Assembly (NCBI RefSeq): GCF_005771635.1
Contig: NZ_VBWP01000001.1
Coordinates: forward strand, 186,001-250,000
Reading direction: 5' to 3'
DNA from: Culicoidibacter larvae
Lineage (GTDB): Bacteria; Bacillota_I; Bacilli_A; Culicoidibacterales; Culicoidibacteraceae
Length of the DNA stretch: 64,000 nucleotides
The notes below the pieces were generated by a model. The model was not told the origin of the DNA. It saw only the letters and a list, made by a program, of their open reading frames with translations, and searched no databases. The first letter of the stretch is position 1, and each line of letters starts with the position of its first letter. Positions 1 through 64,000 of the stretch are shown here, piece after piece. The translations under genes were made by a program, and so were the position numbers.

Positions 1-912
1 TTCTTATTTTTAACTACAACGTTGACAACGGTATTGACGAGCTATGGCAATACTAAGCTGACTTTTCAGGCGAATACGGCAGGATTTGTTGCAAACATTG
101 TGCTTGATCCACTGCTGATTTTTGGTTTTGGTATAATTCCCGGATTTGGTGTTATTGGTGCGGCTTGGGCAACAACTTTGTCACGAATATTAACTTTGGC
201 AATCATGGTTATATTTGGCAATAAATATATAGTTGCCAGCCTTAAACAAAAAATCGATTTTAAGAAGATGTTTGAGGTGTGTAGAATCAGTGTTCCGGTC
301 ACTGTGCAACGAGTTATATTTATTTTTATTTCAATATATATGGCAAAAATCATTGTACAGTTTGGTACTGAAGCGATTGCTGTACAGAAAATTGGCATTC
401 AAATTGAGTCAATTTCTTATATGACCATTGGTGGAATTCAAGGCGCAATTGCTGCCTTTGTCGGCCAAAATTATGGCGCCAAACATATGGGTAGGATAAA
501 CTCAGGATTTAACTCAGCCCTAAAACTGGTAACGGTTTTTGGCATTATTATTTCACTGCTGTTTATTTTGTTCCCAAAACCATTATTTAGCATATTTATT
601 GACGAACCGGATGTTATTGAGATGGGGGTCGGTTATATGCAGGCTCTAGGCTTCTCGCAACTATTTATGTGTATTGAGCTATTATCGGTAGGTGCATTTA
701 ATGGTATGGGAAAAACCTATGCGCCGCCCATTGTTTCAATTATATTCTCAGCAGCACGAATTCCATTAGCAATCTTGCTATCTGGATTTATTGGACTTGA
801 AGGTATTTGGATTAGTATCAGCGTTACAAGTATTGTTAAAGGTATTTTACTAACTGCATGGTTTAAAATCATATCGAAGCGAGAAATGCGGGCAGCAAAA
901 GCCATAGCATGA
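1..912 (+). CDS. MATE family multidrug/Na+ efflux protein, C-terminal part
   Basis: The reading frame is open from the first base, so the gene starts outside the window and only about 303 residues are seen. It has long hydrophobic segments separated by short loops, a motif GGIQGAIAAFVGQNYGA typical of the second half of MATE transporters, and the late conserved GAFNGMGKTYAPP segment. MATE proteins have 12 membrane helices (about 450 residues) and export cationic drugs or metabolites in exchange for H+ or Na+. The substrate cannot be inferred. A hairpin terminator follows the stop codon. Confidence 0.85.
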   Translation, partial: FLFLTTTLTTVLTSYGNTKLTFQANTAGFVANIVLDPLLIFGFGIIPGFGVIGAAWATTLSRILTLAIMVIFGNKYIVASLKQKIDFKKMFEVCRISVPVTVQRVIFIFISIYMAKIIVQFGTEAIAVQKIGIQIESISYMTIGGIQGAIAAFVGQNYGAKHMGRINSGFNSALKLVTVFGIIISLLFILFPKPLFSIFIDEPDVIEMGVGYMQALGFSQLFMCIELLSVGAFNGMGKTYAPPIVSIIFSAARIPLAILLSGFIGLEGIWISISVTSIVKGILLTAWFKIISKREMRAAKAIA

Positions 913-950
913 TAGAAAAAGTTTATGAGGAAAACTCAAATAATTATTAT

Positions 951-982
951 AAAAGGGTTCAGCCGTAGTTGAACCCTTTTTG
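951..982 (+). terminator. Intrinsic terminator after the MATE gene
   Basis: The arms AAAAGGGTTC and GAACCCTTTTT form a stem around a short loop and end in a T-run, about 40 bases after the stop codon. Confidence 0.85.
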
Positions 983-1067
983 GTTTTACATTAAGTCTAT
1001 GATTCTTGATTTGAAACTAAAAGTATGATAGTCTTTAGGGCGTAGAATTTTATTAGGGGGCAATAAA

Positions 1068-2075
1068 ATGAAATTTATTAAAGGGCTGATTGCTTTGTTG
1101 GTTTTTACAGCGGCAAATGCAATTACTTTTAGCAATTCTTTATCAGTACAGGCAGCAGCAGATTATTATTATCAGGTAGATGTGAACTACTCACCAATGT
1201 CGTTTACTCAAGTAAATCCAGATGTACCATTACCAGAAGAGCTGCAAAATGTACCAATCAGTTATTCGCTAGCATTAGGAAAATCATTTTTTATATATGG
1301 TACAGATACAATTAATACAAAAATGAATACATTTACATACAATAACAATATTAATGGGGCTTCTAATAATTCGATGAAGTATTCATGGTCCAATTTTATT
1401 GATACATCAACGCAGCCGGCAACTGTTAATTACCTTGGATTCCGATTGGTTATTGAGTATAATACGGTTGCTAATAAAACAATAACGGTTATGTATGATA
1501 TTAAGTTTATTAATGCCGAACTTACGGTTAATTATCAGAATACAAACGGAGGAACGGTAACCTCTGCCCAAACTATTCGCGGTTCAGTTGGCGACTCATA
1601 CTCAGTTCAACCGGCAGATATAAGCGGGTATGATTTTGTACGTGCTGAAGGTGATCCGCAAAGCGGATTCCTGGGCACTGCTGCTCAGGTAGTTACTTTT
1701 ATATATGAAGCAACTCCGCTACCATTATTAAGCAATGTCCACGTGAACTATATTGATGAGGCAGGAAATAATATTATACCAATAAAATCATTCCAAGGTG
1801 AAGTTGGCACCGACTTTAACATTCAACCTGAAGCTATTGCCGGTTGGGAATTGGTAAACACGATTGGTAATCCAATCGGGCAATTCACAGCAGCTGATTT
1901 GCAGCTGAGCTTTGTTTATAAAAAAGTAGATACTGCTGATATAGTAAGCAACACATCAACAAATAATGATATCACATTACCGGTTACCGGAGAAGATAAC
2001 CTGAGCTATACTATTGCCGGATTGTTATTGATTAGCGGAACAGGATTTTTCTTAAATAAAGTCAATAAAAAATGA
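1068..2075 (+). CDS. LPXTG-anchored surface protein with MucBP-like repeats
   Basis: A 335-residue secreted protein. The N-terminus is a signal peptide (K-rich start, hydrophobic core, cleavage near VQAAA). The middle holds two MucBP-like units of about 65 residues: one begins near NAELTVNYQNTNGG and the other near NVHVNYIDEAGNN, each ending in TFIYE or SFVYK. The C-terminus has the sortase signal LPVTGE, a hydrophobic span and a KVNKK tail, so the protein should be covalently attached to peptidoglycan. MucBP domains are known to bind mucin or other glycans; the ligand here is unknown. The start is preceded by AGGGGG, the G-run site shared by the other LPXTG genes in this window. Confidence 0.88.
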   Translation: MKFIKGLIALLVFTAANAITFSNSLSVQAAADYYYQVDVNYSPMSFTQVNPDVPLPEELQNVPISYSLALGKSFFIYGTDTINTKMNTFTYNNNINGASNNSMKYSWSNFIDTSTQPATVNYLGFRLVIEYNTVANKTITVMYDIKFINAELTVNYQNTNGGTVTSAQTIRGSVGDSYSVQPADISGYDFVRAEGDPQSGFLGTAAQVVTFIYEATPLPLLSNVHVNYIDEAGNNIIPIKSFQGEVGTDFNIQPEAIAGWELVNTIGNPIGQFTAADLQLSFVYKKVDTADIVSNTSTNNDITLPVTGEDNLSYTIAGLLLISGTGFFLNKVNKK

Positions 2076-2112
2076 TGTAGTTAAAACTTAATTATTACTA
2101 CTTATATAGTTG

Positions 2113-2143
2113 AAAAAAGGTCCAAACAATTGGACTTTTTTTC
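2113..2143 (+). terminator. Intrinsic terminator
   Basis: AAAAAAGGTCCAA and TTGGACTTTTTTT pair around a 4-base loop after the first LPXTG gene. Confidence 0.85.
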
Positions 2144-2216
2144 ATAGTCTTTTTTGGTAAAATTAAAAAAGGAGCGTTGTTCGATCCAAATTAGCAAAAA
2201 AATAGGGGGAACTATA

Positions 2217-3506
2217 ATGAACAAATCCAGATTTTTACTAAAATCGTTTTCTTTTTTACTGTTGGCATGTTTGTGTCTCTTTACAGTTACGACATCAGTT
2301 AATGCTGCCAGTAATAAAAATATATACAATGATATTATGAAATCATATGAAGCTGCAATAGAAGCAAAAGATGCAATCAATAAACGGGCAGAATCACTAA
2401 ATCAAGTGATTGCTGCATTTTCAGATTTAGAGATTACGCTTGATAATGCTGATAGTATTCCAGCTCAAGTAGCAGCATGGCACGCAGATTTAGAGCAAGC
2501 GAGAAATAATTTTGAAACTGCGTACAATGAAAATTGGCCAATTATTAATGCATATCAAGAAGATTTAGAACAATATAATTTAAGTGGATATGCTCCGGAA
2601 GGAAATATTACTGTTGGATTTTCTAATGATAATTTTAATGTTACTGACTTTTTAGCAGAGATTGAGCAAACAGCAGTAGAGAATACAAGTTCAGCATTAT
2701 CTTATGGGAAATATTATGCAGCATATAATGAGTTTGTTGCAGCATTTGAAACATATACTACCGGTTGGCAGCCGAATAATCCGGGAGATCCGGCTAATGA
2801 CTTTAATAATGTTTGGAAACCGACAATCAATTCGATTTATGAGATGAATTTTGCTCCACTTGATTACACTGATCAGGAATTAAAGGCAATGTACAGTACC
2901 GAAGAATATGAGCAGTTTATTGAAACTTATGAAACTAAGGGAAGTGATGTGCTTGATAAAGTGTCAGTATACACAGATTATTTAGTATCACTTTCAAACA
3001 CGTTTGCTACAGCAAAGGATACCTTCGAAAGTAAGCTGAATGATTTTAATGCAGAGACAGGAAGCAGCTTAGTGTTTAAAAGAAATGCAGATTATTTAAT
3101 AATCGGATCGGAAAGTGCGCTTGAAGGATTGCAAAAAGCTTATGAATTTAATGTTGATGTTTTAAAAACAAGTATAAAAGGCGGTAGCAGATCAGTTTAT
3201 GATCACCTGTCTTACTTAGGTCAAATTAGATATGCCGGGGTTGTTTCTGGACAAAGAAACATTGAGAAAATTGTTGCTCCGGAATATACAGCTATTCAAT
3301 TTTCTGACTCAATTCCGATGATTGAAGTATATAAACCACTGGTTGTTGAAACTATTGAGCCGCCGGTTACGGAGGGAACGCCACCAGGTTCGGCAACTAC
3401 AGTTTTACCAACGACTGGTAGTAATCATGTAGAACTACTAATCTCAGGTACAGCATTAATAGCATTCAGTGCGTTAGCACTGATGGTAATTAAAAATAAG
3501 AAATAA
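2217..3506 (+). CDS. LPXTG-anchored helical surface protein, function unknown
   Basis: The frame is open from 2154, but the ATG at 2217 follows AGGGGGA at a good distance and begins a signal peptide (MNKSRFLLKSFSF, cleavage near VNAAS), so it is the likely start (429 residues). The mature part is acidic and mostly alpha-helical in character, rich in Ala, Glu, Asn and Tyr, with heptad-like stretches such as residues 30-80. The C-terminus is LPTTGS, a hydrophobic span and KNKK. I recognise no enzymatic domain. It lies between two other wall-anchored proteins, so the three may form a surface-protein locus. Confidence 0.82.
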   Translation: MNKSRFLLKSFSFLLLACLCLFTVTTSVNAASNKNIYNDIMKSYEAAIEAKDAINKRAESLNQVIAAFSDLEITLDNADSIPAQVAAWHADLEQARNNFETAYNENWPIINAYQEDLEQYNLSGYAPEGNITVGFSNDNFNVTDFLAEIEQTAVENTSSALSYGKYYAAYNEFVAAFETYTTGWQPNNPGDPANDFNNVWKPTINSIYEMNFAPLDYTDQELKAMYSTEEYEQFIETYETKGSDVLDKVSVYTDYLVSLSNTFATAKDTFESKLNDFNAETGSSLVFKRNADYLIIGSESALEGLQKAYEFNVDVLKTSIKGGSRSVYDHLSYLGQIRYAGVVSGQRNIEKIVAPEYTAIQFSDSIPMIEVYKPLVVETIEPPVTEGTPPGSATTVLPTTGSNHVELLISGTALIAFSALALMVIKNKK

Positions 3507-3543
3507 GTCAATATTATTGATTGAAACGATATGTGTATAAACT

Positions 3544-3577
3544 AAAAAAAGCCTACATCCGAGGATGTGGGCTTTTT
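3544..3577. terminator. Bidirectional terminator between convergent LPXTG genes
   Basis: GCCTACATCC pairs with GGATGTGGGC, with an A-run on the left and a T-run on the right, so it can end transcription from both the 2217 gene and the minus-strand 3584 gene. Confidence 0.88.
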
Positions 3578-3583
3578 AAATGC

Positions 3584-5071
3584 TTATTTGCGTTTTCTCA
3601 ATAATAATGTTCCAGCGGCTGCAATTGCTAATCCGCCAAGAGCAATTTGGATGAGCCAAGCATCTGACTGGCCAGTTACAGGTAAGGAACTGTTTGAGTC
3701 ACTTGAATCTGTTGGCGTCCATTTTGCATATAAAGTCATATCGCTTGTTACAATATCAGAATTAAAGTTCCATAATGTTGTTAACGCTGCATCTGTATAC
3801 CAGCCGGCGAAGGTGAAGCCATCACGAGTTGGTGCAGTTGGTGCGATAATGGTTGCGCCATCAGCAATGTCTAATAGTGATGCGACTGCTGTTCCGCCAT
3901 TTGATTCAAAATCAACTGTAAATGTAACGGCAGCAGTGCCAACCAACGCATAATTATATGTTAATTCTATGCGATGTTCCAAAGCGAAGTTTGCTGGTGT
4001 CCACCAATATGATGGATATTCAGGTGCATCGAATGGATCTTCAGCAGCGTGGAATGGATAAGCACTCAGTTTTGCTTTTGCTGCAGCATCTGTAAGGTCA
4101 AGTGTTTCACTGATACGTGCGTTTTTCCATGTTGGAACTGAACCGGTAAACCCAATTGAAGCGCCACCGGTCATTGAGCTACTATTGCCAGGCTTCACAG
4201 CTGGCGATCCTAAATCATCAACAGCATAGAATCCAGCTAGTAGAACGGTCCCACTTAGGTCAGCAGGAACAACAAACTTACTTGTTTCAGTGAAGTTCCC
4301 GGCGGCATCATACATACCATAATATGCAAGCTGACCAACCCGAGCGCTTGATGTGTAGGTATCTGAGAATTGACCCACTGATTTAAAGTCAATTTCTTGA
4401 CCTACTACAGCATTAAAGTTTGTTGATAAACTATTTACTTGCCAGTATTCAGTTAAAGCTTCGATATCAGTTCTTGATTTGCCAACCGGATTCGGCTGAG
4501 CCGGTAAATCCTGACGGTTTTGATATTTTTTAGCTGAAACATTATAACGTTTTACTTCAGCAACTAATACTTTAACTGTATATGTTGAGTCAGTGCCATC
4601 ATATGCCGGTACATCGCTGTACACTGAACGATCAGTTGCGCTATATGGTACTAACTTATATGTTGTTGGAATTGTTTGGCCAAAAGTTTGGTTTACTGTT
4701 GCTACATTCATCACGTAGTCGCTTACGGAATCATAATAGTCAGCATAACCTTCATCTGCACCGATGAAGGTACTTTGTGTATAATCACCCAAATAATACT
4801 CTATGCGGACTTTTTGGCGATAACGCGCAACTTCAATACTTGTTAATTGATATAAACCAGTACCTTGTTGCACATCTACTAAATCAACACCAAGTGCGTC
4901 AGTTAATAAGTTTGTTTCAACATCGCGGTCTAAACCTCTGGTTGACTCAACTTCTTGACCAGCGTAATCACTGATCACCTTAAATTCATCATTTGCTGCT
5001 TGGACCGGTAAGCTGAAGAAACTAACAGCAAATAAGGTCAAGGCAAAAAAACTATATACTAATTTTTTCAA
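3584..5071 (-). CDS. LPXTG-anchored surface protein with a Listeria-Bacteroides type repeat
   Basis: The best start is TTG at 5071, followed by KKLVYSFFALTLF and preceded by AGGGGG at 7 bases; an upstream ATG at 5107 would put odd residues before the signal peptide. The mature protein (495 residues with signal, cleavage near VQAAN) has a long region I do not recognise. It then has one Listeria-Bacteroides repeat of about 70 residues near the end, with the hallmarks FESNGG, GFTFAGWYTD and MTLYAKW. The wall signal is LPVTGQ, a hydrophobic helix and RKRK. That repeat has a beta-grasp fold and is common in adhesins and internalins. Role inferred: surface adhesion. Confidence 0.85.
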   Translation of the reverse strand: MKKLVYSFFALTLFAVSFFSLPVQAANDEFKVISDYAGQEVESTRGLDRDVETNLLTDALGVDLVDVQQGTGLYQLTSIEVARYRQKVRIEYYLGDYTQSTFIGADEGYADYYDSVSDYVMNVATVNQTFGQTIPTTYKLVPYSATDRSVYSDVPAYDGTDSTYTVKVLVAEVKRYNVSAKKYQNRQDLPAQPNPVGKSRTDIEALTEYWQVNSLSTNFNAVVGQEIDFKSVGQFSDTYTSSARVGQLAYYGMYDAAGNFTETSKFVVPADLSGTVLLAGFYAVDDLGSPAVKPGNSSSMTGGASIGFTGSVPTWKNARISETLDLTDAAAKAKLSAYPFHAAEDPFDAPEYPSYWWTPANFALEHRIELTYNYALVGTAAVTFTVDFESNGGTAVASLLDIADGATIIAPTAPTRDGFTFAGWYTDAALTTLWNFNSDIVTSDMTLYAKWTPTDSSDSNSSLPVTGQSDAWLIQIALGGLAIAAAGTLLLRKRK

Positions 5072-5204
5072 AATAGTACCCCCTATACTATATAACATTA
5101 GTCTCATTATAATGTTATGAGCGAGCCAAAGTCAAGGAAGCTGAGAAATTAAGACAATATACGTAATGGTGCAACAATTTAAGTTTTTTTAAAAATAAAG
5201 GTAT

Positions 5205-5241
5205 AAAAAGTCACAGCCGAAATGGAGCTGTGACTTTTTTA
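5205..5241. terminator. Hairpin with A-run and T-run upstream of the 5314 gene
   Basis: AAAAAGTCACAGC pairs with GCTGTGACTTTTTT. It stands about 135 bases upstream of the start of the minus-strand LPXTG gene and before the 5314 gene, so it does not directly follow a recognised gene. Confidence 0.7.
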
Positions 5242-5313
5242 GTTTTCCATAATAGCGTATAATAGAAGTATAGAGATTCGCGGGGGGATAATTTATTTAG
5301 GGCGTGAATTTTA

Positions 5314-6258
5314 ATGCAGAAGTTACTTTCGAAAAAAGACTGGAAAAAGGTTTTTCGTCATTTTGTTATTATTGATTGTGCGATTCGTGAGCATAATATT
5401 GTTTATTTTTTAATACAGCATTATAAGAATGAGCGAGTACGTCAGGTTGTTTTAATTGATGATGACCACGAAACTCTTGATTATGCTTACTTTGATCTTG
5501 GTGCAATTTCCATGAGTCTTATTGGGGCAGCACAGAAGCCAATCTCGCAGGGCTTGAGGATTGGCTGTCTTGGTGGCGCTGTATTTCCTGCCGGTGGCGG
5601 TAAATCTGAATGGGATTCGGAGTGGGTTGGCGATGATATGCCAACGGCAGTAAATCGGATTAAAATGATTGATGGTTATGCCTGGGCGGTTGGATTGCAG
5701 CGATTTGTTTCTAAGCGGATAGATATAGGACGGTGGCAAGTGATGACTTGCACAGCTGAGGAAGTCGTTGAAGAGGAGGATGCTTTCACGCAGAGCTTTG
5801 AAGATATTGCTGGCTTCTCTGAACGGGATATCTATATTGTTGGCGGCAAAGGTGAAGTGTGGCATTATGATGGCAGAGACTGGAAACAGTGTCAGTTTCC
5901 AAGTGATGAACGGTTATATCATGTAGCATGCGGTAATGATGGTTTCGTTTATGTTGCGAGCAAAGAAGCGATTTGGTGCGGCAAGATGGATGATTGGGAA
6001 TTGGTCCGAGAACTGAAACTTGATTATCAAGGATTAAACGATTTATGCTGGTTTGATAATCGTTTGTGGGGAATCGGAGACCATACATTTTTTATCTGGG
6101 ATGGTAGCGATGTTGCAGACCATATAGTTATTGATGGTGAGGATTGTGTTCCCCATGGTTGTATGGATAGTACGGAGGACTTGCTTTTGATTTGTGGGCA
6201 TTCAACAGCCTGGGCTTTTGATGGCCGGGATTGGGTTAATATTATTCCTAGGTTTTAA
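5314..6258 (+). CDS. Hypothetical protein, possible beta-propeller
   Basis: A 314-residue soluble protein that I do not recognise. From about residue 100 it contains repeated blocks ending in a tryptophan/aspartate turn (GEVWHYDGRDWKQCQF, AIWCGKMDDWELVRE, TFFIWDGSDV, AWAFDGRDWVNI), which look like blades of a WD/Kelch/Sel1-independent beta-propeller. The N-terminal 90 residues look different (HFVIIDCAIREHNIVYFLI). There is no signal peptide or membrane span. It stands alone, with AGGGCG before the ATG. Function unknown. Confidence 0.6.
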   Translation: MQKLLSKKDWKKVFRHFVIIDCAIREHNIVYFLIQHYKNERVRQVVLIDDDHETLDYAYFDLGAISMSLIGAAQKPISQGLRIGCLGGAVFPAGGGKSEWDSEWVGDDMPTAVNRIKMIDGYAWAVGLQRFVSKRIDIGRWQVMTCTAEEVVEEEDAFTQSFEDIAGFSERDIYIVGGKGEVWHYDGRDWKQCQFPSDERLYHVACGNDGFVYVASKEAIWCGKMDDWELVRELKLDYQGLNDLCWFDNRLWGIGDHTFFIWDGSDVADHIVIDGEDCVPHGCMDSTEDLLLICGHSTAWAFDGRDWVNIIPRF

Positions 6259-6378
6259 GCAAGTTCATTATTTTTAAAATTGACTATGCTTCTTTAGGGA
6301 AAATGGTATAATAAAAAGACTTGTTAGAGTCAGTACTCCATGCATTATTCGAACTTGATAAAAGAAAAGGTGATTCTG

Positions 6379-6782
6379 ATGAAAAAAATAAACTAGTTAT
6401 TATAGTTGGGATATTATTTCTTTTACTAGGTTCAATATTCGGTGGAACGCTATATTTGCTGGAATGGGATAAAGCAATGCTATGGGAACACGGGAAAATT
6501 GATTATTTGACGCAGTATGCTAATATTTATAATTGTATTCGTGATAGTGAAGCAGTTCTGATGATATGTGGATTTGTAATATTACTATTACTATTCATAG
6601 TAGCTATTATTGGTTTATTGAGATATAAGCAAAATAAATTGATATTTATAGTCACCATTGTTGGTGTATTATTGGCGCCGTTGGTAATGGTTGGCTATTA
6701 TATGATTATGTGGGCGATCCCACTCTTTATTGTAGGTTGTATTGTTTTTGCGTTATTTTGTTTCTTTTTTAGGAAGGTTTAA
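6379..6782 (+). CDS. Small membrane protein with start out of frame by one base
   Basis: A frame open from about 6321 encodes four hydrophobic helices (LVIIVGILFLLLG, AVLMICGFVILLLLF, IFIVTIVGVLLAPLV, MWAIPLFIVGCIVF). The only well-placed start, ATG at 6379 behind AAAAGGTGAT, is followed by seven A's and leads to a stop within five codons. With eight A's it would read MKKNKLVIIVG and join the membrane frame exactly (134 residues). The alternative TTG at 6321 has no ribosome binding site. So either there is a one-base deletion, a sequence error, or slippage in the A-run. Function unknown. Confidence 0.5.
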
Positions 6783-6816
6783 ACGCCTCGCTGCTAGTCA
6801 GCGAGGCGTTTTTTCT
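6781..6816 (+). terminator. Intrinsic terminator
   Basis: AACGCCTCGCTG and CAGCGAGGCGTT form a 12-bp stem with a 5-base loop followed by TTTT, overlapping the end of the membrane protein gene. Confidence 0.9.
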
Positions 6817-6895
6817 TTGGCCAATTGCAAAAAAGATTTACAAATGGGAAATTATGGTTTAGTATTAAAATATTATACTTAAGGAGGATACGTAT

Positions 6896-7624
6896 ATGAG
6901 TAAGGTGAAAATTGGTATTAGCAGTGCTTTTGTTTTCGATGCAAATTATGTGTTTCCCGGATATCCGCGCTTGGGATTAAATGAGGATTATTCACGTTCG
7001 GTGCAGGCGGCTGGCGGAGTGCCGGTGGTTTTACCGATTACTGCTGATTATGAGGTGGCTAAGGTACAGGTGGCAATGGTGGATGCGTTATTGCTTTCTG
7101 GAGGTCAGGATGTAAACCCTCAGGAATACGGGCAAGAGCCAATGACATTGCTTGGTGAGAATTCAGTTGAGCGTGATGTTTTTGAAAAGTTACTGTTAAA
7201 GGCTGCTCTTGAGTTAAATAAGCCGGTGATGGGAATTTGCCGTGGGATGCAGATTATGAATGTGTATTTTGGTGGGACGCTTTTCCAGGATAATTCGCTG
7301 AAAGAGGGTGCTTATATTAAGCATGATCAGCGCGTGAATCCAGCGCAGCCAACCCATAAGGCAAATATCGCAGAGGAGTCTGTCTTGTTTAAGGCAACCG
7401 GGAAAACGTCGTTTACTATTAATAGTTTTCATCATCAGAGTGTTGATCGGGTCGCCGAGGGATTTAAGGTGACAGCAGTCGCTGAAGATGGTGTTATTGA
7501 AGCGATGGAAGCAATGGATGGCAAACGGATGTTTGCGGTGCAGTGGCATCCGGAGATGCTGAGTTGGGAAAACCGCGAGGCGCAAGAAATTTTCAGATAT
7601 TTTATACAGTATGTAAGGGATTGA
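6896..7624 (+). CDS. Gamma-glutamyl-gamma-aminobutyrate hydrolase family protein (peptidase C26)
   Basis: A class I glutamine amidotransferase-like hydrolase of 242 residues, the normal family size. The nucleophile elbow is GICRGMQ (Cys115) and the His/Glu partners are in QWHPE (His218, Glu220). The GGQD motif near residue 69 is typical of the PuuD branch, which hydrolyses gamma-glutamyl-GABA or other gamma-glutamyl amides. AAGGAGG precedes the ATG. The permease gene starts 4 bases after its stop, so the pair probably imports and cleaves a gamma-glutamyl or related amino compound. The exact substrate is an inference. Confidence 0.85.
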   Translation: MSKVKIGISSAFVFDANYVFPGYPRLGLNEDYSRSVQAAGGVPVVLPITADYEVAKVQVAMVDALLLSGGQDVNPQEYGQEPMTLLGENSVERDVFEKLLLKAALELNKPVMGICRGMQIMNVYFGGTLFQDNSLKEGAYIKHDQRVNPAQPTHKANIAEESVLFKATGKTSFTINSFHHQSVDRVAEGFKVTAVAEDGVIEAMEAMDGKRMFAVQWHPEMLSWENREAQEIFRYFIQYVRD

Positions 7625-7628
7625 TGGT

Positions 7629-9059
7629 ATGAGTAGTAAGACGATTAAGAAACTTGGATTTTGGAGTATAGTTTTATATGGAGTAAACTCTATTATTGGA
7701 ACCGGGATATTTTTGACGCCGGGAACCGTAATTAAGCAAGCAGGTACTTTGGCACCGCTTGCTTATATATTAGCTGGAGTTTTCGCGGTAGTGCTGGCAG
7801 TTGTGTTTGCGACAGCTGCAAAGTATACTAAGGCCAACGGTGCGGCGTTTGCCTATACAACGGCAGCTTTTGGTGATAATGTTGGTATTTATGTAGGGAT
7901 TACCCGGGCGATTTCAGGCGGAATTGCATGGGGAGTTATGGCAACAGCGGTAACGAAAACCTTATGTGAAATATTTTTACATGAACAGGTTGTTCAGAGC
8001 AGCAATGCTAATATGTATTATCTGATTGGTTTGTTCATTTTATTCGCGATTCTGTTGATTATCAACTTTTCTGGGACTAAAGTGGTTGAATGGGTTAATA
8101 ATATTTCAACTGTTGGTAAGTTGGCAGCTTTAGGATTATTTGTCATTGCCGGGATTGGGATTATTATTTTCTACCATGTAAATAATTACTCGCAAGCAGC
8201 ATCGGCTGATGTTTATACAGCGGTGCCAATGTCGCTGTTTGGCTTTTTCACGCTTGGACAAAATGATTGGACCGGACTTATCGTAGCAACAATCAGTGCT
8301 TTATATGCCTTTACCGGGTTTGAGTCAATCGCCAATGCGGCGGAAGACATGGAGGAACCGGATAAAACTTTACCAAAAGCGATTCCTATTTCAATTGTTA
8401 TTGTTGGCGTTGCTTATATTTCAGTTATTGTTGTTGGTATGTTCCTTGGACCGGAAGCAATCGCAACTTCAAGTGATACGGTAAAATTAGCAGCAGTTAT
8501 TGGCAATGATGCTTTAAAGATGATTATTGTCCTTGGAGCGGTCGTGTCAATGTTTGGTATTAATGTTGCTGCTTCATTTGGTTCACCACGGATATTTGTT
8601 GCCTTGGCAGATAAAGGTGTGCTGCCAAAGGTTATTTCAAAACAATCAAAACGTGGTGTGCCGGTATTAGCATTTATTATTACCGCAGCTTTAGCATTAA
8701 CTTTCCCGATTGCTTTAGGATTTGATGTTTCATCATTAGCGGGACTTAGTGTTATTGTTCGTTTTATTCAGTATATCTTAGTACCGATTGCAGTAATTGT
8801 TATGGCAAAAAGCACAGCGAGCAAATGGGTGAATGTGAAGCGAGGAACGATGACTGATTTTGTATTGCCGGTTATAGCCGTTTTAGCAAGTGTCTTCTTG
8901 GCAGTTATGTATAACTATAAATCGATTTTGTTTGTTGGTGGCGATATGGCTAACGGACTGAATATACTATCAGTAACCGCAATTTGTTTGTTATTTGTAG
9001 TAGTGCCAGTGTGTACCTATCTGTATTATTATATGGTTGGTAAAAAACGCGTGGCGTAA
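7629..9059 (+). CDS. APC superfamily amino acid permease
   Basis: 476 residues with about 12 hydrophobic helices. The first helix carries the unwound motif GVNSIIGTGIFLTPG, which binds the substrate backbone in APC transporters, and helix 6 has YAFTGFESIANAAEDMEEP, another family signature. It is directly downstream of and surely co-transcribed with the C26 hydrolase, suggesting uptake or exchange of an amino acid released or used by that enzyme. A strong terminator follows. Confidence 0.88.
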   Translation: MSSKTIKKLGFWSIVLYGVNSIIGTGIFLTPGTVIKQAGTLAPLAYILAGVFAVVLAVVFATAAKYTKANGAAFAYTTAAFGDNVGIYVGITRAISGGIAWGVMATAVTKTLCEIFLHEQVVQSSNANMYYLIGLFILFAILLIINFSGTKVVEWVNNISTVGKLAALGLFVIAGIGIIIFYHVNNYSQAASADVYTAVPMSLFGFFTLGQNDWTGLIVATISALYAFTGFESIANAAEDMEEPDKTLPKAIPISIVIVGVAYISVIVVGMFLGPEAIATSSDTVKLAAVIGNDALKMIIVLGAVVSMFGINVAASFGSPRIFVALADKGVLPKVISKQSKRGVPVLAFIITAALALTFPIALGFDVSSLAGLSVIVRFIQYILVPIAVIVMAKSTASKWVNVKRGTMTDFVLPVIAVLASVFLAVMYNYKSILFVGGDMANGLNILSVTAICLLFVVVPVCTYLYYYMVGKKRVA

Positions 9060-9079
9060 TTTTTTTAAAAGAAGTGAAG

Positions 9080-9111
9080 AAAAGGGCGGATGCTGGTCAT
9101 CCGCCCTTTTC
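9080..9111 (+). terminator. Intrinsic terminator
   Basis: AAAAGGGCGGATG pairs with CATCCGCCCTTTT around CTGGT. Confidence 0.9.
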
Positions 9112-9142
9112 CTATTTTCCTCGATATAGGATTTCGCTTTTC

Positions 9143-9172
9143 TTGTGTTTTTCCGGCTTCACCAAGTATAAT
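9143..9172 (+). promoter_or_regulatory. Promoter of the DeoR-type regulator
   Basis: TTGTGT and TATAAT are separated by 18 bases, and the -10 lies 37 bases upstream of the ATG. Confidence 0.65.
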
Positions 9173-9208
9173 AAGGGTATATGGTTTGAGCGAAAGCGAG
9201 GGATATTC

Positions 9209-9988
9209 ATGAAAACCAGTTTGGCAACCGTGTTTAAACGGCGCGAAAAAATTTTGGAACAACTGAAGGGAAAAGGAGTTGTTTATGTTGATGAGCTTGC
9301 TCAGGAGTTTCATGTATCACCGTTAACAATTCGGCGCGATCTTGAATTATTCGAGAAGAAACAAATGATTGAGCGGTCTTATGGGAAGGCGACTTATATT
9401 CAGGGTACGATTCATCGAATTGATGATCCGGTTCTATTATTGTCTAGTGATGACGCAATTATAGAACAGAAGGTGAAGATTGCGGAACATGCTGCCGGGC
9501 TGGTGAGTGATGGCATGCGTTTGTTTGTTAATTCGGGTGTGACGGCATTATTTTTTATTTTGGCAAATTTAGATAAAAATGTTACTATTTTTACCAATAA
9601 CTTACTTATTAATGAGCATGATTTAGCCGGGGCGGCAACGGTCTTTCTGACTGGTGGCGAGATTTATAATCATAAATCATTAGTTGGCGAGGTTGCTATC
9701 CAGACTTTAACTATGCAAACAGCTGATATGTGCTTTTTGGGAACGGATGCTATTGATGAACGGTTGATAACATCACATTCGCTTTTGGAGACGCTCATTA
9801 ATCGAACGATGATTGAATACACAAACGGCAAGAAGGTTATTCTTGCCGAGGGCAGCAAGATTGGTCAGCAGACTAATTTTATGACTACCCATACAAAGTT
9901 GGTTACTGATTTGATTACTGATTCGTCAGTAGATAGTAACGCCTGCGGATTGATACGTGCACAGGATGTGGAGGTATCAATCCTATAA
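9209..9988 (+). CDS. DeoR/GlpR family transcriptional regulator
   Basis: The frame runs from 9074 through the previous terminator, so the ATG at 9209 (behind GAGGG) is the real start, giving 259 residues. An N-terminal winged HTH (residues 10-65, VSPLTIRRDLE) is followed by a DeoR sensor domain with the sugar-phosphate binding elements NSGVTA, FTNN, LTGGE and the catalytic-fold remnant FLGTDAID. DeoR proteins usually repress sugar genes and respond to a phosphorylated intermediate. The beta-glucoside genes start just downstream behind a terminator and are the plausible targets, but this is inference. Confidence 0.88.
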   Translation: MKTSLATVFKRREKILEQLKGKGVVYVDELAQEFHVSPLTIRRDLELFEKKQMIERSYGKATYIQGTIHRIDDPVLLLSSDDAIIEQKVKIAEHAAGLVSDGMRLFVNSGVTALFFILANLDKNVTIFTNNLLINEHDLAGAATVFLTGGEIYNHKSLVGEVAIQTLTMQTADMCFLGTDAIDERLITSHSLLETLINRTMIEYTNGKKVILAEGSKIGQQTNFMTTHTKLVTDLITDSSVDSNACGLIRAQDVEVSIL

Positions 9989-9995
9989 ACATTCA

Positions 9996-10050
9996 TAAAA
10001 AAGAGGTTAAGAACAGTTACTTGTATTTCCTTGAATGAGCCTCTTTTTTT
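9996..10050 (+). terminator. Probable terminator after the DeoR gene
   Basis: AAAAAAGAGG pairs with CCTCTTTTTTT across a large interior of about 30 bases that has little further pairing. The stem is weaker than the others in the window. Confidence 0.6.
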
Positions 10051-10069
10051 TGTTACTCTTGAGATGAAG

Positions 10070-10083
10070 TTGAAGCGCTTTCA
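10070..10083 (+). promoter_or_regulatory. Candidate cre (CcpA) site before the beta-glucosidase gene
   Basis: TTGAAGCGCTTTCA differs from the cre palindrome TGAAAGCGCTTTCA mainly by a missing A in the left arm. It lies 38 bases upstream of the start of a carbohydrate gene, which is where catabolite repression would act. Confidence 0.55.
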
Positions 10084-10120
10084 TTTCTATACAGATTTTT
10101 TATGACAAGGAGTGTTATAT

Positions 10121-11509
10121 ATGAGGGAATTCCCGCAGGATTTTTTATGGGGTGCATCGTTATCGGCGCATCAATCAGAGGGGGCCTATGATTTAGACGG
10201 AAAAGGTTTGAGTGTTCAGGATACCCGACCTCGTGATAAACATGATATTTGTGATTTTAAGGTTGCAAGTGATCACTATCATCATTATAAAGAAGACATT
10301 GCATTGTTAGCAGAAATGGGATTAAAAGTATTCCGCTTTTCAATTGCTTGGACACGGATTTTTCCTGATGGAACCCGAAAAGTTAATCAAGTTGGTGTTG
10401 ACCATTATAATGATGTCATTAATACTTGTTTGCAGCATGGCATTCAACCAATTATTACATTGTATCATTTTGATTTACCGCAAACGCTTGAAGACCTGGG
10501 TGGTTGGTCTTCAAAGGAGACAGTACAAGCATACGAGCAATATTGTCGGTTTGTTTTTAAAGAGTATGGTGATCGGGTTAAATATTGGCTAACAATTAAT
10601 GAACCAAACATTATGCTTTTAGTAGATAAAAAGATTCTTGGTAAAGAAATTCCGTTAAAAGCAAAGTACCAACAATTTCATCACCTGATGATTGCTGAGA
10701 AGCTGGCGATTAAAGCATGTCATGAGTTAATCGATGGTGGGAAAATAGGACCGACGCCAAATATATCCATTGTATATCCAGCAACTTCAAAACCAAAAGA
10801 CAATCAGGCTGCTTTATACTTTAATAGTATCCGTAACTGGTTGTATCTTGATTTTAGTGTTCGCGGTATTTATAATCCGGTGGCTAAAGATTATTTAGTG
10901 CGTCAGGGTGTGATGCCGGAAGTAAGCGAGGCGGACAAAGCATTGATGAAGGAGCATATTCCTGACTTTGTGGCAGTGAATTACTATAGTTCGGTAACTG
11001 TTGAATTTCCTGAAAATGCTGATGATATGATGAATGGAATTTCCGATCAGCAATCAGAGGATATTATGGAGCGTGGTTTCTATAAAGGATTTACTAATCC
11101 ATTCCTAGAGAAGAATGAGTTTAACTGGACGATTGATCCATTGGGGCTCCAGAATACGTTACAACATATCGATGACCGCTATCAGATTCCTATGATTATT
11201 ACCGAGAATGGTTTAGGGGCATATGATGTGCTTACTGATAGTGGTCGAATTCATGATCCATATCGTATTGATTATTTGCAAAAGCATTTACAAGCATGTA
11301 AAGATGCAATCGCTGCCGGGGTGAAGCTGATTGGCTATAGTCCGTGGTCAGCAATTGATCTTGTAAGTGTGCACGAGGGAATAAGTAAACGTTATGGCTT
11401 TATATATATTGATCGCGATGAGCAGGATGTGAGAGAGCTCAAGCGATATCGCAAAGATAGTTTTTACTGGTATCAACAGGTAATTGATACTAACGGATCT
11501 GAATTATGA
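10121..11509 (+). CDS. 6-phospho-beta-glucosidase, GH1
   Basis: 462 residues, standard for GH1. The ATG at 10121 lies 8 bases after AAGGAG; the GTG at 10112 would overlap that site. The acid/base glutamate is in TINEPN (Glu161) and the nucleophile in ITENG (Glu362). Ser416, Lys423 and Tyr425 match the S-x6-K-x-Y pattern that binds the 6-phosphate in phospho-beta-glycosidases, which separates it from plain beta-glucosidases. With the EIIC gene 28 bases downstream it should hydrolyse beta-glucosides (cellobiose, aryl-glucosides) that arrive phosphorylated through the PTS. Confidence 0.9.
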   Translation: MREFPQDFLWGASLSAHQSEGAYDLDGKGLSVQDTRPRDKHDICDFKVASDHYHHYKEDIALLAEMGLKVFRFSIAWTRIFPDGTRKVNQVGVDHYNDVINTCLQHGIQPIITLYHFDLPQTLEDLGGWSSKETVQAYEQYCRFVFKEYGDRVKYWLTINEPNIMLLVDKKILGKEIPLKAKYQQFHHLMIAEKLAIKACHELIDGGKIGPTPNISIVYPATSKPKDNQAALYFNSIRNWLYLDFSVRGIYNPVAKDYLVRQGVMPEVSEADKALMKEHIPDFVAVNYYSSVTVEFPENADDMMNGISDQQSEDIMERGFYKGFTNPFLEKNEFNWTIDPLGLQNTLQHIDDRYQIPMIITENGLGAYDVLTDSGRIHDPYRIDYLQKHLQACKDAIAAGVKLIGYSPWSAIDLVSVHEGISKRYGFIYIDRDEQDVRELKRYRKDSFYWYQQVIDTNGSEL

Positions 11510-11537
11510 TCCTTAGATATGAGAGGAGAAATAGTAT

Positions 11538-12905
11538 ATGAATGCTGTTTTACATTTTATGGAGAAACACTTACTGGGACCGCTGAATAAAATCGCTAAC
11601 ACCAAATTTATTCGGGCATTAATGAATGCCGGGTTAACTGCGGTTCCATTTACAATCGTGGCATCAATTTTCTTGATTTTAAATAACTTGCCACAGATTA
11701 TTCCGCCGCTAAAAGATTTCTTCGAGGCAACAATTTTACAATACAGCGCCATCTATTCTATTGCTAATACTATGGCATTAGGAAGTATCGCCTTGTTTTA
11801 TGTGGCGGCGACTGGGTATTACTTCACCGAAGAATACCGCACAAGAAATAATGAGAAGCTGAATAGTTTTACTGGGGCAATCCTATCAATTTTTGCCTTC
11901 TTGATGACTGTTGTTCAAGTTGGTTTCACTGATGGGAAAGCAACCTTGATTACTGATTTAGCATCAGATAAGAGTATCATTTTCAACGGTATTTCAATGG
12001 GTGGTTGGATCACTCGTTTTAGCGGTCAGGGTATTTTTGTTGGGATTATTGCCGCCGTACTTGCTGTGCAAATTTATCGGTTATGTATTAATAAGAACTT
12101 TACAATTAAAATGCCTGAGGGTGTTCCCGATGGCGTTTCTCGTTCTTTCGCATCATTGATCCCGGCAATCGCTATTGCCTTTGTGATGATTATTATCATT
12201 ACGATTCTAGCTTGGTTGGGAACGGATATTCATGCGATACTTGCGGCACCATTTGGATTTGTGCAAAATTTGACCGGGTCGTACTTAGGTGTAGTCGTTA
12301 TCATGTTGCTGATTCACTTATTGTGGGCTGTCGGTGTGCATGGGACGGCAATTATCAAAAATACTTTTATTAATCCAATATTGTTAGTGGCGTTGACCCA
12401 AAATATTGATGGTGCCAGTAATGTATTTGCCGGTGACTTTGTTAATATGTACTTATTTATTGGTGGTGCCGGTTCAACATTGGGATTATGTATTATGTTT
12501 ATTTTCATGGCAAAATCGCAACAGTTGAAAACATTAGGGAAAACAGCAATTATTCCGGCGGTATTTAATATTAATGAACCAATTATTTTCGGGGCACCGA
12601 TTGTGTATAACCCATTCTTGATTATTCCATTCATTATTGCGCCGATTGCCAATCTCACTTTAGCTTATTTCGCGACTCAATTTGGATTAGTAGGCAAAGT
12701 CATATCGGGAATTCCGTGGGTATCGCCAGTGGGACTTGGGGCCTTCCTTGGAACCGGCGGCGATTTCCGGGCAATTATTCTGGCAATACTTTGTTTATTA
12801 TTATCAATGGTTATTTACTTTCCGTTCTTCAAAATGTATGATAATAAACTTGCTGCCGAAGAAACAGTTGCAGTTAATGACGAAGAACTTGTTGTTGAAG
12901 TGTAA
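11538..12905 (+). CDS. PTS system EIIC component, cellobiose/lactose family
   Basis: 455 residues with about ten hydrophobic segments. The start MNAVLHFMEKHLLGPLNKIA and the motifs HLLWAVGVHGTAI and FNINEPIIFGAPIVYNP are those of the Lac/Cel-family EIIC, where the NEP(x)xFG loop carries the sugar-binding residues. It is co-transcribed with the 6-phospho-beta-glucosidase (AGGAGA before the ATG). No EIIA or EIIB domain is fused or nearby, so it must borrow these phosphocarriers from elsewhere in the genome. Confidence 0.9.
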   Translation: MNAVLHFMEKHLLGPLNKIANTKFIRALMNAGLTAVPFTIVASIFLILNNLPQIIPPLKDFFEATILQYSAIYSIANTMALGSIALFYVAATGYYFTEEYRTRNNEKLNSFTGAILSIFAFLMTVVQVGFTDGKATLITDLASDKSIIFNGISMGGWITRFSGQGIFVGIIAAVLAVQIYRLCINKNFTIKMPEGVPDGVSRSFASLIPAIAIAFVMIIIITILAWLGTDIHAILAAPFGFVQNLTGSYLGVVVIMLLIHLLWAVGVHGTAIIKNTFINPILLVALTQNIDGASNVFAGDFVNMYLFIGGAGSTLGLCIMFIFMAKSQQLKTLGKTAIIPAVFNINEPIIFGAPIVYNPFLIIPFIIAPIANLTLAYFATQFGLVGKVISGIPWVSPVGLGAFLGTGGDFRAIILAILCLLLSMVIYFPFFKMYDNKLAAEETVAVNDEELVVEV

Positions 12906-12910
12906 TTTTA

Positions 12911-12961
12911 GGGAGAAAGTTGGAAATAGCGGTTGCCAAGGCAACCGCTATTTCTTTTTTC
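12911..12961 (+). terminator. Terminator with a GGGAGAAA leader
   Basis: GGGAGAAAGTTGG is followed directly by AAATAGCGGTTGCC pairing with GGCAACCGCTATTT, then CTTTTTT. The purine-rich leader recurs before other hairpins here. Confidence 0.9.
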
Positions 12962-13003
12962 AATAATATGCTATAATCGCAATAAGACATGAGGTGTTCA
13001 AGC

Positions 13004-13651
13004 ATGAATTATAGTTTGCAATTGCAGCAAAATGCCCTTTTTAAAGACATTAATGAAGCAGACTTAAAGGATATTTTAAGTTCGTTGTATACCAAAACAT
13101 TTGCAAAAGATGAACTTATTTACGAGCAAGGTAACTGTATTGATGAGCTGTTTGTAATATTAAACGGCCAAATTGAGATTAGCAATTATGATTTTAACGG
13201 TAATAAGAAGATGGTGGCTATTCTCAGCGAAAATGATATTTTCGCTGAGTCTGTGGCGCTGGCAAACGTACGCACCACTCCATTTGATATTACCGCGATT
13301 ACACCACTTAATGTGCTAGTTATTCCATATACATACTTTTTTGAGACCAGCAGTAATCAGTTGCAGCAAAATCTTATCCGCATTTTGGCGGATAAGAATA
13401 CCTTTTTAACCCATAAGATTGAATGTATTAGCAAGACTACAATTAAGGAACGGGTTTTTGAAGTGTTGCGCTACTATTATCATAAATGTGATTCGCTTGA
13501 AATTGAGCTTCCTTACAATAAAACTCAGCTTTCAGAGTACCTATGTGTAGATCGAAGTTCATTGACGCGCGAAATTAAGACAATGGAAACTGCCGGCTAC
13601 TTTAAAAATGACCGCAACCATTATCGGTTGAATCCGGAATATTTTCGCTAG
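13004..13651 (+). CDS. Crp/Fnr family regulator, probably of nitrosative stress (HcpR-like)
   Basis: 215 residues; ATG at 13004 lies 7 bases after GAGGTG, whereas the upstream GTG frame start is unsupported. Residues 15-125 form a cyclic-nucleotide-binding-like beta-barrel (FAKDELIYEQGNCIDELFVI) and residues 145-215 a Crp-type winged helix with LSEYLCVDRSSLTREI as recognition region. The N-terminal four-cysteine pattern of Fnr is absent. An extended -10 (TGCTATAAT at 12969) overlaps the preceding terminator. It is immediately followed by hcp with a matching palindrome, so it likely activates hcp in response to NO or redox change. Confidence 0.85.
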   Translation: MNYSLQLQQNALFKDINEADLKDILSSLYTKTFAKDELIYEQGNCIDELFVILNGQIEISNYDFNGNKKMVAILSENDIFAESVALANVRTTPFDITAITPLNVLVIPYTYFFETSSNQLQQNLIRILADKNTFLTHKIECISKTTIKERVFEVLRYYYHKCDSLEIELPYNKTQLSEYLCVDRSSLTREIKTMETAGYFKNDRNHYRLNPEYFR

Positions 13652-13667
13652 AGTGATAACTATCACA
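13652..13667 (+). promoter_or_regulatory. Crp/Fnr-type operator upstream of hcp
   Basis: AGTGATAACTATCACA matches TGTGA-N6-TCACA with one mismatch and begins right after the regulator's stop codon. If the -10 is TATATT at 13689, the site centre falls near -41.5, the position of a class II activator. Confidence 0.7.
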
Positions 13668-13726
13668 CATATTTTTCCTGCTTTATGATATATTTTAAAT
13701 AATTCGTAAAGGAGGAATTTTTTGTT

Positions 13727-15262
13727 ATGGAAACTAAAATGTATTGTAACCAATGCGAGGAAGCATTGCACAATGACGCTTGTACTGTAAATGGCGTATG
13801 TGGAAAAGACTATCTTTTAGCAAATCGTATGGATGTGCTAAAAGAACAATTGAAGGTACTGGCAAGTCAGCAAGGCGTAAACATGGCATTGGAAGATAAG
13901 CGCTTTATCATGCACAGTTTATTTAAGTTAATTACTAATGCAAACTTTAATCGCGAATCTATGGAAAATGAAATTGCTAAAGCAGCAGCTAAAACCGGAG
14001 TTCAGATTGAATCAGCGGTTTACGATGAAAACAATGATTTACAAGCTGTAAAATCAATGATTATCGGCGGACTGATGGGAATGAGCGCATATCATGCGCA
14101 TGCAATTCAATTAGGGTATGAAGACGAAGCGATTCATGATTTTACAATCACAACTTTAGCTCAATTGAATGATTTGCATGATTTAGGTGCACTGGTAGCA
14201 TTAGTTGATGAAACCGGAGCGTATGGAGTAAAAGTTATGGCTTTATTGGATGAGGCAAATACCACTACTTACGGCAATCCGGAAATCAGTGAAGTAAATT
14301 TAGGGGTACAAAACCGCCCGGGAATTCTTGTTTCAGGCCATGACTTGCATGACCTGGAAGCATTACTTGAGCAAAGCAAAGACAGTGGTGTAGACATATA
14401 TACGCATAGTGAAATGTTACCGGCACATTACTATCCAAAACTTAAAAAATATGACCACTTAGTTGGTAACTACGGGAATGCTTGGTGGCAACAACGGGAA
14501 GAATTCGAAAAATTCAATGGTCCAATTTTATTTACTACCAACTGTATTGTTCCGCCTCGTAAGGACGCATCATACATCGATCGCCTATTTTCAACCGGCG
14601 ACTGTGACCATCCAGGATTTACGCGCGTCGAGGCTGTCGACGGCGTAAAAGATTTTTCGCCAATCATTGAGCTTGCCAAAACATGTGCGGCACCAACCGA
14701 ATTAGAAACCGGGAAAATCGTTGGTGGATTTGCACATTCACAAGTGTTGTCTTTGGCAGATACTATTATCGAAAATATTAAAGATGGCTCAATCAAACAA
14801 TTCGTTGTTATGAGCGGTTGTGATGGACGTAAAAAAGAACGCGGATATTATACCGACTTCGCTGAAAGTCTACCAAAAGACACAATTATCCTGACATCTG
14901 GTTGTGCAAAATATCGTTACAACAAACTAAACTTAGGTGATATCAATGGCATTCCCCGTGTACTTGATGCCGGGCAATGTAATGACTCATATTCACTAGC
15001 AGTCATCGCCTTAAAACTAAAAGAAGTATTTGAACTAGCAGACATCAATGAATTGCCAATCACTTACAACATCGCATGGTACGAACAAAAAGCTGTTATT
15101 GTCTTACTTGCACTACTGCACTTAGGCGTGAAAAACATCAAAGTCGGGCCAACATTACCATCATACCTGACACCAGCTGTTGCAGAATTCCTGATCAACA
15201 ACTACAACATCAGCGGCATGAGCACAGTTGAAGCAGACTTAGAATATTTTGGTTTAAACTAA
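13727..15262 (+). CDS. hcp: Hydroxylamine reductase / hybrid cluster protein
   Basis: 511 residues. Four N-terminal cysteines (Cys7, Cys10, Cys19, Cys25; C-x2-C-x8-C-x5-C) bind the cubane cluster, and later cysteines in [27 protein letters not shown] and AGQCND coordinate the hybrid Fe-S-O cluster. Hcp reduces NO or hydroxylamine in anaerobic cells. It has a strong AAAGGAGGA site. It has no partner Hcr reductase next to it. Control by the adjacent Crp/Fnr protein is supported by the palindrome just upstream. Confidence 0.95.
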
Positions 15263-15270
15263 TACCCTTT

Positions 15271-15319
15271 GGGGGAAAGATAAAAAGCCGCGGGCAATGG
15301 GCGCCCGCGGCTTTTTTTT
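15271..15319. terminator. Bidirectional terminator, hcp and J-domain gene
   Basis: GGGGGAAAGAT is followed by AAAAAGCCGCGGGC pairing with GCCCGCGGCTTTTTTTT. The minus-strand gene ends at the right flank, so it can serve both. Confidence 0.88.
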
Positions 15320-15836
15320 ATTCTGATATAAAATAGGAAACCTGCTTGGGTTGCGGCGATGTATTCTCAGGTTCCGGTAAACTAAAGAAAAAGTTTACCG
15401 CCAGAACAATAGCAACAATTACGAAAACGAGCACTAAGCTAAACCCTGCCTTAGCACCACTTCCGCCTTCCAGCTTCTTTGCCGTAGCCGTCCGCGGCGG
15501 TACAGCTGAACGCTGCACTCGCTCGGCTTGCTCCGCAGCAGCTTTCCGCTGGGCTTCCACCTGAATCGCTGCCGCCAAGCGTCGCTGATTCTCGGTATCA
15601 ACCGCTTCCGGCACTGCTTGCGCCTGTGGCACAGCCGTCGCTAACTGCGGCGACTCCTTCGTCGTCTCCGCCATTTTTTCTGCGTATTCGATTAGTTTTT
15701 CATAGGCGCTGTAAAGCTCAGAAAAGCTGACTGATTTATCGCTAGCAATGAGTTTTTGTTTCTCATAATAAGCTTCCCTGATTTTTGCCGTATCGTAAGT
15801 AGGCTCAATGCCCAGCAATTCATATAAATGGTCCAT
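15318..15836 (-). CDS. J-domain-like membrane protein, function unknown
   Basis: 172 residues, starting at ATG 15836 six bases after GGAGG. Residues 1-50 resemble a degenerate DnaJ domain (HLYELLGIEPTYDTAKIREAYY), but the HPD tripeptide is missing, so it is unlikely to stimulate DnaK in the usual way. Residues 60-125 are a low-complexity Ala/Gln/Arg-rich linker, followed by one transmembrane helix (SLVLVFVIVAIVLAVNFFF) and a short tail. The coding sequence is richer in G and C than its neighbours. Function unknown. Confidence 0.65.
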   Translation of the reverse strand: MDHLYELLGIEPTYDTAKIREAYYEKQKLIASDKSVSFSELYSAYEKLIEYAEKMAETTKESPQLATAVPQAQAVPEAVDTENQRRLAAAIQVEAQRKAAAEQAERVQRSAVPPRTATAKKLEGGSGAKAGFSLVLVFVIVAIVLAVNFFFSLPEPENTSPQPKQVSYFISE

Positions 15837-15986
15837 AGTTTCCTCCAAGATTTTACTTCTAGTTCTATTATAGTATGGAATCGTTCAGTTATGAAGTGGG
15901 AAAGTGTGGAGTGCTTGTCTATATTATGACTATCTTTCATTAATGAAGTTGTGTAAAATAGAATTATATTAAGAGGAGGAGAAAGT

Positions 15987-18900
15987 ATGAAAAAATTTTT
16001 ATTCGTCATTATCACAATGATTATGGTTGTATCAGTTACGCCTTTAGATGTATTTGCATTCGAGCAAGAACAATCGGCAACAAACACTGAATTGTCTACG
16101 GCTAATAATGCAGAAGATGATGGCGCAATTTCTGAAAATCAAGGAACTGACAATAGTGAGGAGATATCAGGTAATAATGTTAATAAAGGAGCACAACGAG
16201 CAGCTGACCTAACAAGTATTGCCCAACCAACAGAGTTAAATGCATCCTATCTGTTTAGCATAGTCCAAGATGGCCAATTTAAAATACAGGCTGATACAAG
16301 AAATGGTGAATCAACATTGAATGCAGCTGATGTAAGCGCAAAATTGATTAATGTTCTAAATGGTAGTGAACAGTCTATGGTAGTAGGACCAACAAGTAAA
16401 CCTGGGTATATCAACTATGGGTTAAACCTTAATGACTGGAACGTTGGTGAGTATAAGATTCAGATAACAAATAATCAGAAACAATTTAAAATCTTTAATT
16501 CTGAAAATAAGCAAAGTATTGCTACTCTCGGTACCACAGAAAAGATAGCTTCTATTAGTCAGGAAGACGGAGAATTAAGAATTGTTATTAGTACCATGAG
16601 TGCCGATTATTTGGCTGGAATTATCGAATATGGTCAGTTTAGAATTCAAGCAGAAACTAGAATTGGAAGCCAACCGTTATCGGCACCTAATGTATCTGCA
16701 AAGCTGGTAAATGTTAATACACAACAAGAAACAACGTTAACACCAACAGCAACTTCAATGTTAGGTCGCATTAATCTTGGACTGAATCTTAGTGATTGGA
16801 ATATTGGTGAATATGAAGTAAAAATTAATAGTGGTAATAATGTAAATTGGATTAGTAATACAATCAATATTCAAGAGTCTTTTGACTTAGGTACAACTGG
16901 ACGAGTTGCAACTATTAGTCGAGTTGAAAATAAATTACATATAAGTATAACCGAACATAGTAATTTGACGGCTAACTATTTATTTAGTATGGTACAAGAT
17001 GGTCAATTTAAGATTCAAGCAGATACTAAAAATGAGTCTGTAAGTATGACTAATACTGATGTAAGTGCGAAATTAGTTGATGTTAATACTGGAACAGAAC
17101 AATCCATGATTGTTGGTCCAACATCAAAATCAGGATATATTAACTACGGACTAAAACTGGCAGACTGGGAGTTTGGTGAATATGAAGTCAAGGTGACCAA
17201 TAAAAATCTTACTTCATGGGTTATGAATTCTGATAATCAGCAAAGTGTCGCTATTCTTGGAAATACCGGAAAGATTGCTTTTGTTAATCAGAACAATGGG
17301 CATTTACGTATAACCATTACCAGTCTAAGTGCTGACTATCTATTTGGCTTAATTGAGTATGGTCAACTTAGAATCCAAGCAGATTCACGGTTAGGATCGC
17401 AAACATTAACAGCATCAAATGTAACAGCAAAATTAGTTGAAATAAACACAAAACAAGAAACAACATTAACCCCAACAATAACTAGTGTTGCTGGTCGTAT
17501 TAATTATGGATTGAATCTGGCAAGCTGGAATATTGGTGAGTATGAGATTCTCGTTACCACTGGTAATACTTCGGCGTGGATGACAAATGTTTCTAATAAA
17601 CAGGAAACTATTGCCCTTGGAACAACCGGGAAGGTTGCGACTATTAATCAAACAAATAACAAACTTCGTATTACAGTAACTGAATATGCTAATCTAAATG
17701 CTGATTACTTATTTAGCATGGTACAAGATGGTCAATTTAAAATCCAAGCAGATACTAAAAATGAAACTATTAGTCAAAGCGCAAATGATGTATCAGCAAA
17801 ATTAATAAATGTTACAACAGGAACAGAACAATCTATGATTGTTGGAGCGACCTCAAAATCAGGATACATTAATTATGGAATGAAATTGGCAGACTGGGAC
17901 TTTGGTGAATATGAAGTCAAGGTGACAAATAAGAACCTTACTTCATGGATTATGAATTCTGGGAATCAACAAAGTGTCGATATCCTTGGAAATACTGGAA
18001 AGATTGCTTTTGTTAATCAGAACAATGGGCATTTACGTATAACTATTACTAGTCTGAGTGCTGATTATCTGTTTGGGATGATTGAATACGGTCAACTTAG
18101 AATCCAAGCAGACTCGCGATTAGGCTCACAAACATTAACGGTAGCAAATGTAACAGCCGAACTTGTAAATATAAATACACGAGAAGAAATTTCATTAACA
18201 CCAACAATAACTAGTGTTGCTGGTCGTATTAATTATGGATTGAATCTCGCAAGCTGGAATATTGGTGAGTATGAAATCAGAATAAACAATGGTAAAAATA
18301 AATCATGGATGACCAATTCATCAAATCGAAACGAAATTATTTTACTTGATGCTGCATCAAATAAAGTTGCAATAACTAAACAAGTAGATAATCATTTGCG
18401 AATTATTATTACTAATGCAACTAATATCAATGCTAGCCATCTATATACTCTAAATGAAAATAACCGCTTTATTATTCAGGCCGATTCAACCTTTGAAGTT
18501 GAAGATGGTACACAAAAATTGTCGTCAGGTATAGTTTCAGCAAAATTTGTTAATACTATTAATAACAAGGAACAAGATATGATTATTGGTCCAACATCAA
18601 AAGATGGATATATTAATTATGGTATTAATGCTCAAGATTTAGTCCCGGGTCATTATGAGATTAAATTGACATCTGGAACAATTACCACATGGATTACTGC
18701 TCAAACCAATATGAAGGAAACATTTTCAATTGGAAATAGTGGTAAACTTGCAGAGATGAATGTAGTAGATGGAAGACTACATATAAAGATTACATCACTT
18801 ACCGCTAATCTTGTAGCCGGCATAAATGAGAATGGTCAGTTTAAAGTTCAGGCTGATACTAGAGTAAATGAAACGAACAGTTCGACGGCTTTGTCTAGGG

Positions 18901-19631
18901 ATCAACTGGCAGCACAACTTGTTAATGCATCTTCATGGGCTGATCAATCAATGTCAGTAGGAAATACCACAATATCGGGATATGTTAACTATGGGCTGGA
19001 TATTAATGCTTTAAAAGCGGGAGAATACAGAGTTTTGTTGAGTTATAGTAAATACAAAGTGTGGATTGCAAATCCTGAAAATAAGCAAAGTACAATTAAG
19101 TTAGGTGATTCAGGAAAAACTGCTACTATCTTTACTCAATCCGATGGTAACTTGCGGATTAAGATTACTGACAATTCTTCTTCTGTTTCTTGGCCATTAC
19201 CAGGTGGGAAGGTCACATATGGAATAGGCGATTATGAGGACCATACCGGGGTTGATGTTCAAGGGAATTTTTATGGTGGTGATTCAATAGTAAGCATCAT
19301 TTCTGGTACAGTTATAGAAACGAATAATAGTTGTCCAACCACTGGTCATTGTAGTGATCAGTTTGGTAATTATGTTATTATTCATGGAAAATATAATGGA
19401 AAAGATTATGTAATTATGTATGCGCATATGCAACAATACAGTGTCTCTGTTTCTGTCGGACAAAACATCCAGTCTGGGCAAAAAATTGGACAAGTAGGAG
19501 ACAGTGGTTTAAGTTTCGGTTATCACGTTCATGTAGAAGTACTAAAAAACCGAACTACATGGACATATTACAAAGGTCCAGGAGGAAGAGAAGGAATAGA
19601 TTTCCGGAGAGAATTTAATATTTGGGGATAA
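15987..19631 (+). CDS. Secreted M23 peptidase with eight extracellular repeats
   Basis: 1214 residues behind AGAGGAGGAG. A signal peptide (cleavage near VFAFE) and an acidic linker are followed by eight repeats of about 121 residues. Each begins like YLFSMVQDGQFKIQAD and contains GYINYGLKLADW and GEYEVKV; two types alternate (VQDGQFKIQAD and IEYGQLRIQAD). Repeats 3-4 and 5-6 are almost identical, a recent duplication. The C-terminal 130 residues are a LytM/M23 domain with all zinc and catalytic motifs (HTGVDV, MYAHM, HVHVEV), expected to cut peptidoglycan cross-bridges. There is no LPXTG. The repeats may bind the cell wall. Role: wall remodelling or attack on other bacteria (inference). Confidence 0.88.
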   Translation: MKKFLFVIITMIMVVSVTPLDVFAFEQEQSATNTELSTANNAEDDGAISENQGTDNSEEISGNNVNKGAQRAADLTSIAQPTELNASYLFSIVQDGQFKIQADTRNGESTLNAADVSAKLINVLNGSEQSMVVGPTSKPGYINYGLNLNDWNVGEYKIQITNNQKQFKIFNSENKQSIATLGTTEKIASISQEDGELRIVISTMSADYLAGIIEYGQFRIQAETRIGSQPLSAPNVSAKLVNVNTQQETTLTPTATSMLGRINLGLNLSDWNIGEYEVKINSGNNVNWISNTINIQESFDLGTTGRVATISRVENKLHISITEHSNLTANYLFSMVQDGQFKIQADTKNESVSMTNTDVSAKLVDVNTGTEQSMIVGPTSKSGYINYGLKLADWEFGEYEVKVTNKNLTSWVMNSDNQQSVAILGNTGKIAFVNQNNGHLRITITSLSADYLFGLIEYGQLRIQADSRLGSQTLTASNVTAKLVEINTKQETTLTPTITSVAGRINYGLNLASWNIGEYEILVTTGNTSAWMTNVSNKQETIALGTTGKVATINQTNNKLRITVTEYANLNADYLFSMVQDGQFKIQADTKNETISQSANDVSAKLINVTTGTEQSMIVGATSKSGYINYGMKLADWDFGEYEVKVTNKNLTSWIMNSGNQQSVDILGNTGKIAFVNQNNGHLRITITSLSADYLFGMIEYGQLRIQADSRLGSQTLTVANVTAELVNINTREEISLTPTITSVAGRINYGLNLASWNIGEYEIRINNGKNKSWMTNSSNRNEIILLDAASNKVAITKQVDNHLRIIITNATNINASHLYTLNENNRFIIQADSTFEVEDGTQKLSSGIVSAKFVNTINNKEQDMIIGPTSKDGYINYGINAQDLVPGHYEIKLTSGTITTWITAQTNMKETFSIGNSGKLAEMNVVDGRLHIKITSLTANLVAGINENGQFKVQADTRVNETNSSTALSRDQLAAQLVNASSWADQSMSVGNTTISGYVNYGLDINALKAGEYRVLLSYSKYKVWIANPENKQSTIKLGDSGKTATIFTQSDGNLRIKITDNSSSVSWPLPGGKVTYGIGDYEDHTGVDVQGNFYGGDSIVSIISGTVIETNNSCPTTGHCSDQFGNYVIIHGKYNGKDYVIMYAHMQQYSVSVSVGQNIQSGQKIGQVGDSGLSFGYHVHVEVLKNRTTWTYYKGPGGREGIDFRREFNIWG
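16239..18900 (+). repeat. Eight tandem protein repeats in the M23 peptidase gene
   Basis: Units start at about 16239, 16600, 16970, 17329, 17697, 18058, 18430 and 18800, spaced close to 365 bases. The pair 16970-17696 and the pair 17697-18429 share long identical DNA stretches. Confidence 0.85.
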
Positions 19632-19635
19632 ATCT

Positions 19636-19672
19636 AAAAGCCATGGTCGGACCTGACCGTTGCTTTTCTTTT
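19636..19672 (+). terminator. Imperfect terminator after the M23 gene
   Basis: AAAAGCCATGGTC pairs with GACCGTTGCTTTT with mismatches, followed by CTTTTT. Confidence 0.7.
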
Positions 19673-19745
19673 TCCCCGATAACTGGTAATTAAAGCCTGA
19701 ATACTGTAAAATATAAAGAAATGTTCAGAATACAAAGGAGGCACT

Positions 19746-20252
19746 ATGAGTTATTTAATCACAATCGGCATTATATTAGTGACTTTGTTTGTACTTTTTT
19801 GTAAACCATTCCAATTGTTTTTCTGGATTGTTGCATTAGTGAATCATCCAAGGCAAGCTGGACTTAATAAGAGTGCTGCAACTGACCTTGAAAAAATTCT
19901 CGAGGAACACGACATGAGTGATAGTGTTAAATTACAATATATTAATCTGATTCCTAGCATTGGTAGGCATAAAAATACTAGAATAGCTGAAAGTATTCAA
20001 TTTGAGATAGCTGGAGTATCAAGTAAAAATGCCTTTTTAAACTAAGTACTGTTCATCCTCCAAGTTTTATCAAAAACGGATTTCGAATTCTCTATATTGG
20101 TTTTTCAACAATATGATGAAGAAAGCAAATACCGTCAATCGCTAACTTTATCTAATGCTGGCGAATCAGAAGTACTTTTTTCAGTTATTAATGATATTGA
20201 CATTGAGAGACTTGAAAGTGTTGCGCAGTATTGGGAAAGTGAAAATATTTAA
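19746..20252 (+). pseudogene. Hypothetical gene split by an in-frame TAA
   Basis: ATG at 19746 follows AAGGAGG and encodes a membrane-anchored protein of 99 residues (N-terminal helix IGIILVTLFVLFC, then a soluble helical part) ending with TAA at 20043-20045. The same frame then continues without stop for 68 more codons to TAA at 20250, with coding-like composition (DFEFSILVFQQYDEES, VINDIDIERLESVAQYW). This looks like one gene of about 168 codons broken by a nonsense mutation. A single-base sequencing error or readthrough are alternatives. Function not recognised. Confidence 0.6.
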
Positions 20253-20288
20253 GCTATAATAAAAGAACAAAACAGAGGAGGAATAGTT

Positions 20289-20813
20289 ATGGGTAAAATT
20301 GTTTTGAACTTAGCAATGAGTTTGGATGGTTATATTGCGAGAAAAAATGGTGCCTACGATTGGATTGTGGGTCAGGATGATACGAAGCTGGATACGGCAG
20401 GGCAATTGGATTTTAATCGGTTTCTTGATGAAATGGATATTATTGTAATGGGTAAAAATTCGTATGTTCAAGGGTTAGCTGTCGAATATGCTGGCCGCAA
20501 TATTGTAGTTGTTGCCAATGATGCTGATTTTGAAGTGATGGCCGGTCATGTCGTTTATAGCGGTGACGAAATTATTGAAAAAATGCTTGCCGAAAAAGCA
20601 AATGGCAAGAATATTTATCTATTTGGCGGCGGATTAACCATAGATGCTTTTATGAAAGCAGATGTTATTGATGAATTTATTATCGGTTATATTCCAACAA
20701 TTTTGGGTGAGGGCATTCCGCTTTTTTATGAAGGTAACCCGGAGATTCCGTTGCATCTGAATGAAGTATATATTAGTGATGGAACGATAATTGGATGTTA
20801 CAGTCGCCGATAA
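20289..20813 (+). CDS. Dihydrofolate reductase family protein (RibD C-terminal type)
   Basis: 174 residues starting with KIVLNLAMSLDGYIARKNGAYDW, the nucleotide-binding N-terminus of the YyaP/RibD-C group. NIYLFGGGLTIDAFMKADVIDE is the family's second NADPH-binding motif, and IGYIPTILGEGIPLF closes the domain. These proteins reduce folate-like or pyrimidine substrates; the substrate of this stand-alone group is mostly unknown, and it is probably not the housekeeping DHFR. AGAGGAGG precedes the ATG. Confidence 0.85.
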   Translation: MGKIVLNLAMSLDGYIARKNGAYDWIVGQDDTKLDTAGQLDFNRFLDEMDIIVMGKNSYVQGLAVEYAGRNIVVVANDADFEVMAGHVVYSGDEIIEKMLAEKANGKNIYLFGGGLTIDAFMKADVIDEFIIGYIPTILGEGIPLFYEGNPEIPLHLNEVYISDGTIIGCYSRR

Positions 20814-20816
20814 TTT

Positions 20817-20862
20817 GGGAGAAAGTACGGACGGATGAGCGCAGTGAGGCGCCACCCGTCCA
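20817..20862 (+). other. GGGAGAAAG element with a GC-rich hairpin before a GNAT gene
   Basis: GGGAGAAAG is followed by GGACGG and a distant CCGTCC, with a GC-rich interior that also contains GCGC/GGCGC. The right side is AAAACC rather than a T-run, so it is not a good terminator. It may be a decayed one, or a leader structure for the 20891 gene. Confidence 0.4.
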
Positions 20863-20890
20863 AAACCTTAGCAACGCAGGAGGTGCTGAA

Positions 20891-21643
20891 ATGGAGAAGG
20901 CAGAAGTATTAGCGCGATTGTATGAAGATGAGTTGCTGCAGGCAACGAATATTCAGATGGTGCAATCGGGATATGCTAAGGAAGTGTTTGTGCATAGCAA
21001 TGGCGATGTTATTGAGGGTTTGTTGGTGCTCAGCGATGAGGGCAACAAGCATATGGCGGGCGTGCTGGCAAGTACGCCCGCGGCATTGGCTGCAATTGCT
21101 GAACAGCTGAGGCAGCTGCCGTTTCGGCCGCTTTTGTTGCACGGCCGGTATGATGAGATTGCGCAATTGTTGCCAGGGCGGGAGATAAAACCGCAGGTTT
21201 TTTATCGTTATGAGGGGCCGATACAAGAGGTCACGGATAATATTTGCCGGGCTGAAAATGTGGCGGCTGATAAGGAGAAGATGCTGGATTTATACAGTGT
21301 GCTTTTTGAAGAGAATGTTCATGGCAGTATGAGTGATGAGCGCTTAATTCGTGATTTAGCGTTGGGTGTTTATTTTATATATAGCGGTGATGAAGTTGCT
21401 GGTTTGGCGCGATATTCGGCTAAAAGCGATAATTATGCTGAGATTAATACTGTGATTGTTGATAATAAATTTCGTGGTCAGGGTTTAGGTAAGGCTTTAC
21501 TTAAACACATGATTAATCAGAGTTTTGCTGAGCGCCGGACGCCATTCCTGGTTACTGGTGAAGATAATGTTATTGCTAGAAAAATGTATGAGGGATTAGG
21601 TTTTGAACAAGCTGCCTTGTATGCTTATGAGTTTTATGAATAG
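20891..21643 (+). CDS. GNAT family N-acetyltransferase
   Basis: ATG at 20891 sits 7 bases after GGAGG; an upstream open frame from 20795 runs through the GC-rich hairpin and is unlikely. 250 residues, with an N-terminal half of unknown fold and a C-terminal GNAT domain. The acetyl-CoA loop is seen in INTVIVDNKFRGQGLGKALL (R/Q-x-x-G-x-G/A motif) and NVIARKMYEGLGF closes it. The acceptor is unknown. It is probably co-transcribed with the DHFR-like gene, which ends 78 bases upstream. Confidence 0.8.
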   Translation: MEKAEVLARLYEDELLQATNIQMVQSGYAKEVFVHSNGDVIEGLLVLSDEGNKHMAGVLASTPAALAAIAEQLRQLPFRPLLLHGRYDEIAQLLPGREIKPQVFYRYEGPIQEVTDNICRAENVAADKEKMLDLYSVLFEENVHGSMSDERLIRDLALGVYFIYSGDEVAGLARYSAKSDNYAEINTVIVDNKFRGQGLGKALLKHMINQSFAERRTPFLVTGEDNVIARKMYEGLGFEQAALYAYEFYE

Positions 21644-21651
21644 AATGTTTT

Positions 21652-21692
21652 GACCTGGATATGGCCTTGGGCCATATCCAGGTCTTTTTTTC
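21652..21692 (+). terminator. Strong intrinsic terminator
   Basis: GACCTGGATATGGCC and GGCCATATCCAGGTC form a 15-bp perfect stem with a 3-base loop followed by eight T's. Confidence 0.95.
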
Positions 21693-21705
21693 CACCTACA
21701 TTTCG

Positions 21706-21714
21706 TGGTATAAT
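21706..21714 (+). promoter_or_regulatory. Extended -10 promoter of the M20 peptidase gene
   Basis: TGGTATAAT lies 29 bases upstream of the ATG. There is no clear -35 box. Confidence 0.55.
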
Positions 21715-21742
21715 TCAGATATGTGTTTTAGGAGGTTTTTTT

Positions 21743-22933
21743 ATGGATAGAACCGAACAGATTAAGGGATTGGCGAAGCAATTTTTGCCGCGGATTCAGG
21801 CGATTCGCCGTGATTTACATATGCATCCGGAACTTGCTTATAATGAGGTGCGAACTTCAGGAGTTGTGAAGCAGGTTTTAGATGAGATTGGAATTCCATA
21901 TAGCAGCGTTTTTAATACTGGTGTGTTGGGAATTATTGAGGGAACTAAGCCTGCTGAGGGAAAGTTACCGGTTGTTTTATTGCGTGCCGATATGGATGCA
22001 TTGCCGATTCAAGAGGAAGTTGATGTTGATTTTAAGTCAACAGTTGAGCAAGTGATGCATGCGTGTGGTCACGATGGACATACGTCAGGACTCTTGGGAG
22101 CGGCAATGATTCTGCATCAATTGCGTGATAGTTTTAGCGGTACGGTGAAACTGATGTTTCAACCGGCGGAGGAAACTGAGGGCGGTGCCCGGCAGATGAT
22201 TGAAGAAGGCATTTTAGAGAATCCTAAAGTTGATGCCGGATTCGGGCTGCATTTATTTGGCGGTGCTGAACGTGGTGAAGTACGTGTAAAAGCCGGTGAA
22301 TTATATGGTGCGCCAGACGAGTTTGAGATTACTATTATCGGTGTTGGTGGCCATGCTGCCGAGCCGAATAAAAGTGTAGATCCGATTAGTGTGGCAACGC
22401 AGTTTATTAGTAATACGCAGACAATTCTGACGCGGCGCATCGATCCGATGATGCCGGCGGTGATTTCGTTTTGTAGTTTTCATGCTGGTGATGGATTTAA
22501 TGTTATTCCCGGAGAGGCAACTTTGCGTGGGACAATCAGAACCTTGAATCCGGGTGTGCGCAAGCAGATTCCGGAACTGATGGAGCAGATGCTGAAAGAC
22601 ATTTGTCATGCAAATGATGCGAAGTATGTATTCAACTATATGCCATCATATCCGCCACTTATTAATGATGTTGCGATGACTGATTTTGCTGAGGCGGCAA
22701 TCACAAAAATCGTTGGCAGTGAAAAAGTGGCACGCCTTGAGCGGGCAAATCTTGGTGCTGAGGATTTTGCTTATATTACTGAAGCAATTCCGGCCTCATA
22801 TTATTTGGTTGGTATTAGGGAACCCGGGGGGGAAGAACCAATCTTTCATCATGCCAAGTTTGCTTGGAATGATGAAGTGTTGGAAATTTGTGCCGCAACC
22901 TTAGCACAGGTTGCAGTAGATTTTTTAAAATAA
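21743..22933 (+). CDS. M20 family metallopeptidase / amidohydrolase
   Basis: ATG at 21743 follows TAGGAGG; the open frame to 21650 passes through the terminator and is rejected. 396 residues. Metal-binding motifs are LRADMDALP, HACGHDGHTSGLL, FQPAEETEGGARQM (general base Glu) and the late LGAEDFAY, in the order of the IAA-amino-acid hydrolase/N-acetyl amino acid deacetylase/HipO branch. It should cleave an amide bond of an N-acyl amino acid in the cytosol. The precise substrate is not readable from sequence. Confidence 0.92.
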   Translation: MDRTEQIKGLAKQFLPRIQAIRRDLHMHPELAYNEVRTSGVVKQVLDEIGIPYSSVFNTGVLGIIEGTKPAEGKLPVVLLRADMDALPIQEEVDVDFKSTVEQVMHACGHDGHTSGLLGAAMILHQLRDSFSGTVKLMFQPAEETEGGARQMIEEGILENPKVDAGFGLHLFGGAERGEVRVKAGELYGAPDEFEITIIGVGGHAAEPNKSVDPISVATQFISNTQTILTRRIDPMMPAVISFCSFHAGDGFNVIPGEATLRGTIRTLNPGVRKQIPELMEQMLKDICHANDAKYVFNYMPSYPPLINDVAMTDFAEAAITKIVGSEKVARLERANLGAEDFAYITEAIPASYYLVGIREPGGEEPIFHHAKFAWNDEVLEICAATLAQVAVDFLK

Positions 22934-22954
22934 TCGAATGGGAGATTTATATTG

Positions 22955-23788
22955 ATGAAAAAAGTAACAGGGGTACTAATATTTTTAGCAATTATCGGGG
23001 GGATAGGTGCCGGTATTTATGGAATTATTATGATGTTTATTGAGTTACCGAAAGAGATGATGTGGTATTTAAGTCGCGGTGATATGAGCGCTTTATTTAT
23101 GCTTATTCCTTTGATACTTGTGCCGGGAAGTATCATTTTTGCTTTGTGGATTATGTATAGTGTATTTATCAAACCGGGACGGGTAAATAAACGGATGCAA
23201 GCAAGTGGAACCAAGAGTGTTGGTTTTGTTAAGTCACTAGCCCAAACGGGAACCTATATTAATGAGCAACCAGAAGTGAAATTTACCGTTGAAATTTTAC
23301 AAGATAATGGTTCAATGGTTGAAGCTGAGGTAAAAACAATTGTTGCGCTAACAGATTTGGCACAGTTGCAACCAGGAGTTCCTATTCCGGTTGTCTATAA
23401 TCCGACTACCATGGAATGTATTTTTGATAATACACCTGATACTGAGCGGTTACAAGATATGATTGATCGGTACCAGTCATCAAGAGACCCGCGCGGATTG
23501 ACATATAGCGAGCGGGTTGAAATTCGTAAACATGGTATTCAGACACCGGCAATTATTCAGGATATGAAGATTACCGGAGAGCAAGTTGGCGACAAACATG
23601 CGGTAGTGATTTCAATTGAATTACCGGTTACTGTTTTAGGCAGTGTGCAAGTAGTTAGCCGGGAAGTTTTCTGCGCACCGGCAATGCTAAGCGAGTTACA
23701 AATTGGCAAGATTATCAATGTCCAACTATTACCTGCACACCCAGAACGATTTGCAATTATTAATCAGGTTACTAAAGATGGTTTATAA
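22955..23788 (+). CDS. Two-helix membrane protein, function unknown
   Basis: 277 residues beginning at ATG 22955 behind GGGAG, 21 bases after the M20 gene and probably in its operon. Two membrane helices lie at residues 5-30 and 45-72 (LIFLAIIGGIGAGIYGIIM; LFMLIPLILVPGSIIFALW). The remainder is a soluble beta-rich region with two similar modules, each with a valine-rich strand pattern (VGFVKSLAQTGTYINEQPEV; TPAIIQDMKITGEQVGDKHA), like small beta-barrel DUF3592-type domains. Role unknown. Confidence 0.65.
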   Translation: MKKVTGVLIFLAIIGGIGAGIYGIIMMFIELPKEMMWYLSRGDMSALFMLIPLILVPGSIIFALWIMYSVFIKPGRVNKRMQASGTKSVGFVKSLAQTGTYINEQPEVKFTVEILQDNGSMVEAEVKTIVALTDLAQLQPGVPIPVVYNPTTMECIFDNTPDTERLQDMIDRYQSSRDPRGLTYSERVEIRKHGIQTPAIIQDMKITGEQVGDKHAVVISIELPVTVLGSVQVVSREVFCAPAMLSELQIGKIINVQLLPAHPERFAIINQVTKDGL

Positions 23789-23791
23789 AAT

Positions 23792-23826
23792 AAAAACCCC
23801 GACCTATCATTGATAGGTCGGGGTTT
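23792..23826. terminator. Bidirectional terminator
   Basis: AAACCCCGACCTATCA pairs with TGATAGGTCGGGGTTT between two convergent genes. Confidence 0.9.
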
Positions 23827-23832
23827 GTGCTA

Positions 23833-25236
23833 TTATTTGCGTTTCTTTAAGAGTAAAATTCCGCTTGCGGCAATACCAGCGCCAATCAAGAGATATGGCA
23901 GGGTATTTTCACCTGTAACCGGTAGCTCAGATACTGTATCATTTTCAATTTCAGCAGCTGGTGCGGCACTCGGTTTTTCATAGACGAAAGTAAGCACTTG
24001 CGTTCCAGCAGTTATTTTAGTAGCTTCTGGTTTTTTAATAAGTGTATAGCCATCGAATGCTTTAGCGTTTGGAACCGTGAAACTGCTTTGCAATGGTAGT
24101 TCGGTTGTTTCACTTGGCGCTAAAATGTTGCCGGCAGTGTCCAAATATTGGACTTCAACTCGACCGGTAAAGATTATCTTAGCATGAGTTAATGTTGCGA
24201 ATGCTGAGAAACCGCCGACGCGTTCAGTAAACGAGAAGTAGTCACTTGTGGTTTCGACAATACCTGATGCAGAGTCATAAGTAAAAGATAGTGGTTGATC
24301 GCGGAAAATAATGCTCGAATCAGGATTCTCATCATACATATATTTTGCAAAAGTATTACCGGCAGGGTTTACATTTGTCCCGGTTAAGGTGTTGTAGTTT
24401 ATTGCATCCACTAAATTGTTGTTAATTATCGGGAAGTCACTGATTTTTGCTAAATCAAGAGTTCGCATACTAGCAACCGGACAGGTTGTACAGATTGTTG
24501 GAAAAGTGTTATCAAAACGGCTATCGTAGTCAGTCATTAAGGGAATTAATGATGGCTGATAGGTATATGTACTTGTACCCTGCTCAACATATTGATATTG
24601 TGTATCTTTTTTAGTAACTAAAATTTGTGTAAATGAGTGAATGTTAGCACCGATACCATTTGGTGGCAACTGTGCACGAGCAGAAGCCAATGCAAATAAA
24701 TTATCAGTAGTTGCATATTCATTAAGACCGTTACTATAATTTAAGCTTATCGCGACACGTAGAAAACGCAATCCTTCAAAGTCAGTAATAGCATCAGCAT
24801 CAAGTTTCAGAACTTTACCGGTATTACCAACAGTCTGAACATAATTTTGATCAGCATTACCTAATGTTCTGGTATATAACATTTGCATGGAAATGTCATC
24901 AAGTGAATCTGGTTTACCAAAAAATATTGTGTTTAATTGCTTGCGCAAAGCATCATCAATGACAACATTCGGTAACTTGACAATTTCCTGCATATTATCG
25001 CCTAATGTCCAACCGCCAAAACTTGTCGTTGTTATAGAATAAGTTTCGAGCTCAGATGAAAGCTCATCCATATTCTCAGAACTTGGTTCAGTTATATTAT
25101 TGTCACTTGAAGCTGTATCTTCAGTAACTGTATTCCCTGCTGACACATCGCTAAATGCGGCCGCAGATAAAAAAAGCGGTTGAGTAAGTAGGATCCCTAA
25201 CCCTAAAACAGCAACCAAAGCTGGTAATCGTTTCAT
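23833..25236 (-). CDS. LPXTG-anchored surface protein with MucBP-like domain
   Basis: ATG at 25236 follows TGGGGGC. 467 residues: signal peptide (cleavage near LSAAA), Ser/Thr/Glu-rich stretch, then a 300-residue module I do not recognise that contains a CTTCP dicysteine. A MucBP-like unit near residues 355-425 begins VEVQYLDTAGN and ends VLTFVYEKP. LPVTGE, a hydrophobic span and KKRK form the sortase signal. It resembles the 1068 protein in its domain end, and probably binds host or environmental glycans. It is a lone gene, with terminators on both sides. Confidence 0.86.
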   Translation of the reverse strand: MKRLPALVAVLGLGILLTQPLFLSAAAFSDVSAGNTVTEDTASSDNNITEPSSENMDELSSELETYSITTTSFGGWTLGDNMQEIVKLPNVVIDDALRKQLNTIFFGKPDSLDDISMQMLYTRTLGNADQNYVQTVGNTGKVLKLDADAITDFEGLRFLRVAISLNYSNGLNEYATTDNLFALASARAQLPPNGIGANIHSFTQILVTKKDTQYQYVEQGTSTYTYQPSLIPLMTDYDSRFDNTFPTICTTCPVASMRTLDLAKISDFPIINNNLVDAINYNTLTGTNVNPAGNTFAKYMYDENPDSSIIFRDQPLSFTYDSASGIVETTSDYFSFTERVGGFSAFATLTHAKIIFTGRVEVQYLDTAGNILAPSETTELPLQSSFTVPNAKAFDGYTLIKKPEATKITAGTQVLTFVYEKPSAAPAAEIENDTVSELPVTGENTLPYLLIGAGIAASGILLLKKRK

Positions 25237-25328
25237 AAAATTTGCCCCCAAAGTCTATTTATAAATACAGTATACATTTTAACTATATTTTAATTATGAG
25301 TTTAGAATATCTTTTCGTGTTAAATTCT

Positions 25329-25373
25329 GGGAGAAAGCGATAAAAGCCCGCAACCTGAGGTTGCGGGCTTTTT
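25329..25373 (+). terminator. Orphan hairpin with GGGAGAAAG leader upstream of the two-component operon
   Basis: GGGAGAAAGCGAT is followed by AAAAGCCCGCAACC pairing with GGTTGCGGGCTTTTT. No plus-strand gene ends before it: the upstream gene is divergent. The same hairpin, in inverted form, follows the operon at 27560. Confidence 0.8.
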
Positions 25374-25403
25374 AAATTTAGTAAGAAAATTGAAAGAATT
25401 ATA

Positions 25404-25412
25404 TGGTATAAT
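25404..25412 (+). promoter_or_regulatory. Extended -10 promoter of the two-component operon
   Basis: TGGTATAAT lies 45 bases upstream of the ATG, just after the orphan terminator. Confidence 0.5.
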
Positions 25413-25457
25413 TTGAAAGGTTTAACAGGTATATTGTAGTTGTTAAGGAGGTATGTA

Positions 25458-26156
25458 ATGAACGATACAAAAATTTTAGTTGTTGATGATGATATTGAAA
25501 TAGCTTATGCAATTCAGCAGTTACTAATTAATGAAGGGTATACAGTACTCGAGGCACATAATGGTCTTGAAGCCTTACAGCTTATTGATGAACAAAATAT
25601 TCAGCTGATAATAATGGATATTATGATGCCAAAACTTGATGGCATTTCGGCACTGCTGAAAATCCGCGAATCAAAACATGTTCCAATTATTTTATTATCG
25701 GCAAAGTCGGAACAAAGTGATAAAGTTTTGGGGCTGTCAATCGGGGCAGATGATTATATTACTAAACCATATGATCCAGCTGAATTAGTTGCCCGGGTGC
25801 AGTCACAATTACGACGCTTCCTTACGTTCAACACAGAAAAGCGTGTTGGGGGAAACTGTATCATAATCGGGGGTCTAGAAATGAATTTAGATACTCATGA
25901 TTTTTATGTTGACGGTCAATCAGTAAAGTTGACGGTTACCGAATTTAAGATTTTGGAATTCTTAATGAGTCACCCCAATATTGTCTTTTCGGCACAACGA
26001 ATTTATGAACAAGTTTGGGATGAAGAAGCCTACGCCAGTGATAATGCGGTAATGGTACATGTGCGCCGGATTCGCGAGAAGATTGAATATAATCCAAAAG
26101 AACCAAAATATTTAAAGGTGGTGTGGGGCGTTGGCTACAAAATCGAAAACAATTAA
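25458..26156 (+). CDS. OmpR/PhoB family response regulator
   Basis: ATG at 25458, 6 bases after AAGGAGG. 232 residues: receiver domain (acidic pocket Asp10-Asp11-Asp12, phospho-acceptor Asp54 in IIMDIMMP, Lys in ITKPYDP) and a C-terminal winged helix (TVTEFKILEFLMSHPN, VHVRRIREKIE). It overlaps the histidine kinase gene by 26 bases, so they form a pair. It resembles the VanR/RegX group in architecture. Targets unknown. Confidence 0.93.
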   Translation: MNDTKILVVDDDIEIAYAIQQLLINEGYTVLEAHNGLEALQLIDEQNIQLIIMDIMMPKLDGISALLKIRESKHVPIILLSAKSEQSDKVLGLSIGADDYITKPYDPAELVARVQSQLRRFLTFNTEKRVGGNCIIIGGLEMNLDTHDFYVDGQSVKLTVTEFKILEFLMSHPNIVFSAQRIYEQVWDEEAYASDNAVMVHVRRIREKIEYNPKEPKYLKVVWGVGYKIENN

Positions 26157-27558
26157 TAAGAATATCCTCTTTGCTTTAGTTATTGCACTGTTGACTGTTA
26201 TGTTAATAGTCTTATCAGTGGTAGCAACAGTTTATCTTGATATGAGTGCATCAACATTTCGTCAAAATCTGCATATGCAACTAATGCTTGTGGTACTTGT
26301 AATGGGGCTATTAATACTTGTATTTAGTGTTGTTTCATATAAACGAATAAATGATACAAGTAAAACTATAACACTTTCAATAGAACTAATACTTATTTTT
26401 ATAGCAAGTTCAGCATTGCTCTACACAATAATCCCTTATGCAATTAGCGAAACAGTTATTAGCATGTGGAATGACACCTTGCAAATGGCTATTATTATAC
26501 CAAGTTCATTAATAACTGGTGGCTTTTGCATATATATGCTTTATCAACTGATTGGTAAAATAAAGTTACATCGAATTTTACCGGACTCATTGTTGTATAA
26601 GGGCGCTTTATGGTTAAAAGCCAATATTCATACAGTTTTCGGGAAGGAAAGTAAGTTAGTCACTCTGACCCAAAAGATGCAAGTAACAACAGTATTGTTT
26701 TTGCTCTTGGAAGCTGTTTTGGTACTGTTGGTATTGTTGCTTTTCTGGGCAAGCAGTTATTTCTATTTACTGTTTGTTGGAGTGATAATTATTGTGGCAA
26801 TTATTTTTTATTGGAGCATTCAGGCAATGCTTGCCAAGATTAATGAAGATAATCAACGCATTATTGCCGAACAAATAAAGTCAGAACGAATGAAATTAGA
26901 ATTGGTGACTAATGTGTCTCATGACTTACGAACACCACTAACAGCAATTACCAGCTATATAGATTTACTTGCTAAAGAAGAATTAAACGAGCAAGCAAAT
27001 CAATATGTAGATGTCTTGAGTGAAAAGTCACGCTTGTTGAATGTACTGGTTGATGACCTATTTGATTTGGCAAAGGCAAGCAGCGGGAATCTTGAACTCA
27101 TCTTAGATCAGGTAGATGTTCATGAACTGGTAGAACAAACAATTGCAGAAATGGCTACAGAGATTGACTCAGCAAGTGTTAAATTGATTGTACAAAATGA
27201 TAAGCAAGGTCTATCTATAGTAGCTGATGGTGCAAAACTATACCGAGCATTAGCAAATTTAATTGATAATGCTCTGAAATATGCTCAGAGTAATACTAGA
27301 ATATTCGTAAAAGTATTTACCTTAGGTGAACAGGTTATGATTAGTGTACAGAACACGGCAAATTATGAGATGGATTTTGTGGCAGAAGAAATTAGCAGTC
27401 GCTTTGTTCGCGGCGACAAAGCACGTGCGACTGAAGGAAGTGGACTGGGACTTTCAATTGCGCAAAGTTTTGTTGAGGCTTGTAATGGAACACTCAAAAT
27501 TGTAGTAGACGGTGATATGTTTAAAGTTACTATTGGTTTTCCTTTAGATGAAAAATAA
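26131..27558 (+). CDS. Sensor histidine kinase
   Basis: The start is TTG at 26131 inside the regulator gene, giving 475 residues; no better in-frame start is visible. Five to six hydrophobic segments between residues 10 and 230 form the sensor, with little extracellular sequence, which suggests sensing in or near the membrane. The H-box is VSHDLRTPL (His264), N-box NLIDNALKYA, G-box GSGLGLSIAQSF. It should phosphorylate the partner regulator. The loop sizes and absence of a large extracellular domain are like kinases that sense cell-envelope stress (inference). Confidence 0.9.
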   Translation: MATKSKTINKNILFALVIALLTVMLIVLSVVATVYLDMSASTFRQNLHMQLMLVVLVMGLLILVFSVVSYKRINDTSKTITLSIELILIFIASSALLYTIIPYAISETVISMWNDTLQMAIIIPSSLITGGFCIYMLYQLIGKIKLHRILPDSLLYKGALWLKANIHTVFGKESKLVTLTQKMQVTTVLFLLLEAVLVLLVLLLFWASSYFYLLFVGVIIIVAIIFYWSIQAMLAKINEDNQRIIAEQIKSERMKLELVTNVSHDLRTPLTAITSYIDLLAKEELNEQANQYVDVLSEKSRLLNVLVDDLFDLAKASSGNLELILDQVDVHELVEQTIAEMATEIDSASVKLIVQNDKQGLSIVADGAKLYRALANLIDNALKYAQSNTRIFVKVFTLGEQVMISVQNTANYEMDFVAEEISSRFVRGDKARATEGSGLGLSIAQSFVEACNGTLKIVVDGDMFKVTIGFPLDEK

Positions 27559-27559
27559 G

Positions 27560-27590
27560 AAAAGCCCGCAACCTCAGGTTGCGGGCTTTT
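27560..27590 (+). terminator. Terminator after the two-component operon
   Basis: AAAAGCCCGCAACC and GGTTGCGGGCTTTT pair around a TCA loop. It is the reverse complement of the hairpin at 25342. Confidence 0.92.
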
Positions 27591-27652
27591 CCAACTTCTC
27601 TATGCAGTCAAGTGCCGGAAAATTTGTTACACTAGTAATGAGGTGAACGGTG

Positions 27653-28330
27653 ATGAATTTTCAAGAGCAATTAGTTGAGTTAAGAATTGAGCGAGGGATG
27701 TCGCAGGAGTTTTTGGCGGAAAAGATTGGCGTGTCGCGGCAGGCAGTCGCTAAGTGGGAATTAGGACAGGCTTATCCGGACTTTTTAAACTTGCTGGCAT
27801 TAAGCAAGGTATTTCTGATTAGCATTGACCGCCTGGTTCGTGGCACTGAGGCAGACTACCAGCAGCAAGATGTGGATATGCTACCGGCGGAGAATGCCGA
27901 GGTAATCGCCTTTTTGCTTCGCGCCAAAAAGGCGACCTACGCCGGACATGGCGGCGAGGCGACGTCCAGCCGTCCGGCTTCGCATGATTTGCAGTATGCC
28001 GAAGGTGAATTAGTTTATATTGATAGTTACTTAGGCAGTTCGCGCTTCGCTGGTGAAGAAGCACTCTGGCGTGAACGCCGACCCTTTTGGTCGATGAATT
28101 ATGTTGGCAGGGTACTTAGTGATGACTTCTCCAGTGCTTTTTTGAAAGAAGCGTTGGCGCAGGTCCCAAGCGATCAGCCGTATCGCGGACCGCTGATTTA
28201 CCGTAATGGTGTGCATACGTATCATTGCACAATTCAAGGAGATTTCGAGTGGTTCCAAGGCCACGAAGAAATTTACTGCAATAATATTAAGACGTATGAA
28301 TGCTATTTCCATGGTGGTCTTATCGTTTAG
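27653..28330 (+). CDS. XRE-family regulator with DUF5680-type C-terminal domain
   Basis: 225 residues from ATG 27653 (GAGGTGA upstream). Residues 1-60 are a Cro/CI-type helix-turn-helix (MSQEFLAEKIGVSRQAVAKWE). Residues 85-225 resemble DUF5680, with YAGHGGEATSSRP, SYLGSSRFAGEEALW and the final YECYFHGG; the function of that domain is unknown. It is a frequent domain pair in Bacillota. No obvious target gene is adjacent. Confidence 0.8.
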   Translation: MNFQEQLVELRIERGMSQEFLAEKIGVSRQAVAKWELGQAYPDFLNLLALSKVFLISIDRLVRGTEADYQQQDVDMLPAENAEVIAFLLRAKKATYAGHGGEATSSRPASHDLQYAEGELVYIDSYLGSSRFAGEEALWRERRPFWSMNYVGRVLSDDFSSAFLKEALAQVPSDQPYRGPLIYRNGVHTYHCTIQGDFEWFQGHEEIYCNNIKTYECYFHGGLIV

Positions 28331-28376
28331 GGAGAAATTGGAAAAAAGGCGACAGCTGCAGCCGTCGCCTTTTTGT
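28330..28376 (+). terminator. Terminator with GGGAGAAATTGG leader
   Basis: The leader begins at the last base of the stop codon. GGCGACAGC pairs with GCCGTCGCC, after a run of A's and before TTTTT. Confidence 0.88.
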
Positions 28377-28476
28377 TTTGAGCTTATTAATAAACTACAT
28401 AATTTACACAAAAAAGAACTGGTAATAGTGCTTTTTTTTAAGTATGATTAGAGTAATAATGAAGAGGTGTAAAAGA

Positions 28477-29199
28477 ATGCTGCTGGTATTAAGTGTGCTG
28501 ATTGTTGTAGTTGGGGTCGTTGCAATTATAGCATTTGTTGTTATCACAAATAAGCGTAATGTTGATGAAACAGTGCCGGTATATTTACGTGAGTCAATCG
28601 GCGGAATAGAACAATCGGTGCGAGTACAGACGGTTAATGCTAAGTTTGGATTATTGGCGCTGGCACTGGTTTTTCTTGTCGGAATAGTTTTGTTTGCTAT
28701 GATTGTTCTTGAGGAATTAGAGCTTGGGGCAGCCTCTGCGTTTGCTAAAGAGATTATGAAGCAGTCAGAAGACTTTATGATAGCTATGCTTGTTGTCCCA
28801 ATTATTCCAACAGTGCTGATGTTCTTTTTCCCGATTTATGTAGAGGTTAATCAAGGGCAAATTTTAGTGAATAACCGCTCGCTAAGCGTGCGTAGCTTTG
28901 GGATTAATCATTTGTTCGCCAATAGTCGGATGATTTATTTGAAAACAGATACTAAACTGTTGATACTTATGCCGATGAGTCATGAGGCGCTGCGCCGCTA
29001 TCCTGATCGCCGCGTGCTTGAGGAACAAGAACGGGAGTTGCGCTCAGATGTTGATCGTTTAGAACATGCTTTGCTTGGACGTGGCATTGAGCAACGCAAG
29101 TATGCGGTGATGAGCAGAGTGCTCATTAGCTTTGGCATTATTTTTGGTTTATTTGCAATTGCAGCTTTTGGTCTGCTTATTGGCAAATATTATATTTAG
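28477..29199 (+). CDS. Membrane protein, function unknown
   Basis: 240 residues, starting at ATG 28477 seven bases after AGAGGTG. Four helices: LLVLSVLIVVVGVVAII, LLALALVFLVGIVLFAMI, FMIAMLVVPIIPTVLMFFF and the C-terminal ISFGIIFGLFAIAAFGLLI. The cytosolic part includes a basic/acidic coiled segment (LEEQERELRSDVDRLEHALL). It is 12 bases upstream of a second membrane protein gene and probably co-transcribed. I do not recognise the family. Confidence 0.65.
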   Translation: MLLVLSVLIVVVGVVAIIAFVVITNKRNVDETVPVYLRESIGGIEQSVRVQTVNAKFGLLALALVFLVGIVLFAMIVLEELELGAASAFAKEIMKQSEDFMIAMLVVPIIPTVLMFFFPIYVEVNQGQILVNNRSLSVRSFGINHLFANSRMIYLKTDTKLLILMPMSHEALRRYPDRRVLEEQERELRSDVDRLEHALLGRGIEQRKYAVMSRVLISFGIIFGLFAIAAFGLLIGKYYI

Positions 29200-29211
29200 G
29201 AGTTGGGAAAA

Positions 29212-29799
29212 ATGGAATTAAATTATAGTATAGATGAGGCAGATAACTTGTTGTTTCAGCGAGATTATCTTGTTAATGGCCGTTCAAAAGTGATGGCCAA
29301 ACGAATTCGTAACTTCTCTCTGCTTGTTTACTGTATTATCGTTATTGTTAATCTTATTGTGGCTGCAGTCATTCGTGAGCAAAAAATTTTCCTGATTGTA
29401 GCAATCATCATAGCTATTGAGCTTATTTTCTGGACGATATTACTGCTAACAAAAAAAGTTGGACAAGTTGTTTGGTTTTTAGGCAAACGGAAAATAAAGA
29501 AAACCGTACATGAGTATTATGCTGAGAAAAGTCTGGTCGGTAATGGTGAGCCGGTAAAGATGATCCTGAGTGAAACCGAAGTGCAGGTAATAAATAATCA
29601 AGTTGAGACCCGCATCGCCTGGGGAGTAGTTCCACAAATTGTTTTTCTTGATGATGTGATTTGTATCTATACTTCGGAGATGACTGCTCAGTTGATTGCA
29701 GTTAAACACTTCTCAACAGAAACATTTACCGAGCTGGATAAATATCTGCATGATATAGCTGAGAAGTTTGGGATAAAACTTATTAAAAACAGCAAGTAG
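29212..29799 (+). CDS. YcxB-like membrane protein
   Basis: 195 residues from ATG 29212 after TAGGAG. Two helices at residues 34-80 are followed by a cytosolic beta-rich domain with GEPVKMILSETEVQV and RIAWGVVPQIVFLDDVICIY, which match the general layout of the YcxB-like family (two helices plus a PH-like C-terminal part). The function of that family is not known. Its stop codon lies inside the terminator stem. Confidence 0.65.
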   Translation: MELNYSIDEADNLLFQRDYLVNGRSKVMAKRIRNFSLLVYCIIVIVNLIVAAVIREQKIFLIVAIIIAIELIFWTILLLTKKVGQVVWFLGKRKIKKTVHEYYAEKSLVGNGEPVKMILSETEVQVINNQVETRIAWGVVPQIVFLDDVICIYTSEMTAQLIAVKHFSTETFTELDKYLHDIAEKFGIKLIKNSK

Positions 29800-29819
29800 C
29801 CAACTTGCTGTTTTTTCTT
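29786..29819 (+). terminator. Terminator overlapping the end of the YcxB-like gene
   Basis: AAAACAGCAAGT and ACTTGCTGTTTTTT pair; the left arm is inside the last codons. Confidence 0.85.
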
Positions 29820-29915
29820 TTCTGCAAAAATTGAAGATGCACCTGCAATTTTCATTCTTACCCAGAGCGAGTAAAGCACCTATAATACAAGTAAGCCAAG
29901 AAAGGAGCGGATACA

Positions 29916-31160
29916 GTGATACGGATTGATTTTATTGCACCGCCATTGAGTGGTCATTTATTTCCAATGCTATATCTGGCGAAACAATTACAAAAGTATG
30001 CACCGGGATTATATGATATCCGTTTTATCAGTGGCGAAGGCAAAAGAAGTGTTATTGAAGCCGAGGGTTTCACTATGCATGCACTGATGCCGGATGACCC
30101 ATTTATATTTGAACGCCTCGCCCGGGCGCAAGGGCGGACAAGCATGTTTCATCAGGCTTTCCGGCTAAGCAAAAAGATTGGCGAAATGACTGAGGAGATA
30201 AAAGCAGTCATTAGTGAGCGGGATACACAGCTAGTGGTGAATGATTTTATCACCTATCCCGGCGTCTTCGCAGCAGAACAATTACAACTGCCATGGATAA
30301 CCTGTATCCCGACGCCTTTCGCCATCGAAAATATTGATGGCACGCCCGCATTCTTAGGCGGCTTGCAGCCGCCGAAATCCTTTCTCGGCCGCGGTCGTGA
30401 CGCTGCCGGTCGACTGCTGGTGCGTAAAGTAAAGCAAACATTGATATTTGCTTTACGCAAGCAACTGGGAAAATATCTGCCAAGTTTATACCGGGAAGAT
30501 GGCAGCGAAGCGATTTATTCAGCCACAGCAATTATTGCTATGGGCTATGAAGGATTGCAATTTGAACGCACTTGGCCTTCACAATTGCAATTCGCCGGGT
30601 ATGGTGCAGTGAATGAAGAAATTGAACTGGAAATTCCATTCGCACGTTTTCAATATTGCATATTAGTGACAACTGGAACGATGCTGCCACTGGCGCAACA
30701 AAAGATTGACCGTTTAATTGAACAGCTTGCACAGCAATTACCGGATACACTATTTGTGGTCAGTGGCGGTGATGCTAAGGCATCGACATATCAACAACGC
30801 GAAAATATTTTGCGAGTAGCATTCGTGCCATACAATCAATATCTGGCTGATTTTGACATGGTAATTCATCATGGCGGCGCCGGAATTGTAAACCTGTGCA
30901 TTGAACATGGAAAACCGGCGATTGTTATCCCGCAAGACTACGACCAATTTGATTTTGCCGCCCGAATCCAGTATTTCGAAATTGGAATTTGGGTGAAGAA
31001 ACCAGCGGTTCAATCGCTTTGCCAAGCGATTGAACGTATCCGCAAGCAGCCGGCTTGGCCGCAATTGGAACAATTGCAAGTAGAAGTGCAACAGATGAAT
31101 GCTGGGAAAATTATCCATGAAGTCATTCAACGTGAATGGAAGAGAGGTGAGCAGCAATGA
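29916..31160 (+). CDS. GT1/MGT-type glycosyltransferase of a lipid-like cluster
   Basis: GTG start at 29916, 8 bases after AAAGGAG. 414 residues, two Rossmann-like halves. The N-terminal acceptor half starts DFIAPPLSGHLFPM (glycine loop and catalytic-type His). The donor-binding signature in the C-half is HHGGAGIVNLCIEHGKPAIV followed by IPQDYDQFDFA, as in UGT, macrolide and sterol/lipid glucosyltransferases. It is the first gene of a five-gene operon and overlaps the next by 4 bases (ATGA). Expected role: transfer of a nucleotide-sugar glycosyl group to the hydroxy group of a lipid or polyketide-like product of the neighbours (inference). Confidence 0.85.
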   Translation: MIRIDFIAPPLSGHLFPMLYLAKQLQKYAPGLYDIRFISGEGKRSVIEAEGFTMHALMPDDPFIFERLARAQGRTSMFHQAFRLSKKIGEMTEEIKAVISERDTQLVVNDFITYPGVFAAEQLQLPWITCIPTPFAIENIDGTPAFLGGLQPPKSFLGRGRDAAGRLLVRKVKQTLIFALRKQLGKYLPSLYREDGSEAIYSATAIIAMGYEGLQFERTWPSQLQFAGYGAVNEEIELEIPFARFQYCILVTTGTMLPLAQQKIDRLIEQLAQQLPDTLFVVSGGDAKASTYQQRENILRVAFVPYNQYLADFDMVIHHGGAGIVNLCIEHGKPAIVIPQDYDQFDFAARIQYFEIGIWVKKPAVQSLCQAIERIRKQPAWPQLEQLQVEVQQMNAGKIIHEVIQREWKRGEQQ

Positions 31161-32149
31161 AAATTATTGTAACCGGAGCAACCGGATTTTTGGGTAAATA
31201 TCTTGTTAATGAGTTGTTAGCGAATAACCATCAGGTTGTTGCAATAGGTCGAAATTTTGAAAGATTAGCGGAATTAAAAGCCCTTGGTGCCGAAGTATTG
31301 GCAATTGACTTAACTAACCGAAACAAGGTGCTGGAATTAATGCCAACTGCTGATGTTGTTATTCATGCAGCTGCACGCTCAACCGTATACGGTCGATGGC
31401 AAGATTTTTATCGTGATAATGTTCTTGCCAGTGAATATGTGCTGGAAGCATGTCAAAAGATGACGATTAAGCGTTTGGTATTTGTATCTTCACCAAGCAT
31501 TTATACAGCCAAAGAAGATCGTTTCGATATTAAAGAGGATGAATATGAAGTTGAAAATAAATTGAATAATTATATTCGCTCGAAGATTGCTGCTGAAAGA
31601 CGCTTACAAGCATTGAAGGCAGATACTGAGTTGGTAATTGTCCGGCCGCGAGGATTATTCGGTGTCGGCGATACAAGCATTTTCCCGCGACTGTTGCGTG
31701 CGAATGGTACAATCGGTATTCCATTATTTAAACGCAAGCAGCCAACAATTGTTGATGTTACCTGTGTTGAGAATGTGGCTTATAGTTTGCGATTGTGTTG
31801 TGAAGCAAAAGCTATTGATGGAGAGGTTTTTAATATTACTAATGGTGAGCCTATGGTGTTTAAAGATATTATTGAACGGATATTCAGGCAACTGGGCGAT
31901 GAGGTGAATTTCAGGTCAATGAACATTCGCCTCATGTATGGGCTCGCTGCGATATTGGAACGAACTTATCAGCTTTTTAGAATTAAGAATGAACCAGCGC
32001 TGACCAGATATACGGTTTGTACGTTGGCATACAGTCAGACACTCAATATTCAGAATGCGGTTGATAAATTAGGGTATCAACCACAGAAGACAATGGCGCA
32101 GGGGATTGATGATTATGCGCGCCATTTAATACAGGAGGGGTTCAAATGA
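31157..32149 (+). CDS. NAD(P)-dependent dehydrogenase, 3-beta-HSD/OleD-like
   Basis: 330 residues. The nucleotide site is GATGFLG (residues 7-13), the catalytic Tyr139 and Lys143 lie in NYIRSK, with Ser111-Ser112 (FVSSPS) upstream. The segments RPRGLFGVGD, FNITNGEP and NEPALTR correspond to positions conserved in OleD, which reduces the 2-alkyl-3-ketoacid from OleA condensation to a 2-alkyl-3-hydroxyacid. The next gene is an OleA/KAS III-like condensing enzyme, so the reaction is plausible here, but the rest of the Ole set is different. It shares ATGA overlaps with both neighbours. Confidence 0.85.
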   Translation: MKIIVTGATGFLGKYLVNELLANNHQVVAIGRNFERLAELKALGAEVLAIDLTNRNKVLELMPTADVVIHAAARSTVYGRWQDFYRDNVLASEYVLEACQKMTIKRLVFVSSPSIYTAKEDRFDIKEDEYEVENKLNNYIRSKIAAERRLQALKADTELVIVRPRGLFGVGDTSIFPRLLRANGTIGIPLFKRKQPTIVDVTCVENVAYSLRLCCEAKAIDGEVFNITNGEPMVFKDIIERIFRQLGDEVNFRSMNIRLMYGLAAILERTYQLFRIKNEPALTRYTVCTLAYSQTLNIQNAVDKLGYQPQKTMAQGIDDYARHLIQEGFK

Positions 32150-33138
32150 ACGTAATTAATATTCGAGGATCGGCACGTGCGGTGCCAAATAAGGTCAAGT
32201 ACTCAAGTGAAATTGATTGCGAGTTGGGGAAAGAAGAGGGCTTTGTTGCCAAAAAAACCGGAATTGAAACACGCTACTTTAACACCGATGGAACTGCTGC
32301 TGAGTTAGCGGCGACGGCGATTCGTCAGGCACTGATTAATGCGGAAATGGCATATGCCGATTTAGATGTAATTATTGCTGCTTCAGGGACGCCACAGCAA
32401 ATTATTCCCTGCAATGCCAGTTTGATCGCTGAACAATTTTTGGCAGAAAAACATAATATTCCTTGCTTTGATGTAAATGCTACTTGTTTAAGTTTTATAA
32501 GTGCTTTTGAAGTTGCTGCGGCATTTTTGGAAACCGGTAAGTTTAAAAATATTCTTGTAGTTTCGGCTGAATCAGGCGATGGTGCCCTAAATAAAGGCCA
32601 TTATGAAAGTTATGCATTAATTGGTAATGCGGCTGCGGCATACATTTTAAGTAATGATAGTGATCGTGGTCAACGTTTTGAAGTTATTGACACCAAAATG
32701 TGTACATATGCTGAGTTTAGTCATGCTGCGGAAATTCGTGCCGGCGGTAGTGCGCTTTATTTGGCTGAAAAGACCAACAAAGAAGATTACTATTTTGATA
32801 TGAACGGCATCGCTTTGATGAAAGCAATGCTTAAGAACATGCCTGACTACATGGATGATTTCTTAGCTAAAAACAACATAAAAATGCAGGATGTTAATCA
32901 TTTTGTGCCGCATCAGGCAAGCGGCCCGGGAATTAATATTCTGGCAAAAGCGTTAAAGATTCCAAAGGCTAGGATTGTTAACATTATTAGGGATTATGGT
33001 AATACGATTGCTGCGGCAATTCCGTTTGCTTTTGATTACCTACTTGAACAAGAAAGTGTTGCCAGTGGTGACTATGTTATGTTAATCGGAACTGGTGCCG
33101 GGGTATCAATTGGCACAATTCTTTTGCGGAAGGTGTAA
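32146..33138 (+). CDS. KAS III / OleA-like beta-ketoacyl synthase
   Basis: 330 residues with a complete Cys-His-Asn triad: Cys114 (DVNATCLSF), His256 (FVPHQAS) and Asn286 (DYGNTIAAAIP). KAS III enzymes condense acyl-CoA with malonyl-ACP; OleA-type members condense two acyl chains head to head. It is not next to the fab genes; it sits between an OleD-like reductase and a lactonase-fold hydrolase. A secondary lipid role is therefore more likely than housekeeping FabH (inference). Confidence 0.87.
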   Translation: MNVINIRGSARAVPNKVKYSSEIDCELGKEEGFVAKKTGIETRYFNTDGTAAELAATAIRQALINAEMAYADLDVIIAASGTPQQIIPCNASLIAEQFLAEKHNIPCFDVNATCLSFISAFEVAAAFLETGKFKNILVVSAESGDGALNKGHYESYALIGNAAAAYILSNDSDRGQRFEVIDTKMCTYAEFSHAAEIRAGGSALYLAEKTNKEDYYFDMNGIALMKAMLKNMPDYMDDFLAKNNIKMQDVNHFVPHQASGPGINILAKALKIPKARIVNIIRDYGNTIAAAIPFAFDYLLEQESVASGDYVMLIGTGAGVSIGTILLRKV

Positions 33139-33140
33139 GC

Positions 33141-33989
33141 ATGTTTACCAAAATGACCTTATTTTACACTGGGACAAGTAACCAGCGAACGCGATTTACG
33201 CTAAAGGGTGGCAGTTGGGGGACAACGGCCTACCCGGCAACTGTTTGCATCTTGGAGCATCCGCTGCATGGCACAATCCTCATTGACACCGGCTACAGCC
33301 TGTCAATGAAAAAGCATATGAGCAACCTGGTGCATGCAGTGTACCGGCAGGTTGTTGGTGCGCAAGTCGTCGCAGACGACTTAGCTGCCCATATCGACCC
33401 GGATGACGTTGCACTCGTCATCCTTTCGCATTTCCATCCTGACCACATTGGCAGCTGCAATGCTTTTAGCAAAAACCAAGTTGTCTGCTCGCAGGCCATC
33501 GCTGAACTTGCGCAAGCGCACAAGTTCAAGCAGCTCCGGCAAGGGTATTTTGCCGGACTCTTTCCATATATAAATGACCAACTCAGCTACATTGAAAGCT
33601 GTCCGCAGGTGGAAGTAGTCGGGATTGGCACTGGTTTTGATTTGCTGGGTGACCAAAGCTTGTTGGCCCTGGCAACGCCGGGCCATGCAGTTGGACATTA
33701 TAGTTTTTTGATTCAAACCAGTGATGGCCCGGTACTGTACGGCGTTGATGCCGCTTGGCATCAAGAAGCCATCAGCGAGCAGCGCTATCCAAGTGCAATT
33801 ACCAAGTTATTTATTGCTAACTACCAAGAAATGATTGCCTCGGTGCATAAACTGGAAACAATTGCCAAAGCCAACCCGCAACTACCAATATTTTTCTGCC
33901 ATTGTACCAACTCGCATCAACAATTAGCAGCATTTTTCAACGAAAGGGGACGAACTGATTTTGCGATTATCACAAATAATTACCTTTAG
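33141..33989 (+). CDS. Metallo-beta-lactamase-fold hydrolase (N-acyl homoserine lactonase-like)
   Basis: 282 residues, 2 bases after the KAS III gene. The zinc motif is HFHPDH (His97, His99, Asp101, His102), with the second ligands in TPGHAVGH and FFCHC near the C-terminus. The lactonase branch opens lactones or thioesters. In this operon it occupies the place where the Ole pathway has the alpha/beta hydrolase OleB, so it may release or open a beta-lactone or thioester intermediate. Its codons are richer in C and G than those of the flanking genes, hinting at a different origin. Confidence 0.8.
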   Translation: MFTKMTLFYTGTSNQRTRFTLKGGSWGTTAYPATVCILEHPLHGTILIDTGYSLSMKKHMSNLVHAVYRQVVGAQVVADDLAAHIDPDDVALVILSHFHPDHIGSCNAFSKNQVVCSQAIAELAQAHKFKQLRQGYFAGLFPYINDQLSYIESCPQVEVVGIGTGFDLLGDQSLLALATPGHAVGHYSFLIQTSDGPVLYGVDAAWHQEAISEQRYPSAITKLFIANYQEMIASVHKLETIAKANPQLPIFFCHCTNSHQQLAAFFNERGRTDFAIITNNYL

Positions 33990-35277
33990 TACAACATATC
34001 TGCAAGTGAGGTACTTGCGTTATTTGAGTGTAAAAAAACCGAGCGCTTTTGCCCGTTGGCAAAAGCGCCGACTGGAAAAGCATGTGAAGCGAATTGTTAA
34101 GCATTCATCATATTATCGCAATGTTTTATCCGAAAAAACATTTAATGACTATCCGATTATCAATAAACAAGTGATGATGGAACATTTTGATGACCTGAAT
34201 ACTGCCGGTATTTCTTTGAATCGGGCTCGAGTATTAGCGCTAATGTCTGAACAAGAACGAGATTTCTCACCTAAAATCGGGACGGTCTCAGTAGGGTTAT
34301 CGTCGGGAACAACCGGAAATCAAGGTGTGTTTTTGGTTAGTGACCATGAGGTGGCACAGTGGGCAGCGGCAGTTACTGCGAAGCTGATTGACTTTAAGCA
34401 ATTCCGCAAAGAGCCAATTACAATTGCCTTTTTTATGCGCGCCAACAATAATTTATATGAATCAATGAATAAAGGGAAAATTAATATCAACTTTTTTGAT
34501 CTATTAAAACCAGTGAAGGAAAACTTGGAGCGACTCATGATATTACAACCTAACATTATTGTTGCTCAACCATCAATGCTACGGATAATCGCTGATTATT
34601 TTGATGGTAAAACATTGCCCTTTGAACTAAAAGAAGTATATAGTATCGCTGAGGTTTTGGATCCTGTTGATGAGATGTATATTAGTGAGCGGCTTGGCCT
34701 GCCGATTAAGCAAGTCTACCAAGCTACCGAAGGATTTCTTGCCGCATCATGCAGTCATGGTTACTTACATCTTAATGAAGATGTTGTTTATATTGAAAAA
34801 GAATATCTTGACGCTGAAAAACGCCGCTTTGTACCAATCATAACTGATTTATATCGCATCAGCCAGCCATTGATTCGCTACCGCTTAAATGATGTACTTA
34901 TTGAGTCACAAGAGCCGTGCCCTTGTGGTTCGTGTTATACGCGGATAGATGCGATCGAGGGGAGAGAAGACGATTGCTTCGTTTTAAAAAACCAAGCAAA
35001 CGAGATGATTACCATATTCCCGGATTTTATTCGCTATGCCATCATCAATGCAGATGCTGCAATCACTGAATATAAAGTAAGCCAAAACAGTGCAACTGAT
35101 ATTATCGTGTATTTAAATATTACTGATGATGATTTTATAACTGCGCAGCAGACTATTCATCAAAATTTTGCTGACTTATTTGCCAGCTATGGAATAACAG
35201 AATATCTTCTTCAATTTGAGAACGCGATTCCTGAATCTAAAAATAAGAAACTACGCAGGATAGAGAGGATGCTATAG
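33961..35277 (+). CDS. Acyl-adenylating enzyme, CapK / phenylacetate-CoA ligase family
   Basis: TTG at 33961, 10 bases after AAAGGGGA and overlapping the previous gene by 29 bases. 438 residues. ANL motifs: phosphate loop SVGLSSGTTGNQG, the substrate-side YQATEGFLAASC, and CPCGSCYTRIDAIEGRED in the PaaK/F390 style, with cysteines C-x-C-x2-C that resemble a zinc site. It should activate a carboxylic acid with ATP, forming an acyl-AMP, CoA thioester or lactone. In the Ole comparison it stands in for OleC. Confidence 0.83.
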   Translation: MRLSQIITFSTTYLQVRYLRYLSVKKPSAFARWQKRRLEKHVKRIVKHSSYYRNVLSEKTFNDYPIINKQVMMEHFDDLNTAGISLNRARVLALMSEQERDFSPKIGTVSVGLSSGTTGNQGVFLVSDHEVAQWAAAVTAKLIDFKQFRKEPITIAFFMRANNNLYESMNKGKININFFDLLKPVKENLERLMILQPNIIVAQPSMLRIIADYFDGKTLPFELKEVYSIAEVLDPVDEMYISERLGLPIKQVYQATEGFLAASCSHGYLHLNEDVVYIEKEYLDAEKRRFVPIITDLYRISQPLIRYRLNDVLIESQEPCPCGSCYTRIDAIEGREDDCFVLKNQANEMITIFPDFIRYAIINADAAITEYKVSQNSATDIIVYLNITDDDFITAQQTIHQNFADLFASYGITEYLLQFENAIPESKNKKLRRIERML

Positions 35278-35305
35278 GCAGTTGAGCACAATTAATATTT
35301 AAATG

Positions 35306-35334
35306 TTGTTAAATTTGGTTGAAAATGTTAAAAT
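35306..35334 (+). promoter_or_regulatory. Promoter of a candidate small RNA
   Basis: TTGTTA, 17 bases, then TAAAAT with a TGT extension (extended -10). Confidence 0.6.
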
Positions 35335-35340
35335 ATGTTT

Positions 35341-35417
35341 ACGCCAGAAAATATATGTATTTCTGGTAGCCAGAAGCAGAGCTGACCCCTATGGCTAACT
35401 GCCTCTGGCTTTTTTTA
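35341..35417 (+). ncRNA. Candidate small RNA, about 77 nt, with its own promoter and terminator
   Basis: It lies between the stop of the ligase operon and the end of the convergent Mga-like gene. The transcript would start about 35341. It forms hairpin 1 (CCAGAAA with TTTCTGG, 35344-35366) and a terminator (AGCCAGAaGCAG with CTGCcTCTGGCT, 35368-35410, then seven T's). TTCTGG could also pair with the adjacent CCAGAA, so the hairpins may switch. No known RNA family is recognised, and no convincing ORF is present. It could also simply be the operon terminator. Confidence 0.45.
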
Positions 35418-35447
35418 AAAACGGCGCGTATTTACGCGCCGTTTTCT
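35417..35447 (-). terminator. Terminator of the Mga-like regulator gene
   Basis: AAAACGGCGCGTA pairs with TACGCGCCGTTTT around TT; used in the minus direction at the end of the 35432 gene. Confidence 0.85.
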
Positions 35448-36937
35448 ATAGATTCAAACATATCAAGTAACAAGAAGTTAACAATATTTTGTAATTCAAT
35501 TTTTGTTGGCTGGTTATGAATACTGAGCATTGGTGTAGTAATATCGGCTGATGCGGTAATATCACTGATGATTGCATGGTAGAGGTGCTGCTGGTTTGCA
35601 AGCGTTGAAGAAAGGGATTCATTACTAATTTCAAAGAAATAGGATTCACCAAGATAACTTGCAAGTAAAGTTCTAATAGTTTCTTCAGCAACTTGACCGC
35701 CGCTCATAATAATTAAGATATTCTTTTTGTTTCGTTTGATTAATTGTTCGTTATGGATGATCGATATGATATCAACAATATCGGTGTTATAAAGTTCTGG
35801 TAGGTTATATGTTTTTATCAATGGTTGATATGCGATTTTAATTGCTGTTGCCAATGTTAAATCTTCAGTAAGTTCATTCTGAACAAATCCGGGAAAACTG
35901 AAATTAATCAGATATTTAAGCAATTGCAACTGAATTTTTTTACGCATAACTGTATAGGTCTGCGGTGAGGTTAAAGCAATATCAGTGGTTTTCCCCAAGT
36001 TCAGAATAAACTCTGTAGTAATAGTATCAAGTTGGAATTGCTTTGCCAGGACTTGCATCGTTTTAGGAATCTCCGGACCTAGATAGGTTTGGATTTCGAC
36101 ATTTGAAAGCAGTGGGAAAGTAATGTGGTAAGTATCACCATTGTTGAAAGAAATTTCCGGAAAGGTGAGTACCAGCAAGTCCATAATATCTTTCGCAATA
36201 TAAAATTCAGGAATAGATTGCATAAAATCATCAATTCCCTGACGGAACTGAATTTTATGTTGATAAACGTTTCGGTATATCATGATGCAAATATAAAGGA
36301 TATAGTCCCATTTGTGGTGAATTGGTATTGAACAATTATATTTGACTTCCAATAAGTCAGCAGCATTCTTCATAAAATCAATATAAGGAATTTCTTTGTT
36401 GAGGGTGTCGAGGCGCCAACTTTCATTGCCGAAGAAGTATTGAATGTGGTCAAAGAAGAAATAGCGAATCGCAATTTCAGTACCAACAATTTGCAATGGG
36501 GCACGTTGTAATACAAGTCCATAACTAGAGAGGCGCATTTCCAAATGCGCCAGCACGGTTTTAATGTTGCGGGCATTTGCAAAAAGACGTTCGGTTAACT
36601 CGTTGATGGTGATGGTATCTTCGCGCAGCAGTAAAAAGATGGTTTTGAATATAAGTGTCTCAGACCATAATTGGCTGGATAATATGCTTAGCGTTTGATC
36701 AATTGGTTTAGTTATGGAAATTCCATGACCTTTGGTTATGTGGATTTCCCAGTTTTCCGGCAAATCAAGCTTAATTGCTTGGAGATCATTGCGGATTGTA
36801 TTCTCTGAAACATCCAGTAGCCCGCATAAGTCGCTGATTGTACATAGCGGGTGCTCGACCAGGTAGTTAATAATGCTTATTTTACGATATATATCTTTTT
36901 CTAAATGTTCTTTTGATAGCAGTGGAATGGTAACCAC
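35432..36937 (-). CDS. Mga/BglG-like transcriptional regulator
   Basis: About 500 residues. It begins with two helix-turn-helix parts (residues 15-60 TISDLCGLLDVSENTIRNDL and residues 105-150 TINELTERLFANARNIKTVL), like the tandem HTH of Mga/AtxA/BglG-type proteins, followed by a long all-helical region. The last 90 residues are an EIIB-like alpha/beta fold (NILIIMSGGQVAEETI). Typical PRD histidines are not obvious. Start is uncertain: GTG 36937 overlaps the GGAGG site, while ATT 36928 lies 8 bases after it. Target unknown; it faces away from the lipid operon but could control it. Confidence 0.72.
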   Translation of the reverse strand: MVTIPLLSKEHLEKDIYRKISIINYLVEHPLCTISDLCGLLDVSENTIRNDLQAIKLDLPENWEIHITKGHGISITKPIDQTLSILSSQLWSETLIFKTIFLLLREDTITINELTERLFANARNIKTVLAHLEMRLSSYGLVLQRAPLQIVGTEIAIRYFFFDHIQYFFGNESWRLDTLNKEIPYIDFMKNAADLLEVKYNCSIPIHHKWDYILYICIMIYRNVYQHKIQFRQGIDDFMQSIPEFYIAKDIMDLLVLTFPEISFNNGDTYHITFPLLSNVEIQTYLGPEIPKTMQVLAKQFQLDTITTEFILNLGKTTDIALTSPQTYTVMRKKIQLQLLKYLINFSFPGFVQNELTEDLTLATAIKIAYQPLIKTYNLPELYNTDIVDIISIIHNEQLIKRNKKNILIIMSGGQVAEETIRTLLASYLGESYFFEISNESLSSTLANQQHLYHAIISDITASADITTPMLSIHNQPTKIELQNIVNFLLLDMFESIENGA

Positions 36938-37042
36938 CTCCGATATTCTTATTATACCGAAAAGCCGAAGTTCTGGGTAGGGTTGTTTTATCTGAGCAGA
37001 ACATGATAGAATAAGAGTAATATGATGAAAGGAGTGTTTGGG

Positions 37043-37387
37043 ATGAAAACAGTGGATGAGTTTGTTGCTCAGTATGTTGGTGAGCAGAATGCTTGGTTAA
37101 CTACTTTTGTTGAATTTATGCGGGAAAGTTATCCGGAGGTTCCGGAAACAATTGCTTATCAGAAACCTACTTACAAGTTTCCGAAAACCCATATTGCCTT
37201 CTCTGTTGCGAAAAACCATTTTACTTTCCATACACCTGATGTTGAGAGTATTGAGGAATTAAAGTCAATATTACCATTGGCAAAATTTGGCAAAGGATCA
37301 GCGAAAGTAAAGTTTGTTGATAAGTCAGCCCAGCCAGTACTTATGTCAGTCATTGATAGTATTGTTGAACGACATGCTGAAAGTTAA
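37043..37387 (+). CDS. DUF1801 / YdhG-like protein
   Basis: ATG at 37043 lies 8 bases after AAGGAG, so the upstream ATG at 37022 is not used. 114 residues. The sequence pattern YPEVPETIAYQKPTYKF, HIAFSVAKNHFTFH and KFGKGSAKVKF is characteristic of the DUF1801 family, which includes the frataxin-like iron chaperone YdhG of Bacillus. Iron handling is possible but unproven. Stand-alone gene with its own terminator. Confidence 0.75.
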   Translation: MKTVDEFVAQYVGEQNAWLTTFVEFMRESYPEVPETIAYQKPTYKFPKTHIAFSVAKNHFTFHTPDVESIEELKSILPLAKFGKGSAKVKFVDKSAQPVLMSVIDSIVERHAES

Positions 37388-37424
37388 AAACAGTCTCACG
37401 GTTGGTGAGGCTGTTTTTTGTTTT
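37385..37424 (+). terminator. Terminator
   Basis: AAAACAGTCTCAC pairs with GTGAGGCTGTTTTTT. Confidence 0.85.
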
Positions 37425-37443
37425 TGAATATGGTTTGCCACAT

Positions 37444-37480
37444 AAAAAAAGAGAAGCTCTGCAAAGCTTCTCTTTTTCTA
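37444..37480 (+). terminator. Second, orphan terminator hairpin
   Basis: AAAAAGAGAAGCT and AGCTTCTCTTTTT form a perfect 13-bp stem, 20 bases after the first terminator, with no gene in between. Confidence 0.75.
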
Positions 37481-37610
37481 TTAACATTATCCCCATTTTT
37501 TTACATGGATTAATAGGACAGATTTGTTGATTGAAAAACAGTAAAACATTCTAGTTGAAAAATACTTTGAAAATCTATATAATAGTCTGGTATCCAAAGG
37601 AGGAGCACAG

Positions 37611-38078
37611 ATGAAGATTACTGAACAAGAAGTTTTTGCTGCGCAAGAGAGTTGGGCGAAAGCCATTGTCGCAATTGGGGAAATGGCTCGTAATGGTGGC
37701 GACTATCAAGCCCTTACCCGTCAGGTTGTCGCAGATTTATATGCATTTGATGAACGTGAGGTTTTGTTTAAACCAACGCGTGCCAGTGAGACTCCGTTTC
37801 GGACTGAAAGTGTTGAGGCAGTTTCATATTTTGCCGGAAATGGCGTCGTTGAGGAAGACCTAGGTTTTGCTCTGCAGCTTTGGAAAGACATCCGTTTTGA
37901 AAACCATAATATTATCTTTGATGAACATAACAAAGCATATACTATGGGACATTATTATTTCTATGATGCTGAAAGCTATGATGAGTTGAAAGTTGAATAC
38001 ACGATGGCATTCTGCCGCACCAAAGATGGTAAGGTGAAATTATTTTTGCACCACTCAAGTTTCCCATATAAACGCTAA
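37611..38078 (+). CDS. NTF2-like / SnoaL-type hypothetical protein
   Basis: 155 residues from ATG 37611 behind AAGGAGGAG. The start AAQESWAKAIVAIGEMARNGGDY, then VLFKPTRASETPFR, and the strand-rich C-terminus KVEYTMAFCRTKDGKVKLFLHHSS have the cone-like NTF2 layout. Homologous proteins in many bacteria are hypothetical, sometimes mis-named phosphoribosyl-AMP cyclohydrolase. It has no signal peptide and no obvious partner. Confidence 0.65.
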   Translation: MKITEQEVFAAQESWAKAIVAIGEMARNGGDYQALTRQVVADLYAFDEREVLFKPTRASETPFRTESVEAVSYFAGNGVVEEDLGFALQLWKDIRFENHNIIFDEHNKAYTMGHYYFYDAESYDELKVEYTMAFCRTKDGKVKLFLHHSSFPYKR

Positions 38079-38087
38079 AGCGTCTTG

Positions 38088-38120
38088 AAAAGTCCGCTCC
38101 CACCAGGAGCGGACTTTTCT
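38088..38120 (+). terminator. Terminator
   Basis: AAAAGTCCGCTCC pairs with GGAGCGGACTTTT around CACCA. Confidence 0.92.
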
Positions 38121-38211
38121 TATTTTCACAATTTATTGCCAAATCATTGCAAGATAAAAAATAGCAACTTATAATGAAACTAGCAAAAGATTTGCAAAGG
38201 GCGGATGGAAG

Positions 38212-39870
38212 ATGTTCAATTATATTTTACTCTCAATAAAAGGCTATAAAAAAGAATTTTTGCGCAATGATGTCATTTCTGGCGTTGTTGTGGCAGCATT
38301 AACTATCCCGGTTTCAATGGGGTACGCGCAAGTAGCAGGCTTGCCCCCTATATATGGCCTGTATGCATCGTTTCTACCGGTCCTCGCATACATCATCTTC
38401 GCCAGCTCACCACAGCTGATTTACGGCATTGATGCCACTGCCAGTGCGGTGACCGGCTCAATTCTGCTTGCTGCCGGAATCGCCGCTGGTTCAACCGAAG
38501 CGCTCATCTACGCGCCGCTTTTGGCATTCTTCACCGGGGTCTTCATGCTCCTCTTCGCAGCGCTGCACCTCGGGCGCTTCGCATCCTACATCTCAACCCC
38601 GGTTATGAGCGGCTTCATTTCCGGCATCAGTATTTCCATTATCGTTGGTCAAATTCCCAAGATAATGGGAGTCAGCGGTGGCGGCTCGGATTTCTTCGCA
38701 AACATTTCCGCGATTTTTACTCAACTTGGCGGCATTAACTGGATTTCGCTGGTCATGGGTATCATCGCCGCGGCAATTATATTAGTAGCTAAAAAATTCT
38801 TTCGTAAGATACCGGTGGCACTTATTATATTAGTGCTGGGAACAGCGATAACGGCATTTTTCCGCTTAGATCAATATGGCGTGGTTATAGTCGGGGAGAT
38901 TCCTCAAGGATTGCCGGCATTTTCACTGCCTGATTTTGCTGCTATTGATAACTGGACCTTTGTTATCCTTGGTGGTCTGGTCTCGGCAATAGCTTGCTTT
39001 GCCGGCTCATTGCTGCCAAGCAAAAGTTTTGCAATGCGCAATAAATACACGGTCGATGATAACCGCGAAATCTTTGCTTACGGCGTTGCTAATATTGCAG
39101 CAGCAATTTCTGGAACCGCACCTACCAGCGCCAGTGTATCGCGAACTGCCGCTAACGAACAATTCCGCGGCAAAACCCAAGTAGTTTCAATTGTAGCTGC
39201 AGGAGTTATCGCTTTTGTATTACTCTTCTTAAGTGGCTTGCTTTACTATATGCCGCAACCGGTTTTATCAGCAATCGTGCTTGCAGCATTAGTAGGTGTC
39301 ATTGACATTGATGTTTCTATCGCGCTATTCCGTCATACGAAACGTGAAGCAACAATCTGGCTGGTGTCACTGCTGGGTGTGCTTTTAGTAGGCGTCCTCT
39401 TTGGCGTCATGGTTGGTATTGTACTGTCATTTCTGGTTATTATTGCCAATGTGGTATCATCGCAATCAGCTGAATTAGGGGTCATTCCTGAACGCGAAGG
39501 CTATTTCGATATGCATCGCCATGATGATGCCCAAGCCATTGAAGGAGTAGTGATTTATCGTTATAGCAGTCCACTGGTATTTGCTAATATTAATACCTTT
39601 ATAAACGGCTTGGACCGAGCAACTAAAAAAGATAATCCTAAAGTTGTCATCATCGATGCCAGCGCCATAACCCACATTGATGTAACAGCAGCTGACACTA
39701 TTCGTGACTTGTTGTCCCATTATCAAGAACAGCACATTCAATATTATTTCGCCAACACCATTGGTCGTTTCCGCGATGATCTGCGCAAAAATCATGTGAG
39801 CAATGACATTGAAAATCACCTGACCAAAACCATAGACGAAGCTTTAATGCGGGCAGAGATAGAAATATAA
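38212..39870 (+). CDS. SulP family inorganic anion transporter with STAS domain
   Basis: 552 residues. The N-terminal membrane domain carries SulP signatures near residues 28-60 (VVAALTIPVSMGYAQVAGLPPIYGLY) and NIAAAISGTAPTSASVSRTAANE (substrate-region loop). The C-terminal STAS domain (residues about 430-545) contains KVVIIDASAITHIDVTAADT. SulP proteins carry sulfate, bicarbonate, or other anions by proton or sodium symport. The first third of the gene has distinctly more G and C than the rest. A terminator shared with the convergent AraC gene follows. Confidence 0.9.
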   Translation: MFNYILLSIKGYKKEFLRNDVISGVVVAALTIPVSMGYAQVAGLPPIYGLYASFLPVLAYIIFASSPQLIYGIDATASAVTGSILLAAGIAAGSTEALIYAPLLAFFTGVFMLLFAALHLGRFASYISTPVMSGFISGISISIIVGQIPKIMGVSGGGSDFFANISAIFTQLGGINWISLVMGIIAAAIILVAKKFFRKIPVALIILVLGTAITAFFRLDQYGVVIVGEIPQGLPAFSLPDFAAIDNWTFVILGGLVSAIACFAGSLLPSKSFAMRNKYTVDDNREIFAYGVANIAAAISGTAPTSASVSRTAANEQFRGKTQVVSIVAAGVIAFVLLFLSGLLYYMPQPVLSAIVLAALVGVIDIDVSIALFRHTKREATIWLVSLLGVLLVGVLFGVMVGIVLSFLVIIANVVSSQSAELGVIPEREGYFDMHRHDDAQAIEGVVIYRYSSPLVFANINTFINGLDRATKKDNPKVVIIDASAITHIDVTAADTIRDLLSHYQEQHIQYYFANTIGRFRDDLRKNHVSNDIENHLTKTIDEALMRAEIEI

Positions 39871-39905
39871 AAAGACGGCCTCTCCGATCTGGAGGCCGTC
39901 TTTTT
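39869..39905. terminator. Bidirectional terminator between SulP and AraC genes
   Basis: AAAAAGACGGCCTC and GAGGCCGTCTTTTT; the same stem with a different loop occurs at 40886. Confidence 0.92.
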
Positions 39906-39910
39906 CCAAC

Positions 39911-40801
39911 TTATTCACCCTTCAAAGGAATCCATAACTCCATGTAAGAACTATCAGGAGTTGAACCATAATAAAGCTCTATCGCCTCGGGGGAAACGGC
40001 GATTTTTTTATTTCTTACCCACAAATACATATATTGATAAACTTTGGTGATGGTATCGGTGATAAGCATCTCAAAGTTCTCGGCTTCGAATTGACAAACA
40101 ATATAGTTGCGAGCGGTTAGGGTATAGTGTTCCAGAGTATCATCGGCGTACTCCTTATCAGTTTCAGCACCAGCAAAATATTTGACTTCTTTAGTTCTTT
40201 TTGCAAGGTTTAGATTGACGCCGATTTCATTCCCGTCAGGCAGGTATCCTTTAATATCTTTCTTGGTCTGATGAAGTGTATTCCAAACCGCTTCAAGCGG
40301 GTCTGCACTTGGCGGTTCAAGCACGCCGGTAGCGGTAAATCCGGAAAAATATTTGGGGTGCGCCAACGTTTTTCTGGTTACTTCCAGAACAATACCATCA
40401 GTAACAATCGGTACATCTTCGTCAATAATCGTATAATGCAAAGCTATATCCGGTTTAGTGAAATGTGATAAAATAATTGGATTATTCCGATATTCGGAAG
40501 GTGTCATACCATATGCTTCCTTAAAGTTACGCGAAAAAGTTTCCGGATTTTCAAATCCATATTGCAGACAGATAGTCAGAATATTATTCGAATTATTAAG
40601 TTTAAGTTCCTCGGAAATTTTTGCCAATCTCCTGAATTTTACATACTCCATTGCGGTAGTACCAACAAGTCTTTTGAACAACTTCTGAAAGTAAAATGGT
40701 GAGAGGCAGGCAGTTTTCGCCAAATCCTCAATGGTCAGTTTATCTGCTAAATGTGCTTCAATATAGTTAGTAACTGTATTAATTGAATCCCAAGCTTCCA
40801 T
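39911..40801 (-). CDS. AraC family regulator with GyrI-like effector domain
   Basis: 296 residues. The two HTH motifs are N-terminal (residues 5-105: LTIEDLAKTACLSPFYFQKLFKRL and GFENPETFSRNFKEAYGMTPSEYR). Residues 125-296 look like a GyrI/SOUL effector-binding domain, with YMELWIPLKGE at the end, as in Rob and BmrR. Such proteins bind hydrophobic drug-like ligands and often activate efflux or resistance genes. No efflux target is adjacent, except that it faces the ABC operon on the same strand behind a terminator. Confidence 0.87.
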   Translation of the reverse strand: MEAWDSINTVTNYIEAHLADKLTIEDLAKTACLSPFYFQKLFKRLVGTTAMEYVKFRRLAKISEELKLNNSNNILTICLQYGFENPETFSRNFKEAYGMTPSEYRNNPIILSHFTKPDIALHYTIIDEDVPIVTDGIVLEVTRKTLAHPKYFSGFTATGVLEPPSADPLEAVWNTLHQTKKDIKGYLPDGNEIGVNLNLAKRTKEVKYFAGAETDKEYADDTLEHYTLTARNYIVCQFEAENFEMLITDTITKVYQYMYLWVRNKKIAVSPEAIELYYGSTPDSSYMELWIPLKGE

Positions 40802-40885
40802 GTGAATCGCTCCCTTCTGACTTAAGTGTACTACAAAGCTCCTGACTATTCTTGACAGAGAATGCTTTTATTTTGGGGAAAATGT

Positions 40886-40922
40886 AAAAAGACGGCCTCT
40901 CCCAAACGGAGGCCGTCTTTTT
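40886..40922 (-). terminator. Terminator of the TrpXYZ-like ABC operon
   Basis: AAAAAGACGGCCTC and GAGGCCGTCTTTTT around CCCAAACG. Adjacent GGGGAAAATGT on the left mimics the GGGAGAAA leader (plus strand). Confidence 0.9.
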
Positions 40923-41726
40923 CTATCTTAATAAAACCGAATCATCCACCAACTCGGTACCACTATTTTTCTGGAAGAGTGCCAGCAAATCGGTGACTCC
41001 CAGCTGTGCCTTTTCAGCACCGCTGACATCAACAACAATCTGACCTTCATGCAACATAATCAAACGATTACCATGCTTCAAAGCATCATCCATGTTATGA
41101 GTAATCATTATCGTTGTCAGATTTTTTTCAGCAACCAGTTTATCTGTTAGTGCCAAAACCGATTGACTGGTTTTAGGATCCAGAGCTGCGGTATGTTCAT
41201 CAAGAAGCAGTAATTTTGGCGCAATTAAAGTTGCCATCAGCAAAGTCAGTGCCTGTCGTTGACCGCCAGATAATAAACCGACTTCAGCTTTGAGTCGTTC
41301 TTCAAGACCGAGATCAAGACTCACTAATTGTTCGCGGAAGAAATTACGGTCTTTATTGGTAATGCGCGAAAATATACTAGGTGTACGACCGCGATTCATT
41401 GCCAAGGTTAAGTTTTCTTCAATTGAAAGTCTCGTTGCCGTACCTAGACGCGGGTCTTGAAAGACGCGACCGATACATTTTGAACGTTTTTCAACTGAAT
41501 GCTTGGTAATGTTGGCACCATCTAGAGTGATAGTGCCGGAATCAGCCAGCAGCGTGCCGGCGATAGTATTGAGCAGAGTAGACTTACCAGCGCCATTGCC
41601 ACCAATTACGGTAACGAAGTCGCCGTGCGCCAAGCTCAAATTCACTCCTTTTAAAACGTGGTTTTCATTGACCGTACCGGCATGAAATGTTTTTTGAATA
41701 TTCTCTAAAGTGAGTAGTGCAGACAT
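40923..41726 (-). CDS. ABC transporter ATPase, TrpZ-like
   Basis: 267 residues from ATG 41726, which shares its A with the stop codon TGA of the permease gene. Walker A GGNGAGKST, Q-loop GRVFQDPRLG, signature LSGGQRQAL and Walker B LLLLDEHTAALD, all intact. The group that follows TrpX-type binding proteins in streptococci is described as a tryptophan importer (TrpXYZ); the family energises uptake through the membrane subunit encoded just upstream. Confidence 0.92.
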   Translation of the reverse strand: MSALLTLENIQKTFHAGTVNENHVLKGVNLSLAHGDFVTVIGGNGAGKSTLLNTIAGTLLADSGTITLDGANITKHSVEKRSKCIGRVFQDPRLGTATRLSIEENLTLAMNRGRTPSIFSRITNKDRNFFREQLVSLDLGLEERLKAEVGLLSGGQRQALTLLMATLIAPKLLLLDEHTAALDPKTSQSVLALTDKLVAEKNLTTIMITHNMDDALKHGNRLIMLHEGQIVVDVSGAEKAQLGVTDLLALFQKNSGTELVDDSVLLR

Positions 41727-42616
41727 CAAAATTTTGCTCCTTTCTTTTTACCAAGTTGCTTAATGGCATTGCTAATTAGCGGCGAGCAAAGGGCGATTGT
41801 CAGTAATATTGCCGTTGCTAATTTCAAATCAATCGGGTTAATACCGAGTTCGAAGACAATTGCCATAATCAGACGGTAAATGATAGCCCCAACTACAATA
41901 GTCAGCAAACGCATACCAAAAGTCAGATTGTGGAAAATCACCTCGGCAATGATAACTGCCGCAAGTCCGATAACGATAGTCCCAATACCCATACTGATAT
42001 CAGCATACCCATTATTCATCGCCATCAGTGTTCCGCTAAGAGCAATCAAACCATTTGAAATCATGTAGCCAATTATCTTCATCCGATCAGTTCGCACACC
42101 ATTCGCCTTGCTCATTGTCTCATTATCGCCGGTCGCGCGAATTGCCAATCCAAGACCAGTGTTAAAGAATAAAAACAACACAAGAATTACTAAAGCAATC
42201 ATTACACCACCGATAACCAGCATCGCCATATCACTTGAAAGCCCAAGCGGCGCTAACCACTGAACCAAAGTTTCCTTGCCAATTAAATTCAAGTTCCCTT
42301 GACCCATAACGTGCATGTTGATTGAGTATAAAGCGGTCATAGTTAAAATACCGCTCAAAAGTGCCGGTATTTTAAGCTTTGTCGTGAGCAACCCGGTACA
42401 AAGTCCGGCAATCATTCCAGCACCAAACCCGGCCAAAACTGCAAGCAGCGGGTGCACGTTAATGGTAATTAACGCCGCACAGACCGCCGCTCCTAAAGGA
42501 AACGAACCCTCAGCAGTTAAATCGGCAATGTCCAAAATTCGGTAAGTCAGGTAAACCCCGATTGCCATTATTGCCCAGATAAATCCCTGGGAAACACTTG
42601 AAAATAAAATGTCCAT
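41726..42616 (-). CDS. ABC transporter permease, TrpY-like
   Basis: 296 residues with about eight to nine hydrophobic helices; the branched-chain-permease-like motif LDIADLTAEGSFPLGAA is present near residue 28 and GLSSDMAMLVIG in the middle. It lies 22 bases after the binding protein gene and overlaps the ATPase gene, so the three are one operon. Substrate is likely an aromatic amino acid, based on the attenuator that contains a Trp codon (inference). Confidence 0.9.
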   Translation of the reverse strand: MDILFSSVSQGFIWAIMAIGVYLTYRILDIADLTAEGSFPLGAAVCAALITINVHPLLAVLAGFGAGMIAGLCTGLLTTKLKIPALLSGILTMTALYSINMHVMGQGNLNLIGKETLVQWLAPLGLSSDMAMLVIGGVMIALVILVLFLFFNTGLGLAIRATGDNETMSKANGVRTDRMKIIGYMISNGLIALSGTLMAMNNGYADISMGIGTIVIGLAAVIIAEVIFHNLTFGMRLLTIVVGAIIYRLIMAIVFELGINPIDLKLATAILLTIALCSPLISNAIKQLGKKKGAKF

Positions 42617-42638
42617 AAAATTTCTGCTCCTTTATCAA

Positions 42639-43601
42639 TTAATTCGGCGCTACAATGCTGTCTGGATCAATACCGATCTTTTCAGCTGTTTCGCGATTAA
42701 TGACTAATTGTAATTTTTGTGAAGTTTCAACTGGCATTGTTGCCGGAGTTGCCTCACCTTTTAATACTTTAACTGCCATCTCACCGGTTTGCTTCCCTAA
42801 GTCATGATAGTTAATACCAAATGTTGCCAACCCTCCGGTTTCTACTTGATCAGTCGAACCAGGAATAACCGGGACATTGTACTTTTCAACAACGCTTGCA
42901 ACTGTCGGCATACTTGATGCAAGGGTGTTATCAGTTGGAATATAAATAGCATCAACTTGTTTTGCTAAAGTTTCAGTTACTTGCTGCACATCATTAGTTG
43001 ATGTAACCGTCAATTCCTTAACGGTAACTCCGGCAGCCTCAAGAGCAGTTTTAGCTAAATCTGCTTGAATCTGTGAATTAGTTTCACTTGAATTATAAAG
43101 AATACCAACCGTTTTGGCATTTGGTACAATTGACATCAATAAAGCAGCTTGTTTCTCAATCGGTACCATATCGCTGGTTCCGCTCACAGTACCACCAGGT
43201 GCTTCCATTGATTGCACTAAACCAGCATCAACCGGATCAGTAACTGCAGTAATCATAATTGGCACATCTTTGCCTTCATTCACCAACGCTTGTGCCGCTG
43301 GTGTGGCAATTGCTAAAACCAAATCATTGTTCTTAGTTAACCGTTCGCTCATACTTTTCAGATTCGCCTGGTCGCCTTGAGCATTTTGGTAATCAATTTC
43401 TAAATTCTCACCCTCAACATAACCGGCTTCTGCCAATGCTTCCAAGAAACCTTCACGCGCAGCATCCAAAGAGGGGTGACTAATTAATTGTAAAATACCA
43501 ATGCGCACTGTGCCGTCACTGGCCGTGTTGCCTCCGGCACATCCCGCCAAGGCGCTTGCTGTGAGCAAGATGATTGCTCCGATAGATAATAATTTTTTCA
43601 T
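42639..43601 (-). CDS. ABC transporter substrate-binding lipoprotein, TrpX-like
   Basis: 320 residues. The signal peptide ends in a lipobox (ALAGC, Cys21), so it is a lipid-anchored receptor. The mature part contains VRIGILQLISHPSLDAAREG, VTDPVDAGLV and YIPTDNTLASSMPTV, diagnostic of the PF04392-type binding proteins that include TrpX. AAGGAG precedes the ATG. Its mRNA begins with an approximately 315-base leader carrying a possible amino-acid attenuator, which suggests repression by plentiful Trp or other aromatic amino acid. Confidence 0.9.
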   Translation of the reverse strand: MKKLLSIGAIILLTASALAGCAGGNTASDGTVRIGILQLISHPSLDAAREGFLEALAEAGYVEGENLEIDYQNAQGDQANLKSMSERLTKNNDLVLAIATPAAQALVNEGKDVPIMITAVTDPVDAGLVQSMEAPGGTVSGTSDMVPIEKQAALLMSIVPNAKTVGILYNSSETNSQIQADLAKTALEAAGVTVKELTVTSTNDVQQVTETLAKQVDAIYIPTDNTLASSMPTVASVVEKYNVPVIPGSTDQVETGGLATFGINYHDLGKQTGEMAVKVLKGEATPATMPVETSQKLQLVINRETAEKIGIDPDSIVAPN

Positions 43602-43642
43602 GATATAAACTCCTTCTTGTTTAAACTTTCTTTAGCTGTAAC

Positions 43643-43680
43643 AAAAAACACGATTTGGATAGATAAAATCTCAAATCGTG
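43643..43680 (-). terminator. Second terminator in the trpX-like leader
   Basis: CACGATTTG pairs with CAAATCGTG, followed by TTTTTT on the minus strand. Its loop contains TTATCTATCC, the exact complement of GGATAGATAA in the stem of the first terminator (43740-43731). Confidence 0.75.
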
Positions 43681-43700
43681 TTCAGCTCGTCAATTTAAAT

Positions 43701-43807
43701 AAAAAGAAAAAGCCACCTAGAATAGAGTTCTTATCTATCCATGTGGCTTTTGGTATTGCAAAATGCTTTAGCCAACATAGATACAAACGTTTGTTTGCAC
43801 CCATGTT
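43701..43807 (-). promoter_or_regulatory. Candidate three-stem amino-acid attenuator before the TrpX-like operon
   Basis: On the minus strand, region 1 AACATGGGTGCAAAC (43807-43793) pairs over 15 bases, with G-U pairs, with region 2 GTTTGTATCTATGTT (43788-43774). Region 2 extended (TATCTATGTTGGCT) pairs with region 3 (AGCCACATGGATA), 13-14 bp with one bulge. Region 3 (AAAAGCCAC, 43751-43743) pairs with region 4 (GTGGCTTTT) to make a terminator with T-run to 43701. These pairings exclude one another, as in enteric trp attenuators. No T-box TGGNACC sequence is seen. Confidence 0.7.
43707..43751 (-). terminator. Attenuator terminator in the trpX-like leader
   Basis: AAAAGCCAC pairs with GTGGCTTTT, with an inner stem GGATAGA/TCTATTC, followed by T's. 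This is the 3:4 stem of the attenuator. Confidence 0.8.
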
Positions 43808-43815
43808 AGTTTCAT
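43768..43815 (-). CDS. Leader peptide 2 (15 codons) with a Trp codon in attenuator stem 1
   Basis: Reading MKLTWVQTNVCIYVG, stop TAA. ATG is two bases after the stop of leader peptide 1, so it probably depends on re-initiation. The single Trp codon TGG (43803-43801) falls in the middle of region 1 and the stop codon falls in region 2. A ribosome stalled at TGG would free region 2; one reaching the stop would cover region 2. Confidence 0.5.
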   Translation of the reverse strand: MKLTWVQTNVCIYVG

Positions 43816-43817
43816 GA

Positions 43818-43889
43818 CTACAAACAGCATCTAAAATAGCTAAAGTAAAAATTATTTAATTGTTTCAGGTTTTTAATCGGCGTTTGCAT
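43818..43889 (-). CDS. Leader peptide 1 (23 codons), aromatic-rich
   Basis: ATG at 43889 with GGAGGT at 7 bases, a strong site. The peptide is MQTPIKNLKQLNNF then YFSYFRCCL; three Phe and two Tyr in seven codons. Its stop TAG at 43820-43818 abuts the second leader ORF, so ribosomes would be delivered to the attenuator. Confidence 0.55.
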   Translation of the reverse strand: MQTPIKNLKQLNNFYFSYFRCCL

Positions 43890-43923
43890 AGCTCGAACCT
43901 CCACAATAATTTTTATTGCTTTA

Positions 43924-43952
43924 ATGATAGCAGGCAACAGCATTACTGTCAA
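43924..43952 (-). promoter_or_regulatory. Promoter of the TrpX-like operon
   Basis: TTGACA, 17 bases, TATCAT on the minus strand; leader start expected near 43917. Confidence 0.8.
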
Positions 43953-44020
43953 TTATATTCTTATAATATTAGATAATTCACATAATTTATCATAAATGTG
44001 GAAAAACAAGTGTTGTTTGG

Positions 44021-44049
44021 TAGTCACTACTTCTATTTTAATATATAAT
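44021..44049 (+). promoter_or_regulatory. Probable promoter of the GAP-family gene
   Basis: TAGTCA, 17 bases, TATAAT, 27 bases before the ATG. The bases 43953-44020 between the two divergent promoters show nothing else that I recognise. Confidence 0.5.
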
Positions 44050-44075
44050 GAAAATAGAAGAGAGAAGGTTTTATT

Positions 44076-44732
44076 ATGGGAGCAGCAATTGGTGCGTTAT
44101 TATCGCCGGCGGTCGGAGTGGCTATCAGCCCATTTCCAATCGTTGGCTTAATCCTCATTTTATTGAGTAAAAAGGCAAAGGTAAACAGTTTGTTTTATAC
44201 ATTAGGATGGGTACTGGGGAATTTAATTGTATTTTTAATTGCGATGATTTTCATGGGTGCCATCAGCAGTGGCGGCGAGCCGGGTATGATTGCTCGTATT
44301 GTATACATTGTGTTGGGGCTCTTGCTCTTTGTTGTTGCCGGACGTGAGTTTCATAATCGGCCGAAAAATGGCGAAGAAGTAAAAACGCCGGGATGGTTTG
44401 AAAAAATGAGCGCGATTAAACCACTGGGCGCAACAGTTTTCAGTTTTGCATTAGCTGCGGTTAATCCTAAAAACTTGTTGTTATCATTAACTGCCGGAGT
44501 GGGTGTTGGAACTTTAAACTTGAGTGTTGGTGAGAATGTTGCAGCCACAATTATTTTCTTGTTAATTGCCAGCTCAACAATAATTGTACCAACCATTGCC
44601 TTTCTAATATCAGGTGATCGTTTGAACAAAACCCTGGATGTAGTCCGTGACTGGCTCATTAAAAACAACGCAATTATTATGGCAGTGCTATTATTATTTA
44701 TTGGCCTCAGTGTCATCAGTAAAGCATTTTAA
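44076..44732 (+). CDS. GAP / Sap family membrane protein (LysE-like fold)
   Basis: 218 residues with six hydrophobic helices, arranged as two similar halves: SPAVGVAISPFPIVGLILIL at the start and SFALAAVNPKNLLLSLTAGVGV in the second half (NPK motif). Mycobacterial Sap/GAP proteins help move glycopeptidolipids or similar molecules; in Bacillota the role is unknown. AGAGAAGG is a modest ribosome site. Transcribed alone. Confidence 0.75.
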   Translation: MGAAIGALLSPAVGVAISPFPIVGLILILLSKKAKVNSLFYTLGWVLGNLIVFLIAMIFMGAISSGGEPGMIARIVYIVLGLLLFVVAGREFHNRPKNGEEVKTPGWFEKMSAIKPLGATVFSFALAAVNPKNLLLSLTAGVGVGTLNLSVGENVAATIIFLLIASSTIIVPTIAFLISGDRLNKTLDVVRDWLIKNNAIIMAVLLLFIGLSVISKAF

Positions 44733-44737
44733 TTTTC

Positions 44738-44790
44738 GGGAGAAATTTGAATCCCCGGTCCGCCCATGGCGGACCGGGGATTTTCTTTTT
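44738..44790 (+). terminator. Terminator with GGGAGAAATTTG leader (copy 1)
   Basis: AATCCCCGGTCCGC pairs with GCGGACCGGGGATT, then TT and CTTTTT. The sequence from GGGAGAAA to the stem recurs at 45972. Confidence 0.93.
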
Positions 44791-44876
44791 AATGAAAAAT
44801 TATCACTTCATTTGAGAATAATTTTGGAAAACGGTACCATTAAAGCATAGAATGAAATTTTGAAGGAGTGATTTTG

Positions 44877-45965
44877 ATGGAGAAAATAATACTTTCACCA
44901 GCTAAATATGTGCAGAAAGAAGGAGCAATTGCTACTATTGCTGACTATGTGCGACCATTAGGGGAAAACCCGTTATTTATTGCTGATGACTTTGTTATGG
45001 GGATTACTAAAGATAAAATCGAACGCAGTTATGCTGTAAGCAGCGGTATTCTTCACTTCGAAAACTTTAATGGTGAGGCTTCTAGAAACGAAGTAAGCCG
45101 TATTGGTAAACGGATTGAAACTGACAAAATCGATTGTGTTGTCGGCATTGGCGGCGGTAAAACGTTAGATACCGCTAAAGCAGTTTCATATTACAGCAAG
45201 CTGCCGGTTGTTATTGTGCCGACAATTGCATCGACTGATGCACCATGCAGTGCTCTGACAGTATTGTATACTGATGAAGGTGTATTCGATGAGTACCTAT
45301 TCTTACCGCACAACCCAAATCTGATTTTAGTGGATACTGAGATCATTGCTCAAGCACCGGCGCGACTGTTAGTTGCCGGTATGGGCGATGCCCTGGCAAC
45401 ATACTTCGAGGCTCGCGCCTGCAAGCGCTCGAACGCCACAGCAATGGCTGGCGCGCAATCAACCAAAGCGGCGATGGCACTCGCTGAGTTGTGCTTTGAA
45501 ACATTATTAGAGAGCGGCACGGCAGCGCGCCTGTCAGCTGAGAACAAAGTTGTCACTAAAGCTTTGGAAGATATTGTTGAAGCGAATACGTATTTAAGCG
45601 GCATTGGTTTTGAAAGTGGCGGTTTGGCGGCTGCTCATGCGATTCATAACGGGATGACGGTTATTGAAGAAATGCACCACCTCTATCATGGTGAAAAAGT
45701 TGCTTTCGGAACAATCACCCAGTTAGTGTTGGAAAATGCTCCGCAAGAAGAACTTTACACAGTTATCAACTTCTGTAAGGAGCAAGGTTTGCCAACAACT
45801 TTTGCTGAGCTTGGTGTTGAACATGTTGCTCAGGAAAAATGGCTGGAAGTTGCCGAGCTTGCTTGCAGCGAAGGCGAAACGATTTACAACATGCCATTTG
45901 AAGTAACACCGCAAGATGTTTATGCGGCATTGTTGACTGCTGATAAACTCGGTGCAGCATTTTAA
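44877..45965 (+). CDS. gldA: Glycerol dehydrogenase
   Basis: ATG at 44877 lies 8 bases after AAGGAG. 362 residues, the usual length. The NAD-binding motif GGGKTLDTAKAV and the family pattern TIASTDAPCSAL match Fe-ADH-type GldA; the metal ligands are Asp in GMGDAL and His residues in AAHAIHNG and MHHLYHGEK. It oxidises glycerol to dihydroxyacetone with NAD+ (Zn2+-dependent). Single gene flanked on both sides by near-identical terminators. No dihydroxyacetone kinase is nearby. Confidence 0.93.
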   Translation: MEKIILSPAKYVQKEGAIATIADYVRPLGENPLFIADDFVMGITKDKIERSYAVSSGILHFENFNGEASRNEVSRIGKRIETDKIDCVVGIGGGKTLDTAKAVSYYSKLPVVIVPTIASTDAPCSALTVLYTDEGVFDEYLFLPHNPNLILVDTEIIAQAPARLLVAGMGDALATYFEARACKRSNATAMAGAQSTKAAMALAELCFETLLESGTAARLSAENKVVTKALEDIVEANTYLSGIGFESGGLAAAHAIHNGMTVIEEMHHLYHGEKVAFGTITQLVLENAPQEELYTVINFCKEQGLPTTFAELGVEHVAQEKWLEVAELACSEGETIYNMPFEVTPQDVYAALLTADKLGAAF

Positions 45966-45971
45966 TTCTTA

Positions 45972-46023
45972 GGGAGAAATTTGAATCCCCGGTCCGCACG
46001 AGGCGGACCGGGGATTTTTCTTT
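45972..46023 (+). terminator. Terminator with GGGAGAAATTTG leader (copy 2)
   Basis: Same stem as the 44738 copy with loop ACGA instead of CCAT, followed by TTTTTCTTTT. Confidence 0.93.
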
Positions 46024-46202
46024 TCAAAAAAGAACAAAATAGAACATTAATTCGTTCAGAAACTGATTTTTTAAAGACAAACAAAAGTGAAATAGTGAAT
46101 GAAAAAGTGGCGTATTAAATTGTTAAATTGGTCAAAAAATTTAAACTGATTTTTATCTGAATGAAAATAACCTTATATAGCATAGAATTTTTACGATATT
46201 GC
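46024..46202. other. AT-rich intergenic stretch with nothing recognised
   Basis: Between the gldA terminator and the carrier promoter. It contains many A/T runs and no ORF or clear hairpin. Confidence 0.4.
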
Positions 46203-46232
46203 TTGTGTTAAACAGCAGAAATATGCTAGAAT
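46203..46232 (+). promoter_or_regulatory. Promoter of the AEC carrier gene
   Basis: TTGTGT, 18 bases, TAGAAT with a TGC extension, about 98 bases before the ATG. Confidence 0.65.
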
Positions 46233-46254
46233 GAGAAAGTTCGAAATTGTTTAC

Positions 46255-46284
46255 TTTTGTACAATTTAATTCAATTGTGCAAAA
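46255..46284 (+). promoter_or_regulatory. 12-bp inverted repeat in the 5' leader of the AEC carrier
   Basis: TTTTGTACAATT and AATTGTGCAAAA, spaced by TAATTC. The position downstream of the promoter fits an operator (for example of a redox or lactate regulator) or an RNA hairpin. Confidence 0.5.
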
Positions 46285-46329
46285 AAATGGGTTATAAAGT
46301 GAACAATGAAACTATGGAGGTTATATATT

Positions 46330-47382
46330 ATGAACATCATGGAAATTTTAGGGACAATTTTAACCAACAATAAATTGTTAGGTGCAATTTTCTCAACAAT
46401 CTTTATTATTTTGTTAGGATACTTCTTACGTAAAAAGAATATCGTTGATGATAAAGCCGGGAAAACTTTGAGTACAATTCTTTTGTCAGTGGCATTACCG
46501 GCATTAGCGTTCAACTCATTTATGACAAATATTACACCGGAAACATTTACAACAGGATTAAATGTATTTATCTTCGGATTTGTTGCGTATATCTTATTGA
46601 TTATCATTTCTAAATTATTATATATTCGCCAAAAAGGTGATCGAAAAGATACTTTAGAAATCTTAACTGTATTTGGTTCAACAACTTTCTTCGGTATTCC
46701 GATTATCAATGCGGTATTGGGAAAAACCGGAACATTATATGCAAACTTATTTAACATTGCCTACCGTGTATTCTTATACTCTTATGGATTAATCACAATG
46801 TCAGGGGTTAAGTTCGAAACGAAGAACTTAAAACAAATTTTATTAAATCCAATTATCATTGCAACATTCTTAGGGTTAGTTATTTGGTTAACACAACCAT
46901 ACTTACCACAAGTAACGGTAATGGTTGATGGTGAAGCAGCAAGCTTCGCGTTCCTGCGTATTGATCAAACATTGCCATGGGTATTTCAAGGATTTACATA
47001 CCTTGGTTCATTAAGCTCACCGTTAGCTTGGTTGGCAATTGGTATGACATTGGCTAGTATTTCAATCAGTGAAGCGGTTAAAGAAAAATTGGTTTGGGTA
47101 TACGGTGTAATGAAATTATTGGTTGTACCATGTATCTTCTTATTGATTATGTTTGCTTTAAACGCAACATTCTTGCCATTAGGTTATGAAGCAATTACAG
47201 CAATCATGATTATGTTGGCAACACCACCGGCAACGGTTGCAGTTGCTTATGCAATTAACTTTGATAAAGAAGCAATCTTTGCTTCTAATGCATCATTGTT
47301 AACCACAGTGCTGGCTGTATTTGCAATTATTGGATGGATTATTGTAATGACCGTTTTAAACACTGCAGGAATTTTAGTATAA
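46330..47382 (+). CDS. AEC family transporter (malate/lactate permease-like)
   Basis: ATG at 46330 lies 9 bases after GGAGG. 350 residues, about ten helices in two halves. LSVALPALAFNSFM early, TVFGSTTFFGIPIINAVLG in the middle and MLATPPATVAVAYAINF late are signatures of the auxin-efflux-carrier (AEC) family, which includes bacterial malate and lactate carriers (MleP). The next gene is a D-lactate dehydrogenase 63 bases on, so D-lactate or another 2-hydroxyacid is a plausible substrate (inference). Strongly biased codon use suggests high expression. Confidence 0.88.
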   Translation: MNIMEILGTILTNNKLLGAIFSTIFIILLGYFLRKKNIVDDKAGKTLSTILLSVALPALAFNSFMTNITPETFTTGLNVFIFGFVAYILLIIISKLLYIRQKGDRKDTLEILTVFGSTTFFGIPIINAVLGKTGTLYANLFNIAYRVFLYSYGLITMSGVKFETKNLKQILLNPIIIATFLGLVIWLTQPYLPQVTVMVDGEAASFAFLRIDQTLPWVFQGFTYLGSLSSPLAWLAIGMTLASISISEAVKEKLVWVYGVMKLLVVPCIFLLIMFALNATFLPLGYEAITAIMIMLATPPATVAVAYAINFDKEAIFASNASLLTTVLAVFAIIGWIIVMTVLNTAGILV

Positions 47383-47387
47383 TGAAA

Positions 47388-47425
47388 AGAGCTGTTTCGA
47401 TTTTATCGAAATAGCTCTATCTCTT
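47388..47425 (+). terminator. Hairpin between carrier and dehydrogenase genes
   Basis: GAGCTGTTTCGAT and ATCGAAATAGCTC form a 13-bp stem, then TATCTCTTTT. The tail is weak, so readthrough into the dehydrogenase gene is possible. Confidence 0.7.
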
Positions 47426-47445
47426 TTAAAAAAGGTGGAGTAAAA

Positions 47446-48438
47446 ATGAAAGTATTGTGCTATGGGGTTCGCGATGTTGAATTACCATTCTTCGAGAAAT
47501 TGAATGAAAGCTTTGGCTTTGAATTAAAATGCATTCCTGAATTGCTTAATGATGAGACTGTTCATGCGGCAGACGGTTGTGAAACGGTTATGTTACGCGG
47601 AAATTGCCCAGCAGATCGTAAGAATTTAGAAATCTATAAAAATTATGGGGTGAAATATGTTTTAACTCGTACTGTTGGTTACAATCATATTGACCTGGAT
47701 GCTGCTAAAGAACTTGGCTTAAAAGTTGCTTACGTGCCATTCTATTCGCCGAATGCAATTGGTGAATTAGCATTAACTTTGGCAATGATGTTGGTGCGTC
47801 ATACTGCCTATACAGTTGCGCGAACTCATGAAGGAAACTTCATTGCTGATAACTTTATGTTTAGCCCGGAAATCCGCAATTCAACAGTTGGGATTGTTGG
47901 TCTTGGTAAAATCGGTTTAACAACTGCTAAATTATTCAAAGGCCTTGGTGCTCGCGTATTGAGTTATGACGCATTCCCTAAAGAAGGCGTAGACGATATT
48001 GTTGAACAAGTAAGCTTTGAACAATTGATTGCTGAATCAGACGTTATTTCATTGCACTGTCCATATAGTGCGGCGACAGGAACAGTTATTACAGCGGATG
48101 TTATTAGTAAAATGAAAAAAGGCGCAATCTTAGTTAATACTGCACGTGGTGAACTGCACGATGTTAAAGCAGTAATCGCTGCTCTTGAAAGCGGTCAATT
48201 AGCTGGATTTGGTGCTGATGTCCTTGAAGGTGAAGCATCATTCTTCTACAAAGATTTACAGAACAGTGAAATTGAAAATGCTGATCTGAAAAAATTGATG
48301 GATCTTTATCCACGGGTATTAATTACACCGCATATCGGTTCTTACACGGATGAAGCGGTAACAAATATGGTGGAAACATCATACGAGAACTTACAGGAAT
48401 TCATTGAAACCGGTAGTTCGAAAAATCAATTGGCATAA
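47446..48438 (+). CDS. D-lactate dehydrogenase (D-2-hydroxyacid dehydrogenase)
   Basis: 330 residues, the expected size. The NAD-binding fold has GIVGLGKIG. The catalytic triad is Arg in NTARGEL, Glu in GADVLEGEA and His in TPHIGSYT. SFFYKDLQ and the early YNHIDLDAAKELG are typical of D-LDH/VanH rather than of phosphoglycerate dehydrogenases. It reduces pyruvate to D-lactate with NADH, consistent with a fermentative life. GGTGGAG precedes the ATG. The last three codons are part of a 48-bp repeat. Confidence 0.93.
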   Translation: MKVLCYGVRDVELPFFEKLNESFGFELKCIPELLNDETVHAADGCETVMLRGNCPADRKNLEIYKNYGVKYVLTRTVGYNHIDLDAAKELGLKVAYVPFYSPNAIGELALTLAMMLVRHTAYTVARTHEGNFIADNFMFSPEIRNSTVGIVGLGKIGLTTAKLFKGLGARVLSYDAFPKEGVDDIVEQVSFEQLIAESDVISLHCPYSAATGTVITADVISKMKKGAILVNTARGELHDVKAVIAALESGQLAGFGADVLEGEASFFYKDLQNSEIENADLKKLMDLYPRVLITPHIGSYTDEAVTNMVETSYENLQEFIETGSSKNQLA

Positions 48439-48477
48439 AAGTGAAAAGGCATGGAGCTAAAGCTCCATGCCTTTTTT
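48430..48477 (+). repeat. 48-bp exact direct repeat, copy 1 (ldh end plus terminator)
   Basis: Starts TTGGCATAAAAGTG, includes the stop codon of the dehydrogenase and the AAAAGGCATGGAGCT hairpin arm. It is identical to 51182-51229. The hairpin is also an intrinsic terminator used by the TetR gene from the other side. Confidence 0.9.
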
Positions 48478-49042
48478 AGTTTTCGAAAGGAAGATTCGGA
48501 TGAATAGGTTGCAAGTTCTGAATAATCGAAAGCACTTTTTCAGTATCAGGAGCATTTTCCTGAGAAAATATGTACATCATTAACCCTAGCGCTCCGGATA
48601 AATAGTATTCAACAGTATAGTCAAGTGCTGCATCGTTCTTTTGACCGCGGCTGATTAACATTTGCTTGACGAGCGGTTTGAGTGTATCCTTCATCTTTCT
48701 TTGAAATCTTGGATCTCCTTTTTCCCCGAGCAACACCGTGAAATACTTAGCATTTTTTTTATACATATCAAGGATTGTCTCAGATGCAAGCAACAGCTCA
48801 TCTTCGGTCTTTATTTTTGTTGGTGGTAATTCATGAATGGTTGGTATTAATGAATCTTCTATCTCTTCTAATAGACTATAAACGTCTTCAAAGTGGGCAT
48901 AGAATGTTGAACGATTGCACTTTGCCAAAGCGGTGATTTCTTTTATGGTTGTTTTCTCTATGCCATTTTTAGTATAAATAGTCCAGAATGCTTCAATTAT
49001 TTTTTGTTTAGTTTCTAGTTTTTTTAATTCATGTTTAGTCAT
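48476..49042 (-). CDS. TetR family regulator
   Basis: ATG 49042 follows GGAGG (six bases). 188 residues: N-terminal HTH (residues 10-55, IKEITALAKCNRSTFYAHF) and a C-terminal helical ligand domain. It is divergent from the ABC exporter gene, with palindromes between them. By family habit it represses the exporter and itself until an exported compound binds (inference). Confidence 0.87.
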   Translation of the reverse strand: MTKHELKKLETKQKIIEAFWTIYTKNGIEKTTIKEITALAKCNRSTFYAHFEDVYSLLEEIEDSLIPTIHELPPTKIKTEDELLLASETILDMYKKNAKYFTVLLGEKGDPRFQRKMKDTLKPLVKQMLISRGQKNDAALDYTVEYYLSGALGLMMYIFSQENAPDTEKVLSIIQNLQPIHPNLPFEN

Positions 49043-49060
49043 GCATGGCCTCCTTATAGG

Positions 49061-49083
49061 CAACAAAATTGCAAACATTGTTG
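49061..49083 (+). promoter_or_regulatory. Candidate TetR operator 1
   Basis: CAACAA, 11 bases, TTGTTG, between the TetR start and the -35 box. Confidence 0.45.
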
Positions 49084-49084
49084 G

Positions 49085-49113
49085 TTGAATTGACTACCTG
49101 CACACCATATAAT
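49085..49113 (+). promoter_or_regulatory. Promoter of the ABC exporter gene
   Basis: TTGAAT, 17 bases, TATAAT. Confidence 0.65.
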
Positions 49114-49120
49114 AATAGAC

Positions 49121-49131
49121 AACACGGTGTT
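49121..49131 (+). promoter_or_regulatory. Candidate TetR operator 2
   Basis: AACACGGTGTT is a perfect 11-base palindrome just downstream of the -10, overlapping the expected transcript start. Confidence 0.45.
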
Positions 49132-49168
49132 TGTCAAATTTAAAAATATTCATAACAAGGAGCTTACA

Positions 49169-51124
49169 ATGTTATTAAAAATCAGAAACTTAAAAAAATC
49201 ATATAAAATATCAAAGGATAATGAATTTATTGCCCTTAAAGGAATTGATGTTGATTTTTCTTCGGGAGAATTAGTATCTATTATTGGAGAATCAGGCAGT
49301 GGTAAAAGTACATTAATGAATTTGATTGGTGCGCTTGACCTTGATTATACCGGAGAAATCAGTGTTGATGATGTGGATATCAAAACTATGAATAGTCATC
49401 AGATTGATAATTATCGAAAAGATAAAATCGGCTTTGTTTTTCAGTCATTTAATCTTATTCCGCACTATACGGTACTGGAAAATGTGACGATATCTTGCAT
49501 ATTGGCAGGTATAGACAAAAAAGAGCGTGATGAAAGAGCTAAAGCAATATTAAAAAAAGTCGGACTGGAAAATCATTTATCAAAAAAACCTAATCAGCTT
49601 TCGGGTGGTCAGATGCAGCGTGTTGCAATTGCCCGGGCACTTATCAATGACCCAGAAATACTTCTGGCTGATGAACCAACAGGCGCACTTGACTCGGAAA
49701 CAAGCGAGCAAATATTGGCATTAATAAAGAGTATTGCAGATGAAGGCAAACTTGTTATTATGGTAACACATTCTCAAAGTGTTGCTGCCGCATCAGACCG
49801 GGTAGTTCGTATTGCGGATGGACTAATTGTTGAAGATATCAGCAAAAAAGAAGTTCAGCCGGAACAATGGAATAACGCAAAAACTCAAGGGCATTCAAAA
49901 GGAAAACTATCATTTTTCAATAGCTTAAAGATGGCATTTAAAAATATGAAAGAGAAGAAAACCAGAAACTTACTTGTTTCTTTTGGCTCATCTATTGGCA
50001 TAATGAGTGTCGTCTTAATGCTCTCACTTGGAAATGGCATCACTAATTATATGAACAATATGATGCAGGAGTTTGTAAATCCATTAGTGGTTGAAGTAAC
50101 TAAACCAACAGAATCAAGCCAGTCTTCCTCATCGCTGGCACCGGATCCTTCAACTTTTTTAAATGAAAAAGAAGTATTTACGCAAAGTGAAATTAGTGAA
50201 CTCTCAGATATAGCGAATGTTGAGAGTGTTGAGTATGGCTTTAGCACGACCTCAATGAATGACAATAAAATCGTCTATAATGATGAAGAACAGGTTGTTA
50301 CAACAATTGCTACAGTATCGCAGGCAATGACAAACAGCAGTATCAGTAGTGGAACAATGCCAAGTGGTAATGAAATATTAATTGACGAAGGTACAAATGA
50401 AAAGTATGCTGAATCACTGGTTGGCAAAGTTATAACAGTAGAGTTTAAACTCAATGACACCTTGATAACAAAAGAATTGACTGTGAGTGGAACATATCAC
50501 TCAAGTAACGGAAGTATTGCTAATTTATCAAGTGCTTATGTTGACTATGACTTGCTCACTAAGCTGGCACAAGATAATGATATTTCCCTTGAACCGAACA
50601 CAATATATTTGGTGGCAGCCAGTGAAGATGATGCTCAGTCAGTGAAGCAAGCAGTCACCGACCTTGGCTATAGCGGTTCGCAGTCAGAAACAATTGCCAA
50701 CATATTTAATGATATGATAAGCACAGTTACTTTAGTATTGGCTGCTGTTTCCGGAATATCATTGTTTGTTTCGGCAATTATGATTTTAGTTGTTTTGTAT
50801 ATTAGTGTTGTAGAACGGACCAAAGAAATCGGTGTTCTCAGATCACTTGGTGCCCGAAAAAAAGATATCCGAAGAATTTTTACCGGTGAGGCCTTTTTGA
50901 TTGGTTTACTTACCGCGTTAATCGGAGTTACCTCAGCCTTTATTCTGCAATTTGTGATTAATACGGTTGTTGCTCAAATTATTGGCTATGATGTGGTGGC
51001 AATGACTGTGCAATATATAATAATTGGCGTTGTTATGAGTGTGGTTGTCAGCACAATTGCCGGCCTGTATCCTGCATCGCGAGCTGCAAAAGTTGATCCG
51101 GTAATCGCCTTAAAAAGAGACTAA
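49169..51124 (+). CDS. ABC exporter, MacB-like ATPase fused to permease
   Basis: ATG at 49169 follows AAGGAG. 651 residues. Residues 1-225 are the ATPase (Walker A GESGSGKST, signature LSGGQMQR, Walker B ILLADEPTGAL). Residues 265-651 are a MacB-type permease: one helix, a large extracytoplasmic domain of about 230 residues, then three helices with VVERTKEIGVLRSLGARKKDI, the FtsX/MacB signature. Such fusions extrude peptides or antibiotics or transmit mechanical signals. Control by the divergent TetR protein is likely. The whole module is bracketed by a 48-bp repeat. Confidence 0.9.
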   Translation: MLLKIRNLKKSYKISKDNEFIALKGIDVDFSSGELVSIIGESGSGKSTLMNLIGALDLDYTGEISVDDVDIKTMNSHQIDNYRKDKIGFVFQSFNLIPHYTVLENVTISCILAGIDKKERDERAKAILKKVGLENHLSKKPNQLSGGQMQRVAIARALINDPEILLADEPTGALDSETSEQILALIKSIADEGKLVIMVTHSQSVAAASDRVVRIADGLIVEDISKKEVQPEQWNNAKTQGHSKGKLSFFNSLKMAFKNMKEKKTRNLLVSFGSSIGIMSVVLMLSLGNGITNYMNNMMQEFVNPLVVEVTKPTESSQSSSSLAPDPSTFLNEKEVFTQSEISELSDIANVESVEYGFSTTSMNDNKIVYNDEEQVVTTIATVSQAMTNSSISSGTMPSGNEILIDEGTNEKYAESLVGKVITVEFKLNDTLITKELTVSGTYHSSNGSIANLSSAYVDYDLLTKLAQDNDISLEPNTIYLVAASEDDAQSVKQAVTDLGYSGSQSETIANIFNDMISTVTLVLAAVSGISLFVSAIMILVVLYISVVERTKEIGVLRSLGARKKDIRRIFTGEAFLIGLLTALIGVTSAFILQFVINTVVAQIIGYDVVAMTVQYIIIGVVMSVVVSTIAGLYPASRAAKVDPVIALKRD

Positions 51125-51181
51125 TATTGAGTTGAGAATTACACGGTAAACGCATCGTGAATAGATAATCTGAATAATTAT

Positions 51182-51230
51182 TTGGCATAAAAGTGAAAAG
51201 GCATGGAGCTAAAGCTCCATGCCTTTTTTT
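51182..51230. repeat. 48-bp exact direct repeat, copy 2, with shared terminator
   Basis: Identical to 48430-48477, including the dehydrogenase end TTGGCATAA and the terminator stem AAAAGGCATGGAGCT/AGCTCCATGCCTTTT. Here it lies 57 bases after the ABC gene and ends the convergent symporter gene. Confidence 0.9.
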
Positions 51231-51231
51231 C

Positions 51232-52626
51232 TTACTCAACAGCGTCAATAACTGTCGCTACACTTAGGTTTTCTTCTTGTAAATCCTTTTCCATGTTATT
51301 ATATACTGACTCGTCGAGCATATTCATCGATTTACCAATGCACAGGGCGCTGATGCTGTCGTCAAGGACATTCACCGCAGTTACCAGCATCTCAACCGGG
51401 CGGTTAATTGCCAGAATAAAGGTGTAGGCTGCCAGCGCGGCCGGGTTGGTGAAACCAAGGCCGCTGATGATGGTGAAGAGCAGGATGGCGCCGGCACCGG
51501 GTGCTGCCGGGGTGCTGATTGAGCCGACAAAGGCGAGGGCGATGATAGCCATAATCTCGATACCGCCAACTGAGTAGCCGGCGACGCTGGCAATGAAGAA
51601 GGTGGCGATGACTTGCATGATGGCAGTGCCGGTCATGTTGAGGGTTGTTGCCAGTGGTGTCACGAATGAGACCAGACTTTCATCGACGCCGAGGTCATTG
51701 CTTGTGGTTTCCATGTTCAATGGCAAGGTTGCTGCTGATGATGAGGTTGAGAAGCCGAAAACAGCAACTTTGTAGATTTTCTTTAGGTAAGGGATTGGGG
51801 ATAGTTTAGGAATGAAGAGCAATACTAATGGCATGATGACAAGTGCGAAGACAAAGAGCGCTGCAACTGTCAGAATCATGTAGATAATTGCCGGTTGCAA
51901 GTATTGAACACCGTATGATGCAAAGGTTCGCACCAGTAAGGTAAAAATAGCAATTGGCCCGACTTTAGTGATAACAAAGTTGAGGAACTTCATCGATAAG
52001 TCATGCACTTCATTGTTAAGTTTTGGCAGGATTGAAATTTTGCTGCCTAAAGTTTGAATACCAATACCGATTAAAATTGCCAACACAACAACTGCTAGAA
52101 TTGAGCCATTGCTAGTAAAGGTTGCTAACAAGTTTGGCTGAATCAAGTTAAGAACAACATTTAGCGGATTGCCACCGGTTGTTGCATCACTGACCGTTGT
52201 TAAGTCACTCGGAGCAGTAAAGTGGAAGATGCCCAATTGATAAGCGGTGAAGCCAACTAGAGTACCAAGTGCTAATGCCAAGCCTGATAGCAGGATGAAA
52301 TTGACAAAAGTTTTCTTTGCTAATTTATTTAACATTGAGGTATCATGAATATGCTGAATCGCCTTCACAATCGAAGTGAAAATTAACGGAATCAGTACCA
52401 GCTGCAAAGCGCGGACAAATAATTGACCGATGATGTAGAAGATGCCGATGGCTTGATTGTTGCCTTCAGCAGTAATATCGGCAAAGAGGATGCTGTTGAT
52501 TGTTTGCCAGATATTTTCATTACCGCTTGCGGTGAGTTGTTCGCGCAAGAGAATGACGCCGATACCGACTAATAAGCCGGCAATAAGTGCAATCATGGTT
52601 TTTTTAGTAAAAGACATTTTTTTCAT
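51232..52626 (-). CDS. Dicarboxylate/amino acid:cation symporter (DAACS family)
   Basis: ATG at 52626 lies 8 bases after GGGAG. 464 residues. The serine-rich hairpin motif GFSTSSSAATLP, the NMTGTA segment (NMDGT in most members) and the FVGSISTPAAPGAGAI loop are those of glutamate/aspartate, serine or cystine carriers. The missing Asp in NMTGT argues against a plain GltP and leaves substrate open; TcyP-type cystine transport is possible. A leader with its own terminator precedes the gene. Confidence 0.87.
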   Translation of the reverse strand: MKKMSFTKKTMIALIAGLLVGIGVILLREQLTASGNENIWQTINSILFADITAEGNNQAIGIFYIIGQLFVRALQLVLIPLIFTSIVKAIQHIHDTSMLNKLAKKTFVNFILLSGLALALGTLVGFTAYQLGIFHFTAPSDLTTVSDATTGGNPLNVVLNLIQPNLLATFTSNGSILAVVVLAILIGIGIQTLGSKISILPKLNNEVHDLSMKFLNFVITKVGPIAIFTLLVRTFASYGVQYLQPAIIYMILTVAALFVFALVIMPLVLLFIPKLSPIPYLKKIYKVAVFGFSTSSSAATLPLNMETTSNDLGVDESLVSFVTPLATTLNMTGTAIMQVIATFFIASVAGYSVGGIEIMAIIALAFVGSISTPAAPGAGAILLFTIISGLGFTNPAALAAYTFILAINRPVEMLVTAVNVLDDSISALCIGKSMNMLDESVYNNMEKDLQEENLSVATVIDAVE

Positions 52627-52681
52627 AAGCAGGACTCCCATCTAGAATAGTGTAAAATGTGATTCATCCAAAAAAGCACAA

Positions 52682-52715
52682 TAAAAAAAGCTTATTTGAT
52701 CCATCAAATAAGCTT
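52682..52715 (-). terminator. Leader terminator before the symporter gene
   Basis: AAGCTTATTTGAT and ATCAAATAAGCTT form a 13-bp stem followed by TTTTTTTATT, about 60 bases upstream of the ATG and downstream of the promoter. Confidence 0.8.
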
Positions 52716-52784
52716 ACACTTGTACGTGCAGATATAGTTTCCTTGCAAACCTCTCGTGTTTACTTAAAGGATGATTCGTTTACA

Positions 52785-52814
52785 ATTATAACAGTGTCAG
52801 TGGGAAAAAGTAAA
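52785..52814 (-). promoter_or_regulatory. Promoter of the symporter gene
   Basis: TTTACT, 18 bases, TATAAT on the minus strand. The transcript would begin near 52778 and run through the leader hairpin. Confidence 0.6.
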
Positions 52815-52817
52815 GAA

Positions 52818-52848
52818 AAAACGTTCCCGCGGGGAACTTTTTTTCGTA
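52818..52848 (-). terminator. Terminator of the HAD phosphatase gene
   Basis: AAAAGTTCCC and GGGAACGTTTTTT pair around CGC on the minus strand. Confidence 0.8.
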
Positions 52849-52849
52849 C

Positions 52850-53650
52850 CTAGATAAGATTGAAATGAACACAAGCATTATAAATGCCGTCTTTGTCCAC
52901 ATCATCAGTCACATAAGCCGCCGCCGCTTTCAGCTCCGGCACCGCATTGCCCATCGCAATTGGCAAACCGACCGCGCCAAACATCTCCAAATCATTCAGC
53001 TCATCGCCAAAAGCAATTGCCTCAGACTTATCAATGCCAAGTTCCGCCAGCATCTTCTCAATGGCATAAGCCTTGGAAACATGTTCGGGGATAACATTCA
53101 AAACCACCGGAGCAACCACCTTGGCGCTCACTCCGGGCACATCAATTGAAATACTATCGCGATCTTGACAATAAATCGCAACCTGGTAAACATCATGGTG
53201 CTTGTAATCATTCAAGGAACCATTGATCTGCGGATATTTATCAAAACGTTTATCGAAATCAGACAACTGCCGGTCAGCAATGATCCGTCCGCTTGGGGTT
53301 TCGTAACCAATAATAACCTCGCCGCTTTCAATTCGCTCGTGCAAAGCATCAAGAATCATCGTAATTTTCTCCTCAGCGACGAACTCCTTGTGGATTTCCT
53401 CGCCATGAAAAACTAAACTCTGCCCATTAGAAGAAATGTAACTGTGCATCCCTAGAGCATCAACCAATTCTTGAATAATTGCCTTACCGCGTCCGGTGGC
53501 AATTGCGGTAATAATACCATTAGCTTCAAGTTTACGAATCGCATCTTTAGCAGACTGCGGAATCTTCTCAAACATAGTATCGCCACTGGCATAACTATCA
53601 ACTAAAGTACCATCAATATCAAAAAAGGCAATTTTATATTTGGCATGCAT
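52850..53650 (-). CDS. Cof-type HAD family phosphatase
   Basis: Likely start ATG 53650, 8 bases after AAAGGA; two upstream ATGs (53659, 53656) are too close to that site. 266 residues. HAD motif I FFDIDGTLVDS, motif II ATGRGKA, Lys in VSKAYA, motif III/IV AFGDELNDLEM. The large cap places it in the Cof subfamily, which dephosphorylates sugar phosphates, flavin precursors or pyridoxal phosphate. It is 12 bases after the pentapeptide gene on the same strand. Confidence 0.88.
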   Translation of the reverse strand: MHAKYKIAFFDIDGTLVDSYASGDTMFEKIPQSAKDAIRKLEANGIITAIATGRGKAIIQELVDALGMHSYISSNGQSLVFHGEEIHKEFVAEEKITMILDALHERIESGEVIIGYETPSGRIIADRQLSDFDKRFDKYPQINGSLNDYKHHDVYQVAIYCQDRDSISIDVPGVSAKVVAPVVLNVIPEHVSKAYAIEKMLAELGIDKSEAIAFGDELNDLEMFGAVGLPIAMGNAVPELKAAAAYVTDDVDKDGIYNACVHFNLI

Positions 53651-53662
53651 AAACATCATCCT

Positions 53663-54310
53663 TTACTCATAATTTGGTGTATCTGAAACAACCAAACCAA
53701 ATATTTTAGCAAATGCCAAAGCTTGGTCCGGTAAAACAATACAGCCGCTTAAACTTTCGGGAGAAACCACAAGCTTTTGAAATTGGCAAGTTGTCAGGTC
53801 TACACCATCAAGTGAGGTTCCGTGAAAATCAACCTCATATAAATCGCATTCATAGAACTGAACGCCATCGAACTTGCTCTCAAAAAAATCGCTGCTCTTA
53901 AAATTACAATTAGTAAAGCGCGCGCCTTTAATATCGGCATAACTAAACGCACACATCTGCAAATTGGAATCACTCACCTGGAAATTGCGTAAAAAACTTG
54001 AACCAAAATTAGCGCCAACCAATTTTGACTTGCTAATCAATACCCGATGGGCGATTACTTCGGAAAAATCGCAGTTAATAAAAATACAATTTTCAAATAA
54101 GACATCACTAAGTTTAAGCTCGGAAAAAGTCACGTTTTCGAACGTTACTTTTTCAAAAATCACCTCATCAAAGTTGAGACGTTCATCAATTGCATCAGCA
54201 ATTGTAATATTACTTAGCTGACACTTGTTGAAATAGTTGTCGTCATAGTTAAAAAAATTGATTTCAGTTAGTTGTTCTTGGATTTTTGGAGCCTGAATTT
54301 TTGCTGCCAT
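53663..54310 (-). CDS. Pentapeptide repeat protein
   Basis: 215 residues. Residues 60-185 contain many A(D/N)LXX-like five-residue steps (VTFENVTFSELKLSDVLFEN; CAFSYADIKGARFTNCNF), which fold as a right-handed quadrilateral beta-helix. Small versions such as MfpA/Qnr shield DNA gyrase from quinolones. Whether this one does is unknown. It is upstream of the HAD gene in one operon. Confidence 0.85.
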   Translation of the reverse strand: MAAKIQAPKIQEQLTEINFFNYDDNYFNKCQLSNITIADAIDERLNFDEVIFEKVTFENVTFSELKLSDVLFENCIFINCDFSEVIAHRVLISKSKLVGANFGSSFLRNFQVSDSNLQMCAFSYADIKGARFTNCNFKSSDFFESKFDGVQFYECDLYEVDFHGTSLDGVDLTTCQFQKLVVSPESLSGCIVLPDQALAFAKIFGLVVSDTPNYE

Positions 54311-54445
54311 AATGAATCACCTGCTTAGTATTAGCCTATCGTAATTGCCAATAATTGTAAAGGTCAGAAACAGAAAGCAAGGGAGCTTTATTCGTGAAAT
54401 TGACAAAAATGTGGTATTATTAAGATAGTGAAAGGGCGTGATATC

Positions 54446-54904
54446 ATGATTGAATATCGTGAAGCAACAATGGCGGATTTAGATTTGCTGGTCCGCTTAC
54501 GACTTGGGTTTCTGGATTTAGTTGCTGATAGTGGCAAAGCAACAAATGAATTGGAACAAAATATTAGAAATTATTTTCGCAAGAACCTGGCTGACGAAAA
54601 CTGTGTGGCAATATTGGTAACAATGGATAATGCACTCATTGCAACCGGAACAGTTTTCTTCTACGAAAGTGTGCCAAGCTATGACAACAATAGCGGCCTG
54701 AACGCATATATTACAAGCATGTTCGTAGAACCGGTTCATACCCATCAAGGCATAGCCCGCTCAGTATTGGATCGCCTGATTAAAAAAGCTAAAGAACGCG
54801 GTTGTGGGTATGTGCAATTGGCGACGACAGCACAAGGCCAACCATTGTATACTAAATATGGTTTTGAAAAATCTGACACCTTTATGAGCCTGAAATTAAA
54901 ATAA
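54446..54904 (+). CDS. GNAT family N-acetyltransferase
   Basis: ATG at 54446 after AAAGGGCG; the earlier GTG at 54428 is too close to it. 152 residues, a complete GNAT domain: IEYREATMADLDLLVRLR at the start, YITSMFVEPVHTHQGIARSVL (acetyl-CoA loop) and GQPLYTKYGFEKSDTFM. Acceptor unknown. Confidence 0.85.
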   Translation: MIEYREATMADLDLLVRLRLGFLDLVADSGKATNELEQNIRNYFRKNLADENCVAILVTMDNALIATGTVFFYESVPSYDNNSGLNAYITSMFVEPVHTHQGIARSVLDRLIKKAKERGCGYVQLATTAQGQPLYTKYGFEKSDTFMSLKLK

Positions 54905-54934
54905 AAAAGACACCCCAAGGGGGTGTCTTTTTTT
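54903..54934. terminator. Bidirectional terminator
   Basis: AAAAAAGACACCCC pairs with GGGGTGTCTTTTTTT between convergent genes. Confidence 0.92.
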
Positions 54935-55748
54935 ATAAATTTATCGAATCTAAGAATTGAACGATACCCTCTTCATCATTGCTTGCAGTAACCACATCAG
55001 CTATTGCCTTAATTGCATCTTCAGCATTGCCCATTGCGACACCAATGCCGGCTGCTTGCAACATTGAAATATCATTTTCGCCATCGCCGAAAGCAATCGT
55101 GTTTTCAATTGGAATATTGTGATAAGCAGCAAGTCGTTTTACTGTTTCACCCTTATTAACATGTAAAGGAATAACTTCGATATTGTTAAAACGTGATGAC
55201 TCAATATGTATTGAAGCAACTTGCTTGAGTTCAGCACGAGCTTGTTCTAATGCCGGTAAATTATCTTCGGAAATAGCAACTGCATTCATGTATTCGTCAG
55301 CATGTTGTAAAAAGACATCTCGGTCTTCAACACAAATAATTTCAGCAGTGTCATCCTTTATATACACCCGGTCACGGTCAGCCGGCTCAAAGCGTTTTGG
55401 CGACAACTGATTGTAGTAAATACCTTTGCGGGCAAAGAAAAAGAAGGGAATATCATACTTCTTCAAGATATCATAAGCAATTACTGCAGCTTCGCGGCCG
55501 AGACGCACCTCGATAATTTCTTCCTCGGGTGTTGCCAGATAAGCGCCATTGCTGCCGATAACATTTGTCAGCGGCCCAACTGATTGCGCCACTTCGTGAG
55601 CAGCGACCGGCATGCGCCCGGTCGCAACGGCAAAAATGTGACCATCAGCCTGTAACTGATGAATTTTTGCCAAAGTTGCTTCACCAATTGTATGATTAGA
55701 CTGCATAAGTGTACCATCAATGTCACTGCAGATTAAGTATTTCTTCAT
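54933..55748 (-). CDS. Cof-type HAD family phosphatase
   Basis: 271 residues. Motif I CSDIDGTLMQS, motif II ATGRMPVAA, Lys in VNKGETV, and motif III/IV AFGDGENDISML. It is a paralogue of the 52850 protein and of the YidA/YwpJ group. Typical substrates are small phosphorylated sugars. AAAGGGAG precedes the ATG. Confidence 0.9.
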   Translation of the reverse strand: MKKYLICSDIDGTLMQSNHTIGEATLAKIHQLQADGHIFAVATGRMPVAAHEVAQSVGPLTNVIGSNGAYLATPEEEIIEVRLGREAAVIAYDILKKYDIPFFFFARKGIYYNQLSPKRFEPADRDRVYIKDDTAEIICVEDRDVFLQHADEYMNAVAISEDNLPALEQARAELKQVASIHIESSRFNNIEVIPLHVNKGETVKRLAAYHNIPIENTIAFGDGENDISMLQAAGIGVAMGNAEDAIKAIADVVTASNDEEGIVQFLDSINL

Positions 55749-55899
55749 TTTATAAGTCTCCCTTTTATATATGCAAGTAGCTTTATTCTACCACATTATT
55801 TAGCCTTGCAATAGTGCCAAACTTGTAACTGGCTAGTGACACTAAGAATAAAGTGGTATAATATAGAATGATTTTAGTTTATTGAGGAGATATAATAAT

Positions 55900-56145
55900 A
55901 TGCAGTTTTTAGGATATATTGCTGCGGTTTGTACAACGATTTCGTTTCTGCCGCAAGCAATTAAAACCGTAAAAGAAAAAGATACCAGCAGTATTTCGCT
56001 GGGCATGTATTCGTTCTTTACATTTGGCGTGTTCTGCTGGGCCATTTATGGCATCTATATTGGGGACATCTCGATTATTCTAGCAAATGTAATCACCTTT
56101 ATATTTGCCGCGATTATTTTAGCAATGAAGTTGAAATATAAATAG
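55900..56145 (+). CDS. SemiSWEET / PQ-loop sugar transporter
   Basis: ATG at 55900 lies 9 bases after GAGGAGA. 81 residues, three helices, with the PQ motif in FLPQAIKTVKEKDTSSIS and the asparagine that contacts sugar in LANVITF. SemiSWEETs work as dimers and passively transport small sugars. It is a complete single-domain protein. Confidence 0.88.
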   Translation: MQFLGYIAAVCTTISFLPQAIKTVKEKDTSSISLGMYSFFTFGVFCWAIYGIYIGDISIILANVITFIFAAIILAMKLKYK

Positions 56146-56147
56146 TT

Positions 56148-56194
56148 GGGGGAGAACTTTTAAAAGCCGGGGACGCTGCGTCCCCGGCTTTTTT
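56148..56194 (+). terminator. Terminator with GGGGGAGAA leader
   Basis: AAAAGCCGGGGACGC pairs with GCGTCCCCGGCTTTTTT. Confidence 0.93.
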
Positions 56195-56265
56195 GGCTTT
56201 TAAGGCATATAACACACTGAAATCATTAAATAGTGATAAAATTAATACATAAGGAGTGAACGATT

Positions 56266-56949
56266 ATGAGATTAGTTATGATTCGTCATGGACAAAGTGA
56301 ATGGAATAAGTTGAATTTATTTACCGGCTGGACCGATGTTGATTTATCTGAAGAGGGTGTAGCTGAAGCACGAGCTGCCGGAAAACTGTTGAAAGAAAAA
56401 GGGTTTGCCTTTGATGTTGCTTATACATCGGTGTTAACGCGAGCAAATCATACTTTGAATTTAGTGCTTGCAGAGATGGAGGAGTTGTGGGTGCCAGTGT
56501 ACAAATCTTGGCGTTTGAATGAGCGTCATTATGGAGCATTGCAAGGTTTAAATAAGGAAGAAACAGCAGAGAAATATGGTGCCGATCAGGTTCATATCTG
56601 GCGTCGTAGTTATGATGTGCTGCCGCCATTGCTTGAAGAAGATGATCCGCGTCAGTCTAAGTTCGACCGCCGCTATCAAATGTTAGATACAAGCACATTA
56701 CCAAGCGGTGAAAATTTGAAAGTGACTTTAGAACGGGTGCTGCCATATTGGGAGGATGAGATTGCCCCAAGTTTAAAGGCGGGAAAAGAAGTCGTTATTG
56801 CAGCTCATGGTAATAGCTTGCGTGCTTTGGCTAAACACCTTGAGGGAATCAGTGATGATGACATCATGGATTTAGAAATTCCGACCGGTAAACCACTGGT
56901 TTATGAATTGGATGATAATTTTAAAGTACTGAATAAATACTATTTGTAA
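56266..56949 (+). CDS. gpmA: 2,3-bisphosphoglycerate-dependent phosphoglycerate mutase
   Basis: 227 residues, typical size. Catalytic loop [11 protein letters not shown] (His8 phospho-acceptor), [25 protein letters not shown], and the second His in [10 protein letters not shown]. It interconverts 3- and 2-phosphoglycerate in glycolysis. AAGGAGTG precedes the ATG. It is isolated, with no glycolytic neighbour. No clear terminator follows. Confidence 0.95.
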
Positions 56950-57064
56950 AAACTTACTCAGTTTAGGATAATGTAAAAAAATTTATGATTTAATTGATTT
57001 ATGGTACAAAGATTGTTAATATAAATTAAATTACAAACTCAAACTAGAACTGTGGGGAATATAA

Positions 57065-58471
57065 ATGAAAAATAAATATGTAAAGGTACTTCTGGGAATA
57101 ATCTTGATGGCAGGAATAATCGGTTATTTTGCAATTCCGTCTGCTGCGGCTGAGGGTATAGTTATTAATATACCTGATGCTGGTTTAAAAACGCAATTGA
57201 ATCGCGCTTTGGGACAAGCAGATACAGCTGATATTACTGATACCCAAATGGAGACGTTGACAAATTTGAGCACTACGGCAAGCCCGTCAATTGCTGATTT
57301 CACCGGGATAGAGTATGCAATAAACTTACAATCTTTAAGTGCAACTTCGTTTACTGGTGCTGATATTACGCCACTTACTGCGCTTATTAACCTGACAAAT
57401 TTAAATTTAGGGGGAGCAAATGTTACAACGCTTCCTGATATGAACGGTATGACCGCTTTGCAAAGCTTTCATTTGACTTCGTCAATTTCAAGCGATGAGT
57501 TTGTGAAGTTCAATCAATTACCAAATCTTAATTATTTTTGGACGCAAGGCAATATGCGAATTACTGATATTTCGGCATTGGCAAGTTTGCCAAATTTAAC
57601 CCAGCTTTCAGTTCAAAACTGCGGGATTACCGATTTTACTGCTATTAACAATTTTCCTAAGTTGGCTTCTATGGCAGGTGCTTTGCAAAATACTGGTCGC
57701 TATGATCCGGTAACGCCTTTGCATGCAACAAATCTGCAGTATGATCAGACGGCAGGAACAATTTATTTTCCATTTTCAATGATGCCCAATCGCTTAACCA
57801 ATTTTGATGGTGAGCAATCGCCATTTTCAACATCAACTTCTCCAAGTAATACCTTTTTCGGCTTTAATGATGTTGCGTTACCAGCAAGCCGACTGACTAT
57901 TGATGCTAACGGTATTACTGTTAGCGGAGTAACTCGAGAAGAATTTGATGGTATTGAAATGATTGAATATAACGCACGTTATGCTTGGAGTGCCGGTCAA
58001 TATGCATCGCCACCGGGTTATACTTTCTACTCAATTAGTGGTGGGACTTATGATCATTATTTCAGTGTTGATCACACAGTTGTAATTACTGCTGATCCAC
58101 AGATTACCTATGATGCGGATAGTTCAGTATCGGAAGCTCAGTTTTTAAGCGATATTCATGCACTTACCAATGATGGCTCGCCAATTACTTCTGATTTCTT
58201 GTCGCAAGTAAATTTTGCAGTTCCTGGCTCATATACAGTAACTTTAAATGCTGAGAATACGTTGGGAGTAAAAGCTGAGCCAGTACAAGTCACCGTTATT
58301 ATAAAAGCAACCGGACCGGTTAATCCAACTGATAACAACAGTTCAGCAAACAACAGTTCTTCAAACAATAATGGATTGCCAGAAACTGGACAAAATCTAG
58401 TAGTTCCGCTTTTAGCCGGTAGTAGTTTATTGTTTATCGCAAGCTTAATTTTATTTAAAAAGCGTAAATAA
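57065..58471 (+). CDS. LPXTG-anchored leucine-rich-repeat protein (internalin-like)
   Basis: 468 residues with a signal peptide (cleavage near PSAAA). Residues 35-200 have leucine-rich-repeat spacing (LQSLSATSFTGADITPLTAL; LTNLNLGGANVTTLPDM; LPNLTQLSVQNCGITDF) preceded by a cap similar to that of internalins. Residues 330-420 resemble a bacterial Ig-like domain (MucBP/HYR type) with PGSYTVTLNAENTLG. After a Ser/Asn linker comes LPETGQ, a hydrophobic helix and KKRK. TGTGGGGAA before the ATG shows the shared G-run site. Role: likely adhesin. Confidence 0.85.
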   Translation: MKNKYVKVLLGIILMAGIIGYFAIPSAAAEGIVINIPDAGLKTQLNRALGQADTADITDTQMETLTNLSTTASPSIADFTGIEYAINLQSLSATSFTGADITPLTALINLTNLNLGGANVTTLPDMNGMTALQSFHLTSSISSDEFVKFNQLPNLNYFWTQGNMRITDISALASLPNLTQLSVQNCGITDFTAINNFPKLASMAGALQNTGRYDPVTPLHATNLQYDQTAGTIYFPFSMMPNRLTNFDGEQSPFSTSTSPSNTFFGFNDVALPASRLTIDANGITVSGVTREEFDGIEMIEYNARYAWSAGQYASPPGYTFYSISGGTYDHYFSVDHTVVITADPQITYDADSSVSEAQFLSDIHALTNDGSPITSDFLSQVNFAVPGSYTVTLNAENTLGVKAEPVQVTVIIKATGPVNPTDNNSSANNSSSNNNGLPETGQNLVVPLLAGSSLLFIASLILFKKRK

Positions 58472-58501
58472 AAAAGCCACCTCATAAAGAGGTGCTTTTT
58501 T
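58470..58501. terminator. Bidirectional terminator
   Basis: AAAAAAGCCACCTC pairs with GAGGTGCTTTTTT (one bulged base). Confidence 0.85.
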
Positions 58502-58506
58502 AATCC

Positions 58507-58986
58507 CTATTTTTCTTCTGATGTTGATTCGTCGTTGTAATATTTATGAACAATTGCATTTTCAATAGCTGCAAAGTACGCTTTTGCTTGTTTGTTGAAA
58601 GCGCGTTTTTTCATCCAGCCAAAGAATGAAAATTGTGCATTTGTCCAATTGTTGCTGCTGGTTGCTTCTTCAGTATAGAGTACTTTTGTGGTTTTCGCAT
58701 CGATTTTCGAAAACTCCCAGGTTGTTAAACTGTCTAATGAACCAGCGCTTAATCTGTAAGCGAAAAGTTTATTGTTTTCAAATCCATCAATTTTGAATCG
58801 TGCTGTTAGTTTTTGCCCCATACGTTCATACGTATATTCGAACTCTGTTCCGATTGGTTGTGTGTATGATAAGTTCTTTGTTGTTCCTCGGGCTTTTTGT
58901 TGTTCAATGATTGAACTAGTAACGACTTCATATACTTGCTCTACAGGAAATTTAAATGTGTGTTCCTTTTTCATAGTGCTAGCCAT
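58507..58986 (-). CDS. SRPBCC / DUF3284-like protein
   Basis: Starting at ATG 58986 (GGGAG upstream) it has 159 residues. The pattern HTFKFPVEQVYEVVTSSII, GTEFEYTYERMGQKLTARFKIDGF and TTWEFSKIDAKTTKVLYTEE fits the DUF3284/START-like fold that binds hydrophobic ligands; the function is unknown. It is convergent with the LPXTG gene. Confidence 0.72.
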   Translation of the reverse strand: MASTMKKEHTFKFPVEQVYEVVTSSIIEQQKARGTTKNLSYTQPIGTEFEYTYERMGQKLTARFKIDGFENNKLFAYRLSAGSLDSLTTWEFSKIDAKTTKVLYTEEATSSNNWTNAQFSFFGWMKKRAFNKQAKAYFAAIENAIVHKYYNDESTSEEK

Positions 58987-59141
58987 AGAAGGATTCACTC
59001 CCTTTCATAAATGCCACTCTATTATACTATACTCTTTAGCAATTTAAAAGTTAGATTTTTTTAGCTTTCTTTGGGTTATGCTTATAGTTATTTTGTGATA
59101 CAATATGAGAGATGTAAATACTTTTAAAGGAGTCATGAAAA

Positions 59142-60494
59142 ATGTTGCATGTTTTTAATTCCAAAAGCAATCAATTGGAGTTGTTCGAACCACATCATCA
59201 AACGAAGGTGTCAATGTATGTGTGTGGACCAACCGTATATAATTACAGTCATATCGGAAATGTACGTGTACCAGTTTTTTATGATGTTGTGCGTCGTTAT
59301 CTTGAGTATAGCGGGTTTGAAGTGGACTATGTGAGTAACATAACTGATATAGATGATAAAATTATCGCAACCGCACAAAAAATGGGAATTGATGAGACTG
59401 CAGTTGCCGGCATGTTTGCAGACGCCTATTTGCAGGATGTTGCTAAGCTTGGTTCTGAGATTCCGACAATTATTCGAGTGACGGATGTTATTACTGATAT
59501 TGTTGAGTATATAGAAAATTTAGTTAACACTGGATACGCATATGCGGTAGACGGTGATGTTTATTTTAGAGTAAATAAAATTGAAGAGTATGGGCAAATT
59601 TCCGGACAAAAGATTGATCAGTTAATTGCTGGCAGCAGAATCGAAGAAAGCGATAAAAAGGAACATCCGCTGGATTTTACCCTTTGGAAAGCAACTGATA
59701 ATGGTGTTAACTGGGATTCGCCTTGGTCGAAAGGGCGACCTGGCTGGCATACTGAATGTGTGGTCATGATTGATAAACACTTTCAAGAATCAATTGATAT
59801 TCATGGCGGCGGCATGGATTTAAAGTTCCCGCATCATGAGAATGAGGCGGCGCAAAATTATGCGTGCCATCATAAGCCGTTGGCAAAATACTGGATGCAT
59901 AACGGCTTTATTGAGATGAATGACGAGAAGATGTCGAAGTCAGTCGGCAATATTATTTTAGCGCGTGAAGCTATTGCAGAATATAGCGGCAGAGCGGTAA
60001 GAATCTGGATTTTAGGTTCGCATTATCGCCAGCCGCTGCAATTTAGTGAAGAAGCTTTATTAAGTTCGCAAAAAAATATTGAACGTCTGCAAACCGGATA
60101 CGAAAGTGCTTATACTATTTTACAGCTGGCAAATCGTGGTATTGCCGAACATATTACCAGCCCGGAAGTACAAGCGCTTTTAGATGAGTTCGAAGCAGCA
60201 ATGGATGATGATTTCAATACTGGAAATGCCTTGAGTGCATTGTATGAGCTTAATAAACAATTAAATGTTTTACTTCGCAGCAGAGAAGCTGATTTGCAAT
60301 TGGTCAGTGAGTATACACGTGCCTTCTTTGTTATTGACCAAGTACTAGGATTACATGTTACCCACAATGAATCTTGGTCGCCGGAAGTTTTTCAATTGGT
60401 TGCTGATTGGAAACAAGCACGTGAAGATAAAGACTTTGAATTAGCCGATCAACTTCGTAATCAACTATTGGCTCAAGGAGTACGGGTTCGATGA
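59142..60494 (+). CDS. cysS: Cysteinyl-tRNA synthetase
   Basis: 450 residues. ATG 59142 lies 9 bases after AAAGGAG; an ATG at 59135 leads to an early stop. Class I motifs: YNYSHIGNVRVP (HIGH-like) and KMSKSVGN (KMSKS). Zinc ligands include Cys in MYVCGPTVYN and the HTECVVM and HHENEAAQ segments. It charges tRNA-Cys with cysteine. No T-box leader is present in the short upstream region. It is followed by mrnC with an ATGA overlap. Confidence 0.96.
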   Translation: MLHVFNSKSNQLELFEPHHQTKVSMYVCGPTVYNYSHIGNVRVPVFYDVVRRYLEYSGFEVDYVSNITDIDDKIIATAQKMGIDETAVAGMFADAYLQDVAKLGSEIPTIIRVTDVITDIVEYIENLVNTGYAYAVDGDVYFRVNKIEEYGQISGQKIDQLIAGSRIEESDKKEHPLDFTLWKATDNGVNWDSPWSKGRPGWHTECVVMIDKHFQESIDIHGGGMDLKFPHHENEAAQNYACHHKPLAKYWMHNGFIEMNDEKMSKSVGNIILAREAIAEYSGRAVRIWILGSHYRQPLQFSEEALLSSQKNIERLQTGYESAYTILQLANRGIAEHITSPEVQALLDEFEAAMDDDFNTGNALSALYELNKQLNVLLRSREADLQLVSEYTRAFFVIDQVLGLHVTHNESWSPEVFQLVADWKQAREDKDFELADQLRNQLLAQGVRVR

Positions 60495-60898
60495 GAAGTG
60501 ACTTATATAATGGTGTAACCTTGGCTTTTATCGGTGATGCATATTACGGATTGCAGATTAAACGTCATCTGGTTGAGAGACGAGCAATTACCCACGCGCA
60601 AACGTTGCAAAAATTATTGGCTCAATTTGTGAAGGCGGCAGCTCAAGCGACGATTATTCAGACGTTGATTGAGCAAGGAACTTTAACTGAGACAGAAATA
60701 GATATCTTTAAGCGCGGACGAAATGCAAAAACAAATTCTAAACCAAAACATGCAGATGTCATTACTTACAAGATGAGTACCGGGTTTGAAGCGGTTATTG
60801 GTTGGTTAGTTTTGGACAAAAATGAAGCGCGTGCTGATGAGCTGATTGATCAGGCAATTGCGATTATTGAAGGAGCCGGAGATTTATATGAAAAATGA
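60491..60898 (+). CDS. mrnC: Mini-ribonuclease III
   Basis: 135 residues, normal size, lacking a dsRNA-binding domain. The RNase III-like signature LAFIGDAYYG (Asp16) and the second catalytic Glu100 in STGFEAVIGW are present. In Bacillus the enzyme trims 23S rRNA ends. It overlaps cysS and rlmB, matching the classic cysS-mrnC-rlmB order. Confidence 0.93.
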   Translation: MRSDLYNGVTLAFIGDAYYGLQIKRHLVERRAITHAQTLQKLLAQFVKAAAQATIIQTLIEQGTLTETEIDIFKRGRNAKTNSKPKHADVITYKMSTGFEAVIGWLVLDKNEARADELIDQAIAIIEGAGDLYEK

Positions 60899-61625
60899 TA
60901 GAATGCTTGCTTATGGTAAAAACACAGTTATTGATTTGTTAACTTATACACCGGGACAAGTCGCTAAATTATATATATATGATGGTATGAAAAAACAAGA
61001 CCAGCATCTTTTTGTTGACCTTGCCCAAGAAGGTGAAGTCAATTATGAATTTGTTGGCCGCCGCACGCTTGATAATTTTACCGATGAAAATCATCAAGGT
61101 GTTGTGGTTGAGTTGCCGCCATACCGCTACAGTAGTTTAGAGGCGGCAATGGCAAGTGCACACGCTGTCAATGAACTGCCATTTTTTGTCATGCTTGACG
61201 GAATTACTGATCCGCGCAACTTGGGAGCAATTTTACGGAGTGCTGAAACGGCTGGGGTGCATGGAATTATTATTCCTAAAAACCGCGCCAGCGGGATTAC
61301 GCCGACAGTTTTGAAAACGGCAACTGGAGCAACTGAACACTTGCATATTATTCAAGTTACTAACCTGAATCAAACTATGGAGCAAATGAAGAAACAAGGC
61401 ATTTGGTTTGTAGCTGCGCAGATGGATGGTCAGACATATTGGGATGAACGTTTTGATATGCCGCTTTGTCTGGTAATTGGCAGTGAAGGTGATGGTATCA
61501 GTAAACTTGTGGAAAAAAACTGTGACTTATTTGTATCGATTCCGATGAAAGGTAAAATTACATCACTCAATGCGTCGGTTGCGGCCGCATTATTAATGTA
61601 TGAGGTAAATCGCAGCCGTCGTTAA
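60888..61625 (+). CDS. rlmB: 23S rRNA (guanosine-2'-O-)-methyltransferase RlmB
   Basis: 245 residues from ATG 60888. An N-terminal substrate-binding part (residues 1-75, MLAYGKNTVIDLL) is followed by a SPOUT domain with motif 1 LDGITDPRNLGAILRSAE, motif 2 VIGSEGDGIS and motif 3 IPMKGKITSLNASVAAAL, forming the knotted SAM site. It overlaps mrnC by 11 bases. The order mrnC-rlmB is conserved in Bacilli. The yacP (NYN) gene usually next is absent. Confidence 0.93.
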   Translation: MKNDRMLAYGKNTVIDLLTYTPGQVAKLYIYDGMKKQDQHLFVDLAQEGEVNYEFVGRRTLDNFTDENHQGVVVELPPYRYSSLEAAMASAHAVNELPFFVMLDGITDPRNLGAILRSAETAGVHGIIIPKNRASGITPTVLKTATGATEHLHIIQVTNLNQTMEQMKKQGIWFVAAQMDGQTYWDERFDMPLCLVIGSEGDGISKLVEKNCDLFVSIPMKGKITSLNASVAAALLMYEVNRSRR

Positions 61626-61647
61626 TTTTTATGAAACGGAGAATAAA

Positions 61648-62214
61648 ATGATTTATGAAGTCAACGAAGAAGAATTATTTTATTTGATAAGTGAGAAAAA
61701 TGAAGATGCTGAAATGATATTTTACGGACGTATAGAAAATTACCTGCAATTTTTAAGTAGGACATATTCAAGTGTGTTTCTGCGGCAAGATGATATTTTG
61801 TCATATGGCTGGCAGGGAGTTATCGAGGCGTTTGATTGCTACAATCCGCAAGCCGGGGTATCATTCGCGAGTTTTGTGAGAAACTGTATTCAGCGCCGGA
61901 TTATTGATATCCGCCGCCGAAATAATCAAGATAAGCGTAAAGCTATTATGACAAAAATTGAACATGATAATTATGAACAATTGATAGGTGATAAGCATAC
62001 TACTGAAATTCGCACGGTCCAGCATTTGCTGACTGAAGTTCTGGCAGAACTTGAGCAGGTGCTCAAGCCACGTGAGTGGCGCACCTTTCAATGTTACTTA
62101 CAGCAGAGCAGCGCGCAAGCGACTGCGGATGCGTTAGGGATTTCATTGCAGACGGTGTACCGGACAGTAGCAAGAACCAAGACTGCAGTGAAGTGCTATC
62201 TTGAAGATAATTAG
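61648..62214 (+). CDS. RNA polymerase sigma factor, SigH-like
   Basis: 188 residues in the sigH position of Bacilli. Region 2 includes RQDDILSYGWQGVIEAFDCYNPQAGVSFASFV (core-binding 2.2) and CIQRRIIDIRRRNN (2.4, -10 recognition). Region 4 is an HTH: SAQATADALGISLQTVYRTVARTK. Region 3 is short or absent. In non-spore-formers sigH homologues control competence or envelope genes; its targets here are unknown. Confidence 0.85.
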   Translation: MIYEVNEEELFYLISEKNEDAEMIFYGRIENYLQFLSRTYSSVFLRQDDILSYGWQGVIEAFDCYNPQAGVSFASFVRNCIQRRIIDIRRRNNQDKRKAIMTKIEHDNYEQLIGDKHTTEIRTVQHLLTEVLAELEQVLKPREWRTFQCYLQQSSAQATADALGISLQTVYRTVARTKTAVKCYLEDN

Positions 62215-62227
62215 GAAAATAGTTTTG

Positions 62228-62256
62228 GAAAAGCGATGTCAGCATCGCTTTTTCTT
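62228..62256 (+). terminator. Terminator after the sigma factor gene
   Basis: AAAAGCGATG pairs with CATCGCTTTTT around TCAG. Confidence 0.85.
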
Positions 62257-62292
62257 ATGAGTTTTGAACCGAAATAAAGCAAAATAAATTCA

Positions 62293-62321
62293 TTGAAATA
62301 GCAGAGGATATATGGTATTAT
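62293..62321 (+). promoter_or_regulatory. Promoter of rpmG-secE-nusG
   Basis: TTGAAA, 17 bases, TATTAT with a TGG extension. Confidence 0.8.
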
Positions 62322-62358
62322 GGACTATGATATCTTTTGAAACGGTGGTGTGATAATT

Positions 62359-62511
62359 ATGAGTAGCCAAAAAGTAACTTTGGTTTGTACAGAATGTTTA
62401 AGCAGAAACTACTCAACAACAAAAAATAAATTGAATCACACAGAGCGTTTGGAGATGAAGAAGTTTTGTAAACGATGCGGAAAGCATACATTACATAAAG
62501 AAACAAAGTAG
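62359..62511 (+). CDS. rpmG: 50S ribosomal protein L33
   Basis: 50 residues. The four zinc-binding cysteines CTEC and CKRC are intact, and the layout ([31 protein letters not shown]) is the L33 family. Start ATG with GGTGG just before it, a poor site. It heads the rpmG-secE-nusG transcript. Confidence 0.94.
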
Positions 62512-62527
62512 AGAGTAGGGTTTGACA

Positions 62528-62746
62528 ATGAGCAATGTTGAACAAAAACGAGGCATTATCGGACGTATGTTACATTTTCCGGTAGAAGTTGTTCGTGAAT
62601 TAACTAAAGTTGAATGGATCTCATTAGGAGATTTATTAGTAAAAACGTTAACAGTGCTTGGGTTTAGTGCAGTATTACTGATTTATTTTACAGGAGTTGA
62701 TTTTGTTATCAGTGAATTCCTTAAAATTATCGTAGGCATTAACTAA
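62528..62746 (+). CDS. secE: Preprotein translocase subunit SecE
   Basis: 72 residues, the small Gram-positive type with one C-terminal helix. Key parts are FPVEVVRELTKVEWIS (amphipathic cytosolic surface) and LGFSAVLLIYFTGVDFVIS (membrane helix). The ATG at 62528 follows AGGG. SecE clamps SecY. Its position between rpmG and nusG is the canonical one. Confidence 0.92.
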   Translation: MSNVEQKRGIIGRMLHFPVEVVRELTKVEWISLGDLLVKTLTVLGFSAVLLIYFTGVDFVISEFLKIIVGIN

Positions 62747-62775
62747 GTAATTTTTAGATTGTTCGGGTGAAATGA

Positions 62776-63324
62776 ATGGCAGACTATTATAATGAAAAGA
62801 ATTGGTATGTAGTGCATACTTATTCAGGTTATGAAAATAAAGTAAAAACTAACCTTGAAAAACGGATTAAATCAATGGGCATGGAGGATAAAATTTTCCG
62901 TGTTGTTGTGCCAACTGAAATTGAAGTTGAAGTAAAAGATGGAAAACATAAAGAAAAGGAAAAGAAAACTTTCCCGGGATATGTTTTAGTTGAAATGCTG
63001 ATGACTGATGATTCTTGGTATGTTGTTCGTAATACACCGGGAGTTTCTGGTTTCATTGGTTCATACGGAAAAGGTTCTAAACCGACGCCAATGCACCCAT
63101 GGGAAGTAGATGAAATTCTTGAACGTATTGAAAATGCTGAAGTTGGTATTGCAATTGACTTTGGTATTGGCGATACTGTACGAATTATTGAAGGTGCGTT
63201 TGAAGACCACATTGGTGAAGTTATCGGTATCGATAAGGAAACAATGAAAGTAACGGTTGAAGTATTGATGCTTGGACGCCAGACTGAAGTTGAGTTAGGT
63301 ATTAGTCACGTTGAACGTGCATAG
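62776..63324 (+). CDS. nusG: Transcription termination/antitermination factor NusG
   Basis: 182 residues. The NGN domain starts NWYVVHTYSGYENKV and ends FIGSYGKGSKPTPM. The KOW domain is GIGDTVRIIEGAFEDHIGEVIGI. Both are intact. It binds RNA polymerase and links it to ribosomes or Rho. In most Bacilli rplK follows nusG; here a palindromic element and a hypothetical gene follow instead. Confidence 0.95.
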   Translation: MADYYNEKNWYVVHTYSGYENKVKTNLEKRIKSMGMEDKIFRVVVPTEIEVEVKDGKHKEKEKKTFPGYVLVEMLMTDDSWYVVRNTPGVSGFIGSYGKGSKPTPMHPWEVDEILERIENAEVGIAIDFGIGDTVRIIEGAFEDHIGEVIGIDKETMKVTVEVLMLGRQTEVELGISHVERA

Positions 63325-63452
63325 TTAGATTGTTGAGAAACGCTCGCAATCTTTGAAAGTCGGAAAAAATTACTCGGTCACGTATATCAAGATACGCTCC
63401 CTCCTAATTTTCCCCAACTTCCTTTGATTTCAAACGTTTTCAAACAATCTAA
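63325..63452. repeat. 128-bp long imperfect palindrome after nusG
   Basis: Begins TTAGATTGTT and ends AACAATCTAA. Inside, ATCTTTGAAAGTCGGAAAAA pairs imperfectly with TTTTCCCCAACTTCCTTTGAT. The tip has CGTAT...ATACG. It could be a MITE-like insertion, or a structured RNA. It is not a simple terminator. Confidence 0.7.
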
Positions 63453-63455
63453 ATA

Positions 63456-63486
63456 ATAAAGGAGCCGTTAAGGCTCCTTTTATTTG
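63456..63486 (+). terminator. Terminator after nusG
   Basis: AAAGGAGCC pairs with GGCTCCTTT (then TATTT) around GTTA. Confidence 0.8.
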
Positions 63487-63503
63487 AGAAAGCGAGTGAT
63501 TTG

Positions 63504-63821
63504 ATGAGTAATAACAATACTGTAGATCCAATGGATCCGCAAATTGAAGAGGAACTGCAAACAGTTATCAAAACTATGGAGTTGCATTTTGGCAATAATT
63601 CCGGCGAGCAAGCATTAGCATTTCTGCAATCATATGCTAAGAGTTATGCAGCAATTGAGTTCTTGCCGGAAATCTTAAAATTGATGCCGGATTTTTTTGG
63701 TGTCAAAGAGCCGATAACAATTAATAATTCTGAGGAGCTGCAGGCTTTGATGGAACATATTTTATTACCGCTGTTACGCTACAATGCTTTTTTAAGTGCC
63801 AGCGAAGTTGGTAAGGAATAA
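63504..63821 (+). CDS. Hypothetical protein
   Basis: 105 residues from ATG 63504, helical and acidic, with LEEELQTVIKTMELHFG-like amphipathic stretches and no membrane span or known motif. It is separated from nusG by a terminator and from the next gene by another, so it is a single transcription unit. No function can be proposed. Confidence 0.55.
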   Translation: MSNNNTVDPMDPQIEEELQTVIKTMELHFGNNSGEQALAFLQSYAKSYAAIEFLPEILKLMPDFFGVKEPITINNSEELQALMEHILLPLLRYNAFLSASEVGKE

Positions 63822-63838
63822 CTAAAATATCATTTGAT

Positions 63839-63875
63839 AATCCGCGCCGGAGAACCGGTGCGGATTATTTTTTTC
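63839..63875 (+). terminator. Terminator
   Basis: AATCCGCGCCGG pairs with CCGGTGCGGATT around AGAA, then ATTTTTTT. Confidence 0.92.
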
Positions 63876-63894
63876 TAACAAGAATATACAAACA

Positions 63895-63903
63895 TGTTAT
63901 AAT
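63895..63903 (+). promoter_or_regulatory. Extended -10 promoter of the lipoprotein gene
   Basis: TGTTATAAT, 33 bases before the ATG; no clear -35. Confidence 0.5.
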
Positions 63904-63936
63904 AAGTTGGTAATATAGAGAAGTGAGGTTATCAAA

Positions 63937-64000
63937 ATGAAGAGAATTTTAAGTGTTTTAGCTGTTTTCGGCTTAGCTCTGGCAATGGTGGGATGTGCCA
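63937..64000 (+). CDS. Lipoprotein, N-terminal fragment only
   Basis: ATG at 63937 after GTGAGG. Only 21 residues are visible, a lipoprotein signal peptide ending in a lipobox (MVGC, Cys at residue 20). The gene runs off the window, so its function cannot be judged. Confidence 0.65.
   Translation, partial: MKRILSVLAVFGLALAMVGCA

What the first reader, a model, noticed from the sequence alone, without database searches (positions are those of the whole stretch)
43601..43952. Leader-peptide attenuator before a TrpX-like ABC operon
The minus-strand leader has a strong promoter, a 23-codon ORF with a good GGAGGT site and Phe/Tyr-rich end, then a 15-codon ORF starting two bases after its stop. 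That second ORF has a Trp codon inside the left arm of a 15-bp stem 1:2 and its stop codon inside region 2. Region 2 also pairs with region 3 over 13-14 bp (one bulge), and region 3 with region 4 to form a terminator. This is the enteric trp attenuator logic in a Gram-positive transporter operon, where T-box or TRAP control is usual. A second terminator downstream has a loop complementary (10 bases) to the first terminator's inner stem, which could couple the two. The two stacked leader ORFs and two stacked terminators are unusual.
Basis: partly seen in the sequence, partly recalled or inferred. Interest (0 to 1): 0.85.

Follow-up and report, generated by a model that had tools for sequence, protein, structure and literature searches.

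The report
Tyr/Phe leader-peptide attenuator before transporter operon
A short RNA leader in front of a bacterial amino-acid transporter appears to switch the genes on when the ribosome runs short of tyrosine or phenylalanine, and it belongs to a widespread, so far misfiled family of such switches in Gram-positive bacteria that use tyrosine/phenylalanine or tryptophan codons to match the gene they control.

Summary
The leader is an attenuator, but the sensor is a different ORF and a different amino acid. The 23-codon ORF1 (…QLNNFYFSYFRCCL*) is the conserved control peptide. It has relatives before the same transporter in 55+ Enterococcus, Vagococcus, Lactobacillus and Aerococcus loci, always with Tyr/Phe codons (YYFSYFR*, FFFSFFR*, YYYSYYR*). 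The same RNA with Trp codons (SWQNWRR*) precedes true trpX and trpB. The Tyr/Phe version precedes aroE, aroF, aroC and aroK. The downstream protein scores below the TrpX cut-off (361 vs 390) and clusters with the Tyr/Phe-led transporters, so it is probably a Tyr/Phe importer. ORF2 and its Trp codon are mostly not conserved. The helices co-vary or recur across the family. Folding with a ribosome parked codon by codon frees the antiterminator only while the ribosome sits on the aromatic codons. With no ribosome, or with one at the stop codon, it stays blocked. The Tyr/Phe and Trp versions match two separate Rfam entries, "Enterococcus sRNA 2410" and the "trpB motif" riboswitch candidate, so both are better explained as one ribosome-mediated attenuator family. 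Not tested experimentally.

The parts
43924..43952 (-). Promoter TTGACA-N17-TATCAT with TG before the -10
43897..43902 (-). Shine-Dalgarno GGAGGT of leader ORF1
   Evidence: an SD precedes the leader ORF in the relatives too
43818..43889 (-). Leader ORF1, MQTPIKNLKQLNNFYFSYFRCCL*, the control peptide (Tyr/Phe codons)
   Evidence: conserved in frame with the same C-terminus in 55+ loci
43828..43845 (-). Region 0: aromatic codons of ORF1; pairs with region 2 when no ribosome is present
   Evidence: helix 1: 94.4% of cells paired, 5 pairs changed on both sides
43813..43825 (-). Region 1a: pairs with 1b
   Evidence: helix 2: 95.9% paired, 7 pairs changed on both sides
43793..43805 (-).
43768..43815 (-). 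ORF2, MKLTWVQTNVCIYVG*: present, mostly not conserved, role doubtful
43766..43788 (-). Region 2: partner of 0, 1b or 3
43733..43748 (-). Region 3: pairs with 2 (antiterminator) or 4 (terminator 1)
43701..43751 (-). Terminator 1 (3:4) with U-run
   Evidence: -16.0 kcal/mol, z -4.0
43640..43681 (-). Terminator 2 with U-run; no 4:5 coupling detected in this leader
   Evidence: -16.4 kcal/mol; 4:5 p = 0.92
42639..43601 (-). Substrate-binding protein, TrpX-like but in the Tyr/Phe-leader clade
41726..42616 (-). Permease (BPD_transp_2)
40923..41729 (-). ABC ATPase

Best explanation
This is a ribosome-mediated transcription attenuator that senses charging of tRNA-Tyr/tRNA-Phe through ORF1 and controls an ABC importer that is probably for Tyr/Phe. 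With no ribosome on ORF1, its end (region 0) pairs with region 2 and the terminator 3:4 can form: OFF. When Tyr/Phe-tRNA is plentiful, the ribosome reaches the end of ORF1 and covers 0 and 1a; 1b then pairs with 2, and 3:4 forms: OFF. When Tyr or Phe is short, the ribosome stalls on FYFSY and covers region 0 but leaves 1a free; 1a:1b forms, region 2 is released and pairs with 3, and terminator 1 cannot form: ON. Shown by computation: conserved ORF1, control codons that match gene function, helix conservation, and the codon window in which 2:3 forms. Inferred: actual stalling, read-through, kinetic capture of 2:3, and substrate. Unresolved: how terminator 2 is passed in this organism.
For: Leader ORF1 is conserved in frame with aromatic codons. 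Among 52 further copies found by model R1, 11 Trp-codon leaders precede TrpX and 1 precedes an SNF-family transporter nearest 4us3 (MhsT, to my knowledge). Of 40 Tyr/Phe leaders, 23 precede aro genes; the rest precede TrpX-like binding proteins or BrnQ-type carriers (genes named by family model for examples, the others by sequence resemblance). Of 30 'trpB motif' loci found independently, 28 have a leader ORF with Trp near its end; three of those precede a TrpB-like protein, named from its sequence. TrpX model cut-off 390: six of six tested binding proteins behind Trp leaders score 418-463; all eight tested behind Tyr/Phe leaders, and the window's protein (361), score below it. The two classes are separate clades (support 100 and 99). 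Helices 0:2, 1a:1b and 3:4: 15 of 39 pairs changed on both sides vs 4.4 in shuffles. In L. apis a Phe-to-Tyr codon change (TTT to TAT) is matched by an A-to-T change in region 2. Ribosome-position folding: mean P(2:3) 0.25 with no ribosome, about 0.8 on the aromatic codons, 0.29 at the stop; window F .90, Y .92, F .80, S .72, Y .53, then .02 at the next F. In 12 Trp leaders P(2:3) exceeds 0.5 in 12 of 12 with the A site from six to three codons before the stop, the two Trp codons in nearly all, and is 0.15 at the stop. In E. faecium the homologous RNA was seen as two transcripts by Northern blot (PMC5593968), which fits a terminated leader.
Against: No experiment on any member was found. Once region 4 is transcribed, 3:4 nearly always wins at equilibrium, so the switch must be kinetic. 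A few leaders (L077, L090, L096, L088, and the YYLSYYR* copies of L193 and L194) do not switch in the model. In this window terminator 2 lacks the 4:5 escape that most relatives have and would form even with 2:3 in place (P 0.997, nested folding only). Some peptides have non-aromatic residues inside the run (YYLSYF, YYVSYY, YDYSYY). QLNN before the run is conserved and unexplained.
Confidence: 0.87

Rival explanations
1. Trp attenuation through ORF2: ORF2 is translated by coupling to ORF1 and a stall at its Trp codon covers 1b and frees region 2.
For: In the window the geometry works: a ribosome with TGG of ORF2 in the A site gives P(2:3) 0.96. Three Vagococcus leaders and L003 also have ATG...TGG in frame there.
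Against: Absent in 51 of 56 leaders. TGG is simply part of the ATGGATACAAAC hairpin arm. No SD of its own. Relatives needing Trp control carry Trp in ORF1. The protein is not TrpX by the curated model. Lacticigenium ORF2 has no Trp.
Confidence: 0.07
2. A metabolite-binding riboswitch, as proposed for the related trpB motif (PMC11109978).
For: Rfam files the Trp version as a cis-regulatory motif and its authors call it a strong riboswitch candidate with a terminator.
Against: A co-varying helix uses the coding end of ORF1. Control codons track gene function. 28 of 30 trpB-motif loci have a Trp-codon ORF just upstream. The authors themselves did not rule out attenuation.
Confidence: 0.04
3. A TnaC-like arrest peptide: the conserved peptide itself, with free Tyr/Phe, stalls the ribosome at the stop codon and keeps region 2 bound to 1b.
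For: Peptide conservation goes beyond the control codons (QLNN, Ser, Arg). A ribosome at the stop favours 1b:2.
Against: Tyr, Phe and Trp replace one another at about the same places and follow the downstream gene. The switching window lies on the codons, not on the stop. The peptide end varies (FR*, FRCCL*, SYY*).
Confidence: 0.05
4. An independent small RNA (as sRNA_2410 was filed).
For: Seen as discrete transcripts in E. faecium.
Against: In the loci read here it lies just upstream of aromatic transport or biosynthesis genes in the same direction and ends in terminators.
Confidence: 0.02

Closest known systems
Enteric trp operon attenuator (and pheA, his and leu leaders)
   Same: Leader ORF with control codons; alternative 1:2, 2:3 and 3:4 helices; stalled ribosome favours antiterminator
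   Different: Control codons lie in an extra region 0 that pairs with region 2; a separate hairpin 1a:1b releases region 2; absence of translation is predicted to give OFF through 0:2; many members add a 4:5/5:6 relay to a second terminator; no sequence homology was seen (no Rfam trp leader match)
Rfam RF02863, Enterococcus sRNA 2410
   Same: Homologous RNA, full-length match 59.3 bits, E 2e-9, same 0:2 and 1a:1b helices
   Different: Filed as a small RNA, no role in aromatic amino acids stated in the source paper; window is 1.7 bits under the curated threshold
Rfam RF04312, trpB motif (riboswitch candidate SRC-39-1)
   Same: Same 1b:2 hairpin and terminator; Trp-codon members of this family reach its threshold
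   Different: Window scores 33.8 vs 59; the model leaves out the leader ORF, region 0 and 1a
Trp T-box of trpXYZ in Streptococcus suis
   Same: Controls a related importer by tRNA charging (PMC9382623)
   Different: Direct tRNA binding, no leader peptide; no T-box at this locus
His leader peptide of hisS/hisZ in bacilli
   Same: Leader-peptide control in Firmicutes (PMC2965389)
   Different: Other amino acid and genes; noted there as the first regular case in Firmicutes known to its authors

Membership tests
Ribosome-mediated transcription attenuator | Translatable leader ORF with SD and control codons for the regulated pathway | tested here: met
Ribosome-mediated transcription attenuator | Mutually exclusive antiterminator and terminator helices, conserved | tested here: met
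Ribosome-mediated transcription attenuator | Stall on control codons favours antiterminator; completion favours terminator | tested here: met
   by thermodynamic model only, before region 4 is made
Ribosome-mediated transcription attenuator | Read-through rises on starvation for the amino acid | not testable with these tools
   needs a reporter experiment
RF02863 sRNA_2410 | Score at or above the curated threshold (61 bits) | tested here: not met
   59.3 bits; clear homolog; related leaders reach up to 206 bits
RF04312 trpB motif | Score at or above 59 bits | tested here: not met
   33.8 bits
TrpX (NF041285) | Protein score at or above 390 bits | tested here: not met
   361 bits; tree places it outside the Trp-leader clade
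T-box | RF00230 match upstream of the operon | tested here: not met
   no Rfam match at threshold in the window, although the genome has 8 T-boxes over the cut-off
Riboswitch | Ligand-dependent termination without ribosomes | not testable with these tools
   needs in vitro transcription

The most novel reading that the evidence does not exclude
One attenuator chassis with swappable Tyr/Phe/Trp codons passes the ribosome's position along a chain of up to seven alternative helices (0:2, 1a:1b, 1b:2, 2:3, 3:4, 4:5, 5:6). In this organism a second in-line ORF with a Trp codon adds a second input, so either Tyr/Phe or Trp shortage opens the operon.
Probability: 0.1. Interest if true: 0.85.

Novelty: new variant of a known kind. 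Interest (0 to 1): 0.74.

Why it matters
Leader-peptide attenuation is usually taught as a Gram-negative strategy, with T-boxes doing this job in Gram-positives. Here is a large attenuator family in Lactobacillales and relatives that covers transport and synthesis genes of the aromatic amino acids. It gives a testable function to an orphan riboswitch candidate with over 900 examples (trpB motif) and to an Enterococcus small RNA. Its control codons also predict transporter specificity, separating Tyr/Phe importers from TrpX, which share one family model.

Tried and rejected
Trp control by ORF2: rejected as the main mechanism. Equilibrium folding that includes region 4: uninformative, because 3:4 nearly always wins, so the test was run on RNA truncated after region 3. 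The 1b:2 helix first looked unsupported by covariation in a fixed register, because Lactobacillus and some Phe-only leaders shift register; a register-free duplex test supported it in 80 of 82. Terminator coupling through the T2 loop: 12% of shuffled leaders have a match as long somewhere. T-box scans of the other TrpX-like loci found T-boxes in only a few. Searches for more copies in the window's class and phylum found few; the family lives mainly in Lactobacillales, reached through loci. Literature searches found no prior description as an attenuator, but many subscription papers are not held; Panina 2003 on aromatic amino acid control in low-GC Gram-positives, cited, was not read, and Vitreschak 2008 is not held.

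Full report
Observation. The promoter matches 11 of 12 consensus bases with 17-nt spacing. ORF1 (43889-43818) is preceded by GGAGGT; ORF2 (43815-43768) starts after a 2-nt gap. The 319-nt leader folds far better than shuffles (z -7.2), as do stem 1:2, terminator 1 and terminator 2 singly.

Homologs. A search with the binding protein returned 78 named loci. In more than 50 of them, plus L003, a short ORF upstream ends in the same peptide motif as ORF1. Enterococcus mostly has QLNNRYYFSYFR*. Second paralogs in E. pallens, E. florum and two unnamed enterococci (665A, 669A) have NSFFFSFFR*. L. apis has NNRYYYSYYR*. The window has NNFYFSYFRCCL*. Mostly only aromatic residues replace one another at these places. 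By contrast, an ATG-started ORF2 with an in-frame Trp occurs in only five leaders (window, three Vagococcus, L003); the TGG is part of a hairpin arm.

Structure. In an alignment of 33 representative leaders, helices 0:2, 1a:1b and 3:4 are paired in 94.6% of cells, and 15 of 39 pairs have changes on both sides (shuffles 4.4; slid controls 2-5). Helix 2:3 is paired in 97.5% of cells. The rows are related, so the shuffle counts are not probabilities. Region 0 is coding and pairs with region 2. Where L. apis turns Phe TTT into Tyr TAT, region 2 changes to match.

Control codons follow the gene. A covariance model (R1) found up to seven copies per genome in 27 of 29 genomes, most of them Lactobacillales. 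In 52 additional copies, Tyr/Phe leaders precede shikimate dehydrogenase, DAHP synthase, chorismate synthase, shikimate kinase, TrpX-like binding proteins, and BrnQ-type carriers. Leaders with Trp codons (SWQNWRR* and similar) precede TrpX, and in one genome an SNF-family transporter whose nearest solved structure is 4us3, MhsT to my knowledge. The curated TrpX model separates the two: 418-463 bits behind Trp leaders, 291-361 behind Tyr/Phe leaders, with the cut-off at 390. In a tree, binding proteins behind Trp leaders form one clade (support 100); those behind Tyr/Phe leaders, the window's among them, form another (99), which also holds three leaderless rows. One Tyr-leader protein, L012, lies outside it.

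Two Rfam entries, one family. Tyr/Phe leaders match RF02863 (Enterococcus sRNA 2410) and several Trp leaders match RF04312 (trpB motif), above threshold. RF04312 was found in 115 of 199 genomes of the order. Of 30 loci examined, 28 have a leader ORF with Trp near its end, and three of them precede a protein that looks like TrpB by sequence. The trpB motif was published as a riboswitch candidate, with attenuation not ruled out (PMC11109978). The E. faecium RNA was seen as two transcripts (PMC5593968).

Mechanism. I folded each leader up to the end of region 3 with a ribosome parked at each codon (12 nt downstream of the A site blocked; 10 and 14 gave the same pattern). In 33 leaders the mean probability of 2:3 is 0.25 without a ribosome, 0.80-0.82 with the A site four to seven codons before the stop, and 0.29 at the stop, where 1b:2 takes over (0.88). 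In the window it is high from F to Y of FYFSY and near zero afterwards. In 12 Trp leaders 2:3 exceeds 0.5 in all twelve from six to three codons before the stop, which in nearly all is the stretch from the first Trp codon to the second. This is a three-state switch: OFF untranslated, ON stalled on the control codons, OFF completed. When region 4 is included, 3:4 wins at equilibrium, so capture of 2:3 before region 4 appears must be kinetic. That is an inference.

Variants. In most Tyr/Phe transporter leaders 3:4 has no U-run; region 4 is complementary to the left arm of the real terminator (4:5), so the signal is passed on by one more step. This was significant in 56 of 82 leaders. Trp leaders and the window have a U-run directly after region 4, which makes 3:4 itself the terminator. 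The window still has a second strong terminator without 4:5 pairing; how it is passed is unexplained. The region between 3 and 4 can pair with its loop (-12.7 kcal/mol duplex), but no relative supports this.

Host. The leader is absent there. The window's genome has eight T-boxes over threshold elsewhere.

Limits. No experiment was run. Substrate is inferred from codons, model score and tree. Novelty is judged against an open-access library only.

Noticed in passing
L121 and L122 (genomes G024, G046), leader 1501-1656: A BrnQ-family carrier, named for branched-chain amino acids, lies behind a Tyr-rich leader (RFYYSYYC*, YDYSYYC*), which suggests an aromatic substrate or cross-control.
   Followed up: partly
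L124, leader 1501-1648: An SNF-family transporter nearest 4us3 (MhsT) lies behind a Trp-codon leader (NNWRNWSY*), a specificity prediction.
   Followed up: partly
All leader types, codons just before the aromatic run: QLNN or QLN is conserved in many Tyr/Phe and Trp leaders alike; its role (RNA pausing, peptide, or other) is unknown.
   Followed up: no
L073 (Lactobacillus kimbladii), leader: The leader lacks 1a and 1b, as if deleted between two GGTTTG repeats; this would remove the switch or could be an assembly error.
   Followed up: no
L166, L168, L171, L175, L181, L185, L187: A Trp-leader trpX operon and a Tyr/Phe-leader aro operon lie about 3 kb apart in the same direction, each with its own attenuator of the same family.
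   Followed up: partly
window 43640-43681: Second strong terminator directly before the first gene with no detected release mechanism.
   Followed up: partly
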